Of a stretch of 45,984 nucleotides of DNA, positions 1 to 45,984 are shown piece after piece; the first letter of the stretch is position 1, and each line of letters opens with the position of its first letter. The notes below the pieces were generated by a model. It saw only the letters and a program-made list of their open reading frames with translations. It searched no databases and was not told the origin of the DNA. A program made the translations under genes and the position numbers. Source of the stretch: Verrucomicrobium sp. BvORR034 (GTDB lineage: Bacteria; Verrucomicrobiota; Verrucomicrobiia; Verrucomicrobiales; Verrucomicrobiaceae). The DNA lies in contig NZ_BATQ01000181.1 of assembly GCF_000739635.1 (NCBI RefSeq), positions 1 to 45,984 on the forward strand. The letters run 5' to 3'.

Positions 1-844
1 ATCGATATTAACCGGCTCCCCCTCGATCAGATCGAGAGCCTGCCCGATGGCGGCCTGAAGATCGGCGCCACAGTGCGGAACTCTGTGCTGGCCCAGCATC
101 CCGCCGTGCTGCGGGACTATCCCGTGCTTTCCCAGGCGATTCTGCAGGGGGCCTCCGCGCAGTTGCGGAATCGCGCCACCACCGGAGGCAATCTCCTGCA
201 ACGCACGCGTTGCATCTACTTCCGCGATACCGCGATGCCGTGCAACAAGCGTGAGCCCGGCAGCGGTTGCGCGGCGATCCACGGGCACAATCGCAATCTC
301 GCCATCCTCGGCACCAGCGAGCATTGCATCGCGAACAACCCCTCAGACATGTGCGTGGCCATGGCCGCGCTCGAGGCCGTCATCCATGTCACGGGGCCCA
401 ACGGAGCACGCTCCATTCCCTTTGCGGAGTTTCACCTGCTGCCTGGGGAGACCCCACATGAGGAGACGGTGATCCAGCCCGGCGATCTCATCACCCATGT
501 CACCTTGCCGCCACCAGTACCAGGAAACAAATCACTGTACGTGAAGCTGCGTGATCGTGCGTCGTACGAGTTTGCCCTGGCATCTGCCGCCGTGGTGCTC
601 ACGGTCGTGGAGGGCAAAATCACCCGGGCGCGAGTGGCGATGGGGGGCATCGGCGTGAAACCTTGGCGGGACCAGGGAGGTGGAGGCTGCTCTGGAGGGA
701 CAGCCCGCCGCGGAGACGACCTACCAGCGGGCTGCGGAGACGGCCATGCAGGGCGCGCGCCCACAGTCCGAGAACGCCTTCAAGATCGAGCTGGCCGGGC
801 GGTGCCTCATACACGCGCTGAAACTCGCCGCTCAACCTGCCTGA
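1..844 (+). pseudogene. paoB: FAD-binding subunit of aldehyde/xanthine dehydrogenase (PaoB/YagS-like), 5' partial, frameshifted
   Basis: The reading frame is open from base 1, so the N-terminus lies outside the window. The family passes electrons from the molybdenum subunit through FAD to iron-sulfur centres in a periplasmic three-subunit aldehyde oxidoreductase. The motif [15 protein letters not shown] (about 170-215) is the FAD-binding loop, and the Cys-rich insert that follows ([10 protein letters not shown], then a later Cys) matches the extra 4Fe-4S loop of PaoB-type subunits. Frame 1 is good until about 670. From 677 the expected C-terminus ([20 protein letters not shown] onward) continues in frame 2 and stops at 842-844. 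Removing one G from the GGG at 675-677 restores the gene, so this is either a one-base insertion or a sequencing error. The paoC-like gene follows 13 bp later. Confidence 0.85.
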
Positions 845-857
845 TTGACTTGCTGAT

Positions 858-1875
858 TTGGAGAACCACGCCATGGCTGCTGAACCCCTCACCTCCCCCA
901 AGATCGTCGGCAAGGCACGCCCCCGAGTGGACGGACCGCTCAAGGTCACGGGCCGGGCGATGTACAGCTCTGACCACCACTTTCCCGGAATTCTCTATGC
1001 GGTCCCAGTGTCCGCCACCATCGCGGATGGCAAGATTGAAAAGTTCGACACAGCGGCGGCGGAGCAGATGCCAGGCGTCCGTGCCATTTATCATCGGGAA
1101 AACATTGGCAAACTCTTCCGTGTGTCAGTGAGCTTTGGTGATCTCTCGATGATCGATGAGACGCGTCCGCCTTTCGAGGACGGTGTCATCCGCTACTACG
1201 GCCAGTATGTGGCGCTGGCGGTGGGTGAAACGATTGAGCAAGCAGGTGCCGCCGCAGATGCGGTGAAGGTGACCTACAAACGGGAGAAGCCAAATGTCGA
1301 ACCAATGCTCGGCGTGGAGCGTCTCGCCGGCGTTCGCAAGAAGGGAGGTGCCAAACCGGAGGATCTGGAATCCCCCAAGGTCCAGAGCGAGCGCGGAGAG
1401 CCAGAGCCCGCCTTTGAAAAAGCGGCGATGACCCTGGATGCCACCTACTTTCTCCCGGCGGAAACGCACAATCCCATTGAGCTCCACGCCACGGTGGCCT
1501 TATGGGACGGTAGCAGCTTCACCCTGTATGACACCACCCAGGCCGTGGTGAATGCACGCAATGTCCTTGCCCAAATGTTGGGCGTCCCGAAGGAAAACAT
1601 GCGCGTTATTCCAAGTTCCTCGGTTCCGGGTTCGGAGGCAAGCTCTTGGCCCTGGACCCATTGCGCCCTGGCGGCGGCGGCGGCGCGCCAGCTCAATGTG
1701 CCGGTGAAACTGGTGATCAATCGCCGCTCCATGTTTCAGTGCGTGGGGCACCGGCCACTCATCCAGCAGCGCGTGAGGCTCAGCGCCACCCGGGAGGGCA
1801 GGCTCACCTCCCTGCGACCGCGCCACTCCCATTCATCTTGCGGACACGGCGTTCACGAAAAGCGAAGCTGCCTGA
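858..1875 (+). pseudogene. paoC: Molybdopterin-binding subunit of aldehyde oxidoreductase (PaoC/YagR-like), frameshifted and internally deleted
   Basis: The N-terminal part is typical of the large Mo-cofactor subunit: [19 protein letters not shown] at the start, then PAETHNPIELHATVALWDG. Family members run to about 730 residues, but homology ends near residue 320 (about 1812). The motif KFLGSGFGGKL is found only in another frame between about 1611 and 1646. One base is missing before it and one extra T follows it, so the two shifts cancel and WPWTHCALAAAAA resumes in the first frame. After LTSL the sequence leaves the family. A short piece in frame 1 ends with TGA at 1873-1875, 7 bp before mocA, and may be the old C-terminus beyond an internal deletion of roughly 400 codons. 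The region expected to hold the catalytic Glu is absent, so no active enzyme is expected. Confidence 0.82.
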
Positions 1876-1882
1876 GGTCTCC

Positions 1883-2476
1883 ATGCCCGCCACAGCCATT
1901 CTTCTCCTTGCTGCAGGCAGCTCCAGCCGTCTTGGCAGGCCCAAACAGCTGCTCCGCTATAGGGATGGCACCCTCCTGCGCCATGCAGCGCAAACGGCTC
2001 TCGCTGCCGCGCTTGGCCCGGTGATTGTCGTTCTGGGCTCTGGGGAGCCTGAGTGTCGCGAGGCACTGCTCGGCCTCCCGATCACTATGGTCCTCAATCT
2101 CCAATGGGATGAAGGCATGGGCACCTCCATCGCAACTGGGATGCAGTGCGTCCGGGAGGCAGAGCATGATGCTGTGATCATTACACTCTGTGATCAGCCA
2201 ACCATCACGGCGTGCATGCTCCGGGCTCTAGTCCGCCATCAACACGACGCCGGATGTTCCATTGTGGCCTCACGACATGGCGATAACAAGATCGTTGGTC
2301 CACCTGTTCTGTTTACCGCACAACATTTTGCTCAGCTTCGTCTACTAAAGGGTCACGACGGCGCAAAAGCGATCATTCGTCAGCGACCTGCTGAGGAGTT
2401 GGGTTTCGTTCCGTGCCCCGAAGCAGCTTTCGACGTGGATACAGAACAGGATGTCGCTGCCCTTGATCATCGTTGA
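1883..2476 (+). CDS. mocA: Molybdenum cofactor cytidylyltransferase (MocA family)
   Basis: The 197-residue protein is an NTP-transferase of the MobA/MocA/IspD fold. The N-terminal LLLAAGSSSRLGRPKQLL (residues 6-23) is the nucleotide-binding signature LAAGxSxRxGxxK. CDQP near residue 100 and the C-terminal DVDTEQD are also typical. MocA transfers CMP from CTP to Mo-molybdopterin to make the cytosine dinucleotide form used by PaoABC-type enzymes, which fits its place directly behind the paoBC remnants. ATG 1883 is chosen because homology starts there; the open frame extends upstream to 1646 only by overlapping paoC. The gene looks intact although its presumed client is broken. Confidence 0.88.
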   Translation: MPATAILLLAAGSSSRLGRPKQLLRYRDGTLLRHAAQTALAAALGPVIVVLGSGEPECREALLGLPITMVLNLQWDEGMGTSIATGMQCVREAEHDAVIITLCDQPTITACMLRALVRHQHDAGCSIVASRHGDNKIVGPPVLFTAQHFAQLRLLKGHDGAKAIIRQRPAEELGFVPCPEAAFDVDTEQDVAALDHR

Positions 2477-2537
2477 GTAGGTACTTGAGCGTCCTTCAGA
2501 CGCACTAAGCTCTAGAGGCCAAATGGCAGACCTGCTG

Positions 2538-2813
2538 TCAGCTGACTTTTCTCCTGGCGGCCCATCTTCTCTTTTGGGCTTCGATGATCCGTCGCCGGCC
2601 CGCCTCAGACATTACCCGCTTCCTCGTTGGCTTCGGCTTCTCCTCCCTTACCCCAGTCACCTTTGGCGGCCTACCGCGACGCTTGATGGGCTCGGCGGCA
2701 AGGCTGGACCCATCGAGAATTCTTGCCAGATCGCCTTCAAGCTGCTGGATCTGTTCGGCTAGAGCGATGGCTTTCCTGAGATTGTCTAAATTCGGAGAAG
2801 GTGATCGGGCCAT
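2538..2813 (-). CDS. Small basic protein with AT-hook-like motif
   Basis: A 91-residue basic protein of unknown function. It has an N-terminal amphipathic helix (NLDNLRKAIALAEQIQQLEGDL), a central KRRGRPPK that matches the AT-hook core RGRP, and a C-terminal MSEAGRRRIIEAQKRRWAARR. This last helix is a common tail of small DNA-binding or nucleoid-associated proteins in soil bacteria. The composition is coherent along its length, so it is probably real. It lies convergent to mocA, 61 bp from its stop. DNA binding is an inference from the motif only. Confidence 0.65.
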   Translation of the reverse strand: MARSPSPNLDNLRKAIALAEQIQQLEGDLARILDGSSLAAEPIKRRGRPPKVTGVREEKPKPTRKRVMSEAGRRRIIEAQKRRWAARRKVS

Positions 2814-3050
2814 TTTACCTCTTAGTTGGGCCTACCCCTGATCTCAAGCCGTAATTCTGACGCTTCGCCACGCGTGCGTGTGGTTGAAGTGGTTCAAAGG
2901 CGGAACGGCCTCATTTCCTCCCAATTACCCGCCCTCTGAGTGGGGACTCATGGGAATGTATTCCCCACATTCAGGAAGTGGACCAGTGCCGATCATAGCT
3001 GGGGTGACTTGGTAGTCACAGGACTGGTAGTGCATCCAGCCATCTCTTTC

Positions 3051-3827
3051 ATGAAGATCGCCAGCTACAATGTGAATGGCATCAACGGTCGGCTCCCCGT
3101 CCTCCTCCGCTGGCTCAAGGAGGCGGAGCCGGATATTGTTTGCCTGCAAGAACTGAAGGCACCCCATGAAAAGTTCCCCCTCCCGCCCATTCAAAGAGCC
3201 GGCTATGAGGCGATCTGGCATGGCCAGAAGAGTTGGAACGGCGTCGCCATTCTGTCGCGCGTCGGTAAGATTCAAGAGGTGCGGCGACAGTTACCTGGGG
3301 ATCCCCAAGACAGTCACAGCCGCTACATCGAAGGCATTGTCAGCAACATGGTCATTGGATGCCTTTACCTCCCCAACGGAAACCCCGCACCGGGACCGAA
3401 ATTTGACTACAAGCTCGCCTGGTTCAAACGGCTCATCACCCACTCCAAAGCGCTCCTCAAATACGATGTACCTGTGATGCTCATCGGCGATTTCAACGTC
3501 ATGCCAGCGGACATCGATGTGTACAAGCCTGAGAGCTGGCAGGAGGACGCACTCTTTCGTCCTGAGGTCCGCAGGGCGTTCAAACGCCTTACCGATCTGG
3601 GATGGACTGATGCCATTCGAAAGCTCCACCCACAGGAGAGAATTTACACATTCTGGGACTATTTTCGCAATGCCTATGCTCGGAACGCGGGCCTGCGCAT
3701 TGACCATTTCCTGCTAAACCGTCATCTGGAGAATCGTCTGAAGAAGGCGGGAGTCGACAAGCATGTCCGCGGCTGGGAAAAAACCAGCGATCATGCTCCG
3801 GTCTGGATGCAGCTAAAGGACCGGTGA
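3051..3827 (+). CDS. xth: Exodeoxyribonuclease III
   Basis: The 258-residue protein is an AP endonuclease/3'-5' exonuclease of the EEP fold that repairs abasic sites. It starts MKIASYNVNGINGR, the hallmark N-terminus, which fixes the start at ATG 3051; the frame is open further upstream but shows no homology there. Catalytic and metal-binding residues are visible: E34 in LQELKAP, D147 and N149 in GDFNVMP, and D247-H248 in TSDHAPV. The length is normal for the family. It appears to be a single-gene unit. Confidence 0.95.
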   Translation: MKIASYNVNGINGRLPVLLRWLKEAEPDIVCLQELKAPHEKFPLPPIQRAGYEAIWHGQKSWNGVAILSRVGKIQEVRRQLPGDPQDSHSRYIEGIVSNMVIGCLYLPNGNPAPGPKFDYKLAWFKRLITHSKALLKYDVPVMLIGDFNVMPADIDVYKPESWQEDALFRPEVRRAFKRLTDLGWTDAIRKLHPQERIYTFWDYFRNAYARNAGLRIDHFLLNRHLENRLKKAGVDKHVRGWEKTSDHAPVWMQLKDR

Positions 3828-3863
3828 TCCAATTTACCCTGCTCAGGCTCTCGTGCTAATAGA

Positions 3864-3930
3864 TCCGGTCTATTCGCCGCGGCGGCAGTTCTCGATGATC
3901 GTCAAGCTCACCGCCGTGTCATGTCCTGCG
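3864..3930 (-). pseudogene. Possible remnant of an IS66-type transposase C-terminus
   Basis: Read on the minus strand, this stretch gives DTAVSLTIIENCRRGE followed by a stop. With a one-base shift it continues as a piece ending RRIDRIY. The pattern TIIENCRRxGID resembles the C-terminal end of IS66 TnpC proteins. No flanking inverted repeats or other transposase parts are visible, so this is only a weak call. It sits in the 200-bp gap between xth and the small membrane protein. Confidence 0.28.
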
Positions 3931-4031
3931 GAGAGATCTGACCCAGGTTTAATTCCATGTGTGAGGTAGTGCGGCGGTGAGAGCTGGCTCAGCCACCTTG
4001 AAAATCTCCCGGCTTGGAGTTTAGTGGAGCA

Positions 4032-4244
4032 ATGTACATGCGCGACCTCTTCTTCGAAGCGCCTTTGAATACGAAGCGAGCAGTGAGGCTGTCGCTGATA
4101 GCCCTTCTGGTGACGGCTATCGGTTCTTTGTGGGGTTTGGAATTCCTTGTAGTGTCCCTACCCCTCAGCGGCATGTTGGCCAGAGCTCTGGATGTACACG
4201 ATTATCGAAAGCGTGAGGTCCGACGAGCTTTCTCCAAGATTTGA
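4032..4244 (+). CDS. Small hypothetical membrane protein
   Basis: A 70-residue protein starting MYMRDLFFEAPL. It has a hydrophobic stretch at residues 22-48 (LSLIALLVTAIGSLWGLEF, then LVVSLPLSG) that could form one long or two short membrane helices, and a basic C-terminus (DYRKREVRRAFSKI), suggesting a cytoplasmic tail. ATG 4032 is preceded by GTGGAG about 7 bp upstream, a plausible ribosome-binding site. I do not recognise the family. Confidence 0.5.
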   Translation: MYMRDLFFEAPLNTKRAVRLSLIALLVTAIGSLWGLEFLVVSLPLSGMLARALDVHDYRKREVRRAFSKI

Positions 4245-4850
4245 ATCGGAATGCCGGGAACACTTCTGGGAAAGTGGCGCATCCCAGCAGGCAACGGGGT
4301 AAGCCTTTCATGCAGGCAGGCCCACTGGTTGCTCCTCCAGGCGGTGGCGTGGCTTCCAGGTGCTAAAATGTTCCGGAATTCGCTCCAGCTAAACCACAGG
4401 CCCCTATGGGAGGGGAGCTATCACCAGACCACCTGGTCCTCCGGCCCGACATCCGGCAACGCCCCTCACACAGACCAAACGTCTGATTTTTTCCCCTCAA
4501 CGGGCTGCGAACACGCCCAAATGGAGATCACTCCATTTCAGGTGTCTCCCGAGGTCCCCTGCACCTGCCACCCCGGCGGCCTCCTCGCGGGGGTTGAGCC
4601 AGAGGTTGTTGCCCCGTACGCCATGCTGTTCGTGGGAGACTTCGACGCATCGTTTCATGTCTCTGCTCACTAGACCGGAACCATACCTGACTATCAAATG
4701 GCCAAGTAAGCCGTCAGCCAACGAGTCCTGCTGGTATAAAACATGTCACATGTATCAGGAGCAGGTCCTCTCACGCCCCGCCTCCGTGGGCGCCAGAACA
4801 TTGCGAAACAGCCATATAGGCAGTAGCCCCCGATCCTGCGCATAAACAGC
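4245..4850. other. Gene-free stretch, no recognisable content
   Basis: About 600 bp between the small membrane protein and the sensor kinase. A 140-codon frame can be read here (4251-4673), but its composition is not protein-like and I recognise no domain. I see no tRNA, repeat family or clear terminator. It may be degraded sequence of the island. Confidence 0.5.
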
Positions 4851-4927
4851 ATGGAGATCATAGATGCAGTCCAACTACGCTCTCAGCCTTCTTAGCCGAA
4901 AGGACGGGGGACATTGTCCGGTCGTGG

Positions 4928-6043
4928 GTGGACGAGGTTAAGAAAGACCCCCGCCTCACGACCGCGGACCGTCTCTCTGATCATCTCCTTGAAGATCATA
5001 TTCCCCTGCTTCTGGAGGACTTCATTCAGGTTCTACGCTCAGGGGACGAAGAAACTGGAATCGGTGCAAAGTGGAATGCCGTGAAACACGGTGCTGAGAG
5101 ATGGGGCCAAGGATACAGTTACAAAGAACTCGTTTGGGAAATCTACAGGCTCCGCAGGGTATTGTTTGACAACGTCAGGGAGTTTGCACGTGGCAAACCA
5201 AACGAACTGGATGTATTTTCTCTCGCATGCAGCTCGGCAGACTCTTTTCTGAACGAACTGGAATGTCGTTCGGTCGAAAAGCATGCCGAAGAAAGCGAGA
5301 CCACTGTCCGGCTTTCTAATGAGGCCCGACTTCGTCTCATCCGCACTGTGTCGCATGAGCTTCGCAATTTGCTAAACTCCGTAGGTCTGGCATCCGCGCT
5401 TCTGTCGAGCGACGACCCGGAGTCGATTGTGTTTATGAGGGGAAACCTCGACCGCAACTGCAGTCACATGAAGCAGGTTCTGGACGACCTGCTTGATTTG
5501 TCTCTCATCTTTTCGCGTCAGAACGTAGCCAAGCCCGCGTGGTTCGATCCTCGGTCGCTGCTCAAGCTCCTGGAAGCTGCACACCGCCCGGTGGCGGAGG
5601 CCAATGGAGTAATTTTTAGATCCTCCGTCAAAGGCGAACTCGGCACAATTTACACAGACGAGCTCCGTGTAAGGCAGATCGCGGAGAATCTCGTGTCCAA
5701 CGCCATCAAGTACACCCCTACCGGAGAGGTTCATCTCCGCTTCGAAGGCGTTAGCACCAACGACTGGGCCATTGTTGTGGAAGATACCGGCTTGGGCATT
5801 TCTGAATCGGACCGCCAACATATCTTTTCTGAGTATTATCAGGTAGCCTCAGCATCGCCACTTCGCGGCTCGGGCCTGGGGTTGTCCATTGTTTCGGGGC
5901 TTGTAGATTTGCTCAAGGGATCTATTTCACTCGAATCTGAACCGAACCGAGGCAGTGTTTTCAGGGTAGTACTTCCCCGAATTCACGGAGTGGTAGCCGT
6001 CCGTGCCCAACAACTGCCCGCCGCGCATGGTGAGGAACGGTAG
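4928..6043 (+). CDS. Sensor histidine kinase with RsbRD-like N-terminal domain, 5' end probably frameshifted
   Basis: From GTG 4928 the protein has 371 residues. An N-terminal helical domain (LSDHLLEDHIPLLLEDF) resembles the RsbRD N-terminal sensor module. It is followed by a HisKA dimerisation helix with phospho-acceptor H143 in VSHELRN, and a HATPase domain with N box (NLVSNAIKYTP), G1 (VEDTGLGIS) and G2 (GSGLGLSIV). No membrane segment is seen, so it is probably cytoplasmic. Coding character extends upstream in the same frame to about 4871 (TTLSAFLAERTGDIVRSW), but no ATG, GTG or TTG lies there in frame. ATG 4851 in another frame reads MEIIDAVQ, so a one-base loss near 4873-4880 is likely. 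Its 3' end faces the next kinase, 12 bp apart. Confidence 0.8.
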   Translation: MDEVKKDPRLTTADRLSDHLLEDHIPLLLEDFIQVLRSGDEETGIGAKWNAVKHGAERWGQGYSYKELVWEIYRLRRVLFDNVREFARGKPNELDVFSLACSSADSFLNELECRSVEKHAEESETTVRLSNEARLRLIRTVSHELRNLLNSVGLASALLSSDDPESIVFMRGNLDRNCSHMKQVLDDLLDLSLIFSRQNVAKPAWFDPRSLLKLLEAAHRPVAEANGVIFRSSVKGELGTIYTDELRVRQIAENLVSNAIKYTPTGEVHLRFEGVSTNDWAIVVEDTGLGISESDRQHIFSEYYQVASASPLRGSGLGLSIVSGLVDLLKGSISLESEPNRGSVFRVVLPRIHGVVAVRAQQLPAAHGEER

Positions 6044-6055
6044 ATCTTCGGCAAG

Positions 6056-7642
6056 TCACTTGAACTGCTTGGCCAACGCTGCAACGGTAACCACAAGCTC
6101 TGACGAGTCCGCGGGCTTGGGCAAGAGGATTTGGAATCCTGCACAGAGTGCTCTGACTCGGTCTTCCACACGGCTATAAGCGGTGAGTGCCACCGCTGGC
6201 ACCTTTCCCCCGTCTTTAGCAGACTTGGAACGGATGGTTTCAATAAACGTATAGCCGTCCTTCTCGGGCATGCCGATATCGCTCACTATCACATCGGTTG
6301 CCGAGGTCCCGAACTTCAGAAGCGCTTCATCTGCTGAGCACGCCGTTGTCACCGTTGCTCCCGCGTTTTTCAGAGTCCGCGCGAGAAGATCCCGCGAGTC
6401 TTCGTCGTCCTCAACCACTAGCACGGAGAGTCCTGAGAGCTGAGGCAACGACCTGTGGGGAATCTCTGTTGATGGGGCTGGAGCGCGACCATGCGTGCCT
6501 TCGCCCTCCTTCAGGGCGGCAATCGGCAGCATGACCGCGAAGGTTGACCCTCGTCCTGGCCCGGCGCTTTTAGCAACTACCGTTCCGCCATGAAGCTCAA
6601 CCAGGTGTTTTACGATAGCCAATCCCAGGCCCAAGCCACCGTAGGTCCTGGTGGAAGAAGCGTCCGCCTGACGAAACCTGTCAAAAACATAAGGTAGAAA
6701 GTCCTCCGTGATACCCACGCCGTTATCAGAGACCGCGACTTCAAAATGTGAATTCACTCTCTGAAGCAGGATCTCAATTCGCCCCCCCCGGGGTGTGAAC
6801 TTTATGGCATTGTTGAGCAAATTCCAAAATACCTGATGGAGGCGCTGGGGATCTCCGTGTACCAGTTTCGGGAGCCCATCAAGAACAGCATGCATGCGGA
6901 TGTTTTTCGCATCAGCGGCGGGCTTCACGGTTTCCATGACAGCCTCCAGAATGGGGCCAAGCTCGACCCGCTCCACCTCAAGACGGACCTTGCCTGAGAG
7001 GATCCGGTTCATATCCAGAAGGTCTTCAATGATTCGCTGCTGGGATTGAGCGTTTCGCTTGATCACATTTAACCCCTCTCTCACCTCCACCTCATCCATA
7101 TCGCCTGCAAGCAGGAGCTGCACCCACCCCAAGATCGATTGCAAAGGGGTTCGCAGTTCATGGGAGAGTGTGGCAAGGAACTCATCTTTCATCCGGCCTT
7201 GACGCTCCGTCTGCTCGTTTGCTGCAGCAATGGCTAGCGCCGCCTTTTTCTGGGCTGTAATGTCTCGTGCAATCTTGGACGCACCAACAATCTGGCCCAT
7301 GCTATCTCTAACGGGTGAAATTGTGAGGGAGATTTCGCGGATCTCTCCATCCTTGCGGACGCGTTGGGTTTCGAAATGGTCCACACGCTCACCGCGGCGT
7401 AGCTGTTCGAGTATCAGGGGCTCTTCTTTCAGCCTCTCTTTGGGAATCAGCAATGAAATGTGTTTGCCAATGATTTCAGGGGCAGAATAACCGAAAATGC
7501 GTTCCGCCCCCCGGTTCCAGCTGGTCACAATACCGTTGAGGTCCTTTGAAACAATGGCATCGTCGGATGAGTCCACGATCGCCTGTAGCAGGTGCTCCGG
7601 GCTGCCAAACCCCTTAATAAATAACCCTGTATTGTCGCTCAT
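6056..7642 (-). CDS. PAS domain hybrid histidine kinase with C-terminal receiver domain
   Basis: A 528-residue two-component protein. A PAS domain occupies residues 15-130 (SSDDAIVSKDLNGIVTSWN, then RDITAQKK at its C-cap). HisKA carries H161 in LSHELRTPLQS. The HATPase domain follows, with NLLNNAIKFTP, SDNGVGI and GGLGLGLAIV. A receiver domain at about 405-525 carries phospho-acceptor D455 in VSDIGMPEKDG and a Lys in LPKPAD. No transmembrane segment is seen, so it is likely a soluble sensor. ATG 7642 is preferred over a TTG 48 bp upstream because PAS homology begins soon after it. It converges on the RsbRD-type kinase. Confidence 0.92.
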   Translation of the reverse strand: MSDNTGLFIKGFGSPEHLLQAIVDSSDDAIVSKDLNGIVTSWNRGAERIFGYSAPEIIGKHISLLIPKERLKEEPLILEQLRRGERVDHFETQRVRKDGEIREISLTISPVRDSMGQIVGASKIARDITAQKKAALAIAAANEQTERQGRMKDEFLATLSHELRTPLQSILGWVQLLLAGDMDEVEVREGLNVIKRNAQSQQRIIEDLLDMNRILSGKVRLEVERVELGPILEAVMETVKPAADAKNIRMHAVLDGLPKLVHGDPQRLHQVFWNLLNNAIKFTPRGGRIEILLQRVNSHFEVAVSDNGVGITEDFLPYVFDRFRQADASSTRTYGGLGLGLAIVKHLVELHGGTVVAKSAGPGRGSTFAVMLPIAALKEGEGTHGRAPAPSTEIPHRSLPQLSGLSVLVVEDDEDSRDLLARTLKNAGATVTTACSADEALLKFGTSATDVIVSDIGMPEKDGYTFIETIRSKSAKDGGKVPAVALTAYSRVEDRVRALCAGFQILLPKPADSSELVVTVAALAKQFK

Positions 7643-7947
7643 AAAAATCCACTTGGGGTTGCCGACGAACCCGTTGCAAGTGCAATCCAACCTACGAGCG
7701 AGCGTTCATTGCAAGATCGCGCGAGAACATAGTGCTGGATGCATGAACGGGCTTGGGCGTGGCTTGCGCAAACGCAGCACACGTCAAACCATGCCAGCGG
7801 ATCCCATCAGAAAAGTTCCGCCGTTCCACTTCCATTGATTCTTGCCGCTCACCAAAACACCTGATCAGCACAGCGTGAGAGCGGGCAAAGAGGGTTCGCG
7901 GAATGCAGTTCTCGCCCAAGTGCTGCGCGGGACTTAAGCCAGCCCTC

Positions 7948-8540
7948 CTATTCGGAGGAAGTGCCATAGATAATCTGCCGGAGCGCTCGAAGCAGCGCTC
8001 CCGCGATGTACCGCTTGGGCAGAAAATGCGAGCCCTGCGTTTGACTCCCGTGCTACCACGCCGTCAGCGTTGAGACCGCTGGCAGCAAGCACTTTTACTT
8101 TTGGATTGATGCGTACAAGCACCTGAATCATCGTTGGCCCGTCCATCAGAGGCATCATCATGTCAGTGAGCACGACATCTATCTCTTGGCGATGCAGAGC
8201 ATAGGTGGCGGTGGCCCTCGGCTCCATCTCATGCGAGTGTAGCCTTGTTGTCGAATGCCTCAAGGGTCTGATGAGTGATCTCCCGAACCGAGACTTCATC
8301 GTCCACCACCAGGACGAGCTCGCCATTTCCCCTTGGCAGATCCGCCGTGAAGTTTTCACTCAGCGGCATCTCGGCATGCGTTTGGGCGGGAAGGCAAACC
8401 TGGAACCGGTTCCCCAAGCCTATTTCGCTATAGACTTTGGGAAATCTGCGTGGTTTTTCACGATCGCTAAAGTGGTTGATAACCCCAGGCCTGCACCTTG
8501 GCCTGTCTCGTTGGTAGGCCCGAGATCGGCCCGAGAGACT
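7948..8540 (-). pseudogene. Degraded C-terminal half of a hybrid histidine kinase (HATPase end plus receiver)
   Basis: Recognisable pieces in order lie in different frames. ETGQGAGLGLSTTLAIVKNH is the ATPase G2 region (about 8533-8450). KVYSEIGLGNRFQVCLPA to ELVLVVDDEVSVREI is the ATPase end and receiver start (about 8450-8229). EIDVVLTDMMMPLMDGPTM holds the receiver phospho-Asp (about 8225-8030). HFLPKRYIAGALLRALRQII and a final GTSSE, with TAG at 7948-7950, form the end. At least three frameshifts separate them, and the PAS/HisKA half is absent. It lies about 300 bp upstream of the intact PAS kinase and on the same strand. This much damage points to true gene decay rather than sequencing error. 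Confidence 0.85.
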
Positions 8541-8775
8541 TCGCGCCAAAATGACCCAAGCGAATTGAGTCAAAGTTTCAAGATTGAGACAATTTTTCAC
8601 TCCGAGCCACCTCCATCCATATGCATAAAGCCCACAAGACGAGGTTGTTGCAAATGCTCAACACTGGCATCAAATCTGTTGGAGGGCATTTTGTGCGCAA
8701 AACGCATAGACAGAGACGCGGTGCGGGCCGCGGTCTGTCATCCACTAAGCCCGCTAACCTAATTCAGCTAACGAC

Positions 8776-9222
8776 ATGAATGCAGTTATGCGATGGAACC
8801 CTCTTCGGGAGATCGAAAACCTTCAGAATCGAGTCTTCAACGCCCTCGCTCCAAGCATGGCCAACAACGGAGGCCCTGATATGGAAAGCCCACCGTGGGC
8901 CCCACTTGTGGACATCGTAGAAGACCCCTCAGAATACCTGATCACCACCGAACTGCCGCAGGTGCGCAAGGAAGACGTGAAGATTACTCTGGAGAACGGA
9001 AGGCTCACCGTCAGTGGCGAACGGAAACCCAAAGAAGAAAAGGACGGTCGGAAGATCCATCGACTTGAAAGGCCTTACGGACCGTTCTTCCGAACTTTCG
9101 CCCTCCCAGAAGACGCGGATCCGGGCAGGGTGAGTGCCGCATTCAGTGAGGGAGTGCTGCACATCACAGTGTCCAAACATGAAAAAGCACTTCCTCGTCA
9201 GATCGAAGTGAAAGTCAACTGA
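8776..9222 (+). CDS. Small heat shock protein, Hsp20/alpha-crystallin family
   Basis: The 148-residue cytoplasmic chaperone holds unfolding proteins in an ATP-independent way. MNAVMRWNPLREIENLQNR is the typical N-terminus. The alpha-crystallin domain runs about 40-140, with VDIVEDPSEYLITTELPQV, RKEDVKITLENGRLTVSGER and the conserved AAFSEGVLHITV near the end. The C-terminal tail is short. ATG 8776 agrees with the family start. I see no CIRCE element upstream. It may belong to a stress cluster with the neighbouring kinases, but no direct link is visible. Confidence 0.95.
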   Translation: MNAVMRWNPLREIENLQNRVFNALAPSMANNGGPDMESPPWAPLVDIVEDPSEYLITTELPQVRKEDVKITLENGRLTVSGERKPKEEKDGRKIHRLERPYGPFFRTFALPEDADPGRVSAAFSEGVLHITVSKHEKALPRQIEVKVN

Positions 9223-9320
9223 GCCATTTGCTCTGCGACCGCTTCCAGCCGCCGCGAGCGCTGGAAGCGGAGCGCGCATAACACTTGGAAACCTACTGGC
9301 AAACCAATTCTGACCATCTT

Positions 9321-9497
9321 ATGAAATCCGTGCCAAAGCCGATCATCGGAATGGTGATGTTGGCGGCAACAATAATCTTCTCGCCGGTGATTGTGGGCCA
9401 CATTGTATTCTCCGCTCTTTTGCGTGAGTTCAAAGGAAGCTCAGACAACCAACGAATGGAGTTTCCAAAAGACGAAGCCGGGAGCAGGACAGCATGA
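9321..9497 (+). CDS. Small hypothetical single-span membrane protein
   Basis: Fifty-eight residues from ATG 9321. A basic N-terminus (MKSVPKP) leads into a hydrophobic helix, IIGMVMLAATIIFSPVIVGH, and a polar tail, which is the layout of a small single-span protein. The frame is open back to 9285 with a TTG start. No clear ribosome-binding site is seen and the family is unknown. Confidence 0.4.
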   Translation: MKSVPKPIIGMVMLAATIIFSPVIVGHIVFSALLREFKGSSDNQRMEFPKDEAGSRTA

Positions 9498-9599
9498 AGG
9501 TGCGGGAGTGTCTCCCCCCTGCCCGGTGGCTCGGTAAATACGCGGAGAGAACCCTGGAGCTGCGGCGCAGAACCATCCGCTCGCATACATACAAACTCT

Positions 9600-10403
9600 A
9601 TGCGCATGACAACTGCAAATTACGTTATCAGGGCGGGAATTTCCCCCGTGGAATTCGCAGGCCTTGCGGCAAACCTGGTCGCCGCGGGGATTGTGACAAC
9701 TTCATCCTCTCCCGCACCCGAAAACCAACCTCAGTCTGCGATGCAGAGAGCCATTGAAGGAACTCTGGTATTCCTTGAACTATGCTCGGAAGCATTGAGT
9801 GCCAGAACAAACGGCGACGACCATGCGTCTGCCGCCCTGGCCATAGCCGCCAGTGCAAACAGGATAAAAAATGCAGCGTATGAGGCATTCAACAATAGTC
9901 CGCCTCCTACCGCCGAGGCCCTGGTGCGAATCGGCGAAAACCGTGTTTGGGAAAGCCTCTCCGGCGATTCGAAATCCGAAGTCAGAAAGAAGCTGGCTCG
10001 TGCACCCATTGGAGAGTTTTTGCGGGAAGCCAACGTAGGCATTCTCCCTCCAACTGAGCACGAGCTTGGAAGCATCGGAGAAGCGCGCGCTTGGGCCTCC
10101 ATACCCGCTGCAGAACAATCCAATTCAATTTTCCGGCTCTTGACCAATCACATGATTGTCCACGGGAGCGAGCAAATTCCTGCACTGACAGATGCAGTTA
10201 TATCCGAGTATGGGAAGGAGGGGATTCCGGTCGAACTAGCAGAGGGCATCCTCTGGCACTTAAAACTATCAAACGAGTACCGGCAAGCTTCCCGCGAAAA
10301 GGGGACGTCTTTGGTCATGGAAGCGGAAGGTGTCTCAGACGAGGAGGACAGTGAGATTAAAGGGAGTTCGACCAACAGAAACCCGGAGTCAACAACGTCA
10401 TGA
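9600..10403 (+). CDS. Hypothetical protein
   Basis: A 267-residue protein I do not recognise. It is mostly helical by composition, with an Ala-rich N-terminal segment (SPVEFAGLAANLVAAGIV), a middle part rich in charged and Ala residues, and an acidic, Ser/Thr-rich tail (SDEEDSEIKGSSTNR). There is no signal peptide. It lies between the small membrane protein and the Rep-like gene on the same strand, so it may be cargo of the same island. Consistent composition argues for a real gene. Confidence 0.5.
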   Translation: MRMTTANYVIRAGISPVEFAGLAANLVAAGIVTTSSSPAPENQPQSAMQRAIEGTLVFLELCSEALSARTNGDDHASAALAIAASANRIKNAAYEAFNNSPPPTAEALVRIGENRVWESLSGDSKSEVRKKLARAPIGEFLREANVGILPPTEHELGSIGEARAWASIPAAEQSNSIFRLLTNHMIVHGSEQIPALTDAVISEYGKEGIPVELAEGILWHLKLSNEYRQASREKGTSLVMEAEGVSDEEDSEIKGSSTNRNPESTTS

Positions 10404-10934
10404 CGGCGATTCTTTGCCCGGAAAGCCAAACAGGCTTTATCGGACGGCCTTTTAAACACGCATCCGTCGTACTTGGCGGAGTTTGCACAGTGTTCGTCCT
10501 CACACTTTCGTGTCCGGCTGATAAAGCCCCCCGCCGCGACTCAGGACTGACGCAAGACCACTGCCCCACTTCAGCGGCTCCATGCCAAGCCAAGCGCCTG
10601 TGGAGCATCTAAATGCTTTGCGTGCGCGCGACCAATGGTCGCGTTTTGCGAAAGATCCAGAGACGAGGGCCTCCCGGCGCAGGTACATTCGCAACTCTTG
10701 TAAACGCTGCCGCGCAAGCGTCGACGTGGTACATCCCTTGCCGCCTGGTCCTTCCTCCCGCTTCGCGGTCGTCGGACGCAGACGGCTTCGGGCTGACCCA
10801 TCGACGGCTTGGTGCTTTGCGACACGGCTATCGCCGTGCGAAGTGAATCTTCGGCACTAGTGGGACAAGATCCGGACGAAAATGTCTGGGTTTGGAGGTT
10901 GTTAATACCGTTGACGAATTTCGGACGTTCGGCC
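10404..10934. other. Gene-free stretch with hairpins upstream of the Rep-like gene
   Basis: About 530 bp without a supported gene. It holds several short inverted repeats: CGCGACC/GGTCGCG at 10627-10643, a 6-bp stem CACGGC/GCCGTG at 10823-10838, and small GC stems such as CCCGCTTCGCGG. A hairpin-rich gap directly before a replication initiator could be an origin of replication, but this is inference; no nick-site motif was recognised. Confidence 0.4.
10627..10647 (+). terminator. Terminator-like hairpin with short T run
   Basis: A 7-bp perfect stem CGCGACC/GGTCGCG with loop AAT is followed directly by TTTT. It is 224 bp after the stop of the 267-residue hypothetical gene, rather far for its terminator, so it could also be part of an origin-like region. 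Confidence 0.4.
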
Positions 10935-11984
10935 ATGGATCGAGTAACCATGGACACTATTCGTGCCGACATTAGAAGACCGCTTCATCCAGAGGTCGCG
11001 GCTGCGTTGTCGAATTCGTCATCACATCAGCGCGAGTTAATCAATTGGGAATTCACGTACAGGGCCCGGCACCCTACCCAGGCACGGCAGAATGCTTATT
11101 CCAGCATCACCGCAGAACACATTGCTACCAGCATCCGCGCCTCGATTTGGGGGGGTGAGGTGAAGCGCGTGACTTGCAGCCTGCCTGCCGTGCTGCACGG
11201 AACAAACGGAATCTGTCTGAAGTACGACGAACTGGACGGTGCAATAAGACGCGTTAGAGAGATCCTGGGAGAGATTTCGCAAGATGACATTGCGCCATGG
11301 GATTTGCTCCGATGGGACTTTGCGATTCAAATTCGGTGCGATGTTCCCCAAGTGATTTCACAGTACAGAGATGCTAAGCCTAAGGGTATCAATGCGGCGG
11401 GCAAAATCTACGTCTGCGAAGCGACGAGACTTCCCGAGTCGATTCAGTGGTGCGGCAAAGATTTGTCTGTCATTCTATATGACAAAGGAAGTCAACTCAA
11501 TTCGAAGCGGGGCAAAAAACTCTACCCGATAGGACACGTGCTCAGGATCGAAGTGAGCTTAAAAACGCGGTCCGCTATCAGGAAATTTCTTCCCGAGTTT
11601 CTGTCGAACTTCTGGGGGACCAGAGGCACGTATCCAATCCCCTACTATTTCGTGGCGTGGAGGATCTTCCGGGAGGCTGTCTGCTCTCTGGAACCCAAGG
11701 TGAAGTTGGATATCGGCAGCTTCAAGATTGAGGGTCTTCTTGCGGAATGTGAAGCTGCAAATCTCATTCTCAGCAATGGAATGAGGGCACTTGAATGGTA
11801 TGGCCAGAATCGAAACCCAGATACCGTGCGTAAGCTTCGGAAAAGAGTCCAAGCTCTTAAGCGCCCCATCCGTAATTGGGATTTTAACAAGGTACTCCCA
11901 AAAGGGTTCCCACCCGACATGGTGGATCTTCTTCTCAGTGGCGATGTTGTTGATGTTCCCTGCCCCTTCCGGGAACCAAGTTGA
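10935..11984 (+). CDS. Replication initiator-like protein (filamentous phage/plasmid Rep type)
   Basis: From ATG 10935 the protein has 349 residues. Three blocks match the pattern of rolling-circle initiators of the phage CRI/gpII and Rep_trans type: LLRWDFAIQI in place of TRxDxAxD, LSVILYDKGSQL in place of lxiYDKgxEl, and HVLRIEVSLKTR in place of xxRxExrlk. The family nicks one strand at the origin to start replication. The frame is open upstream to 10809, and ATG 10950 is another possible start. The gene ends 91 bp from the 3' end of tRNA-Cys, a classic integration position. Sequence is visibly less GC-rich than the right half of the window. No integrase is seen. The family assignment rests on motifs alone. 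Confidence 0.55.
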   Translation: MDRVTMDTIRADIRRPLHPEVAAALSNSSSHQRELINWEFTYRARHPTQARQNAYSSITAEHIATSIRASIWGGEVKRVTCSLPAVLHGTNGICLKYDELDGAIRRVREILGEISQDDIAPWDLLRWDFAIQIRCDVPQVISQYRDAKPKGINAAGKIYVCEATRLPESIQWCGKDLSVILYDKGSQLNSKRGKKLYPIGHVLRIEVSLKTRSAIRKFLPEFLSNFWGTRGTYPIPYYFVAWRIFREAVCSLEPKVKLDIGSFKIEGLLAECEAANLILSNGMRALEWYGQNRNPDTVRKLRKRVQALKRPIRNWDFNKVLPKGFPPDMVDLLLSGDVVDVPCPFREPS

Positions 11985-12075
11985 ACACCACCAGAGAATA
12001 GTGAACGAAGTTGACTTGTTGCCACTGTCGTTGCCACTAACCTCAAAAATTAACTTAACTCATTGATTTTGAAGG

Positions 12076-12150
12076 TGGAGGCGAGGGCGGGAATTGAACC
12101 CGCGCATACCGGTTTTGCAGACCAGTGCATTACCACTTTGCTACCTCGCC
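12076..12150 (-). tRNA. tRNA-Cys (anticodon GCA)
   Basis: Read on the minus strand, a perfect 7-bp acceptor stem GGCGAGG/CCTCGCC is followed by discriminator U73 and an encoded CCA at 12076-12078. The anticodon arm is CTGGT-CTGCAAA-ACCGG, giving anticodon GCA, and the T arm carries GGTTCAATTCC. The gene points left, so its 3' end faces the Rep-like gene and the presumed island. Confidence 0.97.
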
Positions 12151-12224
12151 ATGCGCGACTCCCAAGGGGAGAGCGGCCGGGAAAGTAGCGTGGGGGGCGG
12201 GAAAAGAAAGGGAAAAGTTTCAAA

Positions 12225-12272
12225 AGACAGAAGACTAGAAGACACCAGACATCAGACTTGAGCTGGCGCTTG
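12225..12272 (+). repeat. AGAC-heptad repeat, copy A1
   Basis: Five AGACNNN units spaced 7-8-7-7 bp, then AGCTGGCGC. It lacks the GC hairpin head and is preceded by a purine-rich run. Confidence 0.8.
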
Positions 12273-12313
12273 GGTGGGGGCCCAGGGAGGGTTTGGAAGT
12301 CAAGGGTCGTCGC

Positions 12314-12344
12314 GGCAACCCCGACGAGTCGGGATCGCCCTACA
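12314..12344. repeat. GGCAACC-CCCTACA palindrome (family D)
   Basis: An inverted pair (CCCCGACGAGTCGGG inside) ending in CCCTACA. Related copies with changed but still pairing arms are at 12712-12742, 13021-13044, 14213-14237, 37434-37457 (inverted) and 37476-37499. Confidence 0.7.
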
Positions 12345-12458
12345 ACCCAAGGGTTGGCGGAAGTTGGGGCGGATAGCAGAGCCGCGGGTAGCCCGACTGA
12401 GCGGGGCTGGGAACCCCCGCCTCCTTTGGCCTGACCGGTAGGTTGGGACGTCTGCTGT

Positions 12459-12533
12459 GACTCGCGCAGGCTAAAGCCTGGACTCCGTACAGCTTCGGGC
12501 CAGAGGCTTGACGCACTGCCCACTGACGCACTG
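12459..12533 (+). repeat. Palindromic repeat family B (GGCTAAAGCC core)
   Basis: Contains GCAGGCTAAAGCCTGGACTC, whose arms pair (CAGGCT/AGCCTG), then CGTACAGCTTCGGG and a tail with ACGCACTGCCCACTGACGCA. Near-identical copies lie at 12921-12996, 14462-14545 and, inverted, at 18637-18723. Confidence 0.8.
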
Positions 12534-12540
12534 GCTTCTT

Positions 12541-12600
12541 GCCCGCTGCGCGGGAGACGCCAGACTAGAAGACACAAGACGTCAGACTTGAGCTGGCGCT
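12541..12600 (+). repeat. AGAC-heptad repeat, copy A2, with hairpin head
   Basis: The head GCCCGCTGCGCGGG (12541-12554) can form a small stem. Five AGAC units and AGCTGGCGC follow to 12600. Confidence 0.85.
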
Positions 12601-12711
12601 TGGGTGGGAGGGCCGGGAGGAAAGGATGTCAGGAGCCTTCGGCTGAGCGGGGCTAGGAACCCCCGCCTCCTTTGGCCTGACCGGTTAATTTGGGCGCCGG
12701 GGGTATGGCGC

Positions 12712-12742
12712 GGCAACCCCGATGAGTCGGGATTGCCCTACA
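12712..12742. repeat. Family D palindrome, second copy
   Basis: Same as the 12314 copy with compensating changes (CCCCGATGAGTCGGG), ending in TGCCCTACA. Confidence 0.7.
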
Positions 12743-12869
12743 GGAGCTCGGGGAGGAGTTGGGAGTCGGGGGCAGAGAGAACGACGTTCGCGGCAAGATG
12801 CCGCGAACAGCACGCAGGATGCGTGCGCTCCCCAATGGCCGCTCCGGCGGACGGGTGCTCCTTTGCGGG

Positions 12870-12915
12870 AGCTCAGGTCTGGCGTCTGGAGTCTGGCAGT
12901 CTTCTGTCTCCCGCG
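12870..12915 (-). repeat. AGAC-heptad repeat, copy A3
   Basis: The same family in reverse orientation, ending in CCCGCG where the hairpin head would be. Confidence 0.8.
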
Positions 12916-12920
12916 AAGGG

Positions 12921-12996
12921 GGCACAGGCTGAAGCCTGGACTCCGTACCGCTTCGGGGCCAAAGCCTTGACGCACTGCCCACTGACGCACTGACGG
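12921..12996 (+). repeat. Palindromic repeat family B, second copy
   Basis: Same layout as the 12459 copy, with core CAGGCTGAAGCCTGG and the tail GACGCACTGCCCACTGACGC. Confidence 0.8.
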
Positions 12997-13086
12997 ACAG
13001 GGTGTGCGGGGGTGGGTTGCGGCAAGCGGGGCGCTTGCCCTACAGGGGCCCGGGGTGGTTGGACGTTGGGGCGGAGGGAGGATGTC

Positions 13087-13147
13087 ATGGGACGCTTGGC
13101 ACGGACCGGGACAGGAATGTCCCTCGCTCCTTTTACTGAGCGCTCCG
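13087..13147. repeat. GGGACGCTTGGCACGG module (family F)
   Basis: Contains GGGACGCTTGGCACGGACCG and, 20 bases on, GGAATGTCCCTCGCTCC. A second copy with a few substitutions lies at 37537-37593. Confidence 0.65.
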
Positions 13148-13158
13148 GCGGGTGCGTG

Positions 13159-13204
13159 AGCTCAGGTCTGACGTCTGGTGTCTGGCAGTCTGGCGTCTCC
13201 GCTG
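13159..13204 (-). repeat. AGAC-heptad repeat, copy A4, 3' of the secreted SH3/BamE-like gene
   Basis: Reverse orientation. It starts 24 bp after the stop of the minus-strand gene at 13228 and runs away from it, the arrangement seen for most gene-associated copies. Confidence 0.82.
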
Positions 13205-13227
13205 CCCTCGCGACCGGCGAACTCCGT

Positions 13228-13986
13228 CTAAAATACAGTAATTGGTCCCGGAATGATCCTCACACCCCCAGGCCCCAGCGGATTGCCCATGGTCTCCTGG
13301 ATCTCGGTGACGATGTTGTCCTTGAAGCTGACGGTGAGGCGGCCGACCTCGACCTTCACGTAGATGGTGCGCTGGACGAGGTTGCCCTCGGCATCGCGGC
13401 CGGTGGTGATCTGGGGGACGCGGTCGAAGATGCTGTACTCCAAGGCTTCCTCCCGACCTGCGGCGGTGATCTTGGAGGACTTGCGGCTGGGGTTGCCGAG
13501 GGAGGTTTTGACCTCATCCACGGTCATGCCGAGGGCGACCTGCTTGTTGGCGATGACCTCATCGACGGCCTTTTGGCGCTCAAAGAAGGCCTTCAACTTC
13601 TCGGCCAGTTTGGGGTCGGCGGACTTGAGGTCGCTCATCTTCATCCAACCGGCGACATCGCCGTGGCGGGCGCGGCCGCGGACCTTGTAGAGATCTTCCG
13701 CCATGGCGACGAGCTGCACGGTGGTGCCGGGGGCCATCGCGCCCAGGGGACGCTGGAGGTCGAGCTGGTAGTAGATGACGGACTCACCCGCGACGGTCAG
13801 GCGGACGGGCCGGGGCAGGATGTCCTCGATGTACATGGCCCCGGGCTCCGTGTTGGCAGCCAGGCGGGAGCGGCCCCCCAGGCTGCTGCTCTGGGCAGAG
13901 GCGGTGGCGGGCGCGAACGCGAACGTGAATGTCAGCGTGGCCGCTGCCAGTGCGTGAGCCAGTGCCGGAGAGGGAGCGAGGGGCAT
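13228..13986 (-). CDS. Secreted protein with SH3-like and BamE/SmpA-like regions
   Basis: From ATG 13986 the protein has 252 residues. It starts with a hydrophobic Ala-rich segment ending ATASAQ, likely a signal peptide. The segment AMAPGTTVQLVAMAEDLYKV resembles an SH3-type domain. The part from about 145 (QVALGMTVDEVKTSLGNPSR) has the pattern GMTxxEVxxxLGxP of BamE/SmpA-type lipoprotein domains, and the end is beta-rich (VEVGRLTVSFKDNIVTEIQE). No lipobox is seen. The frame is open to 14085, but the extra 33 residues are repeat-like, so 13986 is preferred. Function is unknown; an envelope role is inferred. Confidence 0.7.
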   Translation of the reverse strand: MPLAPSPALAHALAAATLTFTFAFAPATASAQSSSLGGRSRLAANTEPGAMYIEDILPRPVRLTVAGESVIYYQLDLQRPLGAMAPGTTVQLVAMAEDLYKVRGRARHGDVAGWMKMSDLKSADPKLAEKLKAFFERQKAVDEVIANKQVALGMTVDEVKTSLGNPSRKSSKITAAGREEALEYSIFDRVPQITTGRDAEGNLVQRTIYVKVEVGRLTVSFKDNIVTEIQETMGNPLGPGGVRIIPGPITVF

Positions 13987-14108
13987 GGTCGGTAAGAGGT
14001 AAGAGGTGAGTGGTAAGCGGTTGGGGCGCTGGGGAGAGAGGGAGTTATTCTGGGACTTCGACGCGCTGGGCGGAAGTTCATTCAAATACGGGGAAGTAAA
14101 AAGTTGGA

Positions 14109-14170
14109 GCCCGCTGCGCGGGCAGACAGAAGACTAGAAGACACAAGACATCAGACCTGAGCTGGCGCTT
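14109..14170 (+). repeat. AGAC-heptad repeat, copy A5, with hairpin head
   Basis: The head GCCCGCTGCGCGGG is followed by five AGAC units (spacing 7-8-7-7) and AGCTGGCGC. It lies just upstream of the divergent start of the secreted gene, not behind a stop codon. Confidence 0.85.
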
Positions 14171-14461
14171 GGAAGAGAGGCCCGGGCGGGATTGGGTGTC
14201 TGGGGTAGTAGGTGGCAAGCGGAGCGCTCGCCCTACAGCCCCGGGGAGTTTGGGTGTTGGGGCGGAGGGCGTCGTCGTGGGACGCTTGCGGAGTGATTCC
14301 GCTTAAAAGCGGTACTCCAACCCCGGCGCGGACCTTTTGCAGCCTCAAGGTCCTCACAACGCCCTGCTGATGTCTTAGAATCTACAAGCCAGGGCCCCCT
14401 CCGGCGACTGATGCCGATTGCCAGTCTGAACTACAGGGACCGCTCCGCCGAGCGACTTCTG

Positions 14462-14545
14462 CGACTCGCACAGGCTGAAGCCTGGACTCCGTACAGCTTC
14501 GGGCCAAAGCCTTGACGCACTGCCCACTGACGGACTGACGCACTG
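14462..14545 (+). repeat. Palindromic repeat family B
   Basis: Core CACAGGCTGAAGCCTGGACT, then GTACAGCTTCGGGCC and ACGCACTGCCCACTGACG. It ends 22 bp from the stop of the pyrophosphatase gene. Confidence 0.8.
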
Positions 14546-14566
14546 GCCCGCCTCCCCCTGACTCCC

Positions 14567-16258
14567 TTACAACGTAGGAGCGGTAAGCTTGCCAACCACC
14601 CGGCTCAGGTACGGGAAAAGCTGCTTCTTCCGGCTGACCACGCCGGCGAGCTCGAAGACATGTTGCTTCAGGCGGGGGTACTCGATGGCGTCGTCCACGC
14701 GGTCGTTACCGGCGGTGATGAGGACGCTGTCGTGCTCGGTGATGTCGGTCACCAGGAGGCAGGCGAAGTGCATCTTGCGCTGGACGACGATCTTCTCCAG
14801 CGCTTCCTGGAGGGCGGCTTCCTGCTTCCAGAACTCGTCGAGACCGAGTTCCTCGATCTGGGAGATGCTGAGACGCCAGCCGTTTTCCTCGAACTCCTTG
14901 CGATCAGACTCCAGGGCCAGATCGGCGGGGCGGTCGCGGAGCATCGAGCCTGCGGCGAAGAACCCGGCGGTGAAGGCGGCGACATCGATGCCGCCGATCT
15001 CGGCGAGCCAGGAAAGGATCTCGCGGTCGGTATTGGTCGTCGTGGGCGAGGTGAGGTTCAGCGTGTCGGAGATCATCCCGGCACACAGGCAAATGGCGGT
15101 CGCCTTGTCGGGGGCCAGGTTCCTCATGCGGAACATCATGGCCACGATGGTGCTGGTGCTGCCCACGGGCTCGTTGATGAAGCGGATGGGCTCCTTGCTG
15201 CGGAGGTTCCCGCTGAGGCGGTGGTGGTCGATGACCTCCAGGATGTCCGCCTCATCGGCCCCGGTCACGGCCTGGGAGAACTCGTTGTGGTCCACCAGCG
15301 CGAGCTTGGTGCGCGGCACGTCCACGAGGTCGGACTTGGAGAAGACGCCGAGGAGCTTGCCCGTCTCATCATCCACGACGGGGAAGAGCGGCTGATGAGA
15401 GTCATGCACGCTGGCGATGAGCTCCTTGAGCGGGGTCTTGCTGCTGAACTTCAGGAACATCTCGTCGAGCGCATCCGCGATGGGGCGGGAGAAACGCACC
15501 AGCTGCGCGGCGCTGGCGGTGTCGTACCGGGTCTCGATGACGGGCACGCCCTGCTCCCGGGCGAGTTTGCCAATTTCCTCGCCCACAGAGAAGCCGCCGG
15601 TGATGACCAGACAGCCGACCCCGGCGAGGATGGCCATGCGCTGCACGTCCGGGCGGTCCCCCACCATCATGATGACGGTGCGGGAGGGGAAGCGCTTCAT
15701 GCGCGTGGAGGAGGTCTCCAGACTGGACCCGGCGACCATGAGGATGAGATTCTCCACGGTCTCCAGCGGGGCGCGGCCGTTGGGGAAGCCGCCATCGAGC
15801 GCGGCGACCATATTGGCCTCACTGGTGCGGACATGGCGGTTCGCATCGTCGTCATTGGCCGTGGCAGGCATGAAGAGCTGGGCGAGCTCCTGCAGCGTGG
15901 GCATGCCAGCGAGCACGCCCTCGTGATTCACCACGGGGATGCCGCGGAACCCATGCTCGACCATCTTCCGGTACACGGAGAGGAAAGTCTCGTCCTGGCA
16001 GGCGGTGACGACTTCCCGCCGACAGACGGAGGCGGCGGTGGGGCGCACGTCCATGAGCAGGCGCGGGGCCTCCACCCCGGCCTCACTGAGCACCCAGTTC
16101 GTCCGCACGTTGATCTCCCCGCAGCAGGCAGGGCGGGCATCCACATCCCGCGAGGCGCGCAGGAAGGCGGCGTAACCGATGGCGGCGCAGATGGCGTCCG
16201 TGTCCGGATTGCGGTGCCCGATGACGTGGATGGTTTCGGCAGACGACAGGGAATTCAT
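14567..16258 (-). CDS. ppaC: Putative manganese-dependent inorganic diphosphatase with CBS and DRTGG domains
   Basis: The 563-residue cytoplasmic protein hydrolyses pyrophosphate to two phosphates. Family II catalytic motifs are present: GHRNPDTDAICAA (residues 12-24), VDHNE (about 322) and IDHHR (about 342), followed by a DHHA2 domain to the end. Between the first motif and VDHNE lies a regulatory insert: CBS (about 70-130), DRTGG-like (about 150-245) and a second CBS (about 255-315). This insert binds adenine nucleotides in studied homologues. The length fits the CBS-DRTGG subclass. It follows leuCD on the same strand but is separated by a 124-bp gap with a stem-loop. Confidence 0.92.
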   Translation of the reverse strand: MNSLSSAETIHVIGHRNPDTDAICAAIGYAAFLRASRDVDARPACCGEINVRTNWVLSEAGVEAPRLLMDVRPTAASVCRREVVTACQDETFLSVYRKMVEHGFRGIPVVNHEGVLAGMPTLQELAQLFMPATANDDDANRHVRTSEANMVAALDGGFPNGRAPLETVENLILMVAGSSLETSSTRMKRFPSRTVIMMVGDRPDVQRMAILAGVGCLVITGGFSVGEEIGKLAREQGVPVIETRYDTASAAQLVRFSRPIADALDEMFLKFSSKTPLKELIASVHDSHQPLFPVVDDETGKLLGVFSKSDLVDVPRTKLALVDHNEFSQAVTGADEADILEVIDHHRLSGNLRSKEPIRFINEPVGSTSTIVAMMFRMRNLAPDKATAICLCAGMISDTLNLTSPTTTNTDREILSWLAEIGGIDVAAFTAGFFAAGSMLRDRPADLALESDRKEFEENGWRLSISQIEELGLDEFWKQEAALQEALEKIVVQRKMHFACLLVTDITEHDSVLITAGNDRVDDAIEYPRLKQHVFELAGVVSRKKQLFPYLSRVVGKLTAPTL

Positions 16259-16317
16259 GAGGACTGATGAGGCGTCCGCTCAGACTGGGAGCGAGAAAGG
16301 GATGGATCGGATCAAAT

Positions 16318-16347
16318 GGCAAAGGCGGCCTGAATGCCGCCTTTGCC
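16318..16347 (-). terminator. Stem-loop after leuD
   Basis: A perfect 12-bp stem GGCAAAGGCGGC/GCCGCCTTTGCC with a 6-base loop. On the minus strand it lies 36 bp after the leuD stop and is followed by ATTTG. The T run is short, so termination is likely but not certain. Confidence 0.6.
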
Positions 16348-16382
16348 GTGAAGAAAGAGTTTGAAGAAGGGGGGCGCGGTGA

Positions 16383-16982
16383 TCAGGCCACCACGGCCAG
16401 CTCGCGGATCTTTGCGTCCACGGCGTCCTTGTTCTCCAGCAGCTCGGCAATAGGGTCCCACTGGCCGGTGGTGAGCGCCTCACGAGCGGTGTGGGGCACG
16501 ATGATGGCGAACTCCTGGTCCTCAAAGAAGACCTTGCCCTCGAGGAGGTCCACGGTCACTTCCAGCTTCGGGTTGCGCTCCACTTCCTTCGCCAGGGCGA
16601 CGATGTCATTGTGGGCGGCCACGGCGCAGGGGATGCCGAGGGTGGTGCAGTTGCCAAAGAAGATCTCCGCAAAGCTCTCGGCGATGATGGCGCGGAAGCC
16701 GAAGCGGTAGAGAGCCTGGGGGGCGTGCTCACGGGAGCTGCCGCAGCCAAAGTTGGCGCCGGAGAGGAGGATGTTTGCCCCTGTAAAGCGTTCGTCATTG
16801 AGCGGGTGGGGCTTGTCCGTGCCATCGGGGTTCTTCCGCACATCGTAGAAGGCGAACTCGCCCAGACCGTCAAAGGTGACGCACTTCATGAAGCGCGCGG
16901 GGATGATGCGGTCGGTATCGATGTCGGTGCCAGGAACGTGAACGGCGGTGCCGGCGATCTGCGTGACTTTCGTAAGGGCCAT
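16383..16982 (-). CDS. leuD: 3-isopropylmalate dehydratase small subunit
   Basis: The 199-residue small subunit, with LeuC, isomerises 2-isopropylmalate to 3-isopropylmalate in leucine synthesis. It is the swivel domain, with TDIDTDRIIPARF near the N-terminus and the signature LLSGANFGCGSSREHAPQAL, followed by SFAEIFFGNC. Length and start (MALTKVTQIAG) are typical. It lies 50 bp downstream of leuC on the same strand, forming an operon. That 50-bp spacer is a pyrimidine-rich tract on the coding strand. Confidence 0.96.
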   Translation of the reverse strand: MALTKVTQIAGTAVHVPGTDIDTDRIIPARFMKCVTFDGLGEFAFYDVRKNPDGTDKPHPLNDERFTGANILLSGANFGCGSSREHAPQALYRFGFRAIIAESFAEIFFGNCTTLGIPCAVAAHNDIVALAKEVERNPKLEVTVDLLEGKVFFEDQEFAIIVPHTAREALTTGQWDPIAELLENKDAVDAKIRELAVVA

Positions 16983-17032
16983 GGAGGGGAGAGAGGGAAA
17001 AGGGGTAAGGGAAGAGGGAAAAGGCCCAAACT

Positions 17033-18448
17033 TTATGCGGAGAGGGCGAAGACCTCGCGGGCGTCGGCGACCTCGCCCGTGACGGCGGCGGCGGCCACCA
17101 TGAGCGGGGACATAAGGATGGTGCGTCCGGTGGGGCTGCCCTGGCGGCCCTTGAAGTTGCGGTTGCTGGAGCTGGCGCAGAGCTGGTCGCCCACGAGCTT
17201 GTCAGGGTTCATGGCCAGGCACATGGAGCAGCCCGCGCCGCGCCACTCGAATCCGGCGTCGGTGAAGACTTGGTCGATGCCTTCCTGGCGGGCCAGGACG
17301 TCCACAATCTGGGAGCCGGGAACGGCGATCGCCTTCACGTGGCCAGCGACCTTTTTACCCTTCAGGAAGCGGGCCACTTCGCGGAAGTCGGAGAGACGGC
17401 CGTTCGTGCAGCTGCCGACGAAGGCGACATCGATCCTGGTGCCCTTGATGGGGGCGCCGCCTTCGAGCTTCATGTACTCCAGCGCTTCCTGGATGGAGAT
17501 GCGCTGCTCGGCACTGGTGCCGCTTTCCACGGTGGGCACCTGCTCGTTCACGGCGATGGCCTGGTCTGGGCTCACGCCCCAGGTCACGGTGGGTGGCACG
17601 TCCTCGGCGCGGATGTTCACCACATCGTCATAGACTGCGTCGGCATCGGAGGCGACGGCGCGCCAGGCGGCGACGGCCTTGTCCCACTCCTCGCCCTTGG
17701 GCGAGTACGGGCGGCCTTTCAGGTACTCAAAGGTCTTTTCATCCGGATTGACGTAACCGGCCCGGGCCCCGCCCTCGATGGACATGTTGCACACGGTCAT
17801 GCGCTCTTCCATCGTGAAGCCGTCGAAGATGCTGCCGCCGTACTCATACGCGTAGCCCTTGCCGCCACCAGCGCCGAGGAGGCGGATGATGTGGAGGATG
17901 ACGTCCTTGGAATACACGCCGGGGCGAAGCTCGCCGTCCACGTTGATGCGGCGCACCTTCATAGGGCTGAGCGCCATGGTCTGGGTGGCCAGAATGTCAC
18001 GCACCTGGGTGGTGCCGATGCCGAAAGCGATGGCGCCGAAGGCCCCGTGCGTGGCAGTGTGGGAGTCGCCGCAAGCGATGGTGGTGCCCGGCTGGGTGAT
18101 GCCCTGCTCCGGTCCGACCACGTGCACAATGCCCTGCTTGCCGCTGCGCAGATCGAAATAAGTGACGCCGAATTCTTTGGCGTTGCGGTTGAGCTCCTTG
18201 ATCATCGCATCCGCCAGGGAGTCCGAGAAAGGCTCCTCCCGCTGGTCGGTGGGGACGATGTGGTCCACGGTCGCAAAGGTGCGCTGGGGATAGGCCACCT
18301 TCAGGCCGAGATCGCGCAACATGCCGAACGCCTGGGGGCTGGTGACCTCGTGAATCAGGTGGGTATCAATAAGGAGCTGCGTCTGCCCATTGGAGAGCGT
18401 AGCGACGGAGTGAGATTCCCAAACTTTCTGGAAGAGTGTCTTGCCCAT
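17033..18448 (-). CDS. leuC: 3-isopropylmalate dehydratase large subunit
   Basis: The 471-residue large subunit carries the 4Fe-4S cluster of the isomerase. Cluster ligands are the Cys in GSCTNGR (about 347) and the two in [11 protein letters not shown] (about 406 and 409). [10 protein letters not shown] and [20 protein letters not shown] are typical aconitase-family blocks. The start [13 protein letters not shown] matches homologues. It is the first gene of the leuC-leuD operon. No attenuator-like leader peptide with Leu codons was recognised upstream; that region is repeat sequence. Confidence 0.97.
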
Positions 18449-18571
18449 TTGCTTCAGTACGTGTGTGGCCCAGACCGGGACGGACCGGGGGACGGGAGTT
18501 TAGCACGGAAGGGCCGGGGGGAAAGTGCAATCTTTGAGCCGACTTCGCCGGCAGACGCCGACCGCTTCGCG

Positions 18572-18613
18572 GAGACACCAGACTGGAAGACTCCAGACAC
18601 CAGACTTGAGTTG
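18572..18613 (+). repeat. AGAC-heptad repeat, copy A6
   Basis: Preceded by the stem-forming CCGCTTCGCGG. Five AGAC units are followed by TTGAGTTGAAG, a divergent tail. Confidence 0.8.
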
Positions 18614-18636
18614 AAGCAGGGGGGTGGGGCCCCCGA

Positions 18637-18723
18637 CCAGTGCGTCAGTTCGTCAGTGGGCAGTGCGTCAAGGCTTTGGGCCTGAAACTGTACGGAGTCC
18701 AGGCTTCAGCCTGTGCGAGTCAC
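18637..18723 (-). repeat. Palindromic repeat family B, inverted
   Basis: The reverse complement of the 14462 copy: TGCGTCAGTGGGCAGTGCGT, then CAGGCTTCAGCCTGTGCGAG. Confidence 0.8.
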
Positions 18724-18740
18724 AGAACGCGCCCAACGGA

Positions 18741-18782
18741 GCGGTCAGTAAAAGGAGGCGGGGGTTCCCCAGCCCCGCTCAG
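18741..18782 (-). repeat. Family E module (GGAGGCGGGGGTTCC)
   Basis: Carries GGTCAGTAAAAGGAGGCGGG and ends CAGCCCCGCTCAG. Copies lie at 21076-21118 in the same orientation and at 12397-12438 and 12643-12684 inverted. Confidence 0.7.
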
Positions 18783-18791
18783 TTCGAAGCT

Positions 18792-18869
18792 GTTCGTAGT
18801 ACAAACTTCAGTTTGCTCAGTGCAGCTGGGGTAAGGCGTCCTGAGCAAACTGAAGTTTGTACTACGAAC
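18792..18869. repeat. Perfect 29-bp inverted repeat (family B, ACTTCAGT core)
   Basis: Left arm 18792-18820 and right arm 18841-18869 are exact reverse complements around a 20-bp spacer. Each arm holds a smaller palindrome, AAACTTCAGTTT. The full element could form a 29-bp hairpin. Confidence 0.9.
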
Positions 18870-18942
18870 AGAGCCCCGCCAGCCAAGTCAGGAGCGCTCC
18901 CTTTGTGCCTTCATGCCTTTGTGTGAGCGCATGAAGAAGCTC

Positions 18943-18985
18943 TTCTCGGGTCTGATGTCTGGCGTCTGGCAGTCTGGTGTCTCCC
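18943..18985 (-). repeat. AGAC-heptad repeat, copy A7, 3' of the lipoprotein gene
   Basis: Reverse orientation, starting 44 bp after the stop of the minus-strand lipoprotein gene at 19030 and running away from it. Confidence 0.8.
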
Positions 18986-19029
18986 CCACCTTTCACTTTT
19001 TACTCTCAACTTTTCAATTCTGGATATTT

Positions 19030-19695
19030 TCACTCCTGAAGCTTCTCAATCCTCAGATTCCTCAGCTGTGCCTCCGTCCTAAACGACGCGAACCCAAACG
19101 GCATGCAGCGATCGATCTCCCCCGCTCGCATGCTCAGCTGGCGGCCGACGATGTTGGCATTGATGATGGGGCGGCCGTCCAGCCAGACTTGGAGGGATTT
19201 CTCACGGACCTCGATGCGGACGTGGTACCAGTGGTCGTTCTCCAGGGTCTGGCGGCTGCCGGTGAGGTTCTCGGAGGCGTCGTAGCCGTCGATGGAGGAG
19301 ATGCCGACCTGGGAGCCGCCCCAGCCGCCGAGCACAAAGCTCACGCACCGGTCCACGCTGCCGACTGGGAAGGTCACGGTGCCAAAGAAATCCGTGCCCT
19401 GCACGCGCCGGGCCTCATAGCTGATGGCGTAGTCGATCACCGGCAGGTCATCGGCCTTCCAGTGGCGGTACACGATCCCCGTCATGGGGCTGCCCGCCTT
19501 GAGTACGAACTCATCCGTCTCCCGGGTGAAGCCGCCACTGTGGGCCATTTCCGCCTCATGCCAGCGGTGCAGGTGCGGGGAGGCAAAGAGCGTCCACCCG
19601 GGAGCCAGAGCCTCCGCATGGTCCGGGCTGTCGCAGGCCGGGAGGGCGAGGAGAAACGCCCCCAGCAGGATCAGCGACAGCCCGGAAAGTTTCAT
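19030..19695 (-). CDS. Lipoprotein with DUF1080/LamG-like sugar-hydrolase fold
   Basis: The 221-residue protein starts MKLSGLSLILLGAFLLALPAC, a lipoprotein signal with lipobox LPAC, so it is probably anchored in the membrane. The mature part is a beta-sandwich resembling DUF1080 (3-keto-disaccharide hydrolase-like) proteins: GWTLFASPHLHRW at the start, WYHVRIEVREKSLQVWLDG in the middle and FGFASFRTEAQLRNLRI at the end. The start ATG overlaps the stop of the upstream EVE gene by 4 bp (ATGA), suggesting translational coupling. Substrate is unknown. Confidence 0.75.
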   Translation of the reverse strand: MKLSGLSLILLGAFLLALPACDSPDHAEALAPGWTLFASPHLHRWHEAEMAHSGGFTRETDEFVLKAGSPMTGIVYRHWKADDLPVIDYAISYEARRVQGTDFFGTVTFPVGSVDRCVSFVLGGWGGSQVGISSIDGYDASENLTGSRQTLENDHWYHVRIEVREKSLQVWLDGRPIINANIVGRQLSMRAGEIDRCMPFGFASFRTEAQLRNLRIEKLQE

Positions 19696-20168
19696 GATTT
19701 CTTGATGCCCCCGCCCATCTTGCAGATGAGGTCGAAGTCCTTCTTGCTCACCTCCGTGATCGAGAGCCGGTTGCCCCGGCGGAGGATCAGGAGGTCCGCC
19801 AGCCGGGGCTCCTCGCGCAGGGCGTCCAGGCTCACAAAACTCTTCAGGTCCGCCTCGTAGGCCACATCCACCAGCAGCCACGCGGGATTCTCCGGCTTGC
19901 TTTTGGGGTCGTGGTACTCGCCGCCCACCTCGAACTGCGTGGGGTCCGGTCGCGCCTCAGAGGCGATCTTGATCACACCCGCCACCCCGGGCTCCGGGCA
20001 GCTCGAGTGGTAGAAAAAGCCGAGATCTCCCGCCTTCATGTCATCGCGCATCATGTTGCGCACCTGATAATTACGCACCCCGTTCCACGGTTCGGTGCGC
20101 TTGGGGCGTTCTTTGAGGTGATCAAATGAGAAAACGTCCGGTTCGGATTTGAGTAGCCAGTAACGCAT
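19692..20168 (-). CDS. EVE domain protein
   Basis: The 158-residue protein starts MRYWLLKSEPDVFSFDHL, the hallmark of EVE/PUA-like proteins (thymocyte nuclear protein 1 type). Further typical blocks are WNGVRNYQVRNMMRDDMK, LGFFYHSSC and NPAWLLVDVAY. The fold is linked to binding modified bases in nucleic acids; the role here is not known. It overlaps the lipoprotein gene by 4 bp. Its start overlaps the 5' end of the open frame of the divergent SGNH hydrolase gene, so the two promoters must overlap coding sequence. Confidence 0.93.
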   Translation of the reverse strand: MRYWLLKSEPDVFSFDHLKERPKRTEPWNGVRNYQVRNMMRDDMKAGDLGFFYHSSCPEPGVAGVIKIASEARPDPTQFEVGGEYHDPKSKPENPAWLLVDVAYEADLKSFVSLDALREEPRLADLLILRRGNRLSITEVSKKDFDLICKMGGGIKKS

Positions 20169-20187
20169 GGTTCAGCATACTGGCGGG

Positions 20188-21009
20188 ATGAAGGGGAGGT
20201 GCCAATGGATTTTGACACTGGGAAAGGGCTGCGTCGCGGCCTGCCTCCTGCTCGGCGGAATGATGCATCCGTCCGCCCTGTTGGCGCTGGATCCGTACTA
20301 CCCCCAGCCGCCTGAGCGGAAGCCTGAACTCCCGCTGCCTCCGTCGGATGCCGATTGGAAACGCCGCGTGGGGGAGCAGGAGCAGCAACTTGCCAATCAA
20401 ACGGCGCGGGTGTGCTTCCTCGGCGACTCGCTGACGGAATTCTGGCTGCACACAGGATCGTCCGCCTGGTACAGCAAAATGGTCCCGCGGAAGCCTCTGA
20501 ACCTGGGCATCGCGGGCGACCGCACCGAGAACATCCTCTTCCGCATCCAGCGTCTGGATTTTCGCCGGGCCCGGACGGAGTTGCTGTTCCTCATGATGGG
20601 CACAAACAATCTCGGCATGGACAAGCCCGACCCTCCTGAAAAGGTGGTGCAAGCCATCCAGAAGGCCGTGACGATGCTCAAGCCCAAACTGCCTCCTCAG
20701 GCGGCCATCGTCGTGCTGGGCATCCCGCCCAGCGGCGAAACACCCCGGAGCCCTCTCCGCCAGAGCATCCAAGCGGTGAACACCCAGCTCGCCGCCGCCC
20801 CCTGGCCTGCAGGAGTGAAATACGTCCCCGTGTACGACGTGTTCGTGGATGCCGACGATCGCTGGAAGCTGGGGCTGACTCTGGACGGCACCCACTTCAG
20901 CGCCGCCGGGTACGAGGAATTGGCGAAGGTATTGAAAGAGTACCTGCCCAGCGTGGAGAAGGTGGAGGCTCCGGCGGATCCCTTTGGCGGGAAAAGGAAG
21001 CGGCAGTAA
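20188..21009 (+). CDS. Secreted SGNH/GDSL hydrolase
   Basis: From ATG 20188 the protein has 273 residues, with a signal peptide (MKGRCQWILTLGKGCVAACL and on to ALLALD). The SGNH blocks are present: GDSLTE with nucleophile S81, GIAGDRTEN as block II, GTNN with N140, and DGTH with D233 and H236. This layout resembles platelet-activating-factor acetylhydrolase-like esterases acting on acetylated sugars or lipids. ATG 20167 is an alternative start adding 7 residues. The tail is basic (GGKRKRQ). The TAA stop overlaps the first base of AGAC-heptad copy A8. Confidence 0.88.
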   Translation: MKGRCQWILTLGKGCVAACLLLGGMMHPSALLALDPYYPQPPERKPELPLPPSDADWKRRVGEQEQQLANQTARVCFLGDSLTEFWLHTGSSAWYSKMVPRKPLNLGIAGDRTENILFRIQRLDFRRARTELLFLMMGTNNLGMDKPDPPEKVVQAIQKAVTMLKPKLPPQAAIVVLGIPPSGETPRSPLRQSIQAVNTQLAAAPWPAGVKYVPVYDVFVDADDRWKLGLTLDGTHFSAAGYEELAKVLKEYLPSVEKVEAPADPFGGKRKRQ

Positions 21010-21053
21010 GACACCAGACTGCCAGACGCCAGACATCAGACCTGAACTGGCGC
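21009..21053 (+). repeat. AGAC-heptad repeat, copy A8, starting inside the stop codon
   Basis: Five AGAC units spaced 7-8-7-7, then GAACTGGCGCC. The first A is the last base of the TAA stop of the SGNH hydrolase gene. Confidence 0.88.
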
Positions 21054-21075
21054 CTCACAGAACACGTCCGCCGAA

Positions 21076-21118
21076 GCGGTCAGTAGAAAAGGAGGCGGGG
21101 GTTCCCAGCCCCGCTCAG
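21076..21118 (-). repeat. Family E module
   Basis: GCGGTCAGTAGAAAAGGAGG and onward to CCCCGCTCAG, matching the 18741 copy. Confidence 0.7.
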
Positions 21119-21177
21119 TCGAACTACCCATGATTCAATCCTGCCCAGGCCTCCCAATCCAGCGCCAGCTCAGGCAA

Positions 21178-21249
21178 GGTAGAAGAACCGTCTCGGTTCT
21201 TGTTCCCGCCTTGCCCAGCGCACCCAAGAGCCGGGACGGCTCTTCTACC
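21178..21249. repeat. Inverted repeat with AAGAGCCGGGACGG arms (family C)
   Basis: Left arm 21178-21201 (GGTAGAAGAACCGTCTCGG and on) pairs with right arm 21226-21249 (AAGAGCCGGGACGGCTCTTC and on). A one-arm relative lies at 25190-25213. Confidence 0.7.
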
Positions 21250-21356
21250 ATCACTGTGGCACCGTCCTGCACCCCAACCAAGCACCAAGCACCTCTCCCC
21301 CCCGTTCTCCAGATCTGAATTCCGCCGTCTGGCGGCCTTTTGTCTCCGCAAAATGG

Positions 21357-21400
21357 TCATGTCTTGCGTCTTGTGTCTTCTAGTCTTGCGTCTTTTCTGG
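21357..21400 (-). repeat. AGAC-heptad repeat, copy A9
   Basis: Reverse orientation. It lies 107 bp before the peptidase start and is not behind a stop codon. Confidence 0.78.
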
Positions 21401-21445
21401 CCAAACATCGCGGAGTTGATCGTTGTCTCTGCGTACTTGTATTTT

Positions 21446-21493
21446 CAGACTTTCCCCACTTTTCCCTCTTCCCTTTCCCCTTCCCCCTCTCTC
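21446..21493 (+). promoter_or_regulatory. Polypyrimidine leader before the peptidase gene
   Basis: An almost unbroken C/T run (CTTTCCCCACTTTTCCCTCT and on to CTCTCTCC) ends 14 bp before the start codon. A similar tract forms the leuC-leuD spacer. A role in translation or transcription is possible but not shown. Confidence 0.3.
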
Positions 21494-21506
21494 CGACCTG
21501 CCGAGC

Positions 21507-24500
21507 ATGAAAAAAATCTCCCCCGCTGTCCTCCTCCTGCCTGCAGTCACTGTCACGCTCGCCGTCACCGCCTTGTCAGTGGCCCAGCAGCCCCCGGCCG
21601 CAGCCGCCGCACCTGCCGCCCCCGCGATCCCGGAGTCCACCTACGTCTCCAACATCCGGCAGCTCACGTTTGAGGGGAAACGCTCCGGGGAGGGTTATTT
21701 CAACGCGGATGGCTCGAAGATGATCTTCCAGAGCGAGCGCGAGCTAGGGAACCCCTTTTACCAGATCTACCTCATGGACCTGGAAACAGGCGACCAGGAG
21801 CGCATCTCCCCTGGCTCGGGCAAAACGACCTGCGCCTGGATCCACCCGGACAATGACCACATCCTCTTCGCCTCCACCCACCTGGACCCGGAGTCGAAGG
21901 TCAAGCAGGACGCCGAGTACAAAGAACGCGAAAGCAGCCGCGTGCGCCGCTATTCCTGGGACTATGACCAGCGCTACGACCTCTTCCTTTACTCCCTGAA
22001 GGACAAGTCGCTCAAGCAGATCACCAAGGAGGAGGGCTACGACGCCGAGGGCGCGATCTCCCCGGACGGGAAACGCATTGTGTTTGCCTCGAACCGCGCC
22101 GCCTACAGCGAGCCCCTCAGCCCCGCGGACACGGAGCGCCTGAAGATCGACAAGCAGTACTTCATGGAGATCTACACCATGAACGTGGACGGCACCGACG
22201 TGAAGCGCCTGACCAGCACACCGGGCTATGACGGCGGCCCCTTCTTCAGCCACGACGGCAGCAGGATCTGCTGGCGCCGGTTCAATGAAAAAGGCGACAT
22301 CGCGGAGATCTACACGATGAACGCCGATGGCAGCGACCAGAAGCAGATCACCAAGCTGGGTGCCATGTCCTGGGCACCCTACTTCCACCCCAGCGGGGAC
22401 TACCTCATCTTCACGAACAACGTGAACGGCTTCGCCAACTTTGAGCTGTATGCGGTGGACGCTGCGGGCAAGCACGAGCCGGTGCGCATCACCACCACGG
22501 ACGGGTTCGACGGGCTGCCCGTCTTCTCCCCCGATGGCAAGAAACTGAGCTGGACCAGCGGCCGCACCTCCGGCGGCGCGAGCCAGATCTTTCTGGCCGA
22601 CTGGAATGACGAGGCTGCCTGCAAGGCCCTGGATTTAGGAAACAAAGCGCCGGTCGCCGCCAAGGATGAAGCCGGAGCCGCCCCCGCCAACAAGCCGGAC
22701 CTCTCCACCACCACGGGCGAGATCCGCCCGGAGGATATGAAACAACATGTGACCTACCTGGCCAGCCGCGAGCTGGGCGGCCGCATGACGGGCACTGAGG
22801 GCGAGCGCCTGGCCACGGAGTATGTGGCGGAAGTCTTCCAGAAGATCGGCCTGGTGCCTTTTGGCGACAAAGAAGGCTGGTACGACAACTTTGAGTTCAC
22901 CGCTGGCGTTGCCCTGGCCCCGGGCAACAAGTTCACCCTCACCGGCAAGGACGGCCCCACGGAGTTCACCGCGGATCACGACTGGCGCCCCCTCTCCTTC
23001 TCCAAGACCGGTGCGTTCGATCCCGCTGAAATCGTCTTCGCCGGGTACGGCATTGAGACCCCGGACAACGCCACCACCAGCGATGGCAAAAAGCTGGAGA
23101 CCTACAGCAGCTACGCCCACCTGGATGTGAAGGACAAATGGGTGCTCGTCTTCCGCTACCTGCCCGAGGGCATGGCCCAGGACCGCCGCAATGAGCTGAT
23201 GCGCTTCGCCAGCCTGCGGTTCAAGGCACTAACCGCCCGTGAAAAAGGCGCGCGCGGCATCCTCGTGGTGAGCGGCCCCAACAGCAAGGTGGTGGAGCAG
23301 CTCGCCCCGCTCACGTTTGACGCCTCCATGGCCGACTCCGGCCTCGCCGCCATCAGCATCACGGACACGCTGGGCGACAAGCTCCTCTCCGGCGCAGGCA
23401 AGACGCTCAAAGCCCTGCAGGACAAGCTGGACACCGGCGACCTCATGGGCGGCATCAACTGCGAAGGCTTCAAACTCGGCGTGAACATCGCCATCGCCCA
23501 GGAGAAGAAAACAGGCCGCAACGTGCTGGGCATGCTCTGCAAAGGCAGCGAGCCGGACTTCCACATCGCCCCGCTCATCATCGGCGCGCACATCGACCAC
23601 CTCGGCTCCGGCGGCGGCTCGAACTCCCGCGCCAAGGGCGACGACCTGCGCAAGATCCACTTCGGCGCTGATGACAATGCCTCTGGCACCGCGGGCATGA
23701 TGGAGATCGCCCAGTGGCTGGCCGATCTGAAGAAGCAGGGCAAGCTGGACATGAAACGCGACATCCTTTTCGCCGCCTGGTCGGGTGAGGAACTCGGCCT
23801 GCTGGGTTCCAGTCACTTCGTGGAAAGCCTGGCCAAGATGATCAAAGGCGACCCCAACGCCAAGCTCACCGGCATGATCGCTGCGTGCCTGAACATGGAC
23901 ATGATCGGCCGCTTCAACAAGACGCTCGTGCTCCAGGGCGTGGGCAGCAGCAGCGTGTGGACCAAGGAAATAGAGAAGCGCAACGCCCCCCTGGGCCTGC
24001 CCATCAGCGCCCAGTCCGATGCCCACCTGGCCACGGACTCCACCACCTTCTACACCCGCGGCATCCCCACGCTGAACGCCTTCACCGGCGCGCATGAGGA
24101 CTACCACATGCCCACCGACACGGCGGACAAGATCAACTACGAAAAAGCCGCGCAGATCGCCAAGTTCATGGGCCTGGTGGCCCGTTCCCTCTCCACCACG
24201 CACGAGGTGCCAGATTACATCGCCATGGAGGCCCCAAAGAACCAGGGGACCCGCACCGGACTGCGCGTCTATCTGGGCACCATCCCCGACTACGCCCAGG
24301 GCGACATCAAAGGCGTGAAACTCAGCGGCGTCTCCCCTGTCGGACCGGCTGCCAAGGCCGGTGTTCAGGCCGGAGACATCATCGTGAAACTGGGTCACAA
24401 GGACATCCAGAACATCTATGACTACACCTACATCATGGGCGAGCTGAAGATCGGTGAGCAAACCACCATCGTGGTGCAACGCAACGGGCAGACCGTCGAG

Positions 24501-24530
24501 ATGAAACTGACACCGGGTTCGAGGGATTGA
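21507..24530 (+). CDS. Secreted beta-propeller M28 metallopeptidase with PDZ domain
   Basis: The 1007-residue protein starts MKKISPAVLLLPAVTVTLAV, a signal peptide. Residues 45-390 are TolB/PD40-like propeller repeats (YFNADGSKMIFQSE, AISPDGKRIVFASN, FSHDGSRICW, FSPDGKKLSWTSG). A linker leads to an M28 peptidase with a PA-type insert. Zinc and catalytic residues are H695 and D697 (GAHIDH), D723 (GADDNASG), E761-E762 (SGEELG), D798 (NMDMIGR) and H867 (EDYHMPTD). A PDZ domain closes the protein (VGPAAKAGVQAGDIIVKLG, about 915-1000). It likely acts as an aminopeptidase in the periplasm or outside the cell. ATG 21507 is chosen over 21423 because of the signal peptide. Copy A10 follows the stop. 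Confidence 0.93.
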   Translation: MKKISPAVLLLPAVTVTLAVTALSVAQQPPAAAAAPAAPAIPESTYVSNIRQLTFEGKRSGEGYFNADGSKMIFQSERELGNPFYQIYLMDLETGDQERISPGSGKTTCAWIHPDNDHILFASTHLDPESKVKQDAEYKERESSRVRRYSWDYDQRYDLFLYSLKDKSLKQITKEEGYDAEGAISPDGKRIVFASNRAAYSEPLSPADTERLKIDKQYFMEIYTMNVDGTDVKRLTSTPGYDGGPFFSHDGSRICWRRFNEKGDIAEIYTMNADGSDQKQITKLGAMSWAPYFHPSGDYLIFTNNVNGFANFELYAVDAAGKHEPVRITTTDGFDGLPVFSPDGKKLSWTSGRTSGGASQIFLADWNDEAACKALDLGNKAPVAAKDEAGAAPANKPDLSTTTGEIRPEDMKQHVTYLASRELGGRMTGTEGERLATEYVAEVFQKIGLVPFGDKEGWYDNFEFTAGVALAPGNKFTLTGKDGPTEFTADHDWRPLSFSKTGAFDPAEIVFAGYGIETPDNATTSDGKKLETYSSYAHLDVKDKWVLVFRYLPEGMAQDRRNELMRFASLRFKALTAREKGARGILVVSGPNSKVVEQLAPLTFDASMADSGLAAISITDTLGDKLLSGAGKTLKALQDKLDTGDLMGGINCEGFKLGVNIAIAQEKKTGRNVLGMLCKGSEPDFHIAPLIIGAHIDHLGSGGGSNSRAKGDDLRKIHFGADDNASGTAGMMEIAQWLADLKKQGKLDMKRDILFAAWSGEELGLLGSSHFVESLAKMIKGDPNAKLTGMIAACLNMDMIGRFNKTLVLQGVGSSSVWTKEIEKRNAPLGLPISAQSDAHLATDSTTFYTRGIPTLNAFTGAHEDYHMPTDTADKINYEKAAQIAKFMGLVARSLSTTHEVPDYIAMEAPKNQGTRTGLRVYLGTIPDYAQGDIKGVKLSGVSPVGPAAKAGVQAGDIIVKLGHKDIQNIYDYTYIMGELKIGEQTTIVVQRNGQTVEMKLTPGSRD

Positions 24531-24535
24531 CCCGG

Positions 24536-24584
24536 CCCGCGAAGCGGGAGACACCAGACTCCAGACATCAGACTTGAGCTGGCA
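24536..24584 (+). repeat. AGAC-heptad repeat, copy A10, with hairpin head
   Basis: It begins 5 bp after the peptidase stop. The head CCCGCGAAGCGGG differs in sequence from the CCCGCTGCGCGGG type but keeps pairing. AGAC units follow from 24549. Confidence 0.85.
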
Positions 24585-24598
24585 GGGGCTGCTGATAG

Positions 24599-24681
24599 CG
24601 GTTCGTAGTACAAACTTTAGTTTGCCTCAGTCGGACGAGAGCAATGCGTCCTGAGCAAACCAAAGTTTGCACTACGAACCG
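24599..24681. repeat. Inverted repeat, family B (ACTTTAGT core)
   Basis: Left arm 24599-24630 and right arm 24651-24681 are imperfect reverse complements, closely matching the perfect 29-bp element at 18792. The spacers are also similar. Confidence 0.85.
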
Positions 24682-24733
24682 AGCCCCAGACCATCAGCCT
24701 GCCCAATCTCCCACTGGCTTTGGCACCCTCCCT

Positions 24734-25085
24734 TCTGCCAATCCACCTCCAACACCGTTCGTAGTTGTCGACGTGAGGAGGCACTAGCTGAAGCGTCTGC
24801 AGCATGAATCCCGCGACGAACCTCCGCACACTCCACAACCCGCTCCCGCCCGCCCAATCGCAGACCTTGGCCCCTTGATCCCCTGCCCTGCCGCAGCGCC
24901 ACAGACCGGGAAATTTGTGCCTCCTCACGTCGACAACTACACCAGCTTTGGTTGCGCTCAGGCAGAAGGCACAACGCTGGGCCCTTACACGCTGAGGCAG
25001 GCTGATACCCAAAAGCGCCCCAACCGCGCTGCTACCGCCCTCCGGTTCTAGACCATCACCAGGGGTGTGAACGTGGTGTCAAGCC
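24734..25085. repeat. Two-copy element with 24-bp perfect inverted repeat, copy G1
   Basis: Arms at 24761-24784 and 24917-24940 are exact 24-bp reverse complements (GTAGTTGTCGACGTGAGGAG plus GCAC) around a 132-bp spacer. Conserved blocks inside and outside the arms (CTGCCGCAGCGCCACAGACC, CCTCCGGTTCTAG, GTGTCAAGCC) are shared with copy G2 at about 33290-33637 in the same order and orientation. No coding capacity is evident. The 300-bp part before the EF-hand gene also holds a family H module (25109-25142). Confidence 0.82.
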
Positions 25086-25108
25086 CAAGCGAGGTTTGCT
25101 TGCCCCAG

Positions 25109-25142
25109 CGCTGGCGGCTCGACACCGCTTTCGCCTGCCGGA
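25109..25142 (+). repeat. GGCGGCTCGAC-CCGCTTTCGCCTGCCG module, family H copy 1
   Basis: A GC-rich block shared with 33648-33764 and 37300-37348. In the other two copies it is preceded by TCTTGGAGTGC. Confidence 0.65.
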
Positions 25143-25189
25143 CCAACATCCTCTTCCCCAAACCTTCTCGCCAGCCTGCAAACCCCAAA

Positions 25190-25213
25190 GAGCCGGGCCG
25201 GCTCTTCCACCAT
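25190..25213. repeat. Family C half-element
   Basis: AAGAGCCGGGCCGGCTCTTC followed by CACC. This is the right arm of the 21178-21249 inverted repeat, without a partner. Confidence 0.55.
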
Positions 25214-25253
25214 CTCCCCTGACATCCGCCTCATCCAAACCAAGCACCTCCCC

Positions 25254-25292
25254 CTCAAGTCTTGAGTCTTCTGTCCTAAAATCTTGTGTCTG
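25254..25292 (-). repeat. AGAC-heptad repeat, copy A11 (divergent)
   Basis: Reverse orientation, with the AGAC spacing disturbed in the middle (CCTAAAAT). Confidence 0.65.
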
Positions 25293-25406
25293 CTCGCATC
25301 GCGGGCTGCGATTCCCAAAAAAACCTCACACAACCCCGTGCAACTTTTTTTGCGGGGGTCTGTTTCACCCCCTGCACACCGGATCCAAATCAAACCAACG
25401 AAGACG

Positions 25407-26340
25407 ATGACCCTGACAAAACAGATTCTTCTCAGTGCGATCGCAGCTGTGGGCTGCACGTTCAGCTTCAGCCTCACGATGGCGCAGGCACAGGATGCCC
25501 CGCCTCCGCCTCCTGCTGGTGAAGGCCAAGGCCGCCCCCCCTGGTGGGCCCGGCGGCCCAGGAGGTCCTGGGGGTCCAGGAGGCCCCGGTGGCGATTCCC
25601 GCGCCCGGCTGGAAGAGGCCTGGAAGAAGATGGACCTCAACGGCGACGGCAAGATTTCCAAAGAAGAGTTCACCACCAACGCCGTGAAGGAAGCCGAAGA
25701 CCGCTTCGGCAAGATGGACGCCAACAGCGATGGCTCCGTGGAGAAAGAAGAGGCCGAGCAGGCCGGACGTCGCCTGCGTGAAGAACGCGAACGCCAGGCT
25801 GGCCGTACCGGTGGCCCAGAGGGCAATCGCCCCCGCCCTGAGGGAGGTCGTCCCCCGGAAGGCACTCCTCCCGGACCTGGTGACCGCCCCGAAGGCTTCC
25901 GCCGTCCGCAGCAGGGTGGCCCTGAAGGCGGCCCCCAAGGTGGTCCCGGCCAGGGTCAGCGTTCCCCCGGTGAATCCGGTGGGGGTCGCGGCGGCCGCGG
26001 TGGCATGGGCATGGGCATGGGCGACTTCCTTCTGCGTATGGACACCAACAAAGATGGAAGCGTCTCCAAGGACGAGTACACGGCTGGCAACATGGAGCGC
26101 TTCGAGCAGCTGGACACCAACAAAGACGGCAAGGTGACCAAAGAAGAAACCGATGCTGCTGCCCAGCGCCTGCGCGAGCAGTTCGGCGGTGGCCGTGGTG
26201 AAGGTGGTCAGCGCGGAGAAGGTCGTGGCGAAGGCTTCCGCCGCCCTGAAGGTGGAGCCGGTGGCCCTGGCGGCGCTGGTGCTGGTGCCGAAGGCGGGGC
26301 CCGTCCCCGTCCGCAGCGCCCTGAAGGCGAGGCCAACTGA
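25407..26340 (+). pseudogene. Secreted EF-hand protein, frameshifted at a C7 run
   Basis: The signal peptide (MTLTKQILLSAIAAVGCTF and on to MAQAQDA) is read from ATG 25407. The rest of the protein is in another frame after seven Cs at 25535-25541. With six Cs one frame would run through, giving about 310 residues. The second part has a run of Gly-Gly-Pro, then EF-hand loops DLNGDGKISKEE, DANSDGSVEKEE, DTNKDGSVSKDE and DTNKDGKVTKEE. These pair up on either side of a long Gly/Pro/Arg-rich spacer with GGPEGGPQGG-like repeats. It would be a calcium-binding secreted protein. Either phase variation, true mutation or a homopolymer sequencing error explains the break. Confidence 0.8.
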
Positions 26341-26424
26341 TTCATTCAGCCAGCCGGACCGGTGTTCATCCGGTCCGGCCAAAAAAAGATCACTGGTAGT
26401 TGTGAGCTACCGGTTGTGTGAGAA

Positions 26425-26465
26425 GTGCCGCATTGGAGGGGGTCTCCAATGCGGCACTATTTTTT
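26425..26465 (+). terminator. Rho-independent terminator after the EF-hand gene
   Basis: A 14-bp perfect stem GTGCCGCATTGGAG/CTCCAATGCGGCAC with a 5-base loop is followed by TATTTTTT. It lies 85 bp after the EF-hand stop and before the convergent LLM gene. Confidence 0.88.
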
Positions 26466-26510
26466 ACACAGACTCTCCTGGAAAAAGGGGCCACTCCCAC
26501 CCCGCTGCCA

Positions 26511-27515
26511 TCACAGAGACTGGCGGATCTGGTGCACGATCTCGTAGGACCGCAGACGGGCCTCATGGCTGTAGATCATGGAGTGGACCATCAGCTCATC
26601 TGCCTGAGTCAGCTCCGCGTACTCGATGAGCTTTTCTTTCACCGTAGCGGCATCACCGATGATCGAGCCGCGCAGGAAGGGATTGCTGTGCAGGGTGCCC
26701 ATGACCAGCTCCACCTCCTCGCGATTCTCCAGCGGGGGCGGCAGTTGCATGGGCATGCCGCGAGCCAGATGCAGATGCGCCTGGTACTGGGAAGTGGCCA
26801 GTTGCTCCGCCTCCGCCACCGAGTCAGCGGCAAAGACGTTCACACACACCAGCGCATACGGCTTCTCCAGCGTGCCCGAAGGGCGGAAGTTGTTCCGGTA
26901 GATCTCCAACCCCGGCAGGACGTTATCCGGGGAGAAATGGCCCGCAGAGCCAAAGGACAACCCCAGTTGCCCGGCCAGTTGCGCGCTGAAGCCGCCGGAA
27001 CCCAGCAGCCACAGGGGGATGTGAGCGCCCGCCCCGGGCACGGCCCGCACCTTCTGCCCTGGCAGGACGGGGCGCAGGAAACTGCGCAGCACCTCCAGCT
27101 CCTGGGGGAAGTCCTCCCCGTTGCTGCCGTGGCTCTGCCGCAGAGCCCGCATCGTCACCTGATCGGTGCCAGGCGCCCGGCCCAGCCCCAGATCGATCCG
27201 GCCCGGGAAAAGCGCGTCCAGGGTGCCAAACTGCTCGGCAATCACCAGCGGAGCATGATTGGCCAGCATGATGCCGCCTGACCCCACCCGGATGGTCTTG
27301 GTGGCCGCTGCCACATGGCCAATGACGACCGCCGTGGCCGCAGAGGCGATCCCAGGCATGTTGTGGTGCTCCGCCAGCCAGTAACGCTGAAAGCCCCAGT
27401 CTTCCGCGTGGCGGGCCAGATCCGCACTGCGGCCCAGGGCTTCCGCCACGGTGCCGCCCTGGAGGACGGGTGAGAGATCGAGAACAGAAAACGGCAGGTC
27501 AGAAAGGGCAGGCAT
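26511..27515 (-). CDS. LLM-class flavin-dependent oxidoreductase
   Basis: The 334-residue protein belongs to the luciferase-like monooxygenase family, using FMNH2 and oxygen on an unknown substrate. It begins [15 protein letters not shown]. It contains [17 protein letters not shown] (the AEHH motif), [20 protein letters not shown] and [13 protein letters not shown], as in the group often named after YhbW/MsnO8. A TIM-barrel length of about 330 is normal. It stands alone, convergent to the EF-hand gene and 121 bp downstream of the NDH-2 gene on the same strand. Confidence 0.92.
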
Positions 27516-27636
27516 GCAGGAGGCGGGAGTTCTTTACCATAAAGAACTACGCCTGCCGCCCCGGGAACGAGTGCAGAGGTGTTGACTCCTCCGTCCCACT
27601 CGCGCCTCACCTCACCTCACCGCCCGGACTCCCTGA

Positions 27637-28929
27637 TTAGGAATCGACCCCGGTGCCCCCGCTCTTCTGCCCCGTGATGAGCCGTGCGCCCTGATCGCGG
27701 GTGAAGTAGGACCACACCCAGATGAAAAAGACATGCACCCGGCTGCGCAGCCCGATGAGGAAGATTAAGTGGACAAAGACCCAAGCCATCCACGCCATCC
27801 AGCCGCTGAACTTGAGGAAATGCAGATCCGCCACGGCGCGATGCCGCCCAATGGTGGCCATGCTACCACGATCCCAGTAATTGAAAGCCTTGAGCGGCTG
27901 TCCGGCGATCTGGGCCAGAATATTGACCGCCGCCAGCTTCCCCTGCTGCATGGCCACAGGGGACACCCCTGGCAGCGGCTTGCCATCCTTGCCCGCGCAA
28001 TGCGCCGTATCACCGATCACATACACCTTCGGGTTGTCCTTCAGGTTCAGCTCCTTTTGCACCATGATGCGACCACTGCGGTCGAACTCGCCCGGGAGCT
28101 GCTTCACCAGCGGAGACGCGGCATTCCCCGCCGCCCAGATGACCGTGCGGGAGGGGATGTAGCCGCCGGGGATGGTGACTCCGTTGTCATCCAGCCCCTG
28201 CACCGCCACGCCCAGCTTCACCTCCACACCCAGATCCTTCAGTTGGGTCAGCGCCTTGGCAGAGAGCTTGGGGTCAAACACGGGCAGGACGCGGTCCGCC
28301 GCATCCAGCAGGATCACCTTGGCCTCGCGGGGATCGATGTGGCGGAAGTCGCGCACCATCGTCTCGCGGGCGATCTCGCTGATCGCCCCCGCCATTTCCA
28401 CCCCGGTGGGGCCCGCGCCCACCACCACAAAGGTGAGGAGCTTCTCCCGCTCAGCAGCATCGGTGGTCGCCTCAGCCTGCTCGAAGGCCATCAGCAGACG
28501 ACGACGGATGTTCAGCGCGTCGTCCAGAGTCTTGAGCCCGGGGGCAAAAGCCTCCCACTCCGGGTGCCCAAAGTAGGAGTGCCGCGCCCCGGTGGCGACG
28601 ATCAGGTAGTCGAAGGGGAACTTTTGCCCGCCCGCCGTGACCACTTTCTGCCCCAAGTCGATGTCCGTGACATCGGCCATGATGGTTTCCGTGTTCTTGG
28701 CGTGATGCAGGATGGAGCGCACCGGCTGGGCGATGTTCGCCGGGGAGAGCGCCGCAGTGGCCACCTGATAAAGCAGCGGCTGAAAGAGGTGGTGATTGGT
28801 CCGGTCCAGCAGCGTCACTTTCACCGGAGCCTTGTCCAGGGCCTTGGCGGCGGCAAGCCCGCCAAACCCGCCCCCGATGATGACGACACGGGGCTGGAGG
28901 GGGGATGGTTCTTCTTCCGTGGGATTCAT
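27637..28929 (-). CDS. ndh: NADH dehydrogenase type II (NAD(P)/FAD-dependent oxidoreductase)
   Basis: The 430-residue protein transfers electrons from NADH to quinone without pumping protons. It has a first Rossmann motif VVIIGGGFGGLAAAKAL for FAD, an NADH-binding motif FVVVGAGPTGVEMAGAI (about 165) and VYVIGDTAHC near 305. The C-terminal part is hydrophobic and Trp-rich (GWMAWMAWVFVHLIFLIG, then VHVFFIWVWSYFT), consistent with attachment to the inner membrane. It is divergent from the three-repeat secreted protein gene, with a 97-bp gap. Confidence 0.93.
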   Translation of the reverse strand: MNPTEEEPSPLQPRVVIIGGGFGGLAAAKALDKAPVKVTLLDRTNHHLFQPLLYQVATAALSPANIAQPVRSILHHAKNTETIMADVTDIDLGQKVVTAGGQKFPFDYLIVATGARHSYFGHPEWEAFAPGLKTLDDALNIRRRLLMAFEQAEATTDAAEREKLLTFVVVGAGPTGVEMAGAISEIARETMVRDFRHIDPREAKVILLDAADRVLPVFDPKLSAKALTQLKDLGVEVKLGVAVQGLDDNGVTIPGGYIPSRTVIWAAGNAASPLVKQLPGEFDRSGRIMVQKELNLKDNPKVYVIGDTAHCAGKDGKPLPGVSPVAMQQGKLAAVNILAQIAGQPLKAFNYWDRGSMATIGRHRAVADLHFLKFSGWMAWMAWVFVHLIFLIGLRSRVHVFFIWVWSYFTRDQGARLITGQKSGGTGVDS

Positions 28930-29026
28930 TCAGTAGGTCGTAGCATTTCCAGGGCCGAATCGCCTCCGGCACTTGGAGAAGCCTTTGTCAGTTGTCAGCA
29001 GGCCGAAGTTGTGATTACAACGGATC

Positions 29027-30160
29027 ATGAAAAATCTCCATGGCAGCTTTTTGCCCGTCCTTGCCGCAATTTTGATGTGGGGTGCCGCAGGTGCTGCCTT
29101 GGGGGATGAGTCTCCATTCAAATCAGCTACGTTTTGCCACGGGCTGCTGGATTCACAGGCGCCGAAAGACAAGGCGGAGGCATTCCACCCGGACGAGACG
29201 ATTTACCTCTCTGTGGAGCTCAAAGGTCGGCCCAAGACCGGCAAGGTGGCCACGCAGTTCCTCTTTCGCGACAATGTCATTGCTGAGGCCGAGGTGGACG
29301 TCGCCACCGTGAACAAGGGCATCCTGCTCTCCGCCGGGCAGAACACCTTTGCGGGCTTCAACCTTACGCATGATCAGCCCTTGCCCGTAGGCGACTGTTA
29401 CAGCGCCGTGGTCACCCTGGACGGCCAGCCTCTGGGCACCTTCCCCTTCCGCGTCAGCCCGCCCAAGGACGCCATCGTCAGCGAGCTGAAGTCCGTCACG
29501 CTCTCCAAAAGCCTGGATGACAAGAACCAGCCGGTGGACGTGACGCGGGAGTTCGACACCAAGGACAAAGTGATCTTCAGCGGCATCGCCGACCTCGGCC
29601 TGGGCACATGGATCGAAGTAGGCTGGGTGCTGGGCGGCATGACCGACTCCGAAGGCACCCGCAGCATCACGCTGAAGGAAAACAAGACCGGCTGCCCCTT
29701 TCGTTTTTCCTTTATCCCCAACGGCGGCTGGCCTGCAGGCACGCATGAGGCCGTGCTGCTCATGAACGGCAAAGAGGTCGCGCGCGAAAAGTTCACCATC
29801 AAGAACGGCCCCGCCCTCACCCAGACGGTGGAGACCACCTCCTTCAAGCTCTCCTCCGACGACGGCCGCGGCGGCCCGGGAGCCACCGTCAGTGCCTTCA
29901 CCCCGCAGGACAAGGTGCTGCACGCAGGCTGGGAGCTCAAACAACCCACCATGGTGAAGGGCATCCGCTTCGTCTGGACCGCCATCGAGGCCGGCTCCGC
30001 CAAGGACCAGGTCATCGCCACCGCCACCATTCCCTCAACGATCCATCAATCCATCAGCACCACCCTCAAGGCCAAGAACGGCCTGCCCAAAGGCAAGTTC
30101 AAGGTCGAGTTGTTTCAAGACGAACGCCTCGTGGATGGCCGGACGTTCGAGGTGAAATAG
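29027..30160 (+). CDS. Secreted protein with three beta-sandwich repeats
   Basis: The 377-residue protein has a signal peptide (MKNLHGSFLPVLAAILMWGA and on to ALG). The mature part appears to be three tandem copies of a domain of about 115 residues. Each begins with an F-x-x-x-D pattern followed by a beta strand (FHPDETIYLSVEL, FDTKDKVIFSGIA, FTPQDKVLHAGWE). Each has a Pro-x-G turn late in the unit (LPVGDCYSAVVTLDG, WPAGTHEAVLLMNG, LPKGKFKVELFQD) and ends with FPFRV, KFTI or TFEV. I do not recognise a named family. An adhesion or binding role is a guess. Confidence 0.7.
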   Translation: MKNLHGSFLPVLAAILMWGAAGAALGDESPFKSATFCHGLLDSQAPKDKAEAFHPDETIYLSVELKGRPKTGKVATQFLFRDNVIAEAEVDVATVNKGILLSAGQNTFAGFNLTHDQPLPVGDCYSAVVTLDGQPLGTFPFRVSPPKDAIVSELKSVTLSKSLDDKNQPVDVTREFDTKDKVIFSGIADLGLGTWIEVGWVLGGMTDSEGTRSITLKENKTGCPFRFSFIPNGGWPAGTHEAVLLMNGKEVAREKFTIKNGPALTQTVETTSFKLSSDDGRGGPGATVSAFTPQDKVLHAGWELKQPTMVKGIRFVWTAIEAGSAKDQVIATATIPSTIHQSISTTLKAKNGLPKGKFKVELFQDERLVDGRTFEVK

Positions 30161-30237
30161 GAGCAGGAGTGCCTGGTTAGGAGCGGCGCAGGAAACAACT
30201 GCGTCCAGTGTCGAAAGCGCCCCAGCCCACTGCAGGC

Positions 30238-30424
30238 GGGGCTCTGTTTGTAGTTCAAACTTTAGTTTGCCTCAGGCTACGACAGACCAGCTGAGGCAGT
30301 CCCGCATGCGGGACTGTACTCCGTACAGCTTCCAAAGCCTCCTGTATTGGTTGTTGTTCGGAGTACAGACTTCAGTCTGCTCAGGCGTGCTAAGGCGAAC
30401 TAAGGTCTGAACTACAAACAGCTT
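30238..30424. repeat. Composite family B palindrome element
   Basis: Holds the cores AAACTTTAGTTT (30258-30269) and AGACTTCAGTCT (30367-30378). Outer arms TGTTTGTAGTTCA (30245) and TGAACTACAAACA (30408) pair across the whole element, and CCCGCATGCGGG lies in the middle. The 334-bp gap before the dioxygenase gene otherwise has no gene. Confidence 0.8.
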
Positions 30425-30467
30425 CCAACAGCAATCCTGTGCGCGCCTGCGCATGTCCTCTCATGCG

Positions 30468-30496
30468 CCAGCTCAGATCTTGTGTCTTGTGTCTCT
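30468..30496 (-). repeat. AGAC-heptad repeat, copy A12, short form
   Basis: On the minus strand the TAG stop of the dioxygenase gene runs straight into AGACACAAGACACAAGATCT, then GAGCTGGCGC. Only two or three units remain. Confidence 0.8.
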
Positions 30497-31616
30497 AAAA
30501 CGGGTCCCTCCCGAGCAGTAACTCACTCACTTCACCCCCTGGCGGGCGCCCCCCTCCACCCCCCGGCCCCATGCCGCGTCCTGTAGGCGTGCCGAGGTTG
30601 GCTCCGGGAACTCGATACCCCACGAGATACGCCCCTTTCACCGAGGGCTTGTCCACATACAGTTCCAGGGTGCCTTCCTTCTCAGCCACCGTAATGTTGC
30701 GGTCCACCTTGCCCTCCACCGTGAGGGCAAAGGGCAGAGCCGCGTAACCCAGCGTACCGTGCGTGGGGTTGGCATACACTTCATAGGCATAGCCGGGATA
30801 GGCGGGCACGGCGATCTTCCAGCGTGATTTCGACGAACCCGAACCCACCGCTTCACCAGGGACAACAAGTTCGCCCCCAGGGGTGTTGGGATAGGACGGC
30901 TCCATGGCCGCGCTGCCCATGACGATGTCCCAGACTGTACTTTCCTCATCCCCGGCGGCGCCCGCCGCCTTGGTGAACTTCCGGATCAACGCTGCCCGCT
31001 GCACGGCATCCCGCACGCCGCCCAGCACACCGTCGTTGTCATTCTGCTGGGCCCAGAGCTTCCCGTTCAGATCATAGGAAGGCTCATCCCAGAAGAGCTG
31101 CGTGCAGGTGCGGATCTTCTCTCCGGGCAGCGTCACCGCCGCATGAATGTGCCGCGTGCGACCGCGATAGAGCCCGGCCTTGATGGTGCGGAAGCGATAC
31201 GCCCCGTCCTTGCCGGTGAGGAACTGGCCAAAGCCCGCGAAGTTCGGGTCAGACTTGGGATTGCGCACCGCCGTGGTGCTCTGGATGTATTCCCCGTGGT
31301 GATCCGCATGCCAGATCTCCACCAGGGCCCCGCGCACCGGCTTGCCGTTGCGATCCAGCACCCGGCCGGCCAGATGGGTGACCAGCCCCGTCGCAGGGGT
31401 CAGGCCATCGTTGAGCAGCACGAGGTCATTGTCCTTGTCCAGGGGGATGTTGTTGAACGGGGTGTTGGCCGGGTAGTAGGGCCCCTCCGTCAACTTGGCG
31501 GTGACCGTCAGCGCCTCGGCGAAGAGTCCGCTCACGGAGGAGAAAGCACCCGCGGCAGCAAGCTGGCCGAGAATGCGCCGACGGGTGGCAAGAGTGCGTG
31601 AGGTGACGAGGTGCAT
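30495..31616 (-). CDS. Tat-exported intradiol ring-cleavage dioxygenase family protein
   Basis: From ATG 31616 the protein has 373 residues. TRRRILGQLAAAGAF near the N-terminus is a likely twin-arginine signal. The core matches catechol/protocatechuate dioxygenases that open aromatic rings between two hydroxyls with Fe(III): KLTEGPYYP, VTHLAGRVLDRNGKPV, GALVEIWHADHHGEY and GLYRGRTRHIHAAV, with ligand candidates Y150, H156 and H158. The frame continues upstream to 31931, but that part overlaps the divergent gene start and lacks homology. A Gly-rich segment closes the protein. The exact aromatic substrate cannot be told. Confidence 0.87.
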   Translation of the reverse strand: MHLVTSRTLATRRRILGQLAAAGAFSSVSGLFAEALTVTAKLTEGPYYPANTPFNNIPLDKDNDLVLLNDGLTPATGLVTHLAGRVLDRNGKPVRGALVEIWHADHHGEYIQSTTAVRNPKSDPNFAGFGQFLTGKDGAYRFRTIKAGLYRGRTRHIHAAVTLPGEKIRTCTQLFWDEPSYDLNGKLWAQQNDNDGVLGGVRDAVQRAALIRKFTKAAGAAGDEESTVWDIVMGSAAMEPSYPNTPGGELVVPGEAVGSGSSKSRWKIAVPAYPGYAYEVYANPTHGTLGYAALPFALTVEGKVDRNITVAEKEGTLELYVDKPSVKGAYLVGYRVPGANLGTPTGRGMGPGGGGGRPPGGEVSELLLGRDPF

Positions 31617-31871
31617 GGCAGTGAGACAGGGCTGGAAGGGTGCGTGACGGCCCGGCTGGGCCATGCCGGGTAAAACCCGGCCTAATGCAAAAAGTCGTGC
31701 AGATTTCCCCCGGCACGCAGTTTTGCCAAAGAGCCCGGATGACAATGGGCTGGTACAATTGTATCTGAAGTCGGGAGGAAACGAGGAGCAATCCGCCACA
31801 AGTTCATCGAAGATGCCGCACCCTCCCCTCCCGGGTCGCAGCCTTTCCCCATCCGCCTTTCCCACTTGTTC

Positions 31872-33155
31872 ATGGAAACTACCATCAAGATCGCCCTGGT
31901 CGGCGCCGGCATGTTCGGCGGTGACGTGCATGCCCGTGCTTATGCCGACCTTCAGCGCTTCGGCATCGCCGGCCAGCTCGCCCGCGTGGGGTTGGATGCC
32001 TGGAGTCGCGACTTTGCCCTCATTCGTTTTGACCTCGTGGCCGTGGCCACCCGCTCACCCGGCTCCGCCGCCAAGGCCGCGGCCAGTTTCAAGGAAATGA
32101 CCGGGCGCGAACCCAAGGCCTATCACGGTGAAGCCCCGTGGGATGACATCCTGCGCGACTTCCCGGATCTGGACGTGATGGCCGTGGCCACGCCAGACCA
32201 TCTGCATACAGAGCCCATCCTGGCCGCCCTGGCCAAAGGCGTGCATGTGATGACAGAGAAGCCCATGTGCCTGAGCATTCACGAGGCGGATCAGATCATC
32301 GATCTCGCCCGCGAGAAAGGCTGCGTGGTGGCCGTGGACATGCACAAGCGCTACGACCCCGACCACCTGCGCATCAAGAACGACATCCAGAACCGCATCG
32401 GCGCGCCGCTCTACGGCACCGCTTATTTGGAAGAACCACTCGAGGTCAGCACCAGCACCTTCAAGTGGGTGGAAAGCAGCGATCCCTTCAGCTACGTGGG
32501 CCCGCACTGGACGGACCTGATCTACAGCTACTACCGGAGCAAGCCCGTCTCCCTCTCCGCCGTGGGCCAGAAGAAACGCCTCGTGCGCGATGGCATCAAT
32601 GCCTACGACGCCGTACAGGTGCGCGTGGAATTCGAGAACGGCATGAGCATCAACTTCCACAACAACTGGATCACGCCCGCCGACTTCGAAGCGCCCGTGA
32701 ACCAGGGCCACGAGATCGTCGGAGCCGATGGCAAGGTGGAAAGCGACCAACAGTACCGCGGCTTCCGCTTCTGGAACGCCGGCGGCGGCTCTCGCACCAG
32801 CAACAATCACTTCACCCGCGAAGTCGCCCGCCCCGATGGCACCAGCGGCTACCTGGGCTACGGCGTGGACAGCCTCACAGTCGGTCTTGCCGCCATCTGC
32901 CGCGTGAAGTTCCACGGCTCCACCCTGGATGACGTGGCCTCCATCTACCCCACCGCTGAAGACGCCCGCATCACCACCGCGATTGTGCACGCCGCCTCCG
33001 TGGTTCGCGACCTTAACTTCAAGTATCTCAACGAAGGCAACGGCGCCCCGGTGACCGCCCGCTTCGGCCCAGACGGCATCACCATCGTCGATCCCATGCG
33101 CGCCGCCGAAGGTCCGGAGAAGGTCTTCGAGAAATTGTATGACCGGGCGGTGTGA
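31872..33155 (+). CDS. Gfo/Idh/MocA family oxidoreductase
   Basis: The 427-residue protein is a NAD(P)-dependent sugar or inositol dehydrogenase-type enzyme. The Rossmann motif is IALVGAGMFGGDVHARAY (about 8-25), and the conserved Lys lies in HVMTEKPMCLS (about 130). The C-terminal half is the substrate-binding beta-sheet domain. No signal peptide is seen, so it is probably cytoplasmic. ATG 31872 is preferred to the TTG two codons earlier. It is divergent from the dioxygenase gene. A hairpin-headed AGAC repeat begins at the base after its stop. Confidence 0.9.
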   Translation: METTIKIALVGAGMFGGDVHARAYADLQRFGIAGQLARVGLDAWSRDFALIRFDLVAVATRSPGSAAKAAASFKEMTGREPKAYHGEAPWDDILRDFPDLDVMAVATPDHLHTEPILAALAKGVHVMTEKPMCLSIHEADQIIDLAREKGCVVAVDMHKRYDPDHLRIKNDIQNRIGAPLYGTAYLEEPLEVSTSTFKWVESSDPFSYVGPHWTDLIYSYYRSKPVSLSAVGQKKRLVRDGINAYDAVQVRVEFENGMSINFHNNWITPADFEAPVNQGHEIVGADGKVESDQQYRGFRFWNAGGGSRTSNNHFTREVARPDGTSGYLGYGVDSLTVGLAAICRVKFHGSTLDDVASIYPTAEDARITTAIVHAASVVRDLNFKYLNEGNGAPVTARFGPDGITIVDPMRAAEGPEKVFEKLYDRAV

Positions 33156-33210
33156 GCCCGCTGCGCGGGAGACAGAAGACTGGAAGACACAAGACGAAAG
33201 ACTTGAGCTC
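33156..33210 (+). repeat. AGAC-heptad repeat, copy A13, directly after a stop codon
   Basis: The head GCCCGCTGCGCGGG starts at the base after the TGA stop of the oxidoreductase gene (33153-33155). Five AGAC units follow, ending TTGAGCTCGCGG. Confidence 0.9.
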
Positions 33211-33289
33211 GCGGAGCTGTTGGAAGCGGCTTGCGGCAGGCCATCAGCCTGCCGCAGCTTGCAATGCGTTCAGCGCTCCACCTTCTGCC

Positions 33290-33637
33290 AAGGCATCTCC
33301 AACGCCAGTGTAGTTGTCGACGTGAGGAGGCACTAACTGAAGCTTATGTGAGGTCGCCCTCGCCACTGACCTCCGCACACCCACCGCCCCCGCTCTCACA
33401 CATCCGAGCGCACACCTTGGCCCATTGTTCCCCTTTCCTGCCGCAGCGCCACAGACCGGGAAATATGTGCCTCCTCACGTCGACAACTACATCGGCTTTG
33501 AGCGCGCTCCGACAGAGGGAACTGCGCTGAACCCATTGCGAGCTGAGGCAGGTTGAAAACCAAGTGAGCCCCACCAGCGCTGCCAACCCCCTCCGGTTCT
33601 AGGTCATTACGAGGGCCGCCTAAGCGGTGTCAAGCCA
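33290..33637. repeat. Two-copy element with 24-bp perfect inverted repeat, copy G2
   Basis: Arms at 33310-33333 and 33467-33490 are exact 24-bp reverse complements and are identical in sequence to those of copy G1. The spacer is 133 bp against 132. The half next to the right arm is well conserved between copies, while the half next to the left arm has diverged. Confidence 0.82.
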
Positions 33638-33647
33638 CCGGCACTCC

Positions 33648-33764
33648 GAAGACGCTTCGCGACACTCGCCAACGCTGGAGCAAACAATCCCCGTCTGGCA
33701 TCCCCACCCACACGACAGTGTCTTGGAGTGCCGGCGGCTCGACGCCGCTTTCGCCTGCCGGACA
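33648..33764 (+). repeat. Family H module, copy 2
   Basis: CGAAGACGCTTCGCGACACT at the left and TCTTGGAGTGCCGGCGGCTC at 33721, leading into CGACGCCGCTTTCGCCTGCC. Confidence 0.65.
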
Positions 33765-33990
33765 AATCTCCAGGCTACCCGCCTCCGCCTCCAGCCTGCC
33801 CCCCTGCAGCTTGCAATCGGCCATGCAGACCACGTAGCATGTTCCAACATCCTCCCTTCCGCCTGCCCGCCAGCTTCCCCTCCAGCCTGCACGCCCAAAA
33901 AATCCCCGTGTCCAATCTCCCCCGGTCCTGACTTATTCCACTGCCAGCCCCCTCGCTGGTGATCCTCACCCTCCCTCCCTTCCTCACACG

Positions 33991-35655
33991 ATGCACCGCC
34001 GCTTCTTTGTTGCCGCACTGTTTGCCGCCAGCGCCTTACACCCAGGCCTGGCCCAGGAACCCACTGCAACCCCGGCCGCCGTCGCTGCGCCACCCGCAGA
34101 TGCCCCGGCCTATGACGTCGTGGTTTACAGCGGCGTTCCCTGCGGGGTCGCCGCCTCCGTGGCGGCTGCTCGCGAGGGAGCCAAAACCCTGCTCATCGAG
34201 CCCACCAAAGAAGTAGGCGGCCTCAATACCAGCGGGCTCAACACCGCCGAGACCGAGCACATGCTGAAGTGGACCTTCGGCGGCGTGGCGCAGGAGGCCT
34301 ACCAGCGCATGGGCTGGGAATACGGTCGCTGGAATCCGGTGTACTACTTTGAATCCAAGGTCGCTGCCAAGGTCTTCCACACCATGCTGGACGAAGCCAA
34401 AGTGCAGGTGAAGTACGGCGTGCGGGTGGACAAGGTGGAAAAGGAAGGCACCACCATCAAGAGCATCACCCTCAGCGATGGCTCCAAGATCACCGCAAAG
34501 ACTTTTGTGGACGCTGGCTACGAAGGCGACCTCATGGCCCGCAGCGGCGTGAGCTACACCTGGGGCCGTGAGTCGATCGAGGAATACGGCGAATCCCTCG
34601 CCGGCATCCGCCTGGACAAGACGCCGCGCAAAGCCGCGACAGTGGATGAAAAGGGCAACCTGCTCCCCGGCATCAGCGGCTGGGCCAAGGACGTGACCGA
34701 AGGCGCCGCCGACAAGAAGGTGATGAACTACAACTGGCGTCTCTGCCTCTCCAACGATCCGGAGCAGAGTGTTCCCTTCCCCCAGCCCAGGCAGTATGAC
34801 CGCGCCCGCTACAAGGTGCTGGAGAACTGGATCAAGGAGAAGACCGCCGCCAATGAGCCGGTGAAGCTCCTGGACATCATCGACCTCTATTCGCATGCCC
34901 CGGGCCGCAAGGACAAGAAAGAGGTCAACAACAAGCAGGCCGCCGTTATTTCCGTAGGCCACTTCGGCGGGCAGTTCGACTACCCCGATGGCGACTACGT
35001 CACACGTGACCGGATCGTCGCCGACCACACCGACTACACCGTGGGCATGTTCCACTTCCTGGCCACCGATGAAACGGTGCCCGAGACCCTCCGCACCGAG
35101 ACCAAACAATGGGGCCTTGCCAAGGACGAATTCACCAACAACGACCACTGGCCCTACCAGCCCTATGTCCGCGAAGCCCGTCGCATGAAGGGCCTCTATG
35201 TGGTGACGCAGAAGGACATCACCGAGGACCGCCGCAAGCCCGATAGCATCGCCATGGGCAGCCACTTCATCGACAGCCACCACGTGCAGCGCCTCGCCCT
35301 CTCCCCCACGGAGTTTGTGAACGAAGGCCGCATCTGGGAGGAGGGCCAGGTGTATCAGATCCCCTTCCGCGCCATCCAGCCCAAGGCTGAGGAATGCACC
35401 AACCTCCTCGTCCCCGGCGCCGCCAGCTTCTCCCATGTGGCCTTCTGCACCTACCGCCTGGAAAGCACCTGGATGAAAACCGGCCACGCCGCCGGAGTCG
35501 CCGCCGCCCGCGCCGCCCTCTGGAACAAGACAGTGCAAGACCTCATCATCGTGAACCTCCAGGAACGCCTCCGCGACCAAGGCCAGGTCATCGACTTCAT
35601 CGAAGGCCAGCCCGAGAAGTTCGTGAAGGAGCAGAAGAAGGCGGTGAAGAAATAA
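33991..35655 (+). CDS. Secreted FAD-dependent oxidoreductase
   Basis: The 554-residue protein has a signal peptide (MHRRFFVAALFAASALHPGL, AQ) and a Pro/Ala linker. It then has a FAD-binding start YDVVVYSGVPCGVAASVAAA. In this family (FAD_oxidored type) the usual GxGxxG is replaced by this SGxPxGVAA form. EVGGLNTSGLNTAE and FVDAGYEGDLMARSGVSYTWGRE are typical of verrucomicrobial and planctomycetal members. Near the C-terminus, SHVAFCTYRLESTWM then GHAAGVAAA completes the FAD site. The substrate is unknown, possibly a sugar derivative. It is followed by a strong stem-loop. Confidence 0.9.
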   Translation: MHRRFFVAALFAASALHPGLAQEPTATPAAVAAPPADAPAYDVVVYSGVPCGVAASVAAAREGAKTLLIEPTKEVGGLNTSGLNTAETEHMLKWTFGGVAQEAYQRMGWEYGRWNPVYYFESKVAAKVFHTMLDEAKVQVKYGVRVDKVEKEGTTIKSITLSDGSKITAKTFVDAGYEGDLMARSGVSYTWGRESIEEYGESLAGIRLDKTPRKAATVDEKGNLLPGISGWAKDVTEGAADKKVMNYNWRLCLSNDPEQSVPFPQPRQYDRARYKVLENWIKEKTAANEPVKLLDIIDLYSHAPGRKDKKEVNNKQAAVISVGHFGGQFDYPDGDYVTRDRIVADHTDYTVGMFHFLATDETVPETLRTETKQWGLAKDEFTNNDHWPYQPYVREARRMKGLYVVTQKDITEDRRKPDSIAMGSHFIDSHHVQRLALSPTEFVNEGRIWEEGQVYQIPFRAIQPKAEECTNLLVPGAASFSHVAFCTYRLESTWMKTGHAAGVAAARAALWNKTVQDLIIVNLQERLRDQGQVIDFIEGQPEKFVKEQKKAVKK

Positions 35656-35679
35656 GGGGAAGGAAAAGCCTCCAGCATT

Positions 35680-35711
35680 GGCGAGCCCTGTCCCGCAAGA
35701 CAGGGCTCGCC
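35680..35711 (+). terminator. Strong stem-loop after the FAD oxidoreductase gene
   Basis: A 13-bp perfect stem GGCGAGCCCTGTC/GACAGGGCTCGCC with a 6-base loop, 24 bp after the stop. There is no T run, so it may block RNA decay or act as a terminator with help. Confidence 0.5.
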
Positions 35712-35724
35712 GGAGGGGCGCGAA

Positions 35725-36025
35725 GTGGGCTCCTGACGCCAAAGGCGTCAAACAAAACAGCCCTGGGTCAGGCGAGGTACGAGCCGCCACCCAGGGGGAT
35801 CGATGAAAAGCGCTGGAACTCCAAAGGAGTTCTACAAAACGTCCAAATCACCCCGAGACGAGCCGCACTACATGCAGTGTGCACCTCAGGGATCCGGATC
35901 CGGTCACAGTCTGTAGAACTCACTTCGGAGTTCTGACCCATTGCCCATGTACCCAGGGTGGCGGCTCGTGCCTCGCCTTACCCTGGGCTAGCATGTATGA
36001 CGCCTTTGGCGTCAGCGGGCTCACT
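35725..36025. repeat. Large foldback element 1
   Basis: An imperfect 300-bp inverted repeat. Paired blocks, from outside in, are GACGCCAAAGGCGTC (35735-35749) with GACGCCTTTGGCGTC (35999-36013); 35771-35796 with 35952-35977 (24 of 26 bases pair); and AACTCCAAAGGAGTTCTAC (35817) with GTAGAACTCACTTCGGAGTT (35913). Several blocks are also hairpins by themselves, giving a branched structure. No protein is supported here. Confidence 0.85.
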
Positions 36026-36137
36026 TGCGGCGTCGACGAAGGCTCGGTCCACACTGGCGGGCGGTGCTGCAAATCTCCCGACTCAAACCAACAGACCGCC
36101 AAGGAATCTCCCGCTGCGATGGACAACCTCCGCACTC

Positions 36138-36382
36138 GAACCCGGAGGGTTCACCATGAATAGCCATGCGGTGAAACGAGCGTAGCGAGTGCAACCCATG
36201 GAAAACGTCGCGCAGCAGCTCTACCACAGAGCGGTAGGCCATCACGGCAGTCACACCTCCCATGCAGGCGCTACCCGCTCAAGGCCTACCGCTCCTCGGT
36301 AACACGGCGTTGACGCTTTCCACGGGTTTGGCTAGCTAAACTCTCCTAACCCGTGGCTACGCAGGGTGAACCCTCCGGGTTC
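36138..36382. repeat. Large foldback element 2
   Basis: Outer arms GAACCCGGAGGGTTCACC (36138-36155) and its exact complement at 36365-36382 pair over 18 bp. Inner blocks are 36193-36209 with 36312-36328 (three transitions) and GAGCGGTAGGCC (36229-36240) with GGCCTACCGCTC (36283-36294). It lies 113 bp after foldback 1 and shares no obvious sequence with it. Confidence 0.82.
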
Positions 36383-36752
36383 GGAAACTCGCTCAAGTCA
36401 GATGATCTCCTGAACAGGAAGCGAACCTTAGTCGCGGTCAGTCCACGAAGTCAGCCTGTAGCAGTCGCAGGTTTTTCCGTGCCGAGGCCAGTTCCGCCTC
36501 GAACAATTCAGCATCAGCCGCATCAAGATGGGGCATCCGCTTCCAAGCTGCAAGCAGGTCAACTCCAGTGCACCGACGAGGAACTGGGCGCGTACTGATC
36601 GCCAAGCCTCCATCACACCCGACACGCCCCGAAATTGGCATCGCCGTTTCGGAGGCCGAATCCGTAACCAATGGACCAGACATATTGAGGAACAATCCTA
36701 CCACACGTTTCTTCTGTCTCCAGCACAACCCTCTCCCACACGCACGCCGCCC
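36383..36752. other. Gap before osmC, no recognised content
   Basis: About 370 bp. Short frames exist on both strands, but none gives a recognisable protein. I see no repeat family here. Confidence 0.4.
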
Positions 36753-37250
36753 ATGTCCGAACACAAAGCTTTCATCCTGTGGGAAAACACCAGTGCCCCG
36801 GGAGAGTTCACCAAAGGGCGCTATTCGCGGGAGCACACCTGGAAGTTCGACGGCGGCGTCAGCATCCCGGCCTCCCCCTCGCCCTCCGTGGTACGCCCCC
36901 CCTTCTCCAATCCCGACTGCGTGGACCCTGAGGAAGCCTTCGTCGCCGCCATCTCCAGCTGCCACATGCTGACCTACCTCTTTCTTGCGGGCCGAAAGGG
37001 ATTCCAAGTTGAGCGCTATCAAGACGAGGCCGTGGGTGTGATGATCCAAAACGATGCTGGTGTGCCCTGGGTAAGCCGGATCACCCTCAACGTCCGGGTC
37101 CAGTACGGTCCCAATGCCCCGTCGTCTGAGGAGGAAGACCACCTCCACCACGAAGCCCACGAGCAATGCTATATCGCCAACTCCGTGAAGACGGAGATCG
37201 TGGTGAGCAAATCCAGTGCGTCAGTGGGTGGTACGTCAATGCATCAGTAG
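36753..37250 (+). CDS. OsmC family peroxiredoxin-like protein with repeat-derived C-terminus
   Basis: The 165-residue protein reduces organic hydroperoxides in studied relatives. It begins MSEHKAFILWENTSAPGEF, with the family motif DPEEAFVAAISSCHMLTYL carrying the first redox Cys (C70) and CYIANSVKTEI carrying the second (C139). Family members usually end soon after this second motif. Here the last residues (SASVGGTSMHQ) are encoded by a piece of the family B tail (GTGCGTCAGTGGGTGGTACG, 37217), so the native end seems to have been replaced. ATG 36753 fits the family start. Confidence 0.88.
   Translation: MSEHKAFILWENTSAPGEFTKGRYSREHTWKFDGGVSIPASPSPSVVRPPFSNPDCVDPEEAFVAAISSCHMLTYLFLAGRKGFQVERYQDEAVGVMIQNDAGVPWVSRITLNVRVQYGPNAPSSEEEDHLHHEAHEQCYIANSVKTEIVVSKSSASVGGTSMHQ
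37217..37248 (-). repeat. Family B tail fragment inside the osmC 3' end
   Basis: TGCGTCAGTGGGTGGTACGT followed by CAATGCATCAG resembles the TGCGTCAGTGGGCAGTGCGT tail of family B at 18651-18670, here read as protein. Confidence 0.65.
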
Positions 37251-37299
37251 CTCCCTCCCACGCAGGAAGCTCAACCACCCTACCCAGCATACCCATCGT

Positions 37300-37348
37300 C
37301 GCGAAGCGTCTTGGAGTGCTGGCGGCTCGACGCCGCTTTCGCCTGCCG
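37300..37348 (+). repeat. Family H module, copy 3
   Basis: CGCGAAGCGTCTTGGAGTGC then TGGCGGCTCGACGCCGCTTT and CGCCTGCC. Confidence 0.65.
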
Positions 37349-37433
37349 AGAGAGAGACTCCAACTCAGGACTTCCATCAGCTGCCTCGTCCTCAGACGCC
37401 CTTTCCTCTTTCCTGCCCCCAAACACCTTGGGT

Positions 37434-37499
37434 TGTAGGGCGACCGCTTCGGTTGCCTCATCAGGAGACATTTGTGGCAGGCGGAGCGCCCGCCCTACA
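37434..37499. repeat. Pair of family D palindromes in inverted orientation
   Basis: TGTAGGGCGACCGCTTCGGT with TGCC (37434-37457) and GGCAGGCGGAGCGCCCGCCC with TACA (37476-37499) face each other 18 bp apart. Confidence 0.7.
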
Positions 37500-37536
37500 G
37501 CATCCAATGTGCAGCCAAAAGCAAGCGTTCCTCATG

Positions 37537-37593
37537 GGACGTTTGGCACGGATCGGGACAAGAATGTCCGTCCGTCCCTCTACGGACCGCTCC
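37537..37593. repeat. Family F module, second copy
   Basis: GGGACGTTTGGCACGGATCG and AAGAATGTCCGTCCGTCCCT, matching 13087-13147. Confidence 0.65.
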
Positions 37594-37618
37594 GCCCCCC
37601 CCGTGTCCTCCCATGTGA

Positions 37619-37673
37619 AAGCTCAAGTCTTGCGTCTTGTGTCTTCTAGTCTTCTGTCTGCCCGCGCAGCGGG
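37619..37673 (-). repeat. AGAC-heptad repeat, copy A14, with hairpin head directly after a stop codon
   Basis: On the minus strand the TAG of the AraC gene (37674-37676) is followed at once by the hairpin CCCGCTGCGCGGG. Five AGAC units (spacing 7-8-7-7) and TTGAGC come next. Confidence 0.9.
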
Positions 37674-38567
37674 CTACAGCACCGCATTCCGCTGGAACTC
37701 CCGCCGGTACGCCTTCGGCGTCATCCCCATCACGCGCTGGAACTGACGGTTGAAGTTCGCTAGGTTCCCGAATCCGCAATCCAGCGCCAGGTCTGCGATC
37801 TTGATGTCCTCCTCCACCAGGCGGGAGCAGGCGCGGCCGATGCGCAGCTCATTCACATACTGCGGCAGGGTCTTGCCAGTGCGCGTGCGGAAGAAGCGGC
37901 TGAAGGCTCCCGGGCTGAGGCTGGCGTGAGCGGCGGCTTCATCGCGGTCCACGGTCTCCAGGAGATTCCCGTGAATGTAGCGGATCGCCCGCTCCATCCG
38001 TCCCTGGTCAGATCCTTTGAGCTCCGGCGCATACTGCGGGCTGGCCAGTGACTTCACGTCCTTCGAGTGGGACAGCAGGTCCAGAATGCTCAAAAGCTCA
38101 ATCACACGAGGCAAGCCCTGATTATCGGCCAGACGGCGCAAACGCTCTGCCACCTCGTTCCGGGTTTTTCCGGTGAAATGCAATCCGCGACTCGCGCGCT
38201 TGAGCAGCTGACGGACGTTTTCGAGTTCCGGTCTTTGCAAAAAGTCATCGCCCATGAAATTGTCCAGAAAGCGGATGATGATCGCGTGAACCGCTTTTCG
38301 GGACCGTCCGGCGCTCTCATCTTGATGCCAGACGTGGGGCAAATTCGACCCGACCAGCACGAGATCACCGGCGGTCAGAGGAGCCAGGCTGTCGCCTACA
38401 ACCCTGTAACCACGGCTCTTCAGCACGAGCGTCAGTTGATGTTCCGGATGAAAATGCCATTGGGCACCGTAGTTTGGTCCCTGCACTTCTTCGCAGTGAA
38501 ACGATTCATGTTCAGACAACGGGACCGTTTCCCGGATCGGTTTTCTGACTTGGTTGGCAGGCTTCAT
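37674..38567 (-). CDS. AraC family transcriptional regulator
   Basis: The 297-residue protein has an N-terminal cupin-type sensor domain (WHFHPEHQLTLVLKSRGY, AGDLVLVGSNLPHVWH) and a C-terminal double helix-turn-helix (RMERAIRYIHGNLLETVDRD to MGMTPKAYRREFQ, about 195-292). IADLALDCGFGNLANFNRQF is the second recognition unit. ATG 38567 is preferred to a TTG 9 bp upstream. It is divergent from the aminotransferase gene with 71 bp between starts, so it probably controls that gene and itself. Confidence 0.93.
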   Translation of the reverse strand: MKPANQVRKPIRETVPLSEHESFHCEEVQGPNYGAQWHFHPEHQLTLVLKSRGYRVVGDSLAPLTAGDLVLVGSNLPHVWHQDESAGRSRKAVHAIIIRFLDNFMGDDFLQRPELENVRQLLKRASRGLHFTGKTRNEVAERLRRLADNQGLPRVIELLSILDLLSHSKDVKSLASPQYAPELKGSDQGRMERAIRYIHGNLLETVDRDEAAAHASLSPGAFSRFFRTRTGKTLPQYVNELRIGRACSRLVEEDIKIADLALDCGFGNLANFNRQFQRVMGMTPKAYRREFQRNAVL

Positions 38568-38638
38568 CTGTGACAAAAGTACCGGAAATCATGACACACG
38601 GCGTGGAGGGTGCAATGCCGAGGTGATAGCTTCTTTAC
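38568..38638. promoter_or_regulatory. Divergent promoter region between the AraC regulator and the aminotransferase gene
   Basis: Seventy-one bp hold both promoters and, most likely, the regulator's operator. I could not pick out a clear direct repeat or promoter hexamers with confidence. Confidence 0.4.
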
Positions 38639-40045
38639 ATGGGCAAAGAGTTCAATATTTCACCAGTCAACGTCCCGCCAGTCGCGACGAAGTACCGTCA
38701 CATCGCCACCGCTTTGCCCCATCCGGACTCCTTGTCCACCCTGGAGCGACTGCGCACGCTGGAACCCACGTCGATGCGCGGCATGCCGCCCATCGTCTGG
38801 GAGCGGGCCGAAGACATTTTTGTCTATGATAAATACGGCAACCGCTGGCTCGACTGGAGCAGCGGGGTGCTCGTGACCAATGCCGGTCACGGCGTGGCAG
38901 AGGTGCGGCAGGCCATCATCGACCAGGTGAACAGCGGGCTGCTTCATAATTACGTTTTCCCTAGCGAAGAACGTGCCGAACTGGTGGGCCTCCTTGCCTC
39001 ACTTGCCCCGGCGGAGCTCAACAAGGTGTTCCTTCTCACCACCGGCTCGGAAGCCACCGAGTGCGCCATCAAGCTCTCGCGTGCTCACGGCATCAAGGTC
39101 GGCGGCCGCGGCAAGATCGGCATCGTCGGCTTTGAGCGCGGCTTCCACGGGCGCACCATGGGCTCGCAGCAGGCGGGCGGCATGGCCGGGCAGAAGACCT
39201 GGATCGTCAATGAAGACCCCTCCATCATCAACGTCCCATTCCCCGATGGCTACTGGCAGCAGGATGTGTCGTTTGACTGCTTCCTCGACTCGCTCGCCAA
39301 GCAGGGCATGAAGCCCTCGGACATCGCCGGGGTTATCATGGAGACCTATCAGGGCGTCGGCCCTGACTTCGCCCCCGTGGAGTACGTGGCTGAGCTCGCC
39401 GCTTGGTGCCGTCAGCATCAGATCGTGCTCACCTTCGACGAAGTGCAGGCCGGATTCGGTCGCACGGGCAAGTTCTGGGCGTTCGAGCACTACGGCGTCA
39501 CCCCCGATATTATCTGCTGCGGCAAGGGCATCAGCAGCTCCCTCCCCCTCTCCGCCGTGCTGGGCAAGGGCGACATCATGGATCAGTTCGGCCCCGGCTC
39601 GATGACCAGCACCCACACGGGCAACCCAGTGTGCTGCGCCGCCGCCACCGCCGCGATCAACAAGCTCCTGCGTGACCGCCTCACGGAAAACGCCGCCGAG
39701 CTGGAGCCCGTCCTCCTCTTCGGGCTGGAGAAGATCAAGGCCAAGCACCCGCTCATCGTTGGTCACGTCTCGGCCAAGGGCCTGGTCGCTGGCATGCAGA
39801 CCGTGAAACCCGGCACCTCGGAGCCCGATCACGATCTGGCCCACCGCATCATCGAGCTGTGCTACCAGCGCGGCCTGCTCCTCTTCGCCCCGGTGGGCGC
39901 CTGGGGGCAGACGGTCAAGATTTCCCCGCCTCTCTCCATCCCTCAGGAAGCGCTGGAGGAAGGCCTGGAGGTCCTCGCCGCCGCCACCGATCAGGCCATT
40001 GTCGAAGCCGCCGGGGTCTCCGCGACCCAGCTCTCGCTGGCCTAG
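38639..40045 (+). CDS. Class III pyridoxal phosphate-dependent aminotransferase
   Basis: The 468-residue enzyme is of the acetylornithine/GABA aminotransferase fold. WLDWSSGVLVTNAGHG and VFLLTTGSEATECAIKL bind the cofactor phosphate. VIMETYQGVGPDFAP is typical, LTFDEVQAGFGRTG holds D267 for the pyridine nitrogen, and CCGKGISSSLPLSAVLG holds Schiff-base K296. The substrate is an omega-amino acid or amine, perhaps 4-aminobutyrate, but sequence alone does not settle it. It is divergent from the AraC regulator. Confidence 0.93.
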   Translation: MGKEFNISPVNVPPVATKYRHIATALPHPDSLSTLERLRTLEPTSMRGMPPIVWERAEDIFVYDKYGNRWLDWSSGVLVTNAGHGVAEVRQAIIDQVNSGLLHNYVFPSEERAELVGLLASLAPAELNKVFLLTTGSEATECAIKLSRAHGIKVGGRGKIGIVGFERGFHGRTMGSQQAGGMAGQKTWIVNEDPSIINVPFPDGYWQQDVSFDCFLDSLAKQGMKPSDIAGVIMETYQGVGPDFAPVEYVAELAAWCRQHQIVLTFDEVQAGFGRTGKFWAFEHYGVTPDIICCGKGISSSLPLSAVLGKGDIMDQFGPGSMTSTHTGNPVCCAAATAAINKLLRDRLTENAAELEPVLLFGLEKIKAKHPLIVGHVSAKGLVAGMQTVKPGTSEPDHDLAHRIIELCYQRGLLLFAPVGAWGQTVKISPPLSIPQEALEEGLEVLAAATDQAIVEAAGVSATQLSLA

Positions 40046-40075
40046 CAATCGGTCAAATCCCCCAGAAATCTCCTC

Positions 40076-40112
40076 AGGGAGGCAGGTGCTCCGGCGCCTC
40101 GCCTCCCTGTCG
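40076..40112 (+). terminator. Stem-loop between the aminotransferase gene and accD
   Basis: CAGGGAGGC pairs with GCCTCCCTG, with an inner GC-rich pair (AGGTGC/GCGCCT). There is no T run. A terminator is possible. Confidence 0.4.
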
Positions 40113-40182
40113 CTTTGTGACCAGGGGTTGCGGTTTCCCCCACCCCTGCTAAGCTGCCCCTCCAACGCCAAACTCTAACTAC

Positions 40183-41028
40183 ATGGGACTTTTCAGCAAA
40201 CGCTCAGTCAGTGACCTCGGTGAGAAGAAGAAGGACATGCCTGAGGGATTGTGGGTGAAGTGTCCTTCCTGCGGAGAGAGCCTCTACGAATCCGCCTTGG
40301 CCAAGAATCTCCGGGTCTGCACGCAGTGCGGCCATCATTTCACGATGAGCTCAGGGGAGCGCATCGCAGCACTCGTCGATGAAGGCACGTTCGAAGAAAT
40401 CGACGCCAACCTCGACTCCGTCAACGCCCTCGGCTTCAAAGACTACCTTGCCAAAGTGAAGGCCTATCAGGTCAAGACCGGTCTCAAGGAGGCCGTCGTC
40501 ACCGGGCGGGCCAGGATCGACGGCACCCCCGTGGTGCTGGCCATCATGGACTTCCGCTTCCTCGGCGCCAGCATGGGCAGCGTGGTGGGGGAAAAGATCA
40601 CCCGCGCCATCGAGACCGCCACCCGCGAGAAGTGCTCCGTCATCATCTTCAGCGCCTCCGGCGGTGCCCGTATGCATGAGGGCATCCTCAGCCTCATGCA
40701 GATGGCCAAGACCTGCGGTGCCCTGGCCCGCCATGGCGAGGCCAAACTGCCCTACATCTCCGTGCTCACCCACCCCACCACCGGGGGCGTGACCGCCAGC
40801 TTCGCCACCGTGGGCGACCTCATCCTGGCCGAACCCAAGTGCATGATCGGCTTCGCCGGTCCGCGCGTGGTCAAGGAAACCACCCACAGCGACCTCCCGC
40901 CCGGCTTCCAGACCGCCGAGTTCATGATGGAACACGGCCTCGTGGACATGATCATCCAGCGCCCCGTCATGCGCGAGACCCTCGCCAAGCTGCTCAAGTA
41001 CGTGCAGCAGGAAAAGAAAGCGGCCTGA
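40183..41028 (+). CDS. accD: Acetyl-CoA carboxylase carboxyltransferase subunit beta
   Basis: The 281-residue subunit forms, with AccA, the carboxyltransferase that makes malonyl-CoA. The N-terminal zinc ribbon has Cys 27, 30, 46 and 49 (VKCPSCGESL, RVCTQCGHHF). The crotonase-type core shows VLAIMDFRFLGASMGSVVGE, FSASGGARMHEG, TTGGVTASFATVGD and MIGFAGPRVV. Start and length are normal. It is monocistronic here, with no accA or folC in view. Confidence 0.97.
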   Translation: MGLFSKRSVSDLGEKKKDMPEGLWVKCPSCGESLYESALAKNLRVCTQCGHHFTMSSGERIAALVDEGTFEEIDANLDSVNALGFKDYLAKVKAYQVKTGLKEAVVTGRARIDGTPVVLAIMDFRFLGASMGSVVGEKITRAIETATREKCSVIIFSASGGARMHEGILSLMQMAKTCGALARHGEAKLPYISVLTHPTTGGVTASFATVGDLILAEPKCMIGFAGPRVVKETTHSDLPPGFQTAEFMMEHGLVDMIIQRPVMRETLAKLLKYVQQEKKAA

Positions 41029-41052
41029 GGAAATTAGGAGTTTTGAATGCTG

Positions 41053-41102
41053 AATTAGGAATGGAGCATCCTTGATGCCCCTCAGGAAATTCATTCCTAA
41101 TT
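41053..41102. terminator. Bidirectional stem-loop between accD and the DUF1501 gene
   Basis: AATTAGGAATG (41053-41063) pairs exactly with CATTCCTAATT (41092-41102) across a 28-base loop that could form more pairs. It lies in the 73-bp gap between convergent genes. Confidence 0.45.
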
Positions 41103-42586
41103 TAGGTCAGTAGTTCTCTCACTACATGGCCGTGCACGTCGGTGAGCCGGCGGTCGATGCCGTTGTGGCGGACGGTCAGTCTTTCGTGATCGATGCCCAG
41201 CAGGTGGAGCATCGTGGCGTGGATGTCATACACCTGCGTAGGGTGATCCCGGTCCAGCGGCTTGTAGCCCCATTGATCGCTTTCGCCATAGGTCACACCG
41301 CCCTGGATGCCTCCGCCGCAGAGCCAGTTGGTGAAGCAGTACGGATTGTGATCCCGCCCTGAGCCGCCTTGCGTGGAGGGCATGCGGCCAAACTCGGTGG
41401 TCCAGAGGATGAGGGTATCCTCCAACAGACCTCGTTGTTTAAGGTCCAGGATAAGGGCGCTCACCGCCTTGGCCATGCCCCAGGCCAGCGGACCGTGATC
41501 CCGCTCGACGTCCTCATGGCTGTCCCAGTTCCGTCTGGGAAAGCCGTTGTCGTTGCCGCTCCAGATCTGCACAAAACGCACGCCGCGCTCCAGCAGGCGA
41601 CGGGCCGTGAGGCACTTGCGCCCCATGCAGTCAGCCTCCTCAGCAGGATTGATCTCCGTGGGCCACACTTTGCGGTGCTCCTGGATGCCGTACATTTCCT
41701 TGATCCTCTCCGGCTCGCCCGAGATATCGAGCGCCTCCGGTGCGGCCAGTTGCATCTTCGCCGCCAGTTCATAGCTACGGATGCGGGAGTCCAGACGCGG
41801 ATCTCCGCCATGAAGGGCCGCATGCTGACGGTTCAAGCGGCTTAACAGATCCTGCCCCGCCGCCTCGGACCTGGCACTGACATAAGTTCCCGCCTTGTGC
41901 GGATAGAGGTCCGCGATCGGCACCTCGGCACCGGGATAGATGATGGTGCCCGCATGCTGGGAAGGCAGGAACGCGGCATCCCAGTTCTTGGGTCCGTTGG
42001 ACGCAAACCCGCGATGATCCGGCAGCACCACAAAGGAGGGGAGGTTCTCGCTGAGCGATCCCAGTCCGTAACTCACCCACGAGCCCATGCCGGGAAACCC
42101 AGGAAGGTTGAACCCAGTGGCCTGGAGCAGCGTGCCCTGTGAGTGCACCCCTGTCTTGCCCACCAGATTGTGGACGAAGGCCATGTCATCCACGCAGGCC
42201 CCCAGCGGCGCCACCACCTCGCTCAACATCTTGCCGCTCCCGCCGTAGGGCTTGAAGTCCCACACCGGCTTCTTCCAGGGACCCAGACCATTTTGAAACG
42301 CCTCCACCGGCTCACCAAAGTCGGAGGCTTCGCCGTGGTGCTTGATGAGCGCCGGCTTGTAGTCAAAGAGATCGATGTGGCTCGCGGCCCCCGCCATGAA
42401 GAGCTGCACCACCTGCTTCGCCCGCGGGGCACGCATGGGTGCCCTCCCTTCTGCCGACGCTGCTGCGTGAAGCGACTCGCTCTGCAACAGCGAGCCCAGC
42501 GCCAACAGACCGAACCCCTGCCCGCTGGCAGCCAGCAGCTCCCGGCGGCTCAGTGTTCTTGGTGATAACATCGACGGCGTCTTCAT
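41102..42586 (-). CDS. DUF1501 domain protein, Tat-exported
   Basis: The 494-residue protein starts with a Tat-like signal (SRRELLAASGQGFGLLALGS). DUF1501 proteins resemble sulfatases/alkaline phosphatases in fold. VQLFMAGAASHIDLFDYKP at the mature start, WTTEFGRMPSTQGGSGRDH and a C-terminal TVRHNGIDRRLTDVHGHVV are typical. The gene starts 18 bp after the DUF1553 gene on the same strand. The two form a standard pair in Planctomycetes and Verrucomicrobia, where they are thought to act together outside the cytoplasm; their reaction is not established. Confidence 0.93.
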   Translation of the reverse strand: MKTPSMLSPRTLSRRELLAASGQGFGLLALGSLLQSESLHAAASAEGRAPMRAPRAKQVVQLFMAGAASHIDLFDYKPALIKHHGEASDFGEPVEAFQNGLGPWKKPVWDFKPYGGSGKMLSEVVAPLGACVDDMAFVHNLVGKTGVHSQGTLLQATGFNLPGFPGMGSWVSYGLGSLSENLPSFVVLPDHRGFASNGPKNWDAAFLPSQHAGTIIYPGAEVPIADLYPHKAGTYVSARSEAAGQDLLSRLNRQHAALHGGDPRLDSRIRSYELAAKMQLAAPEALDISGEPERIKEMYGIQEHRKVWPTEINPAEEADCMGRKCLTARRLLERGVRFVQIWSGNDNGFPRRNWDSHEDVERDHGPLAWGMAKAVSALILDLKQRGLLEDTLILWTTEFGRMPSTQGGSGRDHNPYCFTNWLCGGGIQGGVTYGESDQWGYKPLDRDHPTQVYDIHATMLHLLGIDHERLTVRHNGIDRRLTDVHGHVVRELLT

Positions 42587-42604
42587 GAGCGGTGCATCAA
42601 TAGA

Positions 42605-45600
42605 TCAATCCACGAACGTGAACTCATTCAGGTTCAAGATGAGGCGGCAGGTGTTGGGCAGGCCATGTTGAGTCGCATGAGCCACCAGTGCCGCCACCTC
42701 CTCGCCGGTGGGTTCGCGACCCAGCGCCAGCACAAAGGCACGCCTCACCTGTTGATCAGGCTCGTTCGCCTCCCTGGTCACCCGCGCGGCAAAGTGCTCT
42801 GCCATCGCCACCGTCAACCCGTTGTTGAGCATGGCCAGGGCCTGCAATGGAGAGAGGCTCTCGTTGCGCTTGTCCACCCGCATGGAAGGATCCGCGCAAT
42901 CCAGCACCGTCATGAAGGGCTGCTGCTGGCTGCGCACGATGAAGCGGTAGATGCTGCGCCGGTGGCTACGCGGATCATCGGGATCATGCAGATGATATTG
43001 ATAGTGCGGTGAATGTTCCGGCTTCTCGATGATGAAATCCTGGAACGAAGGCCCGCCCATCTTCAGGTCCAGCCTGCCGCTTACAGAGAGGATGGCATCC
43101 CGCACCGCCTCCGCCTCCAGCTTGCGCCGGTTCTGCCGCCAGAGCAGGCGGTTGTCCGCATCCACACCCGCCGCGAGGGCCGCCATCTCCGGCGTCGCAT
43201 CACTCTGCTGCCGGTAGGTGCGGCTCATGACGATGAGCTTGTGCAGTGATTTCACGGAACCCTTCAAATCATCACGGAAGGCGCGTGCCAGCCAGTCCAG
43301 CAGTTCGGGATGACTGGGCGTTCCGCCCATGCGGCCGAAGTCATTGGGCGTGTCCACCAGAGCCCGGCCAAAGTGATATTGCCACACCCGGTTCACCATG
43401 CTGCGCCAGAAGAGGGCATTGTCGTGGCTCGTGATCCATTGCGCCAGAGCCACACGCCGGGCGCCTTCATCATCCGCATTGGCGCACGCAAACTTGCCCG
43501 CCAGAACATCGAACGCCGCAATGCCACCTGGGGCCATCAGCTTGTCCGGCGTCTTCACATCCCCGCGTTTCAGCAGAGGGATCGGCCGGGGCTTGCCCCC
43601 AGAAGGTCCTGTGCCGACAAATGTACCCGTCCCGTAGTGCACGGTGCCCGCATACACCACCTGCGGCGCAGGCATGGCGGAGAGTTCCCGGTTGATGCGC
43701 TCCGCCTTTTCCCGCGTCACTTCCAGCTCCCGAAGGTCCTCGGGTTTGGCGCTCTTTGCCACCAGAGCCTTGCGTTGCGTCTCCAGTTCCGCCAGCCCGC
43801 CGGGGTTGTTGCCGGGCTCGAACCCGGGAGCGATTCCATCCAGCAGGTTCACCTTTGCCCAGCGCGGCGGGGCCTCGATGGCATCCCGGGAGGTGATCGT
43901 GCCGCCAGTGCCGAGGTTGTTTCCTTGCTCATCCAGCACCTGGAACTCCGCCAGTGCCAGCATGTAGTCTTGCTTCCGCTCCGCCAGCCGGGTCGCAGTG
44001 AGGCGCACGTATCGGCCCTTCGCGCTCTGCGGTTTGAGAGTCTGCACGGCCGTGCCTGGATTGCGCTGATCTTCCGCATCCCGATGCTCCGCCGCCACCA
44101 CCTGCCCTGCGGCAAATGCGGGATCATCACTGACCTCTACACGATACCTCACTGGGAATCCAAAACCCGCCCCAATGCCGTTGAAGTCATCATAGCAAGG
44201 TGCCAGCACCACGCGGTCCACCGCCGTGGAGCGCCCCAAGTCCACCTGCACCCATTTCACCTCGTCGCGGGATGCGGCCAGCGCACTGTGATATCCAAAC
44301 TTCGGGCTCGCATTGCCCTTGGTGGCCTTGCGAGCCTCGGTGATCTTCCCGTCCAGTGCCGCGAGCTCCGGCCCGGCCTTGTCTTGGAGGCTCTTCTCCA
44401 GCTTCTTCTGCCGGTCGCTCAACTGGCGCTGTTGGAACTCCAGCTCCGCGCGCTTCTGGGTCAGCACGGGATCCGCGTAGTACTTCTTGTCTGCCCGATC
44501 CAGCGCGGCAAACACCGCCTGGAGAGAGTAGTAGTCCTCCTGCGTAATGGGATCGAACTTGTGGTTGTGGCACTGCGCGCACCCCACCGTCAGGCTCATG
44601 AAGGTGCCCAGGGTGTTCTGCACCATGTCATCCCGGTCCAGGTGCCGGGCGATCTTGCCATCGATCTTTGACTCCGGCACCTCCGCGTGGCCGATCAGAT
44701 CCCACGGCCCTGCCGCGATGAACCCCAGCGCCTCCATGCCGTCGCGCGTGCCGGGAAAGAGCACGTCACCTGCGATCTGTTCTTCCGCGAACCGGGCGTA
44801 CGGCTTGTCCTCGTTGAACGAGCGGATCACGTAGTCGCGGTACGGCCACGCGTTGTTGCGGGGCTTGTCCTTGTCATAACCGTGCGTCTCCCCGTAGTGC
44901 ACCACATCCAGCCAGTGCCGCGCCCAGCGTTCACCGTAGCGGGGCGAGGCCAGCAGACGATCCACCAGACGCTCGTAGGCGCGGGCATCAGGGTCCGGAT
45001 CCTGGAGGAAGGCGGTCACCTCCTCAGGTGCAGGCGGCAGCCCGGTGAGGTCGAAGGACAGACGCCGGATCAAGGTGCGCCGGTCCGCCTGCGGTGCCAG
45101 GCTCAACCCTTTGGAGGAGAGGGCCCGATCAATGAAGGTATCCAGCGTATCGCTGTTGGCAGGGAGGCCCCTGGCCGTAGGCTGTTGCAGTGGCTTGAAG
45201 GCCCACCAGTCCATCCGGTCTTCCGTCTTGGCCACATCCACGCCCTCCGGCCACTTCGCGCCTTCATCGATCCAGCGTTTGAGCGTGTCGAGGTCTGTGG
45301 AGGTCAACTTCGGCACCAACGACTTCACCGGCGGCATCGTCATCTTGGCTTCCGCGCCCGTGATAAAGCGAAACAGCGGGCTCCCTGTGCTGTCACCCGG
45401 CACGATGTTCGGCGCGTGGTTGTCGCCTTCGTGCAGCGCTATCTGCTTCAGGTCCAAACGATAACCGCTCTTCTGCTTCTCCGGCCCGTGACAGTCATAG
45501 CAGTGCTTTTCCAGGATCGGGCGCACGTCCCGGACAAAATCCACCGGAACCGCAGCAGCGGATAGCCCCACGCCACCAAGGCTGACCAGGGCGAGGACGA

Positions 45601-45625
45601 AGGACCGTTGCGTAAGCGATGTCAC
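42605..45625 (-). CDS. DUF1549/DUF1553 protein with PSCyt1 heme-type motif and discoidin-like insert
   Basis: From GTG 45625 the protein has 1006 residues. A hydrophobic signal segment (SFVLALVSLGGVGLSAAA) leads into a PSCyt1 domain with C42-x-x-C45-H46 (CYDCHGPEKQKSGYRLDLK). DUF1549 follows (FDLTGLPPAPEEVTAFL, YGERWARHWLDVVHYGET), with a second CxxCH (VGCAQCHNHKFDP). An inserted region resembles a discoidin/F5-8C sugar-binding domain (VKWVQVDLGRSTAVDRVVLA to KGRYVRLTATRL, about 440-560). DUF1553 ends the protein (MVNRVWQYHFGRALVDTPND, SLSPLQALAMLNNGLTV). The true start is uncertain, as the frame is open to 45859 with no Shine-Dalgarno in view. It heads the operon with the DUF1501 gene. Confidence 0.9.
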   Translation of the reverse strand: MTSLTQRSFVLALVSLGGVGLSAAAVPVDFVRDVRPILEKHCYDCHGPEKQKSGYRLDLKQIALHEGDNHAPNIVPGDSTGSPLFRFITGAEAKMTMPPVKSLVPKLTSTDLDTLKRWIDEGAKWPEGVDVAKTEDRMDWWAFKPLQQPTARGLPANSDTLDTFIDRALSSKGLSLAPQADRRTLIRRLSFDLTGLPPAPEEVTAFLQDPDPDARAYERLVDRLLASPRYGERWARHWLDVVHYGETHGYDKDKPRNNAWPYRDYVIRSFNEDKPYARFAEEQIAGDVLFPGTRDGMEALGFIAAGPWDLIGHAEVPESKIDGKIARHLDRDDMVQNTLGTFMSLTVGCAQCHNHKFDPITQEDYYSLQAVFAALDRADKKYYADPVLTQKRAELEFQQRQLSDRQKKLEKSLQDKAGPELAALDGKITEARKATKGNASPKFGYHSALAASRDEVKWVQVDLGRSTAVDRVVLAPCYDDFNGIGAGFGFPVRYRVEVSDDPAFAAGQVVAAEHRDAEDQRNPGTAVQTLKPQSAKGRYVRLTATRLAERKQDYMLALAEFQVLDEQGNNLGTGGTITSRDAIEAPPRWAKVNLLDGIAPGFEPGNNPGGLAELETQRKALVAKSAKPEDLRELEVTREKAERINRELSAMPAPQVVYAGTVHYGTGTFVGTGPSGGKPRPIPLLKRGDVKTPDKLMAPGGIAAFDVLAGKFACANADDEGARRVALAQWITSHDNALFWRSMVNRVWQYHFGRALVDTPNDFGRMGGTPSHPELLDWLARAFRDDLKGSVKSLHKLIVMSRTYRQQSDATPEMAALAAGVDADNRLLWRQNRRKLEAEAVRDAILSVSGRLDLKMGGPSFQDFIIEKPEHSPHYQYHLHDPDDPRSHRRSIYRFIVRSQQQPFMTVLDCADPSMRVDKRNESLSPLQALAMLNNGLTVAMAEHFAARVTREANEPDQQVRRAFVLALGREPTGEEVAALVAHATQHGLPNTCRLILNLNEFTFVD

Positions 45626-45883
45626 GCAGGCAATAACGACGGAGACGAGGACGACCTCTGAAACGCAATCGCGGGACAGGGGCGAGATCGGTAAAAACCA
45701 ACAGCAGGGGCGAGCGTGACCAAACTTCCGGAGAGTATCCGTGCCGTGGTTGATGAGGGATAGGCAGCGCTGCACCCTGCTAGTGACATTAGGTCCGCTC
45801 TGTTCATGCAACAACCTTGTAGCGATCTGAAAACCACCAACAGCGCCGACGACTCCCAAACCAAGAGAAAGCGTTCGCTCCAG

Positions 45884-45918
45884 GGTTGGAGTACCGACTT
45901 TAGTCGGCTCAGTCGTGC
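45884..45918. repeat. Family B palindrome (ACTTTAGT core)
   Basis: GGAGTACCGACTTTAGTCGG followed by CTCAG. The arms (CCGACTTTAGTCGG) differ from the other copies by paired changes. Confidence 0.8.
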
Positions 45919-45984
45919 GTCTCCATCACGTCGCTCCGCTTCAAGACTCAATGCCCGCCTAAAGGCCAATGCCATCAGGGAATA

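Follow-up and report, generated by a model that had tools for sequence, protein, structure and literature searches.

A dispersed fold-back element of Verrucomicrobium sp. BvORR034 with three-hairpin arms, probably a gene-less derivative of a small Y1 transposon

What kind of sequence is the fold-back that lies between two genes of Verrucomicrobium sp. BvORR034, and which of its possible folds is maintained? The window, that is, the whole stretch of 45,984 nucleotides analysed here (contig NZ_BATQ01000181.1), contains it at 35734-36014. A preliminary description made from the sequence alone had placed a nested fold-back with blocks palindromic on their own at 35725-36025, and had suggested that it could form a long branched stem and be a MITE-like or structured RNA element. 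The nested arrangement was confirmed: two inverted arms of 64 nt (35733-35796 and 35952-36015) are 86% complementary with 155 nt between them, and four self-palindromes were located (35734-35750, 35815-35832, 35912-35933, and 35998-36014). The end points given there overshoot the element by about 10 bp at either end. The minimum folding energy of the element was -177.8 kcal/mol on the + strand against a shuffle mean of -105.9 (z -12.7) and -187.3 kcal/mol on the - strand against -112.1 (z -13.4), with 0 of 100 shuffles as low on either strand. The fold-back structure is real and far beyond chance.

The element is intergenic, since it has upstream a FAD-dependent oxidoreductase gene, which ends at 35655, and downstream an OsmC-like ORF (36528-37250), both with Pfam support. 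The search of the whole window against Rfam at the gathering threshold gave a tRNA (12079-12150) as its sole match and none over the element. Directly after the oxidoreductase gene there is an inverted repeat (35680-35711), perfect over 13 bp, with a loop of 6 nt and without T-run, which occurs with small changes in the sister species G002 and G003 as well.

Each arm is made of three hairpins in series: a short palindrome at the end (H1), a compound hairpin (H2) whose stem follows the pattern CCC(A/G/T)GGGT...ACCC(T/C/A)GGG enclosing an inner segment, and a REP-like hairpin (H3), GAACTC...GAGTTC with a GTAG foot. The features are given below; helices are numbered as in the local-hairpin model, and only the core is given a strand.

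35734-36014, + strand: element core (family 1), two inverted three-hairpin arms and a 75-bp middle; orientation set by the Y1 gene on contig C69
35734-35750: H1 left, end palindrome TGACGCC-AAA-GGCGTCA (helix 1)
35761-35796: H2 left, compound hairpin CCCTGGGT...ACCCAGGG (helices 2-4)
35815-35836: H3 left, REP-like hairpin GGAACTCC-AAA-GGAGTTC with CTAC (GTAG on the other strand) (helix 5)
35912-35933: H3 right, TGTAG and hairpin GAACTC...GAGTTC (helix 6)
35951-35987: H2 right, compound hairpin CCCAGGGT...ACCCTGGG (helices 7-8)
35998-36014: H1 right, end palindrome TGACGCC-TTT-GGCGTCA (helix 9)
36137-36383: fold-back of a second family (family 2), of similar plan and different sequence, a neighbour separate from the element; from own-genome matches and arm folds

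The preliminary description had pointed to other loci as the place to look for the element and had counted the absence of homologues in related genomes, together with that of a transcript, as refuting its reading; copies at other loci and homologues in related genomes were both found. In its own 8.58-Mb genome (G000) the 301-bp query gave at least 75 match rows, merging to at least 41 places, a lower bound because 40 of 57 first-look candidates were scored. Fourteen of the 41 places are at least 261 bp long and three sit at the transposase locus described below. Family 1 matched 6 of the 38 genomes searched, its own included. Among the matches listed, full-length ones came only from G000 and the two sister species G002 and G003, all of one genus, and G004, G011, and G018 gave short partial ones; there was no match in G001, a small incomplete fourth member of the genus, nor in the plasmid collection. 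Of 54 strong hits, 51 copies were aligned (alignment A1) and the partial copies L014, L019, and L195 were dropped. Full copies are alignable over about 275-285 bp, and the window copy has a mean identity of 79% to the other 50 and of 98% to the same-place copy in G002. The middle between the two H3 hairpins measures 64-75 nt (median 68; 75 in the window). The H3 foot in the right arm is GTAG in 48 of the 51 copies, and in the left arm it reads CTAC in 36 and CAAC in 14. It was also possible to see in this alignment that the inner hairpin of the window copy's left arm is of the right-arm type, so that this copy is more symmetric than most of the family and its long stem across the centre is a less typical part. 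Greedy ORF calling around the copies placed 29 of the 51 over such ORFs (the others being 10 tandem, 9 convergent, and 3 divergent), and because of these overlaps the gene-orientation counts were not used. In three copies (L008, L011, and L018) the outer part of H2 in the left arm was replaced by a TCCCGCAGTCGCGGGA-type hairpin, a hairpin exchange within the element, and L018 had a similar change on the right side.

Considering that the arms are mutually inverted, a long arm-to-arm stem is possible in addition to the local hairpins. The two models were compared over the 51 aligned copies with 500 column shuffles, which keep the shared ancestry of the copies. The local hairpins were paired in 98.0% of 2703 cells, and changes on both sides affected 6 pairs and 19 cells; the paired percentage, the double-change cells, and the covariation score were each reached by 0 of 500 shuffles and the other two measures by 1 of 500. 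Meanwhile, the long stem was paired in 93.7% against 93.5% in the shuffles, a value reached by 10 of 500, and its pairs changed on both sides were reached by 41, its further pair types by 282, its covariation score by 17, and its double-change cells by 1. Column 45 forms with column 74 a local pair that is GC in 42, AU in 6, and UA in 2 of the 51 copies, and the long-stem pair of column 74 with column 248 is unpaired in 45 of 51. The RNAalifold consensus was a mixture of local hairpins and long stem. The long stem also exceeded its slid controls, which follows from the arms being related to one another; despite this, it was rejected as the main maintained structure on the shuffle comparison. 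The local hairpins are maintained with compensatory changes and the long stem is hardly above its shuffles. The long branched stem is a stable fold on both strands, covariation across homologues favours the local hairpins instead, and the proposal of a structured RNA made in the preliminary description finds no support here or in Rfam at the gathering threshold. The upkeep of the local hairpins fits a Y1 transposase that recognises them in single-stranded DNA. According to the excerpts available of PMC6006769 and PMC8266576, Y1 enzymes of this superfamily bind such hairpins and choose their cut sites through a guide tetranucleotide located 5' of the foot.

A candidate enzyme was found inside the same arms. 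Of the 15 Y1_Tnp match rows in G000, one on contig C69 corresponds to a gene of 151 aa (P0001; locus L058, 2014-2466), flanked by family-1 arms at about 1853-1999 and 2482-2600 of the locus, with a further fragment at 2645-2709. The protein scores 90 bits with Pfam Y1_Tnp PF01797 (cut-off 23) and 67.9 bits with the IS200 NCBIfam model NF033573 (cut-off 55); with the REP-associated NCBIfam model REP_Tyr_transpos it reaches 30.3 bits, below the cut-off of 80. Among solved structures no PDB sequence matched at E 0.001 or better. In G002, a gene 76% identical to P0001 is framed by the same arms (L161: arms 2047-2179 and 2667-2793, gene 2204-2656). P0001 matches six loci of G000, the other five being 38-48% identical. 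The nearest protein in G003 is only 51% identical, beside 36 family-1 match rows; G003 may have lost the enzyme, or its family 1 may depend on a different one. Since the arms are common to the element and to the Y1 gene, in G000 and in G002, the element is best read as the non-autonomous derivative of that gene, and the window element equals the armed Y1 locus with a short middle replacing the gene. The preliminary description was partly borne out, its label MITE-like being right in outline: family 1 is dispersed, gene-less, and two-armed, and its arms also flank a transposase gene.

The orthologous sites were then considered. At the window site G003 has a single 17-bp H1 hairpin and flank, which fits either a deletion between the end palindromes or an older solo state. 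The flanks of six further copies were sought in G002 and G003; five sites could be aligned and L007, where the right flank alone matched one place, was left out. In all five, the intact element is absent from at least one sister species. At L003 a family-2 element is found instead in G003, with the element present in G002; at L015 G003 has a shorter spacer and G002 the element; at L016 G002 has another repeat sequence and G003 the element; at L005 the place holds other sequence in G002, and in G003 a remnant of the left arm; and at L012 G002 has another repeat sequence. Neither the window site in G003 nor the five aligned sites gave a clean empty-site junction. No direct repeats or target-site duplication were seen at the copy borders, inspected by eye and with no clean empty site for comparison. 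Outside the core, conservation fades and is not sharp, with pyrimidines on the left and AGAGC on the right, and a longer form of the element with an extra outer palindrome may exist. The sites of this mobile-looking family vary between sister species. In many copies (for example L002, L010, L018, L186) a TTAACCTGACGCGCATGCGC-like motif is located about 30-60 bp outside the right H1, sometimes mirrored on the left; it is perhaps a repeat of its own or the outer end of the longer form. Another short repeat, the third, has a palindrome-like core, GGCGGTTTGTGCTTGCACAACCGCCG, and was noted in the left flank of L007, at L240, L244, and L246 of G002, and at many G002 places; it occupies orthologous G002 sites where G000 has family 1.

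By comparison with the known systems, the element shares features with several of them. With REPINs or BIMEs and their TnpA-REP (RAYT) genes, or REPtrons (PMC3116915 and PMC8266576, as excerpted), it has in common an inverted hairpin pair with a GTAG foot, here H3 (GTGG- or GTTG-like feet also being accepted), dispersed gene-less copies, and one Y1 gene flanked by the same repeats. It differs in that the family-1 arms add H1 and H2, the element measures about 280 bp, and P0001 lies outside the RAYT family by its REP-associated score and above the IS200 cut-off, with the Y motif YIRNQAEHH, not of NP type. The TIRtrons, in the portion of PMC3733652 available, are Y1-type genes in long terminal inverted repeats, some partly self-complementary, and their families have moderately abundant dispersed copies, some of them dimers. 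Compared by description, not arm by arm, P0001 is likewise a Y1 gene between long inverted repeats belonging to a dispersed family; unlike it, the TIRYTs have an NP-type Y motif (subclass 2.1, or 2.2 and 2.5), subclass 2.1 probably being the TIRYTs in the excerpts of PMC6006769.

In the elements IS200/IS605 (subclass 1.1) the two ends are not known to be inverted copies of each other. The parent gene belongs to the same Pfam Y1 family, the window element being gene-less, and subterminal hairpins are also shared; however, the ends of those elements are small subterminal hairpins and their gene is multi-copy, as far as the excerpts of PMC6006769 describe them, and here the arms are inverted and multi-hairpin, the gene-less form is numerous, and G000 does not have many near-identical copies of the gene.

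MITEs of DDE transposons are gene-less, with terminal inverted repeats, many copies, and a target-site duplication. The element is similarly gene-less, dispersed, and bounded by inverted repeats, and it differs in the enzyme type; no target-site duplication was visible by eye. MITEs without a found parent are described in Thiomargarita in the excerpt of PMC4853749. The remaining comparison is TnpA-Y1 subclass 1.2, for which Table 1 of the 2018 survey (PMC6006769, seen in part) gives DH[IV]H, WQ, Y---Q--HH, and a median length of 148. P0001, with DHVH, WQ, YIRNQAEHH, and 151 aa, carries the motifs and length of this subclass, as predicted from its sequence against that table and not by a subclass HMM. 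In the same excerpts the subclass is mostly of Cyanobacteria and Bacteroidetes, has generally no typical terminal IS200 structures, and is marked 'no' for REP, whereas here there are inverted arms. In the open-licence PMC literature, as far as excerpted, we found neither arms or repeats described for subclass 1.2 nor a paper on the association of such arms with Y1 genes.

Other Y1 loci were compared. The further Y1 genes examined in the genus are flanked by two inverted blocks whose sequence is different, most clearly at L060, L062, L063, L200, and L201, and L202 has many repeats in several arrangements. As relatives, 61 Y1 loci were taken, drawn in part from more than 100 match rows; 56 were kept and 5 with too short flanks dropped, L094 and L147 being omitted as duplicates of L161 and L200. 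The motif Y---Q--HH is present in 52 of the 56. The flank score was the best local match between the upstream flank and the reverse complement of the downstream flank. It exceeded 17, the best of 280 mononucleotide shuffles, in 45 of 56 relatives, and in 37 it exceeded 34, the 99th percentile among 336 mismatched pairings of an upstream with a downstream flank. Some loci have related arms, which lets mismatched pairs score up to 78, and the 56 loci are not independent of one another. Control flanks 700-1000 nt away passed 17 in 1 of 51 (maximum 18.5) and the direct-orientation control in 16 of 56. Among the 45 positives, 37 are specifically inverted and in 8 the direct match equals or beats the inverted one, which weakens the case for arms in subclass 1.2; L110, one of the eight, seems to carry similar fold-backs, one on either side. 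The other 11 relatives had no inverted flank match above the shuffles, two of them (L116, L146) having strong direct matches. The taxa named among the positives, with many MAGs, are Verrucomicrobia, Planctomycetes, Pyrinomonadaceae, Balneolaceae, Saprospiraceae, Salinivirgaceae, Chlamydiae, and Lentisphaerae.

Over the 56 loci, the number of hairpins per 150 nt was 2.21 in the upstream flank and 1.95 in the downstream one; it was lower at a distance of 700-850 nt (0.71) and within the gene (0.48). At least three hairpins were counted upstream in 27 of 56 and downstream in 18, with 13 loci having them on both sides; the controls at 700-850 nt had as many in 1 of 108 and those within the gene in 1 of 112. 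When 14 chosen arms were folded, nine presented three hairpins in a row (L060, L063, L103, L105, L106, L109, L112, L115, and L121) and five departed from this plan (L097, L110, L120, L144, and L149). The hexamer AGCCCA occurs in 58 of 112 arms in this orientation and as its reverse complement in 11, the number expected from distant flanks being 7.3; these counts are descriptive, the hexamer having been chosen after 5- and 6-mers were screened. All five Y1-locus arms queried against their own genomes recur there: those of two other loci of the genus gave 41 and 35 match rows, a Pyrinomonadaceae MAG arm 18 (inverted pairs recurring with gaps of 8-22 bp), a Pirellulales MAG arm 67 (inverted pairs with gaps of about 80-110 bp), and a Salinivirgaceae MAG arm 5, 3 of them beyond its own locus.

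We consider it likely that the element derives from a small HUH/Y1 transposon, of which it would be a gene-less and non-autonomous form. The family, the arms, their association with the gene, the conservation of the hairpins, and the differences between sister species are direct observations. The parent would be the 151-aa IS200-like transposase gene with an inverted H1-H2-H3 arm on each side, and the derivative would have kept both arms and have 64-75 bp between them in place of the gene. The transposase would act in trans on the gene-less copies, on single-stranded DNA, binding H3 and/or H2 of both arms; GTAG 5' of H3, and perhaps TAG before H2, would be the guide tetranucleotide for the choice of cut sites. 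Its tyrosine would cut, and the armed segment would be moved or copied elsewhere without target duplication. The end palindromes would favour later deletion to a single hairpin, as G003 may show. Against this reading stand the lack of a clean empty site, the outer ends that are not sharp, the copies of G003 without a close relative of P0001, the survey's Y1 group reported with no REP and generally without IS200-type ends, the 11 relatives whose inverted flank match is not above the shuffles, the eight positives not specifically inverted, and the long stem above its slid controls.

The intergenic position, with flanking genes on the same strand, would also suit a domesticated sequence of REP/BIME type, spread formerly by the transposase and now kept as a terminator, mRNA stabiliser, or protein-binding site, roles that are described for REPs between genes in the excerpts of PMC6006769; the G003 copies point the same way. 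The five aligned sites, each without the intact element in at least one sister, argue that it is dispensable there, and the conservation of the hairpins is equally explained by transposase recognition, which leaves this alternative unlikely. We give very little credit to a structured regulatory RNA with one long branched stem: it agrees with the very stable fold and with a long stem largely paired above the slid controls, yet that stem barely differs from its shuffles, the compensatory changes belong to the local hairpins, no Rfam family matches at the gathering threshold, both strands fold equally well, and the element is dispersed and variable between species. Least probable of all is a classical DDE MITE with target-site duplication, between two copies of which the Y1 gene landed by chance. 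Its terminal inverted repeats, small size, copy number, and lack of a gene are those of the element, but the borders of the listed copies have no direct repeats by eye, and chance landing is no explanation for a gene-arms association that recurs in the sister genome and, with arms of other sequence, at many related Y1 genes.

The derivation from a Y1 transposon has an ordinary side, the element being a non-autonomous palindromic element, and one that is new as far as we searched: the three-hairpin arms and their link to a Y1 subclass reported without such ends. We lean, a little beyond even chances, to the wider proposal that subclass 1.2 comprises the enzymes of widespread HUH elements with inverted H1-H2-H3 arms (about half of the arms having AGCCCA at the H2 foot), that their dispersed gene-less arm copies are many of the intergenic palindromes of Verrucomicrobiota, Planctomycetota, Acidobacteriota, and Bacteroidota, and that the window element is one such derivative. 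If the arms were the substrate, an orphan subclass left by the survey without ends or substrate would gain a testable target. The intergenic palindromes of less studied phyla would gain an origin, and an IS-like protein with REP-like, inverted, and dispersed ends would be a possible intermediate between IS200 and REP systems.

The neighbouring family 2 starts 122 bp downstream of the family-1 element and gave at least 100 match rows in its own genome. Both its arms fold into hairpins on a plan similar to that of family 1, and no family-2 match was found beside the Y1 loci compared. In G002, the locus L186 has two similar family-1 copies (1502-1781 and 2445-2724) in the same orientation about 940 bp apart. 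Families 1 and 2 are also close together on contigs C185 (34718 and 35034) and C18 (19171 and 19622).
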